IMG/VR virus record: IMGVR_UViG_3300045588_000108
Coordinates: 1-34,745 of that record
From: a virus
Strand: one strand, 5' to 3'
Length of the DNA stretch: 34,745 nt
Shown here: in pieces, positions 1 through 34,745 of the stretch
How positions within the stretch are numbered: the stretch's first letter is position 1
How the letters are laid out: every line of letters starts with the position of its first letter
Program-made: the position numbers and the translations under genes
The notes under the pieces: model-generated
What the model was told of the DNA's origin: nothing
The model's database searches: none
Seen by the model: the letters and a program-made list of their open reading frames with translations, nothing else

Positions 1-47
1 TGTGTTTTCAAAGTACAAAGATAAACCAATTTCAATAAATATGACAA
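1..47. other. Candidate right terminus of transposable phage
   Basis: The window opens with TGTG; transposable phages and Mu-type transposons end in 5'-TG. The last gene of the right-end operon and its terminator stop only about 220 bases inside this point, as expected at the mom end of a Mu-like genome. The motif GTGTTTT recurs at 2-8 and 78-84, as transposase end-binding sites might. Virion DNA of such phages carries random host flanks, so an assembly would naturally break exactly at the phage end. No CGAAA-type Mu repeat is recognisable and no target-site duplication can be seen, so this rests on position and the TG alone. Confidence 0.4.
16..47 (-). promoter_or_regulatory. Outward-facing consensus Bacteroidota promoter
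   Basis: On the minus strand TTG (47-45), a 21-base spacer and TATCTTTG (23-16) match the Bacteroidota housekeeping promoter TTG-N19-21-TAnnTTTG. Transcription would start within about ten bases of position 1 and leave the window. If position 1 is the phage end, it would read into flanking host DNA. Confidence 0.5.
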
Positions 48-217
48 GATGTCAGATAAAGAATTAACACTATTTTGTGTTTTGCTTTTGAAACTATTTC
101 CCACAACTTAATTTTGTATCTCTTATAATCGAAAAAATGAAACATACATAAATCCAAAATGAATTATGCACTTTCGTGGCAAATATAAAATATTTAATCA
201 GTATTTAAACATCATTT
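48..217. other. Noncoding right-end region
   Basis: This AT-rich stretch has no credible reading frame. It holds the repeat GTGTTTT near 78 and a minus-strand TATATTTG (187-180) without a well-spaced TTG. It may contain subterminal transposase-binding sites, but I cannot identify them reliably. Confidence 0.35.
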
Positions 218-218
218 A

Positions 219-240
219 AAAAGCCCTTAATAGGGCTTTT
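219..240 (-). terminator. Intrinsic terminator after right-end operon
   Basis: A perfect 9-bp stem (219-227 with 232-240) with loop TAAT has GC in its core and is followed on the minus strand by a run of five T. It begins two bases beyond the stop of the formyltransferase-like gene, ending the right-end operon before the phage terminus. Confidence 0.88.
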
Positions 241-241
241 A

Positions 242-910
242 TTATGTACTCTTGCTACCATTACGCTCAAGCATCAACAAATCAGGTTTAAATATATCCT
301 TGCCGTCCGTGTTAGGCTCAAACGTGCTGTATTCCTTTTGCTGTGGGTTCTTGATGATGATACCCGCGTGTATGTCACGAATAGCCTTTTCTAGCAACCG
401 TAAGCCCATTGGTTGTAATTCGTGTTCCCACAATAACTTTGCTGCCTTACGTGGCTCCATTCCGTACATTTTCGGGTCAATGAAACATATATCCTGGTAC
501 GCTATGTCGCCACGATCAATCCCGGAGTTAAGCCAGAACACCGTGCCGCCGGTTATGGCGTCACGCATACGAACCGCCCACTCAATGGAAGAGCGGCCAC
601 GATGCCGGGGCAACAAACTTGGATGATAGCCTATCCAACCAATATTAGCCTTATAACGCGTCTTTGTGCCAATATAATCAAACGAATGCGCAGTTATACC
701 CAAATCAATATTATCGGGCAACGTGTCCTCCTTTAATGTGCCACCCGGCACAACTGGAATATCAAACAGCTGTGCCATTTTCATCATGTGCCTATCGCCA
801 AGCGGAGTGCAAACGCCCACAATTTCAACAAACTCCAAACTATTGCATAGCCGGAACACCTCTTGGCCAAAATACTTTGTGCCACTTATAAAAACTCTTA
901 ATTTTTTCAT
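242..910 (-). CDS. Formyltransferase-fold protein
   Basis: This 222-aa protein has the fold of methionyl-tRNA/GAR formyltransferases, enzymes that move a formyl group from a folate cofactor to an amine. The core motif is HPSLLPRHRG at residues 96-105, with the following SGIDRGDIAYQ (129-139). By comparison with E. coli Fmt the catalytic His (H96) and Asp (D132) are present, but the usual catalytic Asn two residues before the His is Gly (G94). The protein lacks the C-terminal tRNA-binding domain of Fmt, so initiator tRNA is an unlikely substrate. Its start overlaps the end of the GNAT reading frame by four bases, implying translational coupling. A role in making or modifying a base or nucleotide together with the ABC/GNAT protein is inferred from context only. 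Confidence 0.8.
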   Translation of the reverse strand: MKKLRVFISGTKYFGQEVFRLCNSLEFVEIVGVCTPLGDRHMMKMAQLFDIPVVPGGTLKEDTLPDNIDLGITAHSFDYIGTKTRYKANIGWIGYHPSLLPRHRGRSSIEWAVRMRDAITGGTVFWLNSGIDRGDIAYQDICFIDPKMYGMEPRKAAKLLWEHELQPMGLRLLEKAIRDIHAGIIIKNPQQKEYSTFEPNTDGKDIFKPDLLMLERNGSKST

Positions 911-1359
911 TTTCCTAAATATTTAAAACTTTGTACGGCTCGAAAGTGGCCACCATAGCCACAACCGGTTATAGATCCTTTTTTGCCTGTTTTCGTGATA
1001 CTGGCGTTACTCCTTGACTTATTCGCACCGTAAAGAATAGCATTAGTTTGCTTCCAAACGTCAGCATTTCGCAAATAACCGCATAACTGTGGGTGCGAAG
1101 TATGAAAGAATGTATGATACTTTCTTTGACAGCGGCCGTTACCTTCGAGGTGATATTGCATAACCTCATTTAAAAATGCAGTTCCAACACCGGCACCTTG
1201 CCACTCCGGCATAACAACCAAGCGCGTGGCTCGATATGCATTAGCAGTAAACATTGGACAAACTGCAACGTGAGCCACAAGTTCACCATCTACAACGCCA
1301 ACAAAATACTCCGCTGCCGGTGGATGTGGCAAGTCTAAATAATAATACTCTTTAAACAA
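907..1359 (-). CDS. GNAT acetyltransferase half of split ABC-GNAT protein
   Basis: This is a GNAT-family acyltransferase domain. RLVVMPEWQGAGVGTAF (residues 46-62) carries the Q-x-x-G-x-G acyl-CoA pyrophosphate loop, and the C-terminus (GGHFRAVQSF) resembles proteins of COG2401, ABC ATPases fused to an acetyltransferase. The only start is TTG at 1359. The frame is open without a start back to a TGA at 1453-1455 and encodes matching family sequence (YWKLFKEYYYL) upstream of the TTG. It is therefore almost certainly the C-terminal half of the protein begun at 2030, joined by a -1 shift at the A10 tract 1425-1434; the fusion would be 374 aa. Phage Mu Mom, a DNA adenine-modifying enzyme, has been described as GNAT-like, so DNA-base modification is possible but unproven. 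Confidence 0.82.
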   Translation of the reverse strand: MFKEYYYLDLPHPPAAEYFVGVVDGELVAHVAVCPMFTANAYRATRLVVMPEWQGAGVGTAFLNEVMQYHLEGNGRCQRKYHTFFHTSHPQLCGYLRNADVWKQTNAILYGANKSRSNASITKTGKKGSITGCGYGGHFRAVQSFKYLGK

Positions 1360-2030
1360 CTTCCAGTAAGTTCCGTTGACCTTCCAAACTTCAAGTTTGA
1401 TGTCTGGCCGTTTCCCGATTTCAATTTTTTTTTTAATACTTTGGTATTTACATCATATACCCAGTCCGGTTGCAACCACTCAATAATATCATAGTGGCAC
1501 GATAACAAAACCACTTTCTTTCCTTTATTCCTTCGCCAGTTCTTAGCGAAAGCCAACGCCCCAATTTTCGCAATCTGCCTATCCACTACGCTTGTGAATT
1601 CATCAACAACAGCCTCGTTTGGCGCTTCGGTAACTAACCGCGCCAATCCCGCTCTAAATTGTTGGCCGTTCGACAATGCGTTAAATGGCCGCAACCAACT
1701 AGGCACGTCACCAAGACCCACGGCGGCCAATGCTCCGGTGGCCGTGTTGAAATCGCCATCCGGTAAAATGCAGTCAATAATAGGCTTGGAGCAATCCCAA
1801 CCCGAATACAAATCGTGAATTTTATTCTCTCCAAAAAACTGTTTTCCTATCGAGGTCTTACCGGAACCGGACGCACCAACAATCAAACCAATGCCCCAAT
1901 CCAAATCATCAATATCAATATTGGCCTCAGTCTTGAAGCTTGAGCCGTCCTCGGCATTAAACAATGATTTTACTCTTTGCGCACGATAACTTTCAAAGTT
2001 TCGTGTGCTGTTTTCTACTACTATTTTCAC
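1335..2030 (-). CDS. ABC-type ATPase half of split ABC-GNAT protein
   Basis: This is a soluble ABC ATPase with Walker A GASGSGKTS (52-60), signature LSNGQ (119-123), Walker B AVVDEF with catalytic Glu144, D-loop SVVD and switch His179. There are no membrane segments, so it is not a transporter. The start is GTG at 2030, overlapping the stop of the 42-aa gene as GTGA. After residue 202 the reading frame runs through A10 into about 29 residues that look like out-of-frame noise. The -1 frame continues instead as a GNAT domain, reconstituting a COG2401-type ABC-acetyltransferase. ATP hydrolysis probably gates or powers loading of the DNA or nucleotide substrate for the acyltransferase (inference). 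Confidence 0.85.
   Translation of the reverse strand: MKIVVENSTRNFESYRAQRVKSLFNAEDGSSFKTEANIDIDDLDWGIGLIVGASGSGKTSIGKQFFGENKIHDLYSGWDCSKPIIDCILPDGDFNTATGALAAVGLGDVPSWLRPFNALSNGQQFRAGLARLVTEAPNEAVVDEFTSVVDRQIAKIGALAFAKNWRRNKGKKVVLLSCHYDIIEWLQPDWVYDVNTKVLKKKLKSGNGQTSNLKFGRSTELTGSCLKSIII
1425..1434 (-). other. A10 slippery tract joining ABC and GNAT frames
   Basis: On the coding strand the ATPase frame reads ttA AAA AAA AAA ttg, an in-phase A-AAA-AAA slippery heptamer. A -1 shift (or one extra A) gives ...KKK-IEIGKRPDIKLEVW and then the GNAT domain. The shift must lie between 1452 and 1335, where both frames are open, and this is the only obvious slippery site there. Ribosomal frameshifting, transcript slippage, a true mutation and an under-called homopolymer would look the same here. 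Confidence 0.65.
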
Positions 2031-2155
2031 GTTGTTACTACTTTTAGTTTCATTCCTTTTTTTTGGAGCTCCTCAAAGACTTTCTTTTGTTCCTCCTCGT
2101 TTTCACAAATAACAATAACCCCGTACTGCTGTTTGTATAAAAATTCTTTTGCCAT
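2027..2155 (-). CDS. 42-aa protein at head of modification operon
   Basis: This gene encodes MAKEFLYKQQYGVIVICENE and then a charged helical segment ending KLKVVTT. It starts at ATG 2155 and its TGA overlaps the GTG start of the ABC ATPase, so the two are translationally coupled. The alternation of a short beta strand (YGVIVIC) with an acidic/basic helix (EEEQKKVFEELQKKG) predicts a small alpha/beta protein. I do not recognise the family; a partner or regulator of the ABC-GNAT protein is plausible from the tight coupling. Confidence 0.7.
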   Translation of the reverse strand: MAKEFLYKQQYGVIVICENEEEQKKVFEELQKKGMKLKVVTT

Positions 2156-2178
2156 ATTTATAAATTAAGTTACATTTG
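2149..2178 (+). promoter_or_regulatory. Consensus promoter for a small RNA
   Basis: TTG (2149-2151), a 19-base spacer and TACATTTG (2171-2178) exactly match the Bacteroidota promoter pattern on the plus strand. The predicted start (about 2182-2185) coincides with the base of the long hairpin at 2181-2276. The promoter overlaps the ATG of the 42-aa gene on the other strand. Confidence 0.68.
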
Positions 2179-2181
2179 TCG

Positions 2182-2284
2182 TCTCACCCCAATACACAGC
2201 AAAGCCCAAGAACTAGAGAAGACATAGATATGTCCTCCGTAGCTCTTGGGCTCGTTGTTTAAAATTGGGGTGAGACTCTTTTTT
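2182..2284 (+). ncRNA. Rod-shaped small RNA with own promoter and terminator
   Basis: Three nested stems form one long rod: a perfect 13-bp stem (2181-2193 with 2264-2276), an 11-bp stem with one A-C mismatch (2204-2214 with 2241-2251), and a 9-bp apical stem with one mismatch (2218-2226 with 2229-2237). Interior loops lie between them. Directly after the basal stem comes T6 (2279-2284), a terminator tail. A consensus plus-strand promoter starts transcription at the base of the rod. No plus-strand gene lies nearby, so the product would be a free RNA of about 100 nt, complementary to the leader of the minus-strand modification operon. The minus strand has no T-run after the stem, so a minus-strand terminator is less likely. 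Confidence 0.6.
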
Positions 2285-2289
2285 AAAGC

Positions 2290-2318
2290 GGAGGACTATT
2301 TTTTACTTCCCGTCCTCC
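2290..2318. repeat. GGAGGAC/GTCCTCC hairpin beside the small RNA
   Basis: GGAGGAC at 2290-2296 pairs with GTCCTCC at 2312-2318. The same GTCCTCC occurs in the apical stem of the neighbouring rod (2232-2238), so the pairing could switch between partners in a transcript spanning both. It lies just beyond the stop of the gene at 2325 on the minus strand. Confidence 0.45.
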
Positions 2319-2324
2319 TGAGAA

Positions 2325-2696
2325 CTACGCTAAACTATCAATGCTTTTCAAACAATGATTTGGATCTATTTTATCCAGGATAAAAGCAACCGCTTTGCCT
2401 GTTCGTGTTAGCGTGCCATCACGCTGATTTTTACCCAATACGCTTGAAATAGTTTCTTTCCTATTCCCGAATTCAACACCTCCTTTCTGCTTTAAAATCA
2501 GGTTAAACAAATCTTTACACACCACGTTACCGGATGCGTCTATACTGGTGGCAATGCTCAAAAATTGCTGATCTAATCGCTTAAAAGAAAAGCTCCAACG
2601 GCGTTTGTATAAGTTGACAAAAAACGTCAAAAGCAACCCCAACGGGAAAAGAATAGCCGAAAGAATCAAGGCTACAATTGCTAAGGCCGTACCCAT
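2325..2696 (-). CDS. Small membrane-anchored protein
   Basis: This 123-aa protein has one strong N-terminal hydrophobic segment (residues 4-27, ALAIVALILSAILFPLGLLL), followed by basic residues (YKRRWSF) that favour an N-out, C-in topology. The soluble tail has no motif I recognise. It is the last gene of the minus-strand late operon; its ATG overlaps the stop of the upstream gene by one base (TAATG). Its place after the tail fibres, with a membrane segment, would fit a lysis- or adsorption-related role, but nothing proves this. Confidence 0.7.
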   Translation of the reverse strand: MGTALAIVALILSAILFPLGLLLTFFVNLYKRRWSFSFKRLDQQFLSIATSIDASGNVVCKDLFNLILKQKGGVEFGNRKETISSVLGKNQRDGTLTRTGKAVAFILDKIDPNHCLKSIDSLA

Positions 2697-3208
2697 TACA
2701 CCATTGTAAATTGAGCACCAACCGCTTCGCCATTCATAACAAGATTGTTCATCAAGAAACCAATGGCCAATGGTGCGCTAGGGGTTATTTCAGGACTTTC
2801 AAGCGTGCCACCCTCGAAGTACTGCATTACCTTTTCATAGGTTGGCCAACCGAAATCTACCATTTCGTAGTCTTGCGGCATCACGCCATTGTTAGCCATT
2901 AAGTAAGCAAACAAAGTCACGGTAATTCGTTCCTCTGAATCTTCTATTTGAGCATCATAATCAGGATTAGGAATAGACATTGTGGTGGTTCTATTCGAGC
3001 TTATCACGTCATTTTCCATCCCCAAAAAACCCATTTCTTTGGTGTCCAAAACAACCTTCTGACCGTTTTTGATACAGGACATTTCAAAGCCAATGGCGAT
3101 GTAGTTGTCGTGGCGTTTGTGGGTTAAGCAAACGTCTTCGATGGTTACATTTTCGAACGTGCCTTGGTTCAACAAAGGCGATACGTATGTTTGTGCTTCT
3201 AGTTTCAT
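2696..3208 (-). CDS. Unknown late-operon protein after tail fibre
   Basis: This 170-aa soluble protein of predicted mixed beta composition has no signal peptide or membrane segment and no motif I recognise. It follows the fibre gene with one base between stop and start and overlaps the next gene by one base. Position suggests a fibre-associated structural or chaperone protein. The acidic, beta-rich sequence (for example TVTLFAYLMANNGVMP) would suit a virion component. Confidence 0.65.
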   Translation of the reverse strand: MKLEAQTYVSPLLNQGTFENVTIEDVCLTHKRHDNYIAIGFEMSCIKNGQKVVLDTKEMGFLGMENDVISSNRTTTMSIPNPDYDAQIEDSEERITVTLFAYLMANNGVMPQDYEMVDFGWPTYEKVMQYFEGGTLESPEITPSAPLAIGFLMNNLVMNGEAVGAQFTMV

Positions 3209-3209
3209 A

Positions 3210-5816
3210 TTAATATGCGTTAGATGTTTTATTAGTTATAGTCATTGTAGTGCTTGGATTTGATTGCATCAATCCATTTGTTTTTAAAGTTCCATAAACT
3301 TCAAATAATGGGTAATTCGATCCAGCTTGGAGGTAAACTAATTCGAAATTATTTGTAATGTGCTTTATTTGATTCGCACCATAAAAAGTAAAAATAGCGG
3401 GCATACCAGTAAAATCTAGAGAAGAACCACCGTGTTTTAATGCAAAATACACACCGGCCGTAGATATAACTACAGTTGAGTCTATTAATATAAATCTTGT
3501 CCCTGTTAGATATCTAAAGACACCACCATCTGAACCATTATAAAATAATAATAAATTATTAAACGTAACGCCTCCTATTAAGGAGTCGGGCGAAAATAAC
3601 CAACCAGTGTTTGAATTGATTGTCAAATTTCCAGTAAAATTACCCCCATTACCTCCAAATCTAACTAACCCCGTAACTACCGTATTTTTAAAAGTAACGT
3701 AACCGAATTGACCGGGTGTTATAAAAAAGCTTTGAATAGCCGAAGAAACAGTTACTATAGCTCCTAAAGTAAGATTGACTATAACTTGGTTGTATGGTAA
3801 TAGAGTAAATGAGGATGTGCTAATTATTGAATTTACCGTCATATTTATAACAGTGTCAGAATTAGCACTTAACGTGTATGATATAAAAGAAGAAGGCGTT
3901 GTTGAAGTTATCTTCGCAATATAAATTTCAGCTTTTTCAATAGGTGAATTTATGGTTAACCATAACCAATAGATAAAAGTACCTGAAATATTTAAAGTGT
4001 CTTTAACTATTAAATTCAAACCAGCGCATCTATTTACATAAAAATTGTTTCCAACTGTCAAAAAAGAACAATTGATTTCCAATTTCCCAAATTGCATATA
4101 AAACCAAACTGTATCAGCCGCACCACTTCCCGGTGCTGTAAATAGAATAGTTCCATTTGGTATGTTGAATTTTAAAAAACTATTGGCTGTGATTGCACCT
4201 ACAGTAGTATTGCCAGCCAATGTCAATGTAGATGTAGTATCACTATAAAATTCAATACTTTTATTTGATGGAATAGTTCCATTTAAGGCATACGTTCCAG
4301 AATCTTGCAACCAAATTCTAACGTTGTCATTGGCTCCAATTAAAGCCAAAACATAATCCAAAGTCGCAAATGGCTTGGAACTGTCTTGGTAAAGACCCGT
4401 TGTATTGTTTCCGGTAGTAGAATTGACAAAATAAGTTTTGTAAGCTAATGCCGAAACGACAGAAGCAGTTGAAACACCGCCCTCAACACCCCACGTATTT
4501 ATTCCACGTTTGGTATATTTTCTAACTTCATTTTGCGCAGCACTTAAACCAACCGAGGTTTGAAAAACTACGCCAGCACCTCCACTTATACTTAAAACTC
4601 CGGTATTAGTTCCAACTGTATAAAATATAGTTCCTATTGGAAAAGGTACGGTAGCATTGTTAGGTATTATCACGTTCATTGGCAATGTGCCATCATAAAC
4701 TAATTGTTTAAGAATGTCGCCATCTTCAACAGTCGCGCCCATTATCACGTTGTAAGTGATTCCCGTGATGGGTTTTATTCCTAGAAAATAATTGGCTTTT
4801 GCGTGTAGCAAGGTATCCACGGTTTCTTTTAAGTAAACAACCGGATCAGCTGTGGGAACATCGATTTTAACAATTCCTCGAACCGTATCCGTTGCCATAG
4901 GAACTACAAGCCCATCAATCAAACCCTTCAAAGTTTTACCCATTTCGGCCGTCAAGGCTTTCGTGGTTCCTCCGGTGGTTAAATCGTTTACCAAGATGGT
5001 ACTCAATGAAAGTTGCACCGTTTCAATGGCATCTACCAACTCTTGAACGTTGTCCAGGTTAACGTTATCAGAAGCCAAAAGAATATTGATGTTATCAATT
5101 TGAGTCTTTAAAACTTTCCCTTGCTCAGCTGATAAAAAATCATATATACCTCCGGTTACCAAATCATTAATGACATTCAAAATAACATCGCCTCTCATCC
5201 CTTGAACCGAAGTCACAGGAGCTTTTGGCTTTGGTATCACTGGCGCATTTACCACGCCATCGCCAACGGTCAAAAATGTGGCTTCAAGCGTGTAGGCTGG
5301 TTTTGGTGGTGCAACCGGTGTAAAAGTACTTTCTACTCCGGAAATGCGCTCAAAAGTGCCATCCGTTTTAAAAACAATCAAATCAATGCGCGAATATCCG
5401 CTATTGGCCAAAGGTATGGCCGGCAACATTTCTTGGGCTGCAACATTAGTATATTCAATACCATTTATGATTCCTTCCCATCCTGCATCCATTGTCAAAA
5501 CTCGTGTGGCGGGGTTCAAGGAATAACCTGTTATCGTTTTCCAATTGTTTTCACTGTCCGTTTTTGCCTCCAAGGCTGCAATACGTGCTGTTGGTTCTGC
5601 AAACAGCTCAGCGTGCGCATTGGCATCTGTCAAGTGATTACCAAATGCATCGGCATCGGCTTTATCATTCAGAATGGTTTCAATGTCATCAATGGCCGTG
5701 ATAGGTATCTTTTCATCCTTATGCCAAATAGAATCTATCCAAGCCCAAAATTGCGCTTGTGTAGGTCTGTCGTCTTTTTCAAACCAGCTTTTTATAGTGT
5801 TTTTATCTGTTGCCAT
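3210..5816 (-). CDS. Large tail fibre / receptor-binding protein
   Basis: This 868-aa protein is the longest in the tail region. The N-terminal part (about 1-110) contains short helical and coiled segments, as in virion-attachment domains. Two copies of a fibre repeat of the type DLxTGGxxxxLxAExGKxLK, each ending in a helical QIDNI/LIDGL element, lie near residues 218-297. The C-terminal half (about 460-868) is Ser/Thr/Asn/Gly-rich beta sequence resembling a right-handed beta-helix, typical of receptor-binding or glycan-interacting fibres. DNA for this half is visibly more AT-rich than for the first half, suggesting exchange of the specificity domain. It overlaps the collar protein gene by one base. 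Confidence 0.85.
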   Translation of the reverse strand: MATDKNTIKSWFEKDDRPTQAQFWAWIDSIWHKDEKIPITAIDDIETILNDKADADAFGNHLTDANAHAELFAEPTARIAALEAKTDSENNWKTITGYSLNPATRVLTMDAGWEGIINGIEYTNVAAQEMLPAIPLANSGYSRIDLIVFKTDGTFERISGVESTFTPVAPPKPAYTLEATFLTVGDGVVNAPVIPKPKAPVTSVQGMRGDVILNVINDLVTGGIYDFLSAEQGKVLKTQIDNINILLASDNVNLDNVQELVDAIETVQLSLSTILVNDLTTGGTTKALTAEMGKTLKGLIDGLVVPMATDTVRGIVKIDVPTADPVVYLKETVDTLLHAKANYFLGIKPITGITYNVIMGATVEDGDILKQLVYDGTLPMNVIIPNNATVPFPIGTIFYTVGTNTGVLSISGGAGVVFQTSVGLSAAQNEVRKYTKRGINTWGVEGGVSTASVVSALAYKTYFVNSTTGNNTTGLYQDSSKPFATLDYVLALIGANDNVRIWLQDSGTYALNGTIPSNKSIEFYSDTTSTLTLAGNTTVGAITANSFLKFNIPNGTILFTAPGSGAADTVWFYMQFGKLEINCSFLTVGNNFYVNRCAGLNLIVKDTLNISGTFIYWLWLTINSPIEKAEIYIAKITSTTPSSFISYTLSANSDTVINMTVNSIISTSSFTLLPYNQVIVNLTLGAIVTVSSAIQSFFITPGQFGYVTFKNTVVTGLVRFGGNGGNFTGNLTINSNTGWLFSPDSLIGGVTFNNLLLFYNGSDGGVFRYLTGTRFILIDSTVVISTAGVYFALKHGGSSLDFTGMPAIFTFYGANQIKHITNNFELVYLQAGSNYPLFEVYGTLKTNGLMQSNPSTTMTITNKTSNAY

Positions 5817-6601
5817 TATCCTTTATATTTTATAAAATGAACTACTCTAAATGGATTCATAATAGAAAAGGCGGTTCCGCTACCTTGTTTATCCGTAATG
5901 TGTACTCTTGTGCCTGCAAATGATGCAGGATGGTTTTCATCACCTCCGCTACCTCCGCCTGTATTTCTTCTTGAATTTCCAATAGCGTGGTCGTGTTCTG
6001 GCATTTCGGCAACTGATAAGGTTTTGCTTTTTGCTCCTCCACTTTTTCCAACCACGTCAAAATCTGCATCGGCACTAAAACCAATCGGAAATCTTCCGGA
6101 CAATTCTGTATATTCTTCCCAACCAACTGGAATTAAATTAGCAGCTTGACCCCAAATTGCAATCAGGCCAATAGGAATATTTCCCACTAGCGGGCGTGCT
6201 TCCAAATCCACAATTCTCTGAATCAAGCCGCTTATTTCTTTTGTCTCAATTGGCCGCTTAAAATCTGTCCAGTTAATGGCACCTACACCAGTTCCAAAAG
6301 TCACGTAGCGGGTTTTAATAACTGGATTGGCATTTCCGTTTTGGAAAGTCAAATTTTCCACGTCTTCTTTTATGATTACTTTGGTTTGAGCCAAACCGCC
6401 TTTAAAGTCAAATACTTCTCCGTTAATAAAAACAAAGCCATCGCCAACTGTTGAGCCAATAGTGACACATCCCGCAATAATGGTAAAGTTTCCGGCCAAG
6501 CCACCAAGCGAGTTGAAAACGGCGTGCGCCTTCTGGATTTCGTCCAAAATTCTGGTGGTCATCGGGAAGCCACCTACTTGATTTACCTCTAATTTATTCA
6601 T
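5816..6601 (-). CDS. Tail fibre protein with collar domain
   Basis: This 261-aa protein has the phage tail-collar signature near residues 140-172: IPIGLIAIWG, then PVGWEEYTELSGRFPIGF. A Gly/His-rich end follows (PEHDHAIG, GGGSGGDENHP), as in short tail fibre tips that bind metal or assist trimerisation. The C-terminus (MNPFRVVHFIKYK) is typical of the family. The gene overlaps its neighbours by four bases and one base, making a compact fibre cassette. Function: a distal baseplate or fibre component used in host recognition. Confidence 0.87.
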   Translation of the reverse strand: MNKLEVNQVGGFPMTTRILDEIQKAHAVFNSLGGLAGNFTIIAGCVTIGSTVGDGFVFINGEVFDFKGGLAQTKVIIKEDVENLTFQNGNANPVIKTRYVTFGTGVGAINWTDFKRPIETKEISGLIQRIVDLEARPLVGNIPIGLIAIWGQAANLIPVGWEEYTELSGRFPIGFSADADFDVVGKSGGAKSKTLSVAEMPEHDHAIGNSRRNTGGGSGGDENHPASFAGTRVHITDKQGSGTAFSIMNPFRVVHFIKYKG

Positions 6602-7062
6602 ATTGAAATTATTTGATATTGTTTACCGGCCAGATTGTAAAACTCAATCAAGGCCACTATTTCGTTTAATTTTGCATTCATTATATCCCTTGGTACCATC
6701 ACTAAATAATCAACCGTTGAACCGGCATAATTAAAATCTTGCTCTAGCCACATCGTACCCAAATACACGTCCAAATTTTCGGTCTGTGTGTAGATGTAAT
6801 CCTGTTGCAAGCTCAAAGTATCGTCAAATGTGATTCGCCTCAAAACGGGGTCAAATTTGTCATTTAAGGCACCCCGAAAATAACAGCGTTGGCAGTTGTA
6901 GGATAGCTTTTTTAAATTCTCGTCCCGCATTTTCGACCATCGATAGTGCAAGCTCGCAATTGGCGAAATCAAAGCTTTGAGATAACCAAACAGTACCGGC
7001 TTCCTTAAAAAAGTGGGAAGCAGTAAAAGAGTGAGTTTGTCAAAATCTACTTTATACCACAT
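6598..7062 (-). CDS. Baseplate/tail protein at Mu gp48 position
   Basis: This 154-aa protein is encoded immediately after the baseplate J-like gene and before the fibres, the position of Mu gp48 (tail protein I class). It has an N-terminal hydrophobic/basic stretch (LTLLLLPTFLRKPVLFGYL) and a Cys pair (CQRC), and ends in an alpha/beta region. I see no decisive motif, so the assignment is by synteny. It overlaps the upstream gene by 11 bases and the collar gene by four. Confidence 0.6.
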   Translation of the reverse strand: MWYKVDFDKLTLLLLPTFLRKPVLFGYLKALISPIASLHYRWSKMRDENLKKLSYNCQRCYFRGALNDKFDPVLRRITFDDTLSLQQDYIYTQTENLDVYLGTMWLEQDFNYAGSTVDYLVMVPRDIMNAKLNEIVALIEFYNLAGKQYQIISI

Positions 7063-7885
7063 ACGTTATGTTGTTAAAATCAGGAATAGAGAAATACCCG
7101 CTTTCCGGGATTGTTTTTACGGTAATCGGAACGGCCGCATTATAAACTCCCGTGTTAATGTCAATCGACTGGGATTCGGCATTAACAAGATTTGGAATAA
7201 CCACGCCTTCCGCAAGCTGTAACTTATCAATGAGGTGAGCCAAAACCAATTCGCCATTAAATGGCAATTCCTTCATATACTCGTTTATGGCATCTTGCAC
7301 GGGATAATTAGCGTTTATAATGCTCATTCCGTTGGCATCCAAAACCAGTGGATCACGAAAGATTTGAATGTTTAGCAATAGAATATCCGGCAAATGGTTT
7401 ACGACAATATATTTCACGCCCATATCGGCAATCTCTTTGAAATAGGCATCAAAAGATGTTTTTTGAACATCGGTAATTGGTGCCAAAACTCCCGCAATTT
7501 CAGTGGCTATCTTTACATAAACCTGTCCTGCATTGGGTGTGGCTGCCGCATACTTTATAATTTTTGAAGCTTCGACCTGAGTATCCGTGTAGCCTGTGTT
7601 ATCGTATTTATCAGTATCAAAAATCAATGGAAAACCATACTGGAAGGCTTTCGCCTTGGTGATGTACCAACTCGGGCGATGCGCTTTGTCGTTTTGAATA
7701 ACTTCTTTTACTTCTTTGTCGTGGGTGTCGAAAAGGTTTTCCAATACCCAAATAGAAAAAGCAACAATAAAAATCAAAAGCCTCCAAATAGACACTTTGC
7801 TAGTTGAAGTCAGTCCAACCAAATTTGCGTTTGCACTGATGCTGTCAAACATTTCCTGTTGTATTGCCTCTATTTTTCTTGCCAT
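7052..7885 (-). CDS. Baseplate J-like protein (Mu gp47 position)
   Basis: This 277-aa protein likely forms the baseplate wedge. The pattern YPVQDAINEYMKELPFNGEL, followed by a helical region and VVIPNLV, matches the C-terminal part of baseplate J/gp47 proteins. The N-terminal hydrophobic stretch SIWRLLIFIVAFSIWVLENLF (about 32-52) recurs in such proteins from Bacteroidota phages and is probably a buried helix rather than a membrane anchor. Synteny with hub, spike and gp46-like genes supports this. Confidence 0.75.
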   Translation of the reverse strand: MARKIEAIQQEMFDSISANANLVGLTSTSKVSIWRLLIFIVAFSIWVLENLFDTHDKEVKEVIQNDKAHRPSWYITKAKAFQYGFPLIFDTDKYDNTGYTDTQVEASKIIKYAAATPNAGQVYVKIATEIAGVLAPITDVQKTSFDAYFKEIADMGVKYIVVNHLPDILLLNIQIFRDPLVLDANGMSIINANYPVQDAINEYMKELPFNGELVLAHLIDKLQLAEGVVIPNLVNAESQSIDINTGVYNAAVPITVKTIPESGYFSIPDFNNITYVV

Positions 7886-7886
7886 T

Positions 7887-8183
7887 TTATCGTACTATAA
7901 ATGTTGTTCCTATTGCCATTTGTCCTATGCCTAATTCGGGTATCATTGAATCGCCTTCGCCAATGTTAAATCCCGTTGCTATCATCTGCTTTTTACCTTT
8001 GAAGTAACCGGCTATTTCCGCATTTCTAAAACTAGAATTCGGAGAAACTAGTTGTTGTCCTGGTGTCAACTCATCCGTTATCGAAAGCCCATTTTTTAAC
8101 GCCCATTCAAAGAATGCCATTACGCTTCCATCTTCCTGAATAGCCACATCAAGCACGGATTGATTTTCAATTGCATATATCAT
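7887..8183 (-). CDS. LysM-like tail protein
   Basis: This 98-aa protein has an N-terminal half that reads as a LysM-like repeat: ENQSVLDVAIQEDGSVMAFF, then a second helix with NGLSITDELTPGQQLVSP. LysM-like tail proteins of the gpX type help tails assemble and may contact peptidoglycan. It lies between the baseplate genes, one base from the next stop. The C-terminal part (AIGTTFIV) may be a strand that packs into the baseplate. Confidence 0.68.
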   Translation of the reverse strand: MIYAIENQSVLDVAIQEDGSVMAFFEWALKNGLSITDELTPGQQLVSPNSSFRNAEIAGYFKGKKQMIATGFNIGEGDSMIPELGIGQMAIGTTFIVR

Positions 8184-8587
8184 TACGGATGTTCTTTTTT
8201 GTATTTTACAAATTCTTTAACCTTGTCATCGTACATCTTTTTATACAATGCCGTTTGTTTTTTATGGTATTCAATTTCTTGAAGCAGCGTCTTTTCTTTG
8301 GAGTCAAACAGATCTGAAATGTTTCTCGACATTTGCTCCACGTGCTTGTATTTTTCTTCATAGCGAATGCCCAAGTCGTCCAAGGCATCTTTGTACAAAT
8401 CGACTACTTTAGCGCCGTTTTCAATGTCAATGGTTTCAGCACTTTTTTGAGCGGCCAACACTTCAACTTTTAGTTTTTCAACTTCCTGTTTGTATTTTTG
8501 CTTGGTAAACAAAAAAGCAAAATAACCCGTGCCACCAATCATTGTTATAACACCGCTAATAACCACTATCATTTCATTCATAATCAC
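8183..8587 (-). CDS. Membrane-anchored coiled-coil protein
   Basis: This 134-aa protein has one N-terminal transmembrane segment (about 5-27, MIVVISGVITMIGGTGYFAFLF) and then a long charged helix (30-134) rich in Lys, Glu and heptad leucines/isoleucines, predicted to be coiled coil. It overlaps both flanking genes by a few bases within the baseplate cluster. A virion protein would not normally need this topology, so a role in lysis, superinfection exclusion or membrane-linked assembly is possible; I cannot decide which. The first Met (8587) is used, though Met3 would also fit. Confidence 0.68.
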   Translation of the reverse strand: MIMNEMIVVISGVITMIGGTGYFAFLFTKQKYKQEVEKLKVEVLAAQKSAETIDIENGAKVVDLYKDALDDLGIRYEEKYKHVEQMSRNISDLFDSKEKTLLQEIEYHKKQTALYKKMYDDKVKEFVKYKKEHP

Positions 8588-8865
8588 AACTTCTTAAAAC
8601 TGATTAACTCCTTGATTTCATTATAATTTTTATTGTCACGCTTCAAATGAATTCGAACTCTATCCTCAAACTCTTGACTGTTTTCCTTACTGTTTACCAT
8701 TTGTATTAAATTGGGAGCTAACACGGGATCACTTTTTAAATCACCGGAGTTAAGCCTTAAAATAATTCCAACCTCCTGCAGCACGCTTTCATCAATAACA
8801 AAATCGCCATCAACAATGACTAGGTCGTCATTCTCATCGAGTAGTATGTCAGTTTCATAATTCAT
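8584..8865 (-). CDS. gp25/gp46-like baseplate wedge protein
   Basis: This 93-aa protein begins NYETDILLDENDDLVIVDGDFVI, then VLQEVGIILRLNSGDLKSDP. This beta-hairpin-plus-helix opening is seen in Mu gp46 and T4 gp25-like wedge proteins. It lies between the spike gene and the other baseplate genes, as in Mu. It overlaps the spike gene by one base. Confidence 0.68.
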   Translation of the reverse strand: MNYETDILLDENDDLVIVDGDFVIDESVLQEVGIILRLNSGDLKSDPVLAPNLIQMVNSKENSQEFEDRVRIHLKRDNKNYNEIKELISFKKL

Positions 8866-9425
8866 TATCCGTGTTTTATTTTATCATTCTCAATATTCGA
8901 TAGGTCTGCAGTGTCTAAACTTATAAATGCGCTCGCCAATCCTTTTAATACGGCTCCTCCATCATTAGGGACTGGTGTCCAATTTTGAAAGCTTGTTTTA
9001 ATGGCTTCCAGTACTGCAGTATTTTTATCAACCTGCGTTTTTAGTTCAATTGCATTGACGATACCTCCAAAAGTTTCACCATTAATGGTCATTTTACCGT
9101 CCTTTAAAACCAGTTTAAACCCGGTTGCATCACTTATTTCAATTTCGTCAACTGATTCGCATTCTATCAGGAAAGCATCGGCAATATTGTTGTTTATTAT
9201 TCCAATAATGCATTTTGTGCCTATTGTTGGTTTTCGGTTGACGGAGCCTATTCCTAAATTCACTTCATTAAAATCGCAATCGTCAACAACTCCCGTGGCC
9301 GTCATTGTTTTTTTATCCCAGTCCACTTCTTTTACGATAGCCCAATGCATTTGAACGTCAATCAACTTTTTAGTTTTTGAGGTCAAAAGCTTTCCAAATT
9401 CTATTATGTTGGATCCTGGTTTCAA
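8865..9425 (-). CDS. Baseplate spike protein (Mu gp45/gpV-like)
   Basis: This 186-aa protein starts with an OB-like beta region (HWAIVKEVDWDKKTMTATG) and continues with a repeating-strand stretch (FKLVLKDGKMTINGETFGG), the layout of central spike proteins that pierce the outer membrane. It lies directly downstream of the hub gene, overlapping by four bases. No metal-binding HxH tip is evident, so the tip may be a separate protein. Confidence 0.72.
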   Translation of the reverse strand: MKPGSNIIEFGKLLTSKTKKLIDVQMHWAIVKEVDWDKKTMTATGVVDDCDFNEVNLGIGSVNRKPTIGTKCIIGIINNNIADAFLIECESVDEIEISDATGFKLVLKDGKMTINGETFGGIVNAIELKTQVDKNTAVLEAIKTSFQNWTPVPNDGGAVLKGLASAFISLDTADLSNIENDKIKHG

Positions 9426-10402
9426 TTTGTTTTTTCTCCTAATTTTATAACCTGACGAATACCGTCACGATTGAATGTTTTTGTAACTCCTTCTATATAA
9501 TAAAGTCCGTTCCGGTCTTCATATAAAGTACTGGTTAGGTTGGCTTTTTGTCCGTGTTTTACCGATGGAATTCCAAAGGCAGTAAAAGAACCGTCAAACC
9601 TATCCTGTTTGTATTTTTCGTAGTCGAGCTTCACCAGAACCTCCAACTCTTGCCTTGATTTATTATAGTGGGTCAATTGTCGTGGTTGTCCCGCTTTATC
9701 GCCAAACTCCACTTCAATTTTATCGCCATTGCTTAAAGTAGAAACTCCTTTTATCAAAAGGAATAAATCGTCTTTACGCACATAATTCAAAGAACTGCTG
9801 ACACAATTACGCTCCAAATGAAAGTTGACTTTATCCGCGCTGCTATCATCTGAATAGTATTTTCCGCAAACTAAAACTTGTGTATCACCAACAGTTTTAA
9901 AATAGGTGTTCAACTTCCAAGGCTCTTGCTGTAATTTGTCCAAAACCTCGGCAACCGTGGTTTTAGGAAAACGAACACTACCAATTTGCACACCTTCCAA
10001 AGCATCGATAGTATATCCTGGTGCGATCTGTGTGAGCAAATCTTTTAAGCCAATATTCGGGTGGCTAAAGTTTACCGGGAGTTGCTTCATTTTCCACATT
10101 TCGTCCTGCAGTTTGATCCTAATTGGAATATCTGCGGCGACTTCTGTAATGTAGCCTCTAAACTCCTTCTTATTGGTTCCGTTATACCCAAAAGCAATGG
10201 TTACAAAATCGCCTCTTCTGAAGGTGTCCCTAACTTTGTTTTTATCAAAGAACTTTACTTTTCGTGGCAGTACTATTTCGGCTGTTGCTGTCAAAAGTGT
10301 CCACGAGCTTTCAACAATTATCTCGGTAATCTGTGTTAAAACTATTTCGCGTCGACGGTCATTTTTGGCGAAAACGATTTGGCAATTCATTGCTAAAGTC
10401 AT
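9422..10402 (-). CDS. Tail hub protein (Mu gp44/P-like)
   Basis: This 326-aa protein matches the hub of contractile tails. It has N-terminal beta-barrel sequence with RRGDFVTIAFGYNG near residues 63-76, a central helical region (TVAEVLDKLQQEPWKL), and an end resembling late-control gpD or T4 gp27-like folds (GLYYIEGVTKTFNRDGIRQVIKLG). The hub connects tube to spike. Gene order tape measure, DUF6046, hub, spike agrees. Confidence 0.75.
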   Translation of the reverse strand: MTLAMNCQIVFAKNDRRREIVLTQITEIIVESSWTLLTATAEIVLPRKVKFFDKNKVRDTFRRGDFVTIAFGYNGTNKKEFRGYITEVAADIPIRIKLQDEMWKMKQLPVNFSHPNIGLKDLLTQIAPGYTIDALEGVQIGSVRFPKTTVAEVLDKLQQEPWKLNTYFKTVGDTQVLVCGKYYSDDSSADKVNFHLERNCVSSSLNYVRKDDLFLLIKGVSTLSNGDKIEVEFGDKAGQPRQLTHYNKSRQELEVLVKLDYEKYKQDRFDGSFTAFGIPSVKHGQKANLTSTLYEDRNGLYYIEGVTKTFNRDGIRQVIKLGEKTN

Positions 10403-10405
10403 AGT

Positions 10406-11044
10406 CTAAAAATTTTCGTTTACGTCCGGCAAAATCAGTTCAATTGCATCATCACTGGTCAATGTCATAGAAAAAGGAATGATGCCAGGAGAACCTTGGA
10501 TACTTTCCTCTTTATAATCGTCCATTACAACAGCGTGAATGTTTTTGGTTGTAAATAGCTTTCCACTCACGTTTATGGCACTCGCTAATTCCTCCCATTC
10601 TTTTATAGCAATAATCTGGTCACGTGCGCTACTTTCAGGCGTGTCAATTGCCAAACCTTTCACGTCAATAATCCAATCGTCAAAACCAAATATTTCCTTT
10701 ACGGTTCCGTTACTTCCCAAAAGGTTGGTTTTGGTTATATTTTTGGCTCTGCGAAAAGAGAACAAAGTCGCGGGAGGCAAAACAAAATCATTGTATTGAA
10801 TGTCCTCTAAAATTCCTGCAGAAGTATAAATTTTATACGTTCCGGCTTTAAATTTAAGAAGTCCTATGATTGGCGTTCCCATCCAGCTGGTGGCCTCTTT
10901 TTTATAGTAATCCTCAATCAAACTAATCCCTTTATAATCAAAATTATTTGGGGTTTGTTTATTGAACGGTTCCGTGATAAAAATGGGGGAGCTAATGCCA
11001 AAAGCGGCACTAAACAATTTCGATAAATTAAATTTTGCGTCCAT
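10406..11044 (-). CDS. DUF6046-type tail protein
   Basis: This 212-aa protein resembles the DUF6046 family found beside tape-measure genes of Bacteroidota phages. The sequence WMGTPIIGLLKFKAGTYKIY, then DIQYNDFVLPPATLFSFRRAKNI, is characteristic. It probably takes the place of Mu gp43 (gpN/DNA circulation class) in joining tube and baseplate. It overlaps the tape measure stop by one base. Confidence 0.7.
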   Translation of the reverse strand: MDAKFNLSKLFSAAFGISSPIFITEPFNKQTPNNFDYKGISLIEDYYKKEATSWMGTPIIGLLKFKAGTYKIYTSAGILEDIQYNDFVLPPATLFSFRRAKNITKTNLLGSNGTVKEIFGFDDWIIDVKGLAIDTPESSARDQIIAIKEWEELASAINVSGKLFTTKNIHAVVMDDYKEESIQGSPGIIPFSMTLTSDDAIELILPDVNENF

Positions 11045-13050
11045 TATCCCATACTTATTACACTGTCACGAAGACGGTCATTAATTAATCCAACCACTTT
11101 ATCAGCCACTTTTCGAATATCCAAATCACCGCTAACTCCAAAGTGATTTGTAATATTCAAGGTCATTGTGATTGATTTTCCAACAGCGTTGTCACCAGAA
11201 CCGGTTGTGGTTCCTTCGCCTTTCGCTTTTGATTTATCTTTATCTTTTGTAGTATTATTTAGATCGGCAAGATTTAATGCATTTGTGTCTAATACTACGT
11301 CTTTAGGTTTTTTAACTATTTTTACGGCACTTCCTTTATGGGCTTCTAATGATCTTTGTCTTGCACTATATTGATCGCTCGCCTTTTGTCCTTTTGCGAG
11401 TGCTTTTGGTGTTCCGTCAATTAATCCATTGGCGGCTTTTTTGGCGGCATCGTAACCCACCAAATCATTGGCGGCTTGTTTTCCCGTTTTCCAAGCCTCT
11501 GACCACTCACCTTTAAAAAAGTGCATCAATGCTTTCCCAACTCCTGAAAGCCCAGAAAGCAGCCCTTTAAATCGGTCAACAACATAAGTTTTTATGGTAT
11601 TGCCAAATAGCTTGAGCATTTCCCAACCTTTAAAAAGAACGTTTCTAAAACCCTCGAATTTATTCCAACACAGGGCAACAACTCCCGCAAGGGCAACAAC
11701 TCCAACAACTATTAACCCAATTGGGTTGGCGGTCATAGCTGCGTTCCAAGCCCATTGTGCTGCCGTGGCAACGCCTGTGGCTCCCGTCATTAATACCGTT
11801 TTGGCCGTGGTAAGCATCGAAGCGTTTGAGGCTAGCCCCAACATTGTTTTCACACCGCTTAATCCCTCCTTAACGCCTCTGGAGGCAACGGTCATATTAG
11901 CCATTACACTAATTCCGTCAGCTCCTGCAGATACATACGGTTCCATTGCGGTGGTGTATTCGCCAATGGCAATTTTAGCGTCATCAAGAGAGGCTTTCCA
12001 TCTGCTTTTCTTTTCGGCAGAAGTGTCCATCATTATGGCCGCTTGCTCTTCAGCTGCGCTTGTTCCTTCAATTTTCTTTTGGAGTGCATCCTGGGCATCA
12101 ACACTGTTTAGCATAATACTAGCCGCTGCAGCGTTTTCAGTCCCAAACATTTGAGCCATTATAGTGGCATCGCCTTGCGCTTTTTTAAGTTCGCGTAATC
12201 TTGTAGTTAATGGAAGTGACGTATTGGAAACAATATCCATATTCACGCCTAAAGCTTTCAATTTTCCTGCGGCTTCTTTTGGCAAAACATCCTCGCCTGC
12301 CATTTTTCCTAATACGTTTCGAAGTGCAATACCTGCCTCGGCTCCTTCTTTTCCACCTGCAGCCAATGATTGCAAAACGGCATTGGTTTCCACAAAAGAA
12401 ACATTGGATTGCTTCGCCTGGACTCCGGCAACTTTTAAAGCTCCGGCAATCGATGGAACCTCGGCGGCTCCTTCTTTAGCACCTGCAGCCATCACGTTCA
12501 TCATTCGAGCCATTTCCTCTTGTGCTGCAATTGGATCTGATAAATCAACTCCATATTGTAACATTGCAGTGGTCAAGGCATCGGCAGAACCTACGGCATC
12601 GTTACCCATTGTTTTAGAAAGTGTGCGAACGTTGTGTTCCATCTTTTCTAAAGCTTCAGGAGATTTTGCAATATCAGGGCCTAGTCGTGAAAGTATAGTT
12701 TTGTAAGTGTTTAAACTGTCCGTTGCTTCGCCTCCAAATTGTTCGGCACTTGCTCTGGCTTTTTTACCTAAATCCTCAAGTCCTGTTCCGGTAACTCCGG
12801 TAATGGCAGAAACTTCGGCAAGGCCGCTTTCAAACGACATAAACTTGCCGTTAAAATCTTCCAGTCCTCTTTTTACTTGCTGTGCGGATTGGTCAATGGC
12901 CATCAAGTCGATGGCACTAAATTTATTTAAGCTTTTGCCAACCTCATTAAATCGTTTTTCAGTTGTGTCAATGACCTTGTTAACGCCAGAAATACCACTT
13001 GTGAGGCTATCTTTAAATCGTAACTCCCAAGTGGTATTTGCTGTTGTCAT
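11044..13050 (-). CDS. Tape measure protein
   Basis: This 668-aa protein sets tail length. The N-terminal 350 residues are of the TP901 tape-measure type, with heptad-rich helices and SGLAEVSAITG, ALTTAMLQYGVDL and SFVETNAVLQSLA motifs. A hydrophobic segment at about 430-465 (ANPIGLIVVGVVALAGVVAL) is the predicted membrane-active part. A Lys/Gly/Ser-rich linker follows near 590-620. At about 2 kb it is modest, predicting a fairly short tail. It starts two bases beyond the stop of the frameshifted chaperone extension, the usual G/T-then-H order. Confidence 0.92.
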   Translation of the reverse strand: MTTANTTWELRFKDSLTSGISGVNKVIDTTEKRFNEVGKSLNKFSAIDLMAIDQSAQQVKRGLEDFNGKFMSFESGLAEVSAITGVTGTGLEDLGKKARASAEQFGGEATDSLNTYKTILSRLGPDIAKSPEALEKMEHNVRTLSKTMGNDAVGSADALTTAMLQYGVDLSDPIAAQEEMARMMNVMAAGAKEGAAEVPSIAGALKVAGVQAKQSNVSFVETNAVLQSLAAGGKEGAEAGIALRNVLGKMAGEDVLPKEAAGKLKALGVNMDIVSNTSLPLTTRLRELKKAQGDATIMAQMFGTENAAAASIMLNSVDAQDALQKKIEGTSAAEEQAAIMMDTSAEKKSRWKASLDDAKIAIGEYTTAMEPYVSAGADGISVMANMTVASRGVKEGLSGVKTMLGLASNASMLTTAKTVLMTGATGVATAAQWAWNAAMTANPIGLIVVGVVALAGVVALCWNKFEGFRNVLFKGWEMLKLFGNTIKTYVVDRFKGLLSGLSGVGKALMHFFKGEWSEAWKTGKQAANDLVGYDAAKKAANGLIDGTPKALAKGQKASDQYSARQRSLEAHKGSAVKIVKKPKDVVLDTNALNLADLNNTTKDKDKSKAKGEGTTTGSGDNAVGKSITMTLNITNHFGVSGDLDIRKVADKVVGLINDRLRDSVISMG

Positions 13051-13281
13051 TTATAGTGTACTAGGCGTAAAATGAGCGAGTGCCAATTTTACTATTATTT
13101 CTAAATCTTGATTCTTTTGGTTCGTCACATAGAGATACTCATTGTATAATTCCGACCACTTTTTGTCGCTTAATTGCTCAATTTTGATATTGGGGTAATG
13201 ATAGCGTAGGATGGCATTTATCTTGAGTAACCATTGTTCGTCTGCCTCTTTGTCTTCGGGGTCTAATCGCGACCCGTCTAA
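13051..13281 (-). CDS. Frameshift-encoded extension of tail chaperone (T part)
   Basis: This 76-codon stretch opens in the -1 frame relative to the chaperone gene and has no start codon. After the slippery site it reads LDGSRLDPEDKEADEQWLLK and ends HFTPSTL, stopping two bases before the tape-measure ATG. It holds a compact helical protein sequence and fills an otherwise empty gap. A -1 shift on the short chaperone would give a 185-aa product (109+76), equivalent to lambda gpGT. Confidence 0.82.
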   Translation of the reverse strand, partial: LDGSRLDPEDKEADEQWLLKINAILRYHYPNIKIEQLSDKKWSELYNEYLYVTNQKNQDLEIIVKLALAHFTPSTL

Positions 13282-13607
13282 AAATTTTTAATTTCAGAGG
13301 TTACCGATTTACCAATCAATTGGATTCTTGCCAACAGTTCCGAGAACATTACGCCGTCTTGCTCTATGATTTCCATATCGCCTTCCAGAACACAGCCCAT
13401 CGTTAATTTGTGCTGTGCTTTTAAGTCGTTTTTCTGCATCGCCTCAGCCGAAGCTTGAACGATGGCACGAGTTGGGCGTTTGACTAAATAGTAGTATTCA
13501 GAACCTTCATCATCTTTGACAATGATTTCTTTAAGGTTTCTTTTTCCTCCTACTTTTGCTTCGTGTTCATTAACCTGAACATCGGTATATGTTTTAAAAA
13601 CTGCCAT
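13278..13607 (-). CDS. Tail assembly chaperone (G part)
   Basis: This 109-aa protein starts at ATG 13607 (MAVFKTYTDVQV). An upstream in-frame ATG at 13628 would overlap the tail-tube gene and add a poor MECNLGI leader. By synteny, between tail tube and tape measure, it is the short tail-assembly chaperone that coats the tape measure. Near its end lies an A-AAT-TTT slippery heptamer, so a minority of ribosomes would make the longer form. Confidence 0.82.
   Translation of the reverse strand: MAVFKTYTDVQVNEHEAKVGGKRNLKEIIVKDDEGSEYYYLVKRPTRAIVQASAEAMQKNDLKAQHKLTMGCVLEGDMEIIEQDGVMFSELLARIQLIGKSVTSEIKNF
13281..13287 (-). other. -1 ribosomal slippery heptamer A-AAT-TTT
   Basis: The last codons of the chaperone read att aaA AAT TTT tag, placing a canonical X-XXY-YYZ heptamer directly before the stop. 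After the slip the frame reads TTA GAC GGG and stays open for 76 codons to the tape measure. This is the conserved arrangement for tail chaperones of long-tailed phages. Confidence 0.82.
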
Positions 13608-13612
13608 AATTC

Positions 13613-14047
13613 CTAGATTACATTCCACTCAATGTGGCTAATTAATAATTCATATTTTGTAGTGATGGTCATATCGTTTTGTTTCACTTCGACACCATCA
13701 CCCATAAACTCTGCGTTACGGATCCTATCTTTCAAGATGATTCCGTTTTCAGTTTCATACTGTGAAATCAAATCGAAAGGAGCGATGTCACGAATGGATT
13801 TCCCCGGAGGCAATGAAAGCTTCAAAGCATCCACTTCCTCTTTCATTAAAGTAATAGAGGCTTTTGGTTCATAATTGCCGCGTCCACGTCCTATTGGAAA
13901 TATACCGGCACCATAAACGTTTTCCTTTTTTTGCTTGTCGTCATACGCCAATTCCGTAACTCCTTCAACATCACGTCCAAGAATGTTTACAGTTAGGGAG
14001 TTCCATCCCTGTAGTGTTCCAAATTTGTTTACTATTGTTGTGCTCAT
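13613..14047 (-). CDS. Tail tube protein
   Basis: This 144-aa protein lies immediately after the sheath gene (one base between) and before the chaperone, the tail-tube slot in contractile phages (Mu gpM). Its sequence is beta-rich, for example GTLQGWNSLTVNILGRDV and DMTITTKYELLISHIEW, as expected for hexameric ring proteins. Confidence 0.82.
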   Translation of the reverse strand: MSTTIVNKFGTLQGWNSLTVNILGRDVEGVTELAYDDKQKKENVYGAGIFPIGRGRGNYEPKASITLMKEEVDALKLSLPPGKSIRDIAPFDLISQYETENGIILKDRIRNAEFMGDGVEVKQNDMTITTKYELLISHIEWNVI

Positions 14048-14048
14048 C

Positions 14049-15233
14049 TTAATTGATTGAATTTGTTAAACCTAATGCCACCTCAAACTCGTGAACAATT
14101 CCGTCAGCCACTACCTTAGCTTTCACTTTTACAGGTTGTGTTCCGCTAACTACTTGCGCAGGATCAATAAACACTTCAAAGCCGCTTATTTCGTCATTGG
14201 CCACCAATTGCTCTAAAGCTTTGTTACCAATTCCTGTCCAACGTGTCACGGTTGTGTTTTTAATGAATCCGGTTGATGGGTCTTTTTTTACCACGCCTTT
14301 TACTTCTGGTAAAAGAGCCATTCTCAACGCTCTTGCGGCTTTGTTCCAAACCCGGTTGTTTTCGATAAAACAATAGTCCGAGGCTTGCGTAATGGCCGTT
14401 TTTGAGTTGGTAAAGAATACACCAGGATAACCTTCATACGAAGCGGCAAAAATGTAGCCGTTGGCCTCCAAGGTTATTAATTGGGCTTTTGTCAACGATT
14501 TAATGGTTGTGCCATCCGTTAACTTTGGTTCTAGCCACAATCCAAGGTTTTTGTCGGTCAATGGATAATCTTCTGTTCCTCTTTTGGCCAATGGCTTATT
14601 TTGGATATTTACAGAGCCTACATTTTCGTTTACTTTACGAGCGGCAATCATTCCCAGCAATGCTCCTGCAGCTGCAAAAGTTGAAGTACCGGATCCAACC
14701 ACCAAAATCGAAATTTGTGGCGAGGTTAATTCCGTCAAGTCCAAAGCATCGGCAAAGGCGAAGTCATTCCAACCTAGAACCCCAAAATCAATAAGACGGT
14801 TTTCAGAGGCCAAAACATCAATGACGTTTGCTTGATAATCAGCTGCGGTTACTTCTTGGGTAATAATACCAAAGTCGGAGACAACAGCAAATCCTTTGAT
14901 TGCTGCGTTTTCTTTAAGGAAACTGACAAGATTAGCCGCCGCTTTTACATTATACAAATACAAAGTACCTTCTGGAGCCAGTCTGAAAAATTCAGAAATA
15001 TGCTCGTAAAAAGGAGTTGTACCGTTGGCACTTGCTGCAGCCGTTAGGCCTAAACCTTCCGCCTGTGACAATGAAGTCAATACTAATCCTTTCCCGGTGT
15101 TGGCAATTATCGCATCGAGTGGAGCGTCTCCGCTCAAATCTATAATCAGGGCAACGTGGCTGTCAGTACTTGGACTTTTACGCCCTAAACCACCTTGTAA
15201 TTTTTCTATTTTTACACCTGCTAATTGTCCCAT
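14049..15233 (-). CDS. Contractile tail sheath protein (DUF2586-like)
   Basis: This 394-aa protein resembles the DUF2586 sheath family of Bacteroidota Mu-like phages. The start GVKIEKLQGGLGRKSPSTDS is followed by HVALIIDL and a C-terminal beta domain (GFEVFIDPAQVV). The sheath contracts to drive the tube into the cell, so the phage is myovirus-like. It overlaps the upstream gene by one base. Confidence 0.85.
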   Translation of the reverse strand: MGQLAGVKIEKLQGGLGRKSPSTDSHVALIIDLSGDAPLDAIIANTGKGLVLTSLSQAEGLGLTAAASANGTTPFYEHISEFFRLAPEGTLYLYNVKAAANLVSFLKENAAIKGFAVVSDFGIITQEVTAADYQANVIDVLASENRLIDFGVLGWNDFAFADALDLTELTSPQISILVVGSGTSTFAAAGALLGMIAARKVNENVGSVNIQNKPLAKRGTEDYPLTDKNLGLWLEPKLTDGTTIKSLTKAQLITLEANGYIFAASYEGYPGVFFTNSKTAITQASDYCFIENNRVWNKAARALRMALLPEVKGVVKKDPSTGFIKNTTVTRWTGIGNKALEQLVANDEISGFEVFIDPAQVVSGTQPVKVKAKVVADGIVHEFEVALGLTNSIN

Positions 15234-15619
15234 TATTTTTCAGATTGAGATTGACGGTTTTCTGGGTTCTTTCCATCTTTGCCTAATGTGGCATTTGGAA
15301 TTACAGTCTCGGCAGTAACTTTGATGTCTTTAACATCTTTTGGGGTTACGGCTTTTTTAGCTGCTGCTTTTGGCGCTGCTGCTTTTGGTGCAGTTGCTTT
15401 TGTAGTAGTAGCTTTTGTAGTAGCTGCTGCAGGAACTTCCGCTTTTACCTCCCTTTCAATTGGGAAAATTTTTAATTCTCCTTTGTCCAGTTCGGCATAG
15501 TTTTCTGAAAAGAATACGTTTCCGTCTTCTCTTGCATATACTTTATCCTGGTTAGGATGTTGCTCAAACACTTCCAGTGCTTTTGCCTCTAATTCTTTTT
15601 TTGAATATGTTTTGTTCAT
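15233..15619 (-). CDS. Structural-cluster protein with Ala/Lys/Thr-rich tail
   Basis: This 128-aa protein has an N-terminal half (1-60) forming a small charged alpha/beta domain (SKKELEAKALEVFEQHPNQD) and a middle section (about 63-95) of low complexity, with repeated TTKATAPKAAAPK-like units. The basic, histone-H1-like segment could bind nucleic acid or act as a flexible spacer. It is encoded between spanin and sheath. I do not know its function. Confidence 0.68.
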   Translation of the reverse strand: MNKTYSKKELEAKALEVFEQHPNQDKVYAREDGNVFFSENYAELDKGELKIFPIEREVKAEVPAAATTKATTTKATAPKAAAPKAAAKKAVTPKDVKDIKVTAETVIPNATLGKDGKNPENRQSQSEK

Positions 15620-15631
15620 CGTTTGAATTTT

Positions 15632-16186
15632 TTAAATCATTTTTAAATACTTCCAAATACAGCTCTTATACTTCCAAATCAAATAAATTACTCCTCCAAC
15701 CGGTATAAACCAGAAAAGCCAATAATAAGTGATAGTCTTCAAAACTTCTTTAGTCTTTTGAATCTCCCTTGCTTTTGCAACTACAGTACTGGACTTGGCT
15801 CCTTTGTCAATAAACTTTTTATCTCTTGAAGCCTCGGCATTAGTTTTTGCGTTTTTATTACTTTTGGTAGTTGTTTTTTCTTCCGTGAAGGAAGCGTTGT
15901 TCAACTCTTTTTTATTGCCGTTGTCGTCCGTAAACGTACTTGGCTTTGTGGGATCAATGGGAGTGTAATTTTTCTTGCTAGTTGTGGTTTCATCCGTGGA
16001 AGTAACCTCATTGGAAACTTTCACGTTGGAGTTATCCCGGACTGTCAAGTCTTTTTTGTCCGTTGTGGTTTGCTCTAGTGCAACTTTCTTGTCTGTATGG
16101 CTAGTTTGTGACTTTCGTGAAACACAACTGGTCATCCATAAAAGAATGAGCAAGAAGGAAAACCAAGAAAAGAGTGCTTTTTTCAT
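15632..16186 (-). CDS. Candidate unimolecular spanin (lipoprotein with C-terminal TM)
   Basis: This 184-aa protein has a signal peptide ending in a lipobox (LLWMTSC, Cys21), a long Ser/Thr/Lys-rich region, and a C-terminal transmembrane segment (about 151-171, TITYYWLFWFIPVGGVIYLI). An outer-membrane lipid anchor at one end and an inner-membrane helix at the other is the architecture of u-spanins such as phage T1 gp11, which fuse the two membranes at lysis. It follows the lysozyme gene with a four-base overlap. I see no other Rz/Rz1 pair in the window. Confidence 0.72.
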   Translation of the reverse strand: MKKALFSWFSFLLILLWMTSCVSRKSQTSHTDKKVALEQTTTDKKDLTVRDNSNVKVSNEVTSTDETTTSKKNYTPIDPTKPSTFTDDNGNKKELNNASFTEEKTTTKSNKNAKTNAEASRDKKFIDKGAKSSTVVAKAREIQKTKEVLKTITYYWLFWFIPVGGVIYLIWKYKSCIWKYLKMI

Positions 16187-16662
16187 TTTTTAAAGTATAA
16201 TTCTGATTCTAGTTGACGGCGTGAAATCAAGCCGTTATTAACTTTTCCCGCAGCTTTATTCCATTTTGCAAATTCAATCGCAATGGATGGATCATTCGGG
16301 TTTGCATTTACTTTTTTAAGCAGTGTGCTATCTCCTAAACCTTCAGCAACAGTATCAATATCAATATCGGTTCCCACATTGTAGGCAAAGCTTAGTATAG
16401 CGTTGTATTGATTTTGATTCACGTTTGATTTGACTAGTGAGTTGACTTCTTTTACAAATTGCGCGACAATAATGGAGAATATTTCAACTCCATAAGCCCT
16501 TGTAATTGGGGCATCTTTCATTGTTACTTTTCGACCATTAGGGTAAAAAGTGTTTCCAAAGCCAATAGTAGGCTTGCCACCTGAACATAAATAAGGAACC
16601 GCAGAAAAGCCCTCACGCTGTTGTAAAAAAGTTGCTCCGGTACTATCAATATTTCTTGTCAT
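16183..16662 (-). CDS. GH24 lysozyme (endolysin)
   Basis: This 159-aa muramidase of the T4-lysozyme family cleaves peptidoglycan at lysis. The family triad is visible with spacing E-8-C-5-T: Glu17 (QREGF), Cys26 (PYLCSGG) and Thr32 (PTIGFGNT). Cys replaces the more usual Asp, a variant known among phage endolysins. There is no signal peptide or SAR segment, so export would need a holin. The spanin candidate follows. Confidence 0.9.
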   Translation of the reverse strand: MTRNIDSTGATFLQQREGFSAVPYLCSGGKPTIGFGNTFYPNGRKVTMKDAPITRAYGVEIFSIIVAQFVKEVNSLVKSNVNQNQYNAILSFAYNVGTDIDIDTVAEGLGDSTLLKKVNANPNDPSIAIEFAKWNKAAGKVNNGLISRRQLESELYFKK

Positions 16663-16686
16663 TTGTAGTTAGAATTAACCCCCGAA

Positions 16687-16720
16687 GGGTGTAGTCGAGC
16701 CGCACTGGCTTCGACTACCC
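16687..16720. terminator. Hairpin between capsid and lysis genes
   Basis: An inverted repeat with arms near 16687-16701 and 16707-16720 (GTAGTCGA ... TCGACTAC core) forms a strong stem with small bulges. On the plus strand it is followed by TTTT, on the minus strand by only TT. It probably attenuates transcription after the highly expressed capsid gene. The TTCGACT-rich stem also resembles repeats common in Flavobacterium intergenic DNA (from memory). Confidence 0.5.
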
Positions 16721-16739
16721 TTTTAAAAAATCAGATTAA

Positions 16740-17735
16740 CTATCCTATGATAGCGGCTACACCTTCATCTCGGATGGCAATACCAATAAAGTAAAGCTCA
16801 AAACCGATAGTGTGTCGTCTGTTTTCTGGATCTAATTCTTTTGGTCTTGCATAACGGGTTACGGTTCCGGTTGCTTTGAAACACGTTTTTTCGTGCATAA
16901 TAACCGATGCCATTTGAACTCCGTCAGCTGCGCCAAAAGCTACTTTTGTACCCGCAGTAAATGTTGGGTTGTATGTACTTTCGTAAGTTTTGAAACCGTA
17001 GTATGATTTAGAAAGGACTCCTTCAACAGCATTATGGTACTGTGTTTGGAAGGTTCTATCTTCATTCAACAAGTCGGCAACGTGATCTGGACATAATACC
17101 AGGATACGACCTTCTTTTGGTACCAAAAGTTTGTCTAGTTTTTTCTTCATTAAGGCAACATCTTTTGAGGTCAATGTTGGTCTTGCTCCGTCAACGGCTC
17201 CTGTACAAACTAATACTGGTGTGGTTGCACTATTGGCAGAAGGCGCGATAGAGTGTAAAGCGTGTTGTGCTGTTTTGTCCTCTAATTCCTCTCTGTGTTG
17301 TTCCTGAACGTCAGAAACTTTTTCGTATGGCAATGCGTATAATTCGGCAGCCGTTACGGTGGTATTGGTAGTTTCATATTTGTTCAAAGAAAGTACAACG
17401 TGGGTATCATCTCTACCTGCAGAAACAATTGGATAAACAGTATTGTTGATTAACACAGAAGGTGCTGCACCTCTTTTTGGTATTTTTATGACGTCATTGT
17501 CAACCCAAGATTGTTTACTTTTTAATAGTGATAACCAAGAATTATCGTGGCGAAATTTTTTCAACATTTCTTTCTCAGCCGTTTGATTTAAAACTGGCAA
17601 AGCGACAGGAGTAACACCCGCCATTTGAACACCGTGGTCGCTCATTCCGAAAGCGTGAGCCACGAATGATGCCCCAAGGCATAAAGCGAAAATAAATAAG
17701 ACTTTGAACAGTCCAGAAATTTTAAGATTTTTCAT
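16740..17735 (-). CDS. Major capsid protein with signal-peptide-like leader
   Basis: This 331-aa protein is encoded directly after the protease/scaffold gene. Its body resembles a HK97-fold capsid protein (GVTPVALPVLNQTAEKEML near residue 40, YYGFKTYES, VASVIMHEKTCF-type end). Unusually, residues 1-28 look exactly like a Sec signal peptide: Lys-rich start, hydrophobic core FKVLFIFALCLGASF, and cleavage motif AHA before Phe29. An alternative start at Met31 (17645) would remove this leader. The phage protease or host signal peptidase could also remove it. Confidence 0.8.
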   Translation of the reverse strand: MKNLKISGLFKVLFIFALCLGASFVAHAFGMSDHGVQMAGVTPVALPVLNQTAEKEMLKKFRHDNSWLSLLKSKQSWVDNDVIKIPKRGAAPSVLINNTVYPIVSAGRDDTHVVLSLNKYETTNTTVTAAELYALPYEKVSDVQEQHREELEDKTAQHALHSIAPSANSATTPVLVCTGAVDGARPTLTSKDVALMKKKLDKLLVPKEGRILVLCPDHVADLLNEDRTFQTQYHNAVEGVLSKSYYGFKTYESTYNPTFTAGTKVAFGAADGVQMASVIMHEKTCFKATGTVTRYARPKELDPENRRHTIGFELYFIGIAIRDEGVAAIIG

Positions 17736-17788
17736 ATTTGAATTTGATTTAATTTTAATAATTGATTTTACGAGTGGTTCGTGGCTTT

Positions 17789-18223
17789 TTATCCGAAGTA
17801 AGCCGCTTCAAGTTTTTTGAATTTCTCTGGGTCTTTAGTCATCATTTCCATCAACGCTTCCGGGTCTTGGGTTTGATAATCTTCCATAGTCCATTTGTCA
17901 CGTCCTGCGGCAGAGGCTCCTTCTTCCAATTGTGCGGATAGTTTTGTCACACCTGGCATTGCATCAATGATGGTTTTTGTTCCTTCAAAATCGGCATTTG
18001 CTAATTTTGTAAATTGTGGAGCTAAATCAGCCGTGAATTTTTTGTCCACAATCGCCTGATCTATTAATGCTTTTGCATTAGCTTCCAAAGTCGATTTTGC
18101 ACTTGCTTCCAACGTTTCTGTTTTACCTGCCTGTTCCTGAAGCGCGGTCAATGCGGCTTCAATTTGAGCATCTGTAGCATCAGCCGAAAGCTTTAGTCTA
18201 CTAATCAGTACGGTTCTTTCCAT
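17789..18223 (-). CDS. Possible nested scaffold from internal start
   Basis: Met211 of the protease gene (ATG at 18223) follows a Lys/Asn-rich linker (INNENKKQ) exactly where the protease domain ends. Initiation there would give a 144-aa helical scaffold alone, as with Mu I/Z and lambda C/Nu3. There is no extra evidence for translation from this ATG. Confidence 0.4.
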   Translation of the reverse strand: MERTVLISRLKLSADATDAQIEAALTALQEQAGKTETLEASAKSTLEANAKALIDQAIVDKKFTADLAPQFTKLANADFEGTKTIIDAMPGVTKLSAQLEEGASAAGRDKWTMEDYQTQDPEALMEMMTKDPEKFKKLEAAYFG

Positions 18224-18853
18224 TTGTTTTTTGTTTTCATTATTAATTTTCGGGATAATTGGAGCCGCAATTGCTTCTAGTATTTTAATACTTTCAGCAG
18301 TTACAATCTCTGTTTGGTCTAATATTGAATCAAGTAATCCATTAAGTTTTGCCTCGTTGGCCGTCATCCAGTAATCACCTTGAGCGAAAAATGCTTCGAT
18401 GTCCTCGACAGTCTTATTCATTTTAGTGGAATAAGCATTTTTATACTCGTCGGTTGTATTTTCCAACAACTTCAAATCGGCTTTAATGGTAACAATGTCT
18501 CCGTAGGTTCCCAGTTTTGGGCGGTGAATCATTATTTGTGAATTAGGATAGGCTACACTCGGAAACTGGGTCATAAAGTAAGTCGCTGCCGATGCTGCAA
18601 CCGCTCCAATTTTCACGGTTACATTAGGCAGGCGTTTTAGATCGTTACACATTTCTGTAGCTTCAAAGCAATTCCCTCCGGCGCTATTGATATACACTTC
18701 AACCTCTGTAATGCCTGTTTTTAAATAGTCATCTACAACGGCTCTAATAGTGGCGGAGGAACTTTGAGACCACTCACCAATACGGTCAATGATTTTTATG
18801 GTTCCGGTGGTTCCGGCACTGGATGCTTCAATAAATGTTTTAGGTTTTGCCAT
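17789..18853 (-). CDS. Capsid maturation protease with fused scaffold
   Basis: This 354-aa protein has residues 1-195 as a ClpP/S14-type serine protease: NSAGG oxyanion region (57-60), catalytic Ser88 (GAVAASAATY), His110 (IMIHRP) and probable Asp160 (QGDYWMTANEAKLNGLLD). Residues 211-354 are helical, Ala/Lys/Glu-rich sequence typical of a scaffold. In Mu and lambda the protease gene likewise includes a nested scaffold. It is the first gene of the minus-strand late operon. Confidence 0.87.
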   Translation of the reverse strand: MAKPKTFIEASSAGTTGTIKIIDRIGEWSQSSSATIRAVVDDYLKTGITEVEVYINSAGGNCFEATEMCNDLKRLPNVTVKIGAVAASAATYFMTQFPSVAYPNSQIMIHRPKLGTYGDIVTIKADLKLLENTTDEYKNAYSTKMNKTVEDIEAFFAQGDYWMTANEAKLNGLLDSILDQTEIVTAESIKILEAIAAPIIPKINNENKKQMERTVLISRLKLSADATDAQIEAALTALQEQAGKTETLEASAKSTLEANAKALIDQAIVDKKFTADLAPQFTKLANADFEGTKTIIDAMPGVTKLSAQLEEGASAAGRDKWTMEDYQTQDPEALMEMMTKDPEKFKKLEAAYFG

Positions 18854-19036
18854 TCAATACTTGATTTAATTTCCTTTTGAGATGACAAAGTTTGGCTTTT
18901 AATGCAGGGTAAAAAAAAGGAGGTTTTAATTTAGTAACTGTCCATTACTTAATTAGTTACGTACAGTTACTAAACTATAAGGTTAATTCAAAGTTTACTC
19001 TTAATTGTAACAACTTTGTGTCATAGAAATAACAGT
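18854..19036. promoter_or_regulatory. Divergent late control region with 12-bp inverted repeat
   Basis: This intergenic region separates the two divergent late operons. A perfect 12-bp inverted repeat, TTTAGTAACTGT at 18930-18941 and ACAGTTACTAAA at 18963-18974, is separated by 21 bases (arm centres 33 bp, about three helical turns). A third AGTTAC lies between them (18955-18960). Near-matches to the -7 element flank it: AAACTTTG (18893-18886, minus) and CAACTTTG (19011-19018, plus), both followed by a similar GT-rich stretch ending TCAT. Neither has a well-placed TTG, so both promoters probably need an activator (Mor/C-like) bound at the repeat. Confidence 0.62.
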
Positions 19037-19534
19037 ATGGCAAAGGAAAAAGAGAAGCGAATTGCTTTCGATTACTACACAAATCAAGGTTTAACAGCGA
19101 AAGCCATTTCAGAAATAGTAAATGTTTCCGAAAAAACCATAGGCGACTGGGTTGAAAAAGGCAAGTGGAAAGGTGTGCGCGATTCTAATATGAATAGCTC
19201 ACAAAACCGCGCCTCAAAAATCAAGGAACTTATCTCTGAATTGACGGAGCAACAACTCGAAATAAACCTCGAGGTTAAAGATGCAAAAGCGGTGGGCGAC
19301 AAAGAGCGCGTCATTGCGTTGCGGCAACAATCTGCGTCCATATCTCAGGAAGTGGCCATACAAACAAAAGCCTTGGAACGTATGGATTCCGAAAACAAAA
19401 TTTCACTTGGAATCTACCTCGAAGTAATGACGGATCTATTCAAGAACCTCGAACATTACGACAAAGACGTGTACTTAAAAACTTTGGACTTTCAAGAGTC
19501 CCATTTATCAACCATATCAATCAAACTAGGATAA
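19037..19534 (+). CDS. Terminase small subunit
   Basis: This 165-aa protein starts at ATG 19037; an in-frame TTG upstream at 19016 is not needed. An N-terminal helix-turn-helix (about 16-47, NQGLTAKAISEIVNVSEKTI, then GDWVEKGKWK) is followed by a helical coiled-coil region. This is the organisation of DNA-recognising small terminases such as Mu gp27 (DUF1804 class). It is the first gene of the packaging operon, before the large terminase. Confidence 0.82.
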   Translation: MAKEKEKRIAFDYYTNQGLTAKAISEIVNVSEKTIGDWVEKGKWKGVRDSNMNSSQNRASKIKELISELTEQQLEINLEVKDAKAVGDKERVIALRQQSASISQEVAIQTKALERMDSENKISLGIYLEVMTDLFKNLEHYDKDVYLKTLDFQESHLSTISIKLG

Positions 19535-19785
19535 TGAACGTATTCAAAATTATATTGAACCTAATGGTTCAAAAAGCCCCTTTAAGTCAATATTACCTAA
19601 ACATTGGAGCGCACTTTTTGAAAAAAGGAGCGGGTTTTCAAATAGGCCAAATTGTAAAAGAAAAACAGTTATACGAGGGAATGTGGCGCGTAAAAGTCAT
19701 TACCGGACTCTTCTATGATTTCAACACCAATAAGGTAACTCACACTGCCGAAAACCGAATTATCAAAGATGAAAAGAAACGATAA
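19534..19785 (+). CDS. Small protein between terminase subunits
   Basis: This 83-aa basic protein has an SH3-like central region (GAGFQIGQIVKEKQLYEGMW, then RVKVITG) that may be a small beta barrel. It begins at the base where the small-terminase stop ends and overlaps the large-terminase start by 17 bases. I do not recognise it. The tight overlaps suggest a packaging accessory. Confidence 0.62.
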   Translation: MNVFKIILNLMVQKAPLSQYYLNIGAHFLKKGAGFQIGQIVKEKQLYEGMWRVKVITGLFYDFNTNKVTHTAENRIIKDEKKR

Positions 19786-21289
19786 GGCCACTCTTGACCG
19801 CTACAAAAAGAAGCTCGAACTTTCCCGCTCGTTTTCGAATGTAAACCCATTTGAAACCGACAAAGAAAAGCGCGAAGCCATTGACGTTGCAAAAAAGAGT
19901 TTCCGGGCGATGGTGCAAAGATACTTCCCGCACTATGCGACATCTGAAACGCCTGATTTTCACATTGATTTTGCCAAGAAAGTACAGAAAAACAAAACTT
20001 TCAAGGGCTTTTCACAATGGGGTCGTGCTTTGTCAAAATCCGTGGTAAACGATATTTTATTGCCATTTTTTCTTTGGATAAACGGTGAGCCGGTTTACTT
20101 GGTTCTGGTGGGTAACAATGCCGACAGGGGCAAACAATTATTAGAGGATATTCGTGCGGAGTTCGAAAGCAACCCGCAAATTATAAATGATTTTGGGGAG
20201 CAATACAACCAAGGTTCTTGGGAGGACGGTTTCTTTATTACAAAAAGTGGTTTCATTGGCCAGTCGCTTGGTATGGGTCAATCCGTTAGGGGTTTGCGTG
20301 TAAAAAGTAAAAGACCAACGCATATTGTCTGCGATGATATCGAGACTAAAGATTTAAATCAAAACCCAGTGCGCCAGTTAAAAATGGCACGTTGGATTGA
20401 GCGGGATTTAATTCCGACAATGGATGGCGACATTCGAAGGTTTATCCAGGCGAACAATAGATTTGCTCCAAAGATGGTACAAACTATTTTACAGGAGTTG
20501 CACCCGGACTGGATTGTCCACGAAATCAATGCGTATGATCCCGTGACTTTTGAGCCAACTTGGAAGTCCAAATACTCTGCTACTTATTTCCAACAAATTG
20601 AAAAGGAAATTGGAGCATTGGCCGCAAGAGCCGAGTACAACAATCAACCCCATATTGAGGGAACAATTTTCAAGGCAGAGGACATTCAATATGCACCATT
20701 GCCAAAACTCAACACATTCAAAATCATTTTTGGATATTGGGATGTGGCCTATTCCGGCACACAAACTTCTGACTACAACGCCATCGTTGTTGAGGGATTA
20801 AAAGACCGTGATTTTTGGGAAATTGACTGCTTTGTACAACAGTGTAAAATGAGTGCCGCATTGGCATATATGTGTCAATTTCAACAATCATTACCGGATA
20901 CGGTTGTAGTCCATTGGGTATTTGAAAGCCAGTTTTGGAACGATGCTGTAGAGAGCGCCATTCGTGATGCCGAAAAACTGTTTAACTGCCGTTTAAACAT
21001 CATAAAAAGGGATAGACCGAGAGCGAATAAATACGATAGGATGTTGCAATTACAACCGTATTATCAAAATGGCCGTTTCTTTTACAGTGATAAATTAAAG
21101 CACAAAAAAGACCATCAAATTGCAATGCAGCAACTTTTTGGCATCGAACCAGGATACAACTCCAAGGATGATTATCCCGATGCAAAAAAAGGCGTTACGG
21201 ATGAGCTTGAAAAATATGTAACCTATGGAGGTTCTGAAAACAGCAGCTATAAATCGGGTCGAATGAACCACAATAATGATAGAATATGA
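19769..21289 (+). CDS. Terminase large subunit
   Basis: This 506-aa protein is the DNA-packaging motor, homologous to Mu gp28. The ATPase domain has a degenerate Walker A (GRALSKS, 85-91) and Walker B HIVCDDIE (185-192). The RNase H-like nuclease starts with GYWDVAYSG (Asp325) and has later acidic residues in DDYPDAKKG (about 465-475). Its stop overlaps the following start by four bases. Confidence 0.92.
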   Translation: MKRNDKATLDRYKKKLELSRSFSNVNPFETDKEKREAIDVAKKSFRAMVQRYFPHYATSETPDFHIDFAKKVQKNKTFKGFSQWGRALSKSVVNDILLPFFLWINGEPVYLVLVGNNADRGKQLLEDIRAEFESNPQIINDFGEQYNQGSWEDGFFITKSGFIGQSLGMGQSVRGLRVKSKRPTHIVCDDIETKDLNQNPVRQLKMARWIERDLIPTMDGDIRRFIQANNRFAPKMVQTILQELHPDWIVHEINAYDPVTFEPTWKSKYSATYFQQIEKEIGALAARAEYNNQPHIEGTIFKAEDIQYAPLPKLNTFKIIFGYWDVAYSGTQTSDYNAIVVEGLKDRDFWEIDCFVQQCKMSAALAYMCQFQQSLPDTVVVHWVFESQFWNDAVESAIRDAEKLFNCRLNIIKRDRPRANKYDRMLQLQPYYQNGRFFYSDKLKHKKDHQIAMQQLFGIEPGYNSKDDYPDAKKGVTDELEKYVTYGGSENSSYKSGRMNHNNDRI

Positions 21290-21708
21290 TTTATATTGAT
21301 AAAGAGTACTTAATCAGTTTTGCACAGGAGCGTTTTATTGACGAAAGTTCACAGGATGACCCTCTTATTCTAGACCAAATTGAGCTAACCCAAATTGCGG
21401 TTATCAAAAGTTATTTAGGAACGCGCTACGCCACCGAAACCGTGTTTGATGAAGTTGACCCAATACACAACGAAGTGTTACGTGAAATTTTGGCAAAGTT
21501 GGTGTTATACAAACTCATTCGCCGGAATGCAGCTCGCAAGGTTCCAAACGATTACAAAGAGCAATACGATGAGGCAATGAAAACATTAAAAGAGGTTTCC
21601 ATTGGCATTATCAAACTCGGGGGAGTTCCTCCTGCAGTGGATGAAACTGGAGCCATAATAAGCAATTCTATCTCAGGCAATTTAACCAATAAAGATTTTT
21701 ACATATAA
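21286..21708 (+). CDS. Mu gp36-like head protein (DUF1320)
   Basis: This 140-aa protein matches the DUF1320 layout: Tyr/acidic start IDKEYLISFAQERFIDESS, then AVIKSYLGTRYATE and a helical end (KLVLYKLIRRNAARKVPNDY). The family lies at the head-tail junction. In Mu the homologue is encoded further downstream; here it lies between terminase and portal. Confidence 0.8.
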   Translation: MIYIDKEYLISFAQERFIDESSQDDPLILDQIELTQIAVIKSYLGTRYATETVFDEVDPIHNEVLREILAKLVLYKLIRRNAARKVPNDYKEQYDEAMKTLKEVSIGIIKLGGVPPAVDETGAIISNSISGNLTNKDFYI

Positions 21709-22988
21709 TGGAAAATCCTTTCAAACAAGCCTACACGGCATTAGAAAATAAAATATTAAGGAACACTGACCCGCGCAAATTGAAAGCAGTTTCGGCGGCA
21801 ATGAGTGCCGATAAAAGCTATTCCAGACAATTGGAAATGGAGTCCGTAACAATGGCATCCAAAAACCTTGCAGAATGGAAAACAGCCATCCAGTTGGCCA
21901 CTGACCCCGAAAATCCTGATCGTTCCAGTTTAAGGACTTTATACGAAAACTTGATGCTCGACAATCACTTGGCATCGGTTATTGATTCAAGGATTCTATT
22001 TTGCCAACGCTCTACTTTTAAAATTGTAAGCGAAAGCGGAGAGGAAAACGAGGAGTTATCAAAACTATTGGAGCGTACTTGGTTTGAGGAATTAGTCCAT
22101 CTTATTTTAATGGCAAGATTTCAGGGAACTACTTTAATTGAGTTGTTTGATTTGGATGAACTTGGCGAATTAAACGAGGTGAACGAAATTCCTTTAGGCT
22201 ATTTCAATCCAAAAAAGGGCATCATTGTCAAAACGCCTGGAGAGGACAAAGGTTGGCCATACAAAGAAGGAACAATGGCAAATTACTACCTTCAAGTTGG
22301 AAAAGATAAAGACCTTGGTATGTTGGCCAAAGTAGCTCCAATTGTACTCGCCAAAAAACTGGGTATTGGTTCTTGGCTTGATTTTGTTGAAAAATATGGA
22401 GTGCCACCGCTTTTTATCACAACGGATCGTGAAGACGATACCCGTTTAAACCAATTATTTGAAGCTGCGCAAAATTTCAAATCCAACCACTTTATGGTGG
22501 GTCGTGGAAATGAGAAGTTTGAAGTGCCGTCCATATCCTCAAACAATCCATCGGGTGCATTTGACCCGCTTATTGAGCGTGCCAATTCTGAAATATCGAA
22601 ACGATTTTTAGGAGGTACCGGATTGACGGACGAGAAAGGTTTTGTGGGTAGTGTTGAAATTCAATTCAAACTCGCAAAAGACCGTTTTGAAAGCGATAAA
22701 TTAATGATTAAAAACGTGATGAACAAAATGGTCATTCCACGTTTAATCAAACTTTCGAGTGTTTATTCCGGCTTAAACGGTCAAACTTTTATTTGGGATA
22801 ATGCTGAAATTAGAACCTCCAAAGAAACTGCGGAGCTTGTTAACATTTTAGGCAGTCAATTTGAGATTGACCCGGAATGGGTAGAGCAACAAACCGGAGT
22901 GCCAATTTTAGGCCAAAAGGCTGCGGCTGGTTCCACCGACCCCTTGGCTCTTGACGCCGCTAAAAAAAAAAGTCTAGCGAAAAAATAA
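21708..22988 (+). CDS. Portal protein (Mu gp29, DUF935)
   Basis: This 426-aa protein is the portal ring through which DNA enters the capsid. DUF935 markers include SVIDSRILFCQRSTFKIVS, FVEKYGVPPLFITTDREDDT and the helical wing (KLAKDRFESDKLMIKNVMNK). It is shorter than Mu gp29. The last residues (KKKSLAKK) come from an A10 tract and an alternate reading; the -1 frame there runs without interruption into MuF, so the natural C-terminus is uncertain. Confidence 0.9.
   Translation: MENPFKQAYTALENKILRNTDPRKLKAVSAAMSADKSYSRQLEMESVTMASKNLAEWKTAIQLATDPENPDRSSLRTLYENLMLDNHLASVIDSRILFCQRSTFKIVSESGEENEELSKLLERTWFEELVHLILMARFQGTTLIELFDLDELGELNEVNEIPLGYFNPKKGIIVKTPGEDKGWPYKEGTMANYYLQVGKDKDLGMLAKVAPIVLAKKLGIGSWLDFVEKYGVPPLFITTDREDDTRLNQLFEAAQNFKSNHFMVGRGNEKFEVPSISSNNPSGAFDPLIERANSEISKRFLGGTGLTDEKGFVGSVEIQFKLAKDRFESDKLMIKNVMNKMVIPRLIKLSSVYSGLNGQTFIWDNAEIRTSKETAELVNILGSQFEIDPEWVEQQTGVPILGQKAAAGSTDPLALDAAKKKSLAKK
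22962..22971 (+). other. A10 slippery tract at portal/MuF junction
   Basis: The portal frame reads gct AAA AAA AAA Agt. A -1 shift here (or one extra A) bypasses the portal stop at 22986 and continues KSSEKITALFERL straight into MuF, giving an 859-aa fusion. MuF lacks any ATG near its start. Programmed slippage and homopolymer under-calling fit equally well. Confidence 0.5.
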
Positions 22989-23005
22989 CGGCTTTATTTG
23001 AACGG

Positions 23006-24286
23006 TTGGAAAGCAATTATCATTCTTGCAATCACAATCATTTGCCACAAGTGGAGGCAATTGATTTGAGTGCCTACAATACCATTATTGATAAAATTGC
23101 ACAGGACTTGCACGGCGGCAAATCAACTCCAAAAGACATTAACCAGGATCTAATTAACCAAACCTTTTCCGATTTGAATGACGGAGCTGCAAAAGGGTTT
23201 GGTGCTACTTTTTCAACCTTTGGAAAAGATGCCGGGAAAGATACTGCAGTATTGCAAATCCAACAAAACATTTATCGGTTTTCGCACGCCAAAAGTGTGG
23301 CAGAATTAGAGGAGTTTAATAAAGCACTTTATAACGGTGACCAAATAAGGCCTTTTAATGACTTCAAAACCGAGGTTGAAAAACTCAATGCCAAATACAA
23401 CAAAAGTTATCTTGAAACCGAGTACAACACGGCAAGAAACGCGGCGGAACACGCCCGAAAATGGCAGGAATACCAAACTGATAAAGATTTGTTTCCTAAC
23501 CTGAAATATATGACCGTTGGCGATGGTCGTGTCCGTGAGGAACACGCTGCGCTTCAAGGAGTGGTCAAACCGTTAGACGACCCTTTTTGGAGTATGTACT
23601 ACCCACCAAATGGGTGGAACTGCCGTTGCTACACAGTTCAAACAGCCGAGAAAATTGACAAAGGAAAAATTGAAGACAAAACAGTTCCGCAACAATTTTT
23701 AGGAAATGTGGGCAAGGACAACGTGATTTTTTCAAAGGATCAAACTTTCTTCCAGATTGCAAAAGCCGTAGGAACTAATGAAACTAATCAGGCTTTTGAG
23801 TTGTCAAAAATCAATGTACCGTTGATTAAAGCCTACAAAAGTAATAAAACCGGTGCGCGTGTAAATGTTAGTCCTTGGACTGATACTCGCCAAGATGAGC
23901 TATTTGGAAATTATAGAATGGCAATTACATTGACAGATAAAAAAAGTCTAAATATTGATTTAGTGGCTCATATTAATGGCAAAGTTATTTTAGGCAAGAA
24001 AAGCCCGGAGTATCGCATTGATGGTAAGATTGGCGATAGAAAAACGCCCAAATCATTAGACTATACCAAAACACTAAAAGCAGCAAATGAGCAAGGATGC
24101 GAAGTTGTAGTTTATGATTTGTCTAAAAATAATGATACGGTTGAAAATGCTTTGGCAACAATTACTGATTTATTAAGCAAAAAAACGAGCGACAAAAAAC
24201 CCGTTCACGAAAACATTAAGGAAATTTATATTGTGTCTGGAGACAAGAAAACTATAAAGTATTTTAAACGAGAAAAAGCGAGCTAA
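23006..24286 (+). CDS. MuF minor head protein with toxin-like C-terminus
   Basis: This 426-aa protein counts from TTG 23006; there is no ATG until about Met169, and the frame is open back to 22964. The central region 145-215 is the Mu F/gp30 domain: HARKWQEYQTD, MTVGDGRVREEHAALQG, and PPNGWNCRC. Residues 285-426 form a separate alpha/beta domain with KSPEYRIDGKIGDRKTP (332-348) and EVVVYDL (366-372), similar in pattern to restriction-fold tRNA nucleases of CdiA C-termini. MuF polymorphic toxins are known from temperate phages. DNA for the tail domain is more AT-rich than upstream. No small immunity gene follows directly. Confidence 0.83.
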   Translation: MESNYHSCNHNHLPQVEAIDLSAYNTIIDKIAQDLHGGKSTPKDINQDLINQTFSDLNDGAAKGFGATFSTFGKDAGKDTAVLQIQQNIYRFSHAKSVAELEEFNKALYNGDQIRPFNDFKTEVEKLNAKYNKSYLETEYNTARNAAEHARKWQEYQTDKDLFPNLKYMTVGDGRVREEHAALQGVVKPLDDPFWSMYYPPNGWNCRCYTVQTAEKIDKGKIEDKTVPQQFLGNVGKDNVIFSKDQTFFQIAKAVGTNETNQAFELSKINVPLIKAYKSNKTGARVNVSPWTDTRQDELFGNYRMAITLTDKKSLNIDLVAHINGKVILGKKSPEYRIDGKIGDRKTPKSLDYTKTLKAANEQGCEVVVYDLSKNNDTVENALATITDLLSKKTSDKKPVHENIKEIYIVSGDKKTIKYFKREKAS

Positions 24287-24399
24287 AAGCCCGCTTTCTC
24301 GAAAGAACCACCACCAAGGAAAGCCGAGGGGTTTATATTTCATTGCAAATATACAAACATTTTTTAAACATTGATTAAAGGAAAGTTAAATTTCATTTT
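24287..24399 (+). other. Unusual 113-base gap after MuF toxin domain
   Basis: This is the only sizeable gap in an otherwise overlapping operon. A hairpin AAAGCGAGC/GCCCGCTTT spans the MuF stop (one mismatch on plus, a G-U pair on minus). A GC-richer stretch follows, then AT-rich sequence with a minus-strand TATATTTG (24353-24346) that could start antisense transcription into MuF; no matching TTG is seen. No coding frame is credible, so an immunity gene is not present here. Confidence 0.4.
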
Positions 24400-24924
24400 A
24401 TGGCCAAAAGAAGAGAAGACGAGGTTCCTGATTTTTTAGGATTGGCGCAGCAACTAAAAGTTGATGTTGTGCGATATGCTGCCGTAACCGGACTTAACTT
24501 TTTTGTTGACAGTTTCCAAAAGCAAGGTTTTACAAACTCAAGTTTTGAGCCTTGGCAAAAGAGGAATAACGACAGCCGTCCCGGAGGTTCCATATTGGTC
24601 AAAAGTGCCAATCTTCGCAATAGTTTGAAAGTAATGGAGCGTTCCAGTGCGGCAATTCTTTTTGGCTCTAATTCGCCTTATGCTAAAATACACAATGAAG
24701 GTGGCGTTATCAATATGGCATTGACAAAGAAAGCGCGCAAGTTCTTTTGGTTTATGTATTACACCACAAACGAAACTAGATACAAATGGATGGCTCTTAC
24801 CAAAAAGGATCATCTTACTATAAAAATCCCAAAAAGACAATTTATAGGTCATAGTGAAACATTAATGAGCAACCTAGAAACGTGGCTCAAAACCGAAATA
24901 GAAAACCGATTTAAAAATAGTTAA
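24400..24924 (+). CDS. gpG/gp31-like virion morphogenesis protein
   Basis: This 174-aa protein carries the virion-morphogenesis motif SNSPYAKIHNEGG (about 89-101), preceded by LRNSLKVMERSSAAILFG and followed by RQFIGHSETLMSNLETWL. It corresponds to Mu gp31 (gpG), a head-tail completion protein. It is followed after one base by the putative tail-terminator gene. Confidence 0.85.
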   Translation: MAKRREDEVPDFLGLAQQLKVDVVRYAAVTGLNFFVDSFQKQGFTNSSFEPWQKRNNDSRPGGSILVKSANLRNSLKVMERSSAAILFGSNSPYAKIHNEGGVINMALTKKARKFFWFMYYTTNETRYKWMALTKKDHLTIKIPKRQFIGHSETLMSNLETWLKTEIENRFKNS

Positions 24925-24925
24925 T

Positions 24926-25438
24926 ATGAGCGTAACACACAACTGGACAAAGGCTTTATACAAAGAGTTGGCCGAGAATATAACAAATAACATTACAGCC
25001 GTTAAATGGGCTGATTTATGGCACAATCAAGTTGGTTTTTTAGAGGAGGAACATCCTTTTCCAACGCCTGCAGTATTTATGGCTTTCCGGTCTGGAAAGA
25101 TTACCGATTTATCACAAAAAGTACAGCAAGTAAACCTGCAGGTTGATTTTTATATTTATTTTGAAACTTTTGCGGATACTTACAATGGGGCAATTAATGA
25201 GGATGATGCACTTAATTTTTTAGATACTGTTGATGAGCTAAACAAGCTTTTGCACGGTACCAATGGTGTTAATTATTCAGGAATGAAACGCGTTGGTTTT
25301 AATCCAGAGGACACAGGAAACGCGGGTAATTTGTACCGTGTAACGTATGAGTGTTTGTGTAATGATTATACGGCTTATGTGGAACCAGGAGAAGGAACCT
25401 TTGCGGATCTAAACGTAGAGAAGTTTATTGTTGGCTAA
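24926..25438 (+). CDS. Tail-terminator-like protein (Mu gp37 position)
   Basis: This 170-aa alpha/beta protein starts with a helix (TKALYKELAENITNNI), has strands around QVNLQVDFYIYFETF and ends in a beta strand region (RVTYECLCNDYTAYV). This pattern, and its position after gpG, suggest a minor tail or tail-terminator protein of the gpU/gp37 type. It is the last plus-strand gene; its 3' end overlaps the converging gene at 25425 by 14 bases. Confidence 0.7.
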   Translation: MSVTHNWTKALYKELAENITNNITAVKWADLWHNQVGFLEEEHPFPTPAVFMAFRSGKITDLSQKVQQVNLQVDFYIYFETFADTYNGAINEDDALNFLDTVDELNKLLHGTNGVNYSGMKRVGFNPEDTGNAGNLYRVTYECLCNDYTAYVEPGEGTFADLNVEKFIVG

Positions 25439-25646
25439 ACATTGATAACTGTGACGTGGCATAGGCCACACGATTAAAGACAATGTTTTCGACTGTTTTG
25501 GGTGATTTGTAGTACTTGTTTCCAAGTTTGGCCAGTATCCAGTCATTCGTGTATTTTTGTACGCCAAACTCTTTGACGGCCGAGAACTTGCTAAAGTCGC
25601 GCTTAATATCCTGATAAAGTTTATCTGTTAAGTCCCGTAGTGCCAT
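25425..25646 (-). CDS. Small basic protein converging on head operon
   Basis: This 73-aa basic protein (ALRDLTDKLYQDIKRDFSKF, then KEFGVQKYTNDWILAKLGNK) is mostly helical, with no motif that names it. A TATATTTG -7 element lies only five bases upstream of its ATG, implying a nearly leaderless transcript. It sits between the terminator of the accessory operon and the end of the packaging operon, so it is expressed separately, probably in the lysogen. The resemblance to short DNA-binding helical proteins is weak. Confidence 0.65.
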   Translation of the reverse strand: MALRDLTDKLYQDIKRDFSKFSAVKEFGVQKYTNDWILAKLGNKYYKSPKTVENIVFNRVAYATSQLSMFSQQ

Positions 25647-25650
25647 AAGA

Positions 25651-25658
25651 CAAATATA
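25651..25658 (-). promoter_or_regulatory. -7 element upstream of the 73-aa gene
   Basis: TATATTTG (25658-25651, minus) matches TAnnTTTG. No TTG is found at the right distance, so the promoter is imperfect. Its start site would fall within a few bases of the ATG at 25646, giving little or no leader. Confidence 0.5.
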
Positions 25659-25676
25659 AATAACTTTTTGACATAA

Positions 25677-25705
25677 AAAAACCCGATTTTTTAGGTCGGG
25701 TTTTT
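25677..25705 (-). terminator. Strong intrinsic terminator
   Basis: A perfect 10-bp stem (25677-25686 with 25696-25705, ACCCGA/TCGGGT core) with a 9-base loop is followed on the minus strand by a T run. It sits just after the stop of the secreted-protein gene (25710), ending the accessory operon. It would also work on the plus strand. Confidence 0.9.
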
Positions 25706-25709
25706 AGTT

Positions 25710-26225
25710 TTAAGATTCATTTCGTATCGTCCAATCGTTGCCGTTTTTCTGAAAGTTGAATTGAATTTTTTTATCTATTTCGCTGAATTCATCATATTTT
25801 TTGTTGGCGGTTTTTTCTAAATCTGCACCAGGAACAAACCACGATTTCCAGACTGGGAACAAATCTAAATATTTACCTTGGAGCGTTGTAAACTTGTACT
25901 TTTTTGTACCCGGTCTCTCTAGATCTGCATTAGCTCCTTCAAAATAGATTTGATAAATAACAATTAGACACTTGCTATAATCCTTTGTCGACTCTAATTG
26001 TTCATCGGTAACTCCATCAGGAGCATAAACAATTTTTAAAAACCCTTCCTTTTCAAATTCTTTGTATTTATAAAGGTGGTAGCCATTTTTAGCCATTGAT
26101 TTCATATCGTTGGCCATCTTTAAGGAACTGTCAAAATCTGTTGATTTTAGCAGTCCGATAGTTGCGTAATCCTGTGCCGTGGCTGCTAATCCCGTTAGCA
26201 AAAAGGCGAGTAGTAATTTTTTCAT
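25710..26225 (-). CDS. Secreted accessory protein
   Basis: This 171-aa protein has a clear signal peptide (MKKLLLAFLLTGLAATAQ, cleavage likely after ATA or AQ) and is expected in the periplasm or exported. The mature part is alpha/beta with many Lys/Asp/Tyr and no catalytic motif I know; ENxx-like receptor signatures are absent. It is the last of three genes in an accessory operon ending in a strong terminator, suggesting lysogen-expressed cargo (moron). Confidence 0.7.
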   Translation of the reverse strand: MKKLLLAFLLTGLAATAQDYATIGLLKSTDFDSSLKMANDMKSMAKNGYHLYKYKEFEKEGFLKIVYAPDGVTDEQLESTKDYSKCLIVIYQIYFEGANADLERPGTKKYKFTTLQGKYLDLFPVWKSWFVPGADLEKTANKKYDEFSEIDKKIQFNFQKNGNDWTIRNES

Positions 26226-26231
26226 AGTTTA

Positions 26232-26465
26232 TTACATCAATGAGGGGTCGCTCATATTTGGTTTTGATTTTGGCTTAAATTCATCATTATAAGGAACAAA
26301 CACAGAGCTAAGTCTTACTTGAATAGCGGATTCCTCTGAACTATCCTCAAATTCTGTAAAAATCCAGCCACCGGGAACCCTTCTTACCGAAAGGCTTCTT
26401 GGATTATATTGTTCACGTTGTTCAAATGTTTCTTCAAGTAGTTCTAAGGCATAAATGTTTTTCAT
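26232..26465 (-). CDS. Small accessory protein of unknown function
   Basis: This 77-aa protein has beta sequence in its centre (SLSVRRVPGGWIFTEF and QVRLSSVFVPY), which could form a small barrel. It has no signal or membrane segment. It is encoded ten bases after one accessory gene and six bases before the secreted protein. Function not recognisable. Confidence 0.65.
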   Translation of the reverse strand: MKNIYALELLEETFEQREQYNPRSLSVRRVPGGWIFTEFEDSSEESAIQVRLSSVFVPYNDEFKPKSKPNMSDPSLM

Positions 26466-26475
26466 TATGTGGGTT

Positions 26476-27204
26476 TTAAAAGGTTACGTTTTTAGTGGTT
26501 TCATCAACATAATGAAACTCGATAGTTTTTTGGTCTAAGTCAATTTTTATTTTAGAAGTGTTATCCTTTGAATACGTCTTAAGGAGTTTTTTATTTATAA
26601 CATCTACAATTTTTATGCTATAACTAGAGCTAGTATCAAAAGCGGCATATTTACCATCACTACTTATCAAACAAATATCATTGATATTTTCGTTTACTCT
26701 TTGTGAAAAGTAAACTCCTCCTTCAATATCAAAAATATAAAAAGTAGTACTTTTTGATTGGCGGCTATTCCAGTCATTGCAAACAACCATCCCATTATTT
26801 GAAACGTTACAGCGGTGGGGTCTATTTACTATTATTGAGTATAATAATTTTTTAGTTTCGGTATCTACTAAGGCTACTTTACCCTTTTCCTTGTCATTGC
26901 CGGCATCTACACTTATGACACAGTATTTTTTATTAGGAGAGAACTTCATAAAGCCATAAAATCCAATAAAATCACTCTCATAAGTGTTTACAGATTGCCT
27001 TTTATAAAAAACGGTACCGTCGTCTTTAATAAAATCTACTTCTACAATTTCTTTCCAAGAGTTTTGTTTTAATTCCTCATAGTTTTCCGCTCTTTTCTGT
27101 ATAGCTGCAGGACTTACATCAATAACATATTCATTACCAAAAATCTCGATTGTTTGAGTTTGAGGTTTATCTTTTACTCCAAATAATTTTTTAAAGAAGT
27201 CCAT
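26476..27204 (-). CDS. Beta-propeller-like accessory protein
   Basis: This 242-aa protein starts DFFKKLFGVKDK, followed from about residue 85 by four-strand repeats of the type FSPNKKYCVISVDAG, NNGMVVCNDWN and SSDGKYAAFDTSS, resembling WD40/YVTN-like propeller blades. It has no signal peptide, so it is cytoplasmic. It is the first gene of the accessory operon, with a TACATTTG element 26-33 bases upstream. It likely makes a protein-interaction platform rather than an enzyme. Confidence 0.65.
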   Translation of the reverse strand: MDFFKKLFGVKDKPQTQTIEIFGNEYVIDVSPAAIQKRAENYEELKQNSWKEIVEVDFIKDDGTVFYKRQSVNTYESDFIGFYGFMKFSPNKKYCVISVDAGNDKEKGKVALVDTETKKLLYSIIVNRPHRCNVSNNGMVVCNDWNSRQSKSTTFYIFDIEGGVYFSQRVNENINDICLISSDGKYAAFDTSSSYSIKIVDVINKKLLKTYSKDNTSKIKIDLDQKTIEFHYVDETTKNVTF

Positions 27205-27229
27205 AGTTTATGAATGTTTTAATTTCAAT

Positions 27230-27237
27230 CAAATGTA
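27230..27237 (-). promoter_or_regulatory. -7 element for the accessory operon
   Basis: TACATTTG (27237-27230, minus) matches TAnnTTTG and would start transcription about 18 bases upstream of the ATG at 27204. No TTG is at ideal spacing. It separates the accessory operon from the end of the early operon at 27247, so the morons may be independently transcribed. Confidence 0.5.
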
Positions 27238-27246
27238 TGAATAATA

Positions 27247-27765
27247 TTAGTATCGTAAATCCGTCCAGTGGATAATCTTTCCTTTAAAATCTGCATTGAA
27301 GTAAGTAAGAAAATCTTCAATTGTATCAAAGCCATCGTTTTGAGCAAACAGGAGCATTTCTCCAGTAACAATCATAGTGCCGTCAAATTTTACACAGGCG
27401 AAGCTTTTATTATCAATAAAGACCCGAACCATTTTTTTATCAAACAACTCAAACCATTTTATCTCAACTTTTTGAGTGCTGACCACTGGCAGAACCGGAG
27501 CAAACCGAAACATATCCTTTTGACGACAATTGATAAAGAAATCAATTTTGTTTCCGGCTTTCCAACGGTCTTTTTCATCTTCCCGGATGGTGTGGAGCTT
27601 AGCGGGCAATTTATCTTTTGCTATAAAATTATAGTTTTTGGGGTAGTGAGCTGAAGGATCTAATCCTGCAATCATATAGACTTCTTTTAAGCTAAAACAC
27701 TTGTGTATCCTCTCAACAAAGTATGTCGGTTTGCTGTTCATTTGTGTACTAAAAGGTAGTATCAT
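27247..27765 (-). CDS. ASCH-like domain protein
   Basis: This 172-aa protein has the ASCH-type pattern KLHTIREDEKDRWKAGNKID, then FFINCR and PVLPVVS, typical of RNA-binding or nucleotide-related ASCH domains common in phages. The ATG overlaps the stop of the 45-aa gene (ATGA). It is the last gene of the early operon. Substrate unknown. Confidence 0.72.
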   Translation of the reverse strand: MILPFSTQMNSKPTYFVERIHKCFSLKEVYMIAGLDPSAHYPKNYNFIAKDKLPAKLHTIREDEKDRWKAGNKIDFFINCRQKDMFRFAPVLPVVSTQKVEIKWFELFDKKMVRVFIDNKSFACVKFDGTMIVTGEMLLFAQNDGFDTIEDFLTYFNADFKGKIIHWTDLRY

Positions 27766-27899
27766 TTTCTTTTTTTCTTTTTAGGGGTTAAATGCTTCAT
27801 CTCATTTCTTTTCTTTAACCATTTCAAGTTTCCAGACTTGGCCGCTTTTTGAAATTCTATGGCTTCTCGTTCGAGTTCTGCTATAATTTTATCTTTCAT
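27762..27899 (-). CDS. 45-aa basic helical protein
   Basis: This very short gene encodes MKDKIIAELEREAIEFQKAA and ends in a Lys/Arg run (PKKKKRK). It starts three bases after the stop of the upstream gene and its TGA overlaps the ASCH-gene ATG, so it is firmly embedded in the operon. The basic tail suggests nucleic-acid contact. It is too short for family assignment. Confidence 0.65.
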   Translation of the reverse strand: MKDKIIAELEREAIEFQKAAKSGNLKWLKKRNEMKHLTPKKKKRK

Positions 27900-27902
27900 T
27901 GG

Positions 27903-28355
27903 TTATGCTTTTTGCCACTCATCTTCAAAGTAGCGTTGGTTTATAAATGTGGAAAGGTGCGCTTTGGCAACTCCTGATTTCGCCAGATATTTATCGTAGC
28001 CCTTTATAGCGAGGAAACATCTTATTTTGTCGGGTTCCTTGAGCTTGTTATAACTCTTTTCGGATTCGAACTTTTTGACTTTATTATTGTAGATATTCCA
28101 AAGATTTTCAAAGTCGAGAACTGGAGCCGCTTTTATGATTTCGAACTTGTCGGTGTAAATTTTATCTTTTTGCCAAACAATTTTCATTTGTGATTCATTG
28201 CTTGGGAAGTGCGCAAATAACCAATGTTGCTGTGCCGCGCTCAATTCTCCTTCCAGTATTTCAAAACCTTTTAAATGGCCGTTTAAACAGTATTTAAACA
28301 GGAAGATTAAGCCCTTTTCTTTGCTTTTGACGGTGTAGGTGGTTAGTTGTTCCAT
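27903..28355 (-). CDS. Early-operon protein of unknown function
   Basis: This 150-aa protein has an N-terminal beta region (TTYTVKSKEKGLIFLFKYCL) and a helical C-terminus (LSTFINQRYFEDEWQKA) like that seen in phage replication-associated hypothetical proteins. The C-terminal half (NKLKEPDKIRCFLAIKGYDKYLAKSG) is basic and may bind DNA. The start overlaps the DUF4406 gene by 13 bases. No enzymatic motif is seen. Confidence 0.65.
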   Translation of the reverse strand: MEQLTTYTVKSKEKGLIFLFKYCLNGHLKGFEILEGELSAAQQHWLFAHFPSNESQMKIVWQKDKIYTDKFEIIKAAPVLDFENLWNIYNNKVKKFESEKSYNKLKEPDKIRCFLAIKGYDKYLAKSGVAKAHLSTFINQRYFEDEWQKA

Positions 28356-28681
28356 TGGTGGGATTTTAAATCGTGTAAACCGTGGGGTGAGGTTCTAAAA
28401 TCAGGTATTTCAAGTTGCTTTGATATTTCATATTCAAAGATGGCTCCCTTAGAGTTAGACCAGTCTGGCAATAAGGCTATAGCATCACATTCAGTTAGTC
28501 CGGCAATGCACATCCGCATTGCTTTGTTCCAAGGCATATCGAAATCTTTAACAACTTCAATTGGGTTGATTACTTCAAAGCCCATCGCCTCGATGTCTTT
28601 TTGGGCTTTGGCAAACTTATCTACAACTTCCTGTTGTGGCAATCCGGTAACTTTACCGGCGATGTATATTTTTTTCTTCAT
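28343..28681 (-). CDS. DUF4406 nucleoside-processing-like protein
   Basis: This 112-aa protein belongs with the DUF4406 family, related in fold to nucleoside 2-deoxyribosyltransferases. Signature parts are YIAGKVTGLP (6-15), GFEVINPIEVV, MRMCIAGLTECDAIALLPDW and SNSKGAIFEYEIS (GAIFE carries the typical Glu). Members are common in phage genomes and thought to act on nucleotides. It overlaps the next upstream gene by one base. Confidence 0.85.
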   Translation of the reverse strand: MKKKIYIAGKVTGLPQQEVVDKFAKAQKDIEAMGFEVINPIEVVKDFDMPWNKAMRMCIAGLTECDAIALLPDWSNSKGAIFEYEISKQLEIPDFRTSPHGLHDLKSHQWNN

Positions 28682-29013
28682 TAGGATAGTTGTTGGTTTA
28701 AGGAGGATTGAATGTAACGAATGACATTGCGGTCATAGTCGTTGAGCGGGTGTTGATCTGTCAGGATGGTGAATTGCTCCAAGAAGTGCGCTTCATAATA
28801 CTCGAGCGTGAAATTGTGCTTTTTGCATTTCGTAAAAAGATTACCTGATATTTGAACGTCAAGTTGTTTCTTTTTGAATTTCAAAATGACTTTGTCCAAC
28901 ACTGATCTGGCTACTTTCACACCACGGTCTTTATTGGGCGTGTTCTCAAGAAAGCCAAAGGTGTACACCAAGGAGTTTAGGTGTTTTTCGGAGATTTTAA
29001 GTTTTACTTTCAT
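28681..29013 (-). CDS. Early-operon protein of unknown function
   Basis: This 110-aa basic, mainly helical protein has the segments KHLNSLVYTFGFLENTPN, KKKQLDVQISGNLFTKCKKH and YDRNVIRYIQSSLNQQL. It begins one base after the stop of the zinc-ribbon gene. No motif is recognised. Confidence 0.65.
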   Translation of the reverse strand: MKVKLKISEKHLNSLVYTFGFLENTPNKDRGVKVARSVLDKVILKFKKKQLDVQISGNLFTKCKKHNFTLEYYEAHFLEQFTILTDQHPLNDYDRNVIRYIQSSLNQQLS

Positions 29014-29014
29014 A

Positions 29015-29158
29015 TCAACATTCTGTTTTTGATTTAGTCAATTGTTCGCCACATTCTATGCAAAATTCTGCGGTGGTTTCACATCCGCATTCAGCGGATA
29101 GGGTTCTTGTTTCGGCAATGTCGTGTTGACAAACTTCCGTGATGCTATACTCTTCCAT
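29015..29158 (-). CDS. 47-aa zinc-ribbon protein
   Basis: Starting at ATG 29158 this encodes MEEYSITEVCQH and then ECGCETTAEFCIECGEQL. Cys/His pairs (CQH, CGC, CIEC) form a likely treble-cleft or zinc-ribbon site. A longer TTG-started version from 29197 would overlap the 36-aa gene heavily, so the ATG is preferred; it overlaps that gene's stop region by 14 bases. It probably binds nucleic acid or protein. Confidence 0.62.
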   Translation of the reverse strand: MEEYSITEVCQHDIAETRTLSAECGCETTAEFCIECGEQLTKSKTEC

Positions 29159-29255
29159 TCCAAGTGGTTTCTCTAGGGCAACAACTTTTGCCGCCAAATA
29201 GTTTAAAGGAAAACCAGTCGAAAAGTGACTCGAAGTAATTTTTGGCTTTTTTCAT
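29145..29255 (-). CDS. 36-aa micro-protein
   Basis: The frame MKKAKNYFESLFDWFSFKLF, then GGKSCCPRETTWNGRV, starts at ATG 29255 within the TAATG of the upstream gene and ends inside the following zinc-ribbon gene. An amphipathic aromatic helix with adjacent Cys-Cys is visible. The coupling on both sides supports translation; function unknown. Confidence 0.5.
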   Translation of the reverse strand: MKKAKNYFESLFDWFSFKLFGGKSCCPRETTWNGRV

Positions 29256-29473
29256 TAGTGGTATAATTTACAGTTGGTACAATAAGCGCGGCCATTTTTG
29301 GCAATTGCCGCTGGCATTTCAATTTCGCATTCAAAACAAAAGAGGTCATTTTCCCGTTGATGATCTGCGTCAACTATATCTAATGCGCTGCCAATGCCAA
29401 CAAAAAGACCTATTAAAAAAGAAGCACTCAAAAACATTAAGGCTACCACTATTATTACTATATTTTCTAACAT
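29255..29473 (-). CDS. Membrane protein with C-terminal zinc ribbon
   Basis: This 72-aa protein has residues 3-32 as one hydrophobic segment (NIVIIVVALMFLSASFLIGL) and a C-terminal half with CFEC and CTNC pairs (45-69), a cytoplasmic zinc ribbon if the N-terminus is out. It lies in a run of tiny early genes. A small membrane-tethered regulator is possible; nothing more specific can be said. Confidence 0.65.
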   Translation of the reverse strand: MLENIVIIVVALMFLSASFLIGLFVGIGSALDIVDADHQRENDLFCFECEIEMPAAIAKNGRAYCTNCKLYH

Positions 29474-29485
29474 AATTATTTGATT

Positions 29486-29959
29486 TTAAATTGAGTTTTT
29501 CCATTCTACGACACCATCCAATGCCCTGATTATTTTTGATACTTCGAGAGGCGACATTGATTTTAAAGGCTTTTTAACTGGGCTTTTATTACTCTTTAAA
29601 AAGCGATTAAACCAGCCCAACATATCGGCAACTTCGCCCCATTTTCCGTTTTGAACCACTATATCGGCGGTGCGCAAATTGGCTTGTATTCGACGGTGTT
29701 GGGAGTTGCTATTATCGAACAATCCCCAGTTTACTTCCTGTGGTTCTGTACCCGTTTGCTGTTGCATTATTCTGATGGCTTGGGCTTGGGTAATGCTTGT
29801 TAAGCTCGTGCGGTTCACATCGCCTGTAACCCATTGTACCCATTCATTTTTTGTGCCCACTTGGTAGGCGCAGTTTTGCATTATGCGACTGGTTTGCCAT
29901 TTCAAAATGGGTAAATCATCGCCAATGACTTCGTTTGGTTTTACTTTAGTTGCTGTCAT
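29486..29959 (-). CDS. gp16/GemA-like early regulatory protein
   Basis: This 157-aa protein has a central motif WVQWVTGDVNRTSLTSITQA, then QAIRIMQQQTG and NSQHRRIQANLRTADIVVQNG, and ends MSPLEVSKIIRALDGVVEW. This resembles the DUF1018/Mu gp16 (GemA) class, early proteins that alter host gene expression or supercoiling in Mu. It overlaps the lipoprotein gene by 14 bases. Confidence 0.6.
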   Translation of the reverse strand: MTATKVKPNEVIGDDLPILKWQTSRIMQNCAYQVGTKNEWVQWVTGDVNRTSLTSITQAQAIRIMQQQTGTEPQEVNWGLFDNSNSQHRRIQANLRTADIVVQNGKWGEVADMLGWFNRFLKSNKSPVKKPLKSMSPLEVSKIIRALDGVVEWKNSI

Positions 29960-30170
29960 TGTGTAATCGTATTTTTTCTTCAGTAATTAACGAATCAACT
30001 AGGCGACACTGTTCTTTATAGCTTAAATCTTCTCTTACCTTCATAAGTTTTTCTAAGTATTCTAACTTTACTTTCTGCAACTCATATTGCTCAATTTGAA
30101 GCTCGACATTTGATTTTTTGCAACTTGCCAATGTCAGTACCAATACAGTAATTGTGATAATTTTTTTCAT
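29946..30170 (-). CDS. Small lipoprotein
   Basis: This 74-aa protein has a signal peptide with lipobox LTLASC (Cys17), then a basic helix (QIEQYELQKVKLEYLEKLMK). After processing about 58 residues would remain attached to a membrane, probably the outer one. A lipoprotein in the early operon suggests superinfection exclusion or envelope protection. It directly follows the tRNA-like element. Confidence 0.7.
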   Translation of the reverse strand: MKKIITITVLVLTLASCKKSNVELQIEQYELQKVKLEYLEKLMKVREDLSYKEQCRLVDSLITEEKIRLHNDSN

Positions 30171-30191
30171 TTTGTTGTTGTTTTAAATTTG

Positions 30192-30237
30192 CTCCCGAGG
30201 CAGGAATCGAACCTGCAAAAACCATTTTCACTCGGGA
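30192..30237 (-). ncRNA. tRNA-like minihelix (acceptor + T arm) between early genes
   Basis: On the minus strand TCCCGAG (30237-30231) pairs perfectly with CTCGGGA (30199-30193) as a 7-bp acceptor stem. GCAGG-TTCGATT-CCTGC (30216-30200) is a perfect T arm with canonical TTCGA loop, and position 8 is T. Between them are only 14 bases, TGAAAATGGTTTTT, able to form a 4-bp AAAA/TTTT mini-hairpin in place of the D and anticodon arms. The discriminator is G, followed by CAAA. It lies in the 83-base gap between the 68-aa gene and the lipoprotein gene. It could be recognised by RNase P/Z or be a shrunken phage tRNA relic. Confidence 0.7.
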
Positions 30238-30253
30238 AACCGAATTAACTAAC

Positions 30254-30460
30254 CTATTTTTTCGGGTTGTATGTGGCTTTCGTATGCTTTTTGAAAGCTT
30301 TGTTGTTAATTACTGTTTTCTTGTAATTATTGAAAGCATTGGATTCTTCATAAGTCAATTCCTGCCGTGCTATCCAATTGTCACTACCATCGTTGTACAC
30401 TTCCTTGCCGTTCACGCTGTAGCGTTCGTGATCTGTGATTGGTTCTATTCTTACGCTCAT
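30254..30460 (-). CDS. Small early protein, overlapping start
   Basis: This 68-aa protein (SVRIEPITDHERYSVNGKEV, then YNDGSDNW) has a short beta-rich start and a Lys-rich end (KKHTKATYNPKK). The ATG at 30460 lies inside the preceding membrane-protein gene in another frame, with a 77-base overlap. The sequence is well-formed and it fills the space before the tRNA-like element. Function unknown. Confidence 0.62.
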   Translation of the reverse strand: MSVRIEPITDHERYSVNGKEVYNDGSDNWIARQELTYEESNAFNNYKKTVINNKAFKKHTKATYNPKK

Positions 30461-30593
30461 TTTCGAGTTGTTTAAAGAAGGTTGTTATCTTGAATCGAAG
30501 CCAGGATAAATAATCAAATATGGCTTTTCCGTTGAGTACTGCTATCAAAATAATTAATAGCAGCACTGTACTATGGTCGTTACTCTGTGACAT
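30384..30593 (-). CDS. Small membrane protein with basic tail
   Basis: This 69-aa protein has one membrane segment (8-24, STVLLLIILIAVLNGKAIF) then a basic helix (WLRFKITTFFKQLENERKNR, RSRTLQRERQ). Its ATG overlaps the DUF3164 stop by one base. The last 26 codons overlap the next gene in another frame, an unusually long overlap even for a phage. Topology resembles small holins or membrane effectors. Confidence 0.55.
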   Translation of the reverse strand: MSQSNDHSTVLLLIILIAVLNGKAIFDYLSWLRFKITTFFKQLENERKNRTNHRSRTLQRERQGSVQRW

Positions 30594-31282
30594 TAGAGAC
30601 TAGAAAAATTCAAGATGATATTTTGCCACTTTCCATCGTCTTCTTTAAATTTGAATTCGTAACCATAACCTTTGAAGTGGTTCGAAAAGGATTGTTTTAT
30701 CAATCGCAAACCTTCTTTCCAACGTTCATCGTCAAACTTATCTTCGTGGCTATATAAATTCATTACTGACGAATATTCAAGGTCGCCTTTTCCGTTCTTT
30801 TCTAGGAAACCGATTAGAATTTCGTAAAGCTTCACATCTCGTTTCTTGATGGTGTCACTCAAGAAGTCTTTAATAAGTTCAACGGCCTTGGTAGATCTTT
30901 CATCCCAAGTAGGCTCCGTATCGCGACGGCGGGTGATGCGCATTGTATCGTCGGAGTTGGTAACGGTAAAGCCTCCTTTAGAATTCCCCCTAATTTTGCC
31001 ATATTCGGCAAGTTTTACGGCTTGGTTTTCCATTTCGATGTGGCAGTATTGTTTGAACTCGCCCAATTCTTTAAACAGCACATTGGCGGTTGTAAAAATG
31101 TTGCTTACGATCTCGTCACGCTTTTTTTCGTACTCTATTTTTTCTTTTTCGAGAAGTTTAGCTTCGGATGCTTTTTTTTGTTTTAGAAATGCTTCGAGCT
31201 CTTTCGTTGTCATTTCGCTAATTGGTTTTTCTGTGCTCATAATTATTGGGTCGATTACTGTTATTTTATTAATATTCTCCAT
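30593..31282 (-). CDS. DUF3164 family early protein
   Basis: This 229-aa protein belongs with DUF3164, widespread in Mu-like phages between the B gene and gp16. It has an N-terminal helical/coiled region (MTTKELEAFLKQKKASEAKL), then YGKIRGNSKGGFTVTNSDDT and RDTEPTWDERSTKAVELIKD. Its molecular role is unknown; it may bind nucleic acid. It overlaps the upstream 91-aa gene by 14 bases. Confidence 0.85.
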   Translation of the reverse strand: MENINKITVIDPIIMSTEKPISEMTTKELEAFLKQKKASEAKLLEKEKIEYEKKRDEIVSNIFTTANVLFKELGEFKQYCHIEMENQAVKLAEYGKIRGNSKGGFTVTNSDDTMRITRRRDTEPTWDERSTKAVELIKDFLSDTIKKRDVKLYEILIGFLEKNGKGDLEYSSVMNLYSHEDKFDDERWKEGLRLIKQSFSNHFKGYGYEFKFKEDDGKWQNIILNFSSL

Positions 31283-31544
31283 TTTGTTTGTTTACTTCTT
31301 TTTGGGTTAGTGGCTTCCAGTTCAGTAACTCGATACGCCGTTGTATTTCGGTTAGTTTCTTTTCTACTGCTTCCGGAACTGGTCTCGGTTGTATTTCGGG
31401 TGTGTCGAGCTCTTTTAATAATTGCCCTCTTTCCTGATTGATAAACATCCGGTCAGAAATAGTTAAAACCTCCTGCTTTTGGCTCGAAAACTTCAAACAT
31501 AAATGAAGTAAAGCGAGGCGGTTATGTATAATTTCAATTCTCAT
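31269..31544 (-). CDS. Small coiled-coil early protein
   Basis: This 91-aa protein has helix-forming ends (INQERGQLLKELDTPE and VEKKLTEIQRRIELLNWK) around a Pro-rich linker (QPRPVPEAV). It overlaps both neighbours by 11-14 bases. The heptad pattern predicts a short coiled coil; family not recognised. Confidence 0.62.
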   Translation of the reverse strand: MRIEIIHNRLALLHLCLKFSSQKQEVLTISDRMFINQERGQLLKELDTPEIQPRPVPEAVEKKLTEIQRRIELLNWKPLTQKEVNKQNGEY

Positions 31545-31719
31545 TGTTGTACTGGTTTAAGAGTTCTTGTAATTGGCGTTTTTCTGAAAGTAGTTTGACA
31601 TAATCGGATATCTTAACCTCGTCTTTTATCTTGATGTTGAGCTGAATGATTTGGCTTTCTATTTCTCTCTTTACTGCAAACCTTTCGGTGTTAATTGGCG
31701 GTTCTGTTGGTTGAGGCAT
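31534..31719 (-). CDS. 61-aa coiled-coil early protein
   Basis: A Pro-rich start (MPQPTEPPINTERF) is followed by one long charged helix (VKREIESQIIQLNIKIKDEV and KLLSEKRQLQELLNQY). It begins two bases before the end of the intergenic gap and overlaps the next gene by 11 bases. It may partner with the adjacent coiled-coil protein. Function unknown. Confidence 0.6.
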   Translation of the reverse strand: MPQPTEPPINTERFAVKREIESQIIQLNIKIKDEVKISDYVKLLSEKRQLQELLNQYNNEN

Positions 31720-31721
31720 AA

Positions 31722-32105
31722 TTAATTGAGATTAAAGTTTAACGTTTCGATTTTTACGCCGTGGAATTTAATGCTGTCAACAGACTTCTTTTTGTTGATT
31801 TCCTGCAACAATGCCATCGGACGGATGTTAAACATTCGATAAGTGCACTCAGAGTAGCATCGTTTGAAGTCCTCAGCAATGATGGTGTCATTTTCTTCAT
31901 AGCGGGCTGTCAGCTGTTTAAATTCTTTTTCACACTTAGAATATTCCATCATAAACCATTTATTAATGGAGGAATTGGCTAGCACTTTTTGAAACTCGTG
32001 CGTGTTGATGGTAACACTTTCACACCATCTTGCGTAAGCTCCGAAGATTAAATCTTCATACTCTTCCGGAGTCATTTTTAATTTTTGATTGATTGTTTTT
32101 GACAT
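31722..32105 (-). CDS. Early-operon protein of unknown function
   Basis: This 127-aa mostly helical protein has segments MTPEEYEDLIFGAYARWCE, FMMEYSKCEKEFKQLTARY and CYSECTYRMFNI. Four Cys residues are spread without a CxxC pair, so no zinc site is evident. It lies two bases after the RecA-like ATPase. Not recognised. Confidence 0.62.
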   Translation of the reverse strand: MSKTINQKLKMTPEEYEDLIFGAYARWCESVTINTHEFQKVLANSSINKWFMMEYSKCEKEFKQLTARYEENDTIIAEDFKRCYSECTYRMFNIRPMALLQEINKKKSVDSIKFHGVKIETLNFNLN

Positions 32106-32107
32106 GG

Positions 32108-32734
32108 CTATTTTATTTTTAAATCAAATTGGGCGGCTCCTTGCTCCCAAATGGTATAGGGCTCTTTATCTCCTCCAAGGCGGCTTAAACACATCGCCCG
32201 GTAACCTTCAACTCTGATTTTTACATCAGCATCATATTTCACAAACTTGGCGAGTGATCCCTCCGGGTTCTTGCCGTCTGCGTGGCTTATGAAAATGAAC
32301 AGTTTATTTGTAAACTCCTCCTTGAGAAGTTTGAACTCCTTTTTAGTTAGTTCTGCGTGCTGCAGCGAATCAATGAAAATGATGTCAGGTGATTTCTTTC
32401 GTCTTAATCGCTCCTTTAGGTCTTCGGTGTTTTCCCGGTTACCTATCAGAAAGCGGTTTTTGACTTCCTGCATATTCTGTTGGACAATGGCTTTCTGCAT
32501 CGATTTGCGTGCGCCCTCTTCCAGTGTGTTATAAAACACTTTTCCTGATTGGGTCAGGGCTTTTGCCAGTTGAAGCGAAAACCCTGTCTTACCGTTGTAG
32601 CTTTCGCCCCAGATAATCCAAACCCCGCTTCTTTCGGGTGTGCCCAGTAACTTTTTGAAGGCGGGCGGCAGATCTAATTCAATGAACTTTTTTTTGGTTA
32701 TTTCGTCTATGGTTACGGCTCGTTTTAATGCCAT
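32108..32734 (-). CDS. RecA/AAA-type ATPase of early operon
   Basis: This 208-aa P-loop protein has Walker A GESYNGKT (43-50) with Lys49 and Walker B DIIFIDS (117-123, Asp122), followed by SHADG at the sensor position. The compact RecA-like core lacks a DNA-binding extension, resembling recombination- or helicase-loader-like ATPases of phages. The ATG overlaps the MuB stop by one base, suggesting work in transposition or replication after strand transfer. Confidence 0.8.
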   Translation of the reverse strand: MALKRAVTIDEITKKKFIELDLPPAFKKLLGTPERSGVWIIWGESYNGKTGFSLQLAKALTQSGKVFYNTLEEGARKSMQKAIVQQNMQEVKNRFLIGNRENTEDLKERLRRKKSPDIIFIDSLQHAELTKKEFKLLKEEFTNKLFIFISHADGKNPEGSLAKFVKYDADVKIRVEGYRAMCLSRLGGDKEPYTIWEQGAAQFDLKIK

Positions 32735-33579
32735 TAAACTCTATTTTTTACAGCGTGAATTTTTCTTTTTACTCTTCTTAAATCGCCTTCTGAATCATTG
32801 AAAATATCTTTGATGTCTTTAGGACTTTCGACACCGTTGGCGATGCATATTTGGGTTACATCCGTGAAGTTCACTCCTTGTAATTCTATGAATTTGCGAC
32901 CGATACGGGAGTTGATTTCTTTGTATCCTTTTTTGTTGAGTTTGATACCTTTGTTGATCCTTTTTGAAAGGTGGTCAGTGGCACACATTACAATCCCGCA
33001 ATGGTCTTCAAGTCGATTGTATAATGTGATAAAGAAATAAAGCACTGTGTCCGGCAACTTGTCTGCCTCGTCTAATATGATAAGCGGGGTTACTTGTGAC
33101 TTTAATTTTTTAACGATTTCATTCATCATTTCGGCCACTGTAAAACCGCTATAATCAATACCCATTGAAATTAGGAGTTGCACCAGGAACTCTTTACGGT
33201 TCCAATACTCGGCACAACCAAGTAGGTAGGCATTTTTATTGCTCTCGGTGTAAAGCTCGAAGGTCTTAGACTTGCCGGAACCAGCGTCACCGGTCATTGC
33301 AAAAACGTTGGCGTTTTGTTGGGCATCCGTCAAGAATTTTGAAATCAGTTTATAGTCTGTTGTTTCCACGCAAACCCATTCTTTAGAACTGTGTCCTATT
33401 TGCGAGGCCACGTTACGCCACATCGTGTCTGATATTTGTTCCCAGTTGTTGTTGATCATTTGGGAAAGCAATGCGGAGGAAACACCGCTTAACGAATGCG
33501 CTGCCTTGTTTTGGCTTCCTTTTTGAGCGATGTAGGCGGTTAACTTTTCTTGAACTTGTTTTTTGAATTCAGTTGTCAT
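32734..33579 (-). CDS. MuB-like transposition ATPase
   Basis: This 281-aa protein has an N-terminal helix-turn-helix (about 20-45, KGSQNKAAHSLSGVSSALLS), Walker A GDAGSGKS (97-104), Walker B LIILDEAD (166-173), and a sensor CATDH. Like MuB and the IstB/TniB group, it forms filaments on DNA, selects target sites and activates the transposase. It is placed directly after the transposase, as in Mu. Confidence 0.88.
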   Translation of the reverse strand: MTTEFKKQVQEKLTAYIAQKGSQNKAAHSLSGVSSALLSQMINNNWEQISDTMWRNVASQIGHSSKEWVCVETTDYKLISKFLTDAQQNANVFAMTGDAGSGKSKTFELYTESNKNAYLLGCAEYWNRKEFLVQLLISMGIDYSGFTVAEMMNEIVKKLKSQVTPLIILDEADKLPDTVLYFFITLYNRLEDHCGIVMCATDHLSKRINKGIKLNKKGYKEINSRIGRKFIELQGVNFTDVTQICIANGVESPKDIKDIFNDSEGDLRRVKRKIHAVKNRV

Positions 33580-33626
33580 ACTTTTGTTTTTTAATAGTTT
33601 AGGTTAATTCGGGCGGCAACCCGTTT
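33580..33626. other. Short A-B intergenic segment
   Basis: This 47-base AT-rich linker between transposase and MuB-like genes holds only a weak CGGG/CCCG stem (about 33612-33625). No promoter is seen, so B is probably cotranscribed with A. Confidence 0.3.
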
Positions 33627-34745
33627 TTACATTAATTGAGTATAGTCAAACTCTTGATCTTCCTCAGTGAGAACCGCTTCACTTACTTTCTTTTGATAGT
33701 TCGCGATGTCGGTTTTTTCTTTTTTAACTTTCTTGGAGTTGATGCCTTTTAGTTTTGGGTTTTTAAATCCGTAGCTTTCAGCAGTCATTTTGTGTTTTTC
33801 AAGGTTCGACTCCACTTTCGCCTCGGTTGAAATTCTAAGTTTTTTCGTGGCTTCGATTTGGTCTCTGTAATATTGTGCTTCCCACTCTTCTTGCTCTTGC
33901 TGTCCTCTGTGTATTTCAACTTTCGTCTCGGCAGCTCTTACAAATCTTAATCCTAGTGGCGTTTTCTTGTAGAGATAGATCAAACTCATATCGTCCGGGT
34001 CAAACTTGATGTGAAACTTTTGATTCACATTTTCAATATGCCAATCCTGGTCTACGGCTCTTGAATTTTCTTGATACACTACATAATCATACTGGATCGT
34101 CTTTTCTTTAAAACTGATGCCGCTTGAGTGGCACTGAATTGGTTGATTTCTCTCAATCCAAAAGAAGTCAACCATTTGAAACGGCGTTACTTTTGGACAG
34201 TCCGGATTTTCGCTTTCAAAATACATTTCAATTCTAGGCTTGCCCGTTTTTGGGTGAGTGGCTTGGTTCCATTCGTTGCGCTTTTGCACATATTGTGCTT
34301 TTAGTTCCGCGAAAGTTGGCAGTTTTTCAGTATTGGCAAGGATAAACTCCATATTGGCGTGGCTCGAAACCTTTTTGGATGTGATGTTTTGTCCAGAGTA
34401 GTTTGGCAATTGTGCCAAGAACTGGGTTTGGAATCTTCCAAATGCGCTCTCAATAGTTTTTGATTTACCATTATAAGGCTGTGTTTTAATGGCTAAATGG
34501 CTGATTTTATCAAAGAAACCACCTGCGTGAAGCTTCTTGTTACCGGAACCATTATCTAGCGATATTTGGTAAGGCCTGTGTTCTGAAACTTGAATGGCCA
34601 TTTTATACGCTTGGTATCCTGCCTCGTAATCTTCCTTCTCTGAAATGTGGTACCCTAAAAACACTTCGCTGTAAGCATCCATAACCTCATACACATTTAT
34701 CGTTTTCATTTTACCGGTTGCATCCTGATAGTAAAGGTTGATTTT
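33627..34745 (-). CDS. MuA-type DDE transposase (5' end outside window)
   Basis: The gene is partial: the frame runs off the window edge, with 12 codons visible upstream of Met at 34709. The RNase H-like catalytic core has the second Asp in SLDNGSGNK (like MuA Asp336) and the Glu in SKTIESAFG (like MuA Glu392). The first catalytic Asp, the N-terminal end-binding domains and the start lie beyond the edge. The visible part includes the following beta-barrel-like region and a basic C-terminal tail (KLKGINSKKVKKEKTD) that likely contacts MuB. It cuts and joins phage ends to target DNA. Confidence 0.9.
   Translation of the reverse strand, partial: KINLYYQDATGKMKTINVYEVMDAYSEVFLGYHISEKEDYEAGYQAYKMAIQVSEHRPYQISLDNGSGNKKLHAGGFFDKISHLAIKTQPYNGKSKTIESAFGRFQTQFLAQLPNYSGQNITSKKVSSHANMEFILANTEKLPTFAELKAQYVQKRNEWNQATHPKTGKPRIEMYFESENPDCPKVTPFQMVDFFWIERNQPIQCHSSGISFKEKTIQYDYVVYQENSRAVDQDWHIENVNQKFHIKFDPDDMSLIYLYKKTPLGLRFVRAAETKVEIHRGQQEQEEWEAQYYRDQIEATKKLRISTEAKVESNLEKHKMTAESYGFKNPKLKGINSKKVKKEKTDIANYQKKVSEAVLTEEDQEFDYTQLM

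Follow-up and report, generated by a model that had tools for sequence, protein, structure and literature searches.

Opposite the start of a presumably late operon at the right end of a Mu-like phage genome, the plus strand carries a promoter followed by a rod-like inverted repeat, and the question is whether this locus encodes a small RNA and what such an RNA would do. The window, i.e., the whole stretch of DNA that was analysed (34,745 nt), is an IMG/VR virus record (IMGVR_UViG_3300045588_000108) with the gene content of a Mu-like phage: a transposase and a MuB-like ATPase (phrog_310, phrog_296), as well as tail sheath, terminase, portal and head proteins are encoded. According to an earlier study (PMC7761591), transposable phages like that of the window are known in Flavobacterium, and a DNA-modification gene, likened there to mom, is usually found among their last genes. 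At the minus-strand right end of the window, tail-fibre genes are followed by two small genes and then by the following block:

2027–2155, minus strand: 42-aa ORF, the opening gene of the opposed operon (start codon 2153–2155, inside the promoter region of the RNA)
1335–2030, minus strand: ABC-type ATPase of the modification block
907–1359, minus strand: GNAT acetyltransferase-like protein
242–910, minus strand: formyltransferase-like protein

The 42-aa ORF has no Pfam match, overlaps the start of the ATPase gene and is shorter than the 50-aa threshold of the ORF list; in many relatives, it is kept 5′ of the ATPase. Judging from the place of the ABC/GNAT/formyltransferase block and from the enzymes that substitute for it elsewhere, this block of the window probably modifies DNA. 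No protein gene follows the rod closely on the plus strand, as had been noted in the first-pass annotation, which described a stand-alone RNA gene antisense to the operon leader.

Relatives and family status

Searching with the ATPase yielded 80 viral loci and 52 in genomes, a portion of which was inspected by eye; many of the inspected loci have TAnnTTTG and then a rod in the same position, with stem sequences that differ yet pair. IMG/VR was also scanned with a motif made of the apical hairpin and the downstream repeat, with neither the promoter nor any gene included in it, and 97 loci were obtained, two of them by chance (L208, L187). L208 (before parsing), L187 and L164 (a near-duplicate of L163) were left out of the counts, as were L165 and L144 in some tests, and 12 Bacteroidales pattern loci (L235–L246) lie outside the analysis. 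The sole viral-contig match to the stem motif TANNTTTGNNNGTCTCACCCCAA (L085) has no rod and was judged to be a chance match.

A covariance model built on 20 sequences was searched in 88 sources chosen as known carriers and, separately, in 96 sources. It recovered all 88 known carriers with E-values below 1e-6 and, beyond the seed, reached L101 (6e-7), hankyphage p00 (L247, 6e-5) and L037 (9e-4), while five loci (L050, L054, L091, L053 and L126) were missed at an E-value of 0.001. Among 299 genomes of one family, seven carriers were found by the model, including the query genome. In the alignment of the 88 sequences, which was fitted to P1 and P2 and not to P3 and P4, 93.3% of the cells of the 35 proposed pairs are standard, as compared with 70.0% in shuffled and 35.7–48.7% in slid alignments. 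Double-change cells number 632 against 195.8 in the shuffles, and none of the 500 shuffles was as high.

At the gathering score, no Rfam 15 family matched this RNA, neither in the window nor in the related loci scanned (16 and 18); the best match in the window region (E-value, 0.03) was to a plant microRNA model and lay far below the cut-off of that model. The 6S covariance model had no match in the window either; 6S RNA is about 180 nt in size, and the predicted phage RNA about 120 nt. In blastn searches of named phages, the only match to the window locus was to the 123-aa gene next to it, in Flavobacterium phages; a Flavobacteriia RNA hit only short Listeria stretches, and the Bacteroidales version found the hankyphages. 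No description of the small RNA was found in the main-text passages of the literature searched, most subscription journals aside (PMC12135933, PMC7761591, PMC9723704, PMC7366714, PMC10994844, PMC10367356, PMC8040213). Both the promoter and the rod are genuine features, and the RNA family of which they are part has no counterpart in Rfam.

Promoter, fold and 3′ end of the predicted RNA

The elements of the predicted RNA and its surroundings are as follows:

2149–2178, plus strand: Bacteroidota-type promoter (TTG 2149–2151, N19, TACATTTG 2171–2178)
2181–2193, plus strand: 5′ strand of the closing stem P1 (13 bp), pairs with 2264–2276
2203–2215, plus strand: 5′ strand of P2 of the rod, pairs with 2240–2252
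2217–2223, plus strand: AGAAGAC, conserved, pairs weakly with element A in the apical hairpin (on the plus strand with two A-C mismatches, which are G-U on the minus strand)
2232–2238, plus strand: element A, GTCCTCC, 5′ half of the long-range helix P4
2240–2252, plus strand: 3′ strand of P2, pairs with 2203–2215
2258–2263, plus strand: 5′ strand of P3, TTTAAA, directly 5′ of the 3′ strand of P1
2264–2276, plus strand: 3′ strand of P1, pairs with 2181–2193
2282–2287, plus strand: 3′ strand of P3, including most of the T6 run of the first-pass annotation
2290–2296, plus strand: element B, GGAGGAC, 3′ half of P4 (the flanking GC at 2288–2289 pairs too, with one G-U)
2299–2304, plus strand: U-run 3′ of element B, proposed 3′ end of the RNA
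2304–2327, plus strand: hairpin C, with the loop CCTCC (GGAGG on the minus strand) complementary to element B

The consensus promoter reported from the letters alone is present in all its parts. TAnnTTTG is the −7 box of Flavobacterium sigma-A and occupies −12 to −5 (PMC9723704), which places the predicted start of the RNA near 2183. The box is kept in nearly all relatives, and its distance to P1 is fixed at about four bases; two bases of the box are free. Upstream TTG is commonest 18–20 nt before TAnnTTTG, with spacings of 18, 19 and 20 nt in 11, 17 and 13 relatives, respectively. Between the start codon of the operon and the −7 box, 32 of the 96 loci (e.g., L213, L229) have a repeated GATTGATGATT motif; this motif, which the window lacks, might serve as an operator or as part of a leader.

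The plus strand of the 136-nt stretch has a predicted folding energy of −53.2 kcal/mol (z-score, −8.0; none of 200 shuffles was as low), and the minus strand is even more stable (−61.0 kcal/mol; z-score, −9.2). Three nested stems of 13, 11 and 9 bp had been proposed. The 13-bp closing stem stands, whereas the inner stems of the plus strand measure 5, 9, 3, 2 and 5 bp. The suggestion that covariance of the stems be sought in related phages proved fruitful, since all eight aligned pairs of P1 and all 11 of P2, i.e., all 19, have changes on both sides among the 88 carriers.

A plain three-stem rod is not supported; P3 and P4 add pseudoknot pairings across the relatives. P3 consists of A/U strands that flank the 3′ strand of P1 on either side; because it encloses one strand of P1, the two helices together form a pseudoknot. 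The pairing score of P3 strands with their own partners is 5.61, as compared with 4.88 (SD, 0.08; maximum, 5.09) over 300 swaps of partners; in these swap tests of P3 and P4, relatedness was controlled by the removal of identical pairs only. Several Bacteroidales versions (e.g., L037, L051, L054, L112) have a clearer hairpin at the position of P3, as judged by eye. P4 joins the apical GUCCUCC with GGAGGAC about 50 nt downstream. The P4 core is invariant by construction of the search, and AGAAGAC, also part of the search motif, is likewise conserved by construction in the motif-scan loci. The flanks of P4 lie outside the motif, and 57 of their 69 positions pair over 23 distinct combinations (shuffle mean, 38.4; maximum, 49).

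These pairings also bear on the 3′ end. A T6 run straight after the rod had been taken for the terminator; it exists (2279–2284, 2 nt past the stem), but it is not the conserved terminator, and in most relatives its place is taken by a strand of P3. The region directly 3′ of P1 is U-rich in only 42 of the 96 parsed relatives, and that 3′ of the downstream GGAGGAC in 89 of 96, so that a simple intrinsic terminator, with a stem and a U-run directly behind it, does not describe the locus. Since P4 precedes the conserved U-run, the plus-strand RNA is predicted to be about 120 nt long, rather than about 100 nt as initially estimated. The rod was also considered as a bidirectional terminator and rejected, as the minus strand has no U-run after the rod, and the plus-strand one is not conserved directly after P1. 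In L064/L155 (IMGVR_UViG_3300026299_000059), element B and its U-run are duplicated in tandem.

Hairpin C is conserved past the proposed 3′ end of the RNA. CCTCC occurs within 45 nt of element B in 71 of 94 loci, as compared with 28 of 561 control windows, and the stem of the hairpin covaries. The stop of the late gene upstream overlaps the hairpin, which has CCTCC in common with element A. Hairpin C may have its role in a transcript that reads through the proposed 3′ end or in the minus-strand mRNA; as a terminator partner it was rejected, because only eight of 94 loci are U-rich after it. The three pairings exclude one another, and A/B and C are conserved jointly, which would suit a plus-strand attenuator. 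In it, A would pair with AGAAGAC or B, and B with A or C, and the RNA would either end at the U-run or be extended into the late genes to give a longer antisense transcript. Such a switch is nevertheless distinctly improbable, given that C lies past the U-run and would be powerless until made, and that U-rich sequence after it is so infrequent.

Working strand and exchange of RNA types

The non-standard pairs of P4 indicate which strand works. Over the distinct combinations, the P4 flanks contain 14 G-U and no A-C pairs on the plus strand, where shuffles expect 15.5 and 7.5, respectively. As G-U on the plus strand is A-C on the minus strand, P4 is selected on the plus strand. The same asymmetry is seen in the P4 core (GU 2, UG 2 in the alignment of 88) and, by eye, in several Bacteroidales versions. 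Releasing element A and forming P4 yields a net −10.2 kcal/mol on the plus strand and −2.6 kcal/mol on the minus strand, loop costs ignored; the plus strand is better in 92 of 92 loci, which share one motif and are not independent.

P1 and P2 behave differently. In the raw parse, 118 of their cells are A-C and 30 are G-U; the corresponding counts are 26 against 15 distinct contexts after removal of the bases upstream of the start and beside element A, and 31 against 18 distinct contexts in the model alignment. This pattern shows no clear strand preference and goes against a simple plus-only reading. The lean to A-C, which is G-U on the minus strand, the more stable fold of that strand and the presence of hairpin C in the minus-strand leader would all fit a view that assigns the function to the copy carried by the late mRNA, as a structured leader or processing site for translation or stability, with the plus-strand promoter being secondary. 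This view is quite unlikely to be correct, as it leaves unexplained the G-U bias of the P4 flanks, the fixed distance from P1 of a box with two free bases, and a U-run after element B that has meaning only on the plus strand. The strand bias of P4, together with TAnnTTTG about four bases from P1 and the upstream TTG, argues that the plus-strand RNA is very probably real; the minus-strand copy may matter as well. The stand-alone plus-strand RNA gene of the first-pass annotation is strongly supported by the comparison of promoter, covarying helices, P4 flanks and U-run.

The RNA body may differ between otherwise similar loci. The window and L004/L234 (one contig) are 95–96% identical in the left and 93–94% in the right flank, while their helices are only 57% identical, as compared with a mean of 71% for random pairs; in the other pairs with both flanks alike, the RNA body is 78 to 100% identical. 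Exchange of RNA bodies between like flanks is clear in one case and otherwise amounts to a tendency rather than a rule. Together with the swapping of the adjoining enzyme, this exchange could point to a feature at the level of DNA (an inverted repeat, a boundary for swapping modification genes or a protein-binding site) devoid of any RNA function. We consider that highly improbable in view of the promoter, the covarying pseudoknot helices and the G-U/A-C asymmetry of P4, all of which are RNA-level signs.

It is also conceivable, though unlikely, that the RNA is a self-specific lock: the RNA of each phage would, like an incompatibility RNA, recognise no late transcript other than that of the same phage, and would work with any DNA-modification enzyme behind it, with helix types swapped wholesale and the promoter, A, B and C fixed. 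IS10 RNA-OUT, plasmid CopA and RNA I, and the immunity RNAs of phages P1 and P4 are antisense RNAs with specificity groups and simple stem-loops. The predicted RNA resembles them as a small folded RNA with its own promoter opposite a leader, and possibly in being self-specific; it differs by two pseudoknots and a constant A/B core, the comparison of sequences being made via Rfam only. Helix identities of RNA pairs from the same host genome were 0.85, 0.70, 0.73 and 0.98, against a random mean of 0.71, and these pairs lend no support to an avoidance of equal types or to self-specificity.

Opposed genes and proposed role

The position of the RNA opposite a modification-operon leader, as proposed in the first-pass annotation, is not peculiar to the window but recurs widely. 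In 90 of the 97 scan loci, phmmer assigns the first gene on the minus strand to one of six representatives: D12 adenine methylase (35), thymidylate-synthase-like protein (22), the 42-aa ORF of the ABC module (19) and, less frequently, Mom (6), C5 methylase (6) and ParB-methylase (2). These six types are mutually unrelated, and all come from phage DNA-modification blocks; Pfam analysis of single representatives gave MethyltransfD12, Thymidylat_synt, Mom, DNA_methylase and N6_N4_Mtase. Without a match to the six types are L144, L152, L212, L216 and the two chance loci; in L181, a C5 methylase was seen by eye slightly further along. The other flank of the RNA is occupied by lysis or tail genes (named by eye). 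The same kinds of neighbours are present in 10 of 10 parsed bacterial-genome loci found by the model (10 of 14 were parsed; L252, L258, L260 and L261 were left out). In L253 and L259, truncated or fused thymidylate-synthase-like and D12 genes follow the RNA, which suggests decaying prophages. The ATPase loci L011, L012 and L014 have no RNA just upstream, and their contigs carry the RNA before a C5 methylase instead (L232, L177 and L165).

The start codon of the operon is mostly 8–35 nt from the −7 box of the RNA. The search for an operon promoter, in which only the housekeeping motif was used, revealed no strict match within the RNA or in the next 60 nt of the parsed loci, one match apiece in the two 100-nt stretches beyond, and two in the following 340 nt. 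Since no housekeeping-type promoter was found nearby, the operon mRNA is probably a product of late transcription running across the RNA gene.

Based on these comparisons, the RNA may be a cis-antisense regulator of the late modification operon, acting in the manner of DonS RNAs; with the fold, 3′ end and late override proposed here, we regard this reading as an even call. The plus-strand RNA (predicted 2183 to about 2304) would start at the housekeeping-type promoter opposite the operon leader, whose first start codon overlaps the promoter region of the RNA. It would fold into the closing stem P1, the rod P2, the A/U helix P3 trapping the 3′ strand of P1, and the long-range P4 joining the apical strand to the 3′ end; P4 and the U-run would end transcription. 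During lysogeny or in the early phase of infection, the modification enzymes would be silenced because the RNA is transcribed and pairs with the leader, and strong late transcription would override this silencing. Cis-antisense control is the simplest reading because the constant partner is the start of the opposed operon, the start codon is in or near the promoter, and no housekeeping promoter is nearby. Against it, a plain antisense RNA would not call for two conserved pseudoknots, the surplus of A-C over G-U in P1 and P2 does not favour the plus strand, and hairpin C is kept past the proposed 3′ end.

The elaborate conserved fold, and an A/B core that stays constant in Flavobacteriia while the adjoining enzyme changes, would be easier to understand if the RNA acted in trans, on host mRNAs, the ribosome or a defence system, and were merely housed in the modification block as an anti-defence island. 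This is doubtful, however, given the fixed opposed orientation and the closeness of the modification start codon; moreover, GGAGGAC has just two other copies in the window, where 1.4 are expected in all.

For the cis-antisense reading, DonS RNAs offer a precedent within the phylum: in Bacteroides polysaccharide loci these RNAs of 78–128 nt lie divergently opposite the operon start and are described as lowering operon expression (PMC7366714). As with DonS, the present RNA is short and lies opposite and close to an operon start in Bacteroidota, in the 90 of 97 loci given above. The partners of DonS are host susC homologues, whereas here they are methylases, Mom, thymidylate-synthase-like proteins and the 42-aa ORF with its ABC module. 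The RNA is thus proposed to act like DonS without being classed as DonS, as its partners are not susC homologues. In phage Mu, the Com protein and a stem in the mom mRNA control mom. Both cases concern a transposable phage whose right end carries a DNA-modification gene expressed late and, on the present proposal, under tight control that includes RNA-level steps; the difference is that a separate antisense RNA gene is proposed here, and that it accompanies Mom and other enzymes.

In hankyphage p00, the RNA lies at positions 40,532–40,662 of the record, which does not annotate it. There, too, it has the opposed orientation close to a modification block, and next come a small gene, a thymidylate synthase gene and one for an N6 methylase. 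A small gene is also present between the RNA and a 41-aa ORF or thymidylate synthase in L037, L038 and other Bacteroidales carriers; the one tested, from L037, matches the Mor activator family weakly, with a score below the cut-off. RT-3 or RT-17 RNAs (Rfam RF03068, RF03020) are found in the same Bacteroidales phages (L037, L038, L104, L101 and L247), but at other positions and with no overlap with this RNA; in hankyphage p00, RT-3 lies near the annotated diversity-generating reverse transcriptase. As hankyphage is a phage of common gut Bacteroides, and stranded RNA-seq data of Bacteroides thetaiotaomicron jmh43 carrying it are public (ArrayExpress E-MTAB-14274, as stated in PMC12135933), the proposed reading can be tested there.

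The recurrence of the RNA gene in many Mu-like Bacteroidota viruses, opposed before whichever modification enzyme is present, suggests that it times DNA modification. If this is true, one RNA device in the transposable phages of Bacteroidota would gate unrelated DNA-modification enzymes, and the control element would be more constant than the enzymes it controls. It would then be an RNA answer to the old question posed by Mu, namely how DNA modification is kept silent until late.

Follow-up and report, generated by a model that had tools for sequence, protein, structure and literature searches.

The locus and its genes

The DNA analysed here, the window, is a stretch of 34,745 nucleotides that makes up the record of a Mu-like transposable phage, encoding a MuB-type transposition protein, a partial transposase (PHROGs 296 and 310) and a DUF3164 protein. 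The transposase gene, at 33627-34745, seems to be cut by the end of the record, with 360 aa versus 700 aa in L012. A similar layout is found in phage fF4 of Flavobacterium columnare, whose published description makes no mention of tRNA (PMC7761591). Between two ORFs on the minus strand lies a 46-nt tRNA-like element (30237-30192), on the same strand as both neighbours, 16 nt past the stop codon of a 68-aa ORF and 22 nt ahead of the ATG (30170) of a 74-aa ORF. In the direction of transcription, the features are the following:

30254..30460, minus strand: upstream ORF of 68 aa, a conserved early protein through which relatives were traced
30238..30253, minus strand: leader GTTAGTTAATTCGGTT, from the stop codon of the 68-aa ORF to the element, kept in the form GGTTAGTTAATTCGGTT in most relatives
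30231..30237, minus strand: 5' strand of the acceptor stem, TCCCGAG, with an RNase P cut predicted just before 30237
30217..30230, minus strand: 14-nt connector TGAAAATGGTTTTT, which holds a GG matching G18-G19 of tRNA
30216-30212, minus strand: 5' strand of the T stem, GCAGG
30211-30205, minus strand: T loop, TTCGATT
30204-30200, minus strand: 3' strand of the T stem, CCTGC (the whole T arm spans 30200..30216)
30193..30199, minus strand: 3' strand of the acceptor stem, CTCGGGA
30192, minus strand: discriminator G, followed by CAA at 30191-30189 (RCWA signature), with an RNase Z cut predicted after 30192
30171..30191, minus strand: A-rich trailer CAAATTTAAAACAACAACAAA, kept in relatives; after processing, the mRNA would have it as a 21-nt 5' leader
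29946..30170, minus strand: downstream ORF of 74 aa, with a lipoprotein signal (Pfam LPAM_1)

The element thus reads TCCCGAG TGAAAATGGTTTTT GCAGG TTCGATT CCTGC CTCGGGA G. Both stems are perfect, the acceptor with 7 bp and the T arm with 5 bp; the T loop is canonical, and the 14-nt connector stands where a tRNA has its D and anticodon arms. The two perfect helices, the TTCGATT loop and the intergenic position on the strand of the neighbouring genes had been pointed out in the first-pass annotation of this DNA, and all of them can be read directly in the sequence. Other details of that annotation fared less well. The connector has the length described, whereas the AAAA/TTTT hairpin proposed within it is weak, being absent from the minimum-energy fold and paired in 87% of cells among relatives; the GG is a stronger feature of the connector than this hairpin. 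In the same way, the T at position 8 is present here and is not a conserved feature, with a C instead in roughly half of the 15 minimal elements described below.

The 68-aa protein belongs to no Pfam or PHROGs family, and none of the proteins in the annotated phage collection was a relative of it. Prophages carrying its gene were found in Flavobacterium genomes and in one Flavobacteriaceae genome, so that Flavobacterium is the likely host of the window phage.

Comparison with tRNAs, terminators and chance hairpins

As a tRNA the element is incomplete, keeping the acceptor and the T arm with its canonical loop and lacking an anticodon arm with a 7-nt loop. ARAGORN called 0 tRNAs in the whole window, and the Rfam tRNA model (RF00005) gave 25.4 bits over 30192-30237, under its 29-bit cut-off. 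No Rfam family matched the window at its own cut-off; a weak match to the Plastid-ycf2 5'UTR on the plus strand at 30191-30237 (E 0.047, far below the cut-off) probably corresponds to the T arm read backwards. There is neither a T-run after the hairpin nor any terminator-like site near the element, which rules out an intrinsic terminator.

The suggestion that a random hairpin would hardly copy the T loop of a tRNA was borne out by a Markov simulation of 20 Mb, in which a perfect 7-bp acceptor combined with a perfect T arm, a TTCRANY loop and a connector of 12-14 nt is expected 0.010 times per window, against 1 observed. When connectors of 5-40 nt were allowed, the simulated expectation rose to 0.064 per window. 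An alternative hairpin between the TTCGG of the leader and the 5' strand of the acceptor was also considered and dropped, because TTCGG is unchanged while the acceptor differs (TCCAGAG in L021, TCCCGTG in L037).

Relatives of the element and covariation of its stems

Relatives were gathered by gene synteny, DNA patterns and a covariance model. The first two carried an element at the equivalent place, one of them with a compensatory change in the T arm, and the final catalogue comprises 45 distinct elements in Mu-like phages and prophages of Flavobacterium. In the genus, the covariance model matched in 13 of 399 genomes, two of these matches (L069 and L070) resembling tRNA-Leu; among 397 genomes of the wider family there were, besides the centre genome, weak matches only, two of which (L123 and L124) are tRNA-Leu. 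The element next to the 68-aa gene is missing in 12 of the 34 rows of related phages, and support in a tree of the 68-aa protein was too weak for counting the origins of the element classes.

As had been advised for checking the structure, the paired positions were followed in the relatives, where they are kept with compensatory changes. In ten minimal elements 96% of the cells are paired (100% in the T arm and 98.6% in the acceptor), both sides have changed in 4 pairs, and the covariation score lies above those of all 500 shuffles and all slid versions. The whole catalogue contains 15 acceptor sequences and 24 T-arm sequences, the acceptors including TCCCGAG/CTCGGGA, TCCTGAG/CTCAGGA, TCCAGAG/CTCTGGA, TCCCGTG/CACGGGA, CCGAGTG/CACTCGG and TACCATA/TATGGTA. 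The invariance of some letters in these 45 elements is partly by construction, because the parser accepted only elements with R-C-W-A, TTC.A as the core of the loop and 6 or more acceptor pairs. Freer tests are provided by a syntenic set collected with no requirement on the flank, by the covariation in the ten elements and by two half-blind searches for sites. In the first of these searches, sites were picked by the leader and the 5' acceptor only, and the matching 3' half was present in 17 of 25 distinct sites (16 detected by script plus L082, whose ATCGAAG loop was missed by its filter), versus 0 in the controls; the other 8 sites have no element. In the second one, where the T arm and trailer were used for picking, each of the 10 untruncated sites showed the leader and a fully pairing 5' acceptor. 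Altogether, a tRNA-like acceptor/T-arm fold is under selection between genes, as in a processing element.

Variable middles and exchangeable neighbours

Between these conserved ends, the middle varies from 12 to 108 nt over the 45 elements, while the ends and an early GG persist. The middles fall into classes of 12-14 nt (the minimal elements, n=15), 21-28 nt, 35 nt and 42-108 nt, the last with D-arm-like starts and odd or inserted anticodon regions. The smallest elements, of 43-46 nt, have no anticodon arm at all. Among the first 18 nt of the middle there is a GG in 44 of the 45 elements and in all 15 minimal ones, a figure never reached in 5000 shuffles. In mascRNA, two guanosines of the D loop form an elbow with the T loop that both RNase P and RNase Z recognise (PMC11693755), and this structure, together with the conservation of the GG, suggests that the connector may take the role of the D loop.

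The distance to the following gene is much less variable, with the start codon located in most of the 45 elements 21-25 nt past the acceptor (A72), after the conserved A-rich trailer. The genes themselves change: the elements precede 23 unrelated downstream families, one of them that of the 74-aa ORF, and follow 13 upstream families, with the class of the element and the downstream family assorting independently. L016 and L017 encode identical 68-aa proteins, yet the acceptors and middles of their elements differ.

Several longer forms deserve a description. L016 (5739-5843) and L059 (1505-1609) combine a D arm like that of tRNAs with an anticodon stem in which an extra hairpin of ~35 nt replaces the loop. 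The long elements of L018 (6436-6559) and L026 (7312-7435) share a conserved 93-nt middle, with a helix TGYCTTG/CAAGGCA formed by its two ends, and their downstream genes differ. In L068 (920-1730, minus strand of genome G134), three tRNA-like elements with middles of 24, 86 and 24 nt follow one another in tandem, together with a fourth of the transposase type described below.

The host side

All 26 distinct tRNAs of F. geliluteum have C74 and 24 of them carry A or T at position 75, so the R-C-W-A 3' flank of the elements, seen also in the syntenic ones found with no flank required, is that of the tRNAs of the host. As expected of a tRNA-like processing element, CCA is not encoded and the 3' flank is suited to RNase Z. 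One point speaks against processing, namely the missing second C of RCC(A) in the flank of the elements, although it is also missing from most native host tRNAs. In the hosts, genes were found for RNase Z, scoring above the family cut-off, and for a class-A RNase P RNA. A comparison with host tRNAs sharing the TCCCGAG acceptor, which had been recommended, found it in 0 of the 26 distinct F. geliluteum tRNAs, ruling out a copy of one of these host tRNAs.

A second class of elements before the transposase gene

In several of these phages, related elements occur directly ahead of the transposase gene, showing an acceptor of 5-6 bp, a usually short connector that nearly always contains the GG, and a T-arm hairpin, as in L038 (TCCCGC CACGGCTTTG CGTGGT TTCGAC ACCACG GCGGGA ACCA). 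They cannot be sought in the window, because the end of the record seems to cut its transposase gene. The motif was also present in 11 further viral contigs, and F. geliluteum was the only match to the pattern among 249 genomes of the genus and 296 of the order. Many of these elements directly follow AAATATAGTG, a possible promoter. With a putative promoter so often immediately upstream, they would have no need of a 5' cut.

Some of them occur in pairs. Two stand in tandem in L004, and L042 of Flavobacterium covae contains two (at 522 and 924) separated by 402 nt, with nearly identical leaders and an ATG after each element.

A probable processing signal and its alternatives

The structure, covariation, modularity, spacing, 3'-flank signature and host enzymes described above are best read as a portable processing signal, because the parts read by RNase P and RNase Z are kept and the decoding parts lost, while the distance to the start stays fixed and the neighbours change. 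In this regard, the first-pass hypothesis of an RNase P/RNase Z signal of the mascRNA type is favoured by the covariation, the GG, the host-like 3' flank and the start-codon spacing. Once transcribed, the element would fold into the acceptor/T-arm helix with an elbow between the D-loop equivalent and the T loop, and would be cut by host RNase P ahead of U1 and by host RNase Z behind the discriminator. These cuts would split the polycistronic early transcript, so that, regardless of the upstream gene, 21 A-rich nucleotides would precede the AUG of the downstream mRNA. For exchangeable genes, such an element could serve as portable punctuation or as a 5' insulator, with a possible benefit for translation. 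In F. johnsoniae, translation is favoured by an A at -3 and by little structure around the start; the mean leader length is 33 nt (PMC6847099).

We regard it as probable that the minimal tRNA mimic is such a cis-acting signal, at which cleavage by RNase P and RNase Z of the host would give the next gene a short 5' leader. Our confidence does not go further, because cutting by itself does not account for the 17-nt leader, for elements being exchanged so rapidly or for the second class close to putative promoters: the leader is conserved beyond the needs of RNase P, and the swapping of whole elements among close relatives is not required of a simple cut site. For the broader proposal the scales are about level, namely that anticodon-less tRNA mimics, swapped as modules, would give accessory genes (and, in the second class, the transposase gene) private mRNA 5' ends cut by the host, as a natural 5' insulator.

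The same fixed spacing of 21-25 nt would also suit a structure that stays uncut in the 5'-UTR, where a tRNA-binding host protein (EF-Tu, the CCA-adding enzyme, RNase Z or a tRNA-modifying enzyme) would bind the shape formed by acceptor, T arm and elbow and control the translation or stability of the next gene, as would the location of transposase-type elements close behind putative promoters. We find this explanation unlikely: one dedicated regulator is hard to reconcile with varied middles and acceptors and with 23 unrelated downstream families, and a host RCWA flank kept beyond the stem fits processing better.

Less probable still is a mimic that, once freed, would act in trans by occupying RNase P, RNase Z, the CCA-adding enzyme, EF-Tu or a tRNA-targeting defence protein. 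Neither a fixed distance to the start codon nor a conserved A-rich trailer or many downstream families would be needed for this role, even if every part read by those enzymes is kept and the fast acceptor swaps between near-identical phages could reflect an arms race. A decoy for an elongation factor or the CCA-adding enzyme had been put forward in the first-pass annotation, and it likewise fits the start-codon spacing poorly.

We give little credit to a boundary acting at the DNA level, as a conserved linker for gene exchange by recombination in which the tRNA shape would be secondary. Compensatory changes in acceptor and T arm and a conserved GG are constraints on RNA, needless for a linker, although leader and trailer are kept as sequence, the flanking genes vary on either side, and the class of an element is independent of its neighbour. 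A decayed phage tRNA gene, another early suggestion, is very improbable despite the near-complete D arms of some members and the tRNAs called by ARAGORN at two elements in L015. Decay would strike the anticodon domain and the acceptor/T arm alike, whereas here compensatory changes keep the acceptor and T arm paired and the anticodon domain is absent or substituted; selected ends flanking a freely varying middle, before so many unrelated genes, do not match a relic. A chance hairpin or a terminator, for which the presence of a stem is the sole argument, can be dismissed in view of the low simulated expectation, the homologous elements at the equivalent place in relatives and the lack of a T-run or terminator-like site.

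Known systems and meaning of the elements

In mitochondria, tRNA structures between genes mark the cuts in polycistronic transcripts, a system known as tRNA punctuation. The phage elements are also tRNA shapes between genes of a polycistronic transcript; the mitochondrial marks, however, are working tRNAs, and the phage mimics cannot decode. Plant mitochondrial t-elements and mascRNA are the closest known kind. The former, tRNA-like structures at mRNA ends, define the ends of transcripts through cleavage by RNase P and RNase Z (PMC11658184). Like the phage elements, whose cuts are predicted, they are tied to mRNAs and take no part in translation; they differ as homologues of tRNAs in mitochondria, whereas the elements described here are carried by phages in bacteria, shrink to 43-46 nt with no anticodon arm, and turn up repeatedly as a module, at a nearly constant distance ahead of 23 or more gene families. 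The mascRNA and menRNA of MALAT1 and MEN beta are substrates of RNase P and RNase Z and share with the phage elements, which are presumably cut too, the acceptor stem, the T stem-loop and the absence of decoding; their reduced D loop with two guanosines may have its counterpart in the connector with GG. They derive, in contrast, from mammalian non-coding RNAs and keep a long anticodon-like stem, which the minimal phage forms, located between coding genes, do not have.

Bacterial RNase P needs in vitro no more than an acceptor and a T stem-loop, as in the AT1 model substrates (PMC11143913). The joining of an acceptor stem to a T stem and loop is common to AT1 and the phage elements, although the former are designed in vitro and the latter are natural, with a connector containing GG and no encoded CCA. 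Phage transcripts processed by RNase P, as we propose for the present element, are also named in PMC11143913 (C4 antisense RNA, M3 RNA and T4 gene 32 mRNA); where they are named there, they figure as single cases, with no modular family, canonical T arm or RNase Z-type flank described. A search of the open-access literature found no similar elements in bacteria or phages.

If the cuts occur, the elements would represent a tRNA punctuation of bacteriophage mRNAs by mimics pared down to the parts read by RNase P and RNase Z, and their 45 natural variants, with middles of 12-108 nt, would offer a ready mutagenesis series for the requirements of tRNA-processing enzymes. They would also provide a compact natural isolation of the 5' leader of a gene from its upstream context, in a phylum that to our knowledge lacks Shine-Dalgarno sequences. 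Whether non-decoding tRNA mimics set bacterial mRNA ends becomes directly testable.

Two other loci can be mentioned. L019 (4052-4134) gave a weak match to the Rfam RT-17 RNA (32.7 bits, below the cut-off). In L002 (6774-8848), ORFs with repeated VPDW..QYKYYPWF stretches are followed by a reverse transcriptase-like ORF, an arrangement that looks like a diversity-generating retroelement.
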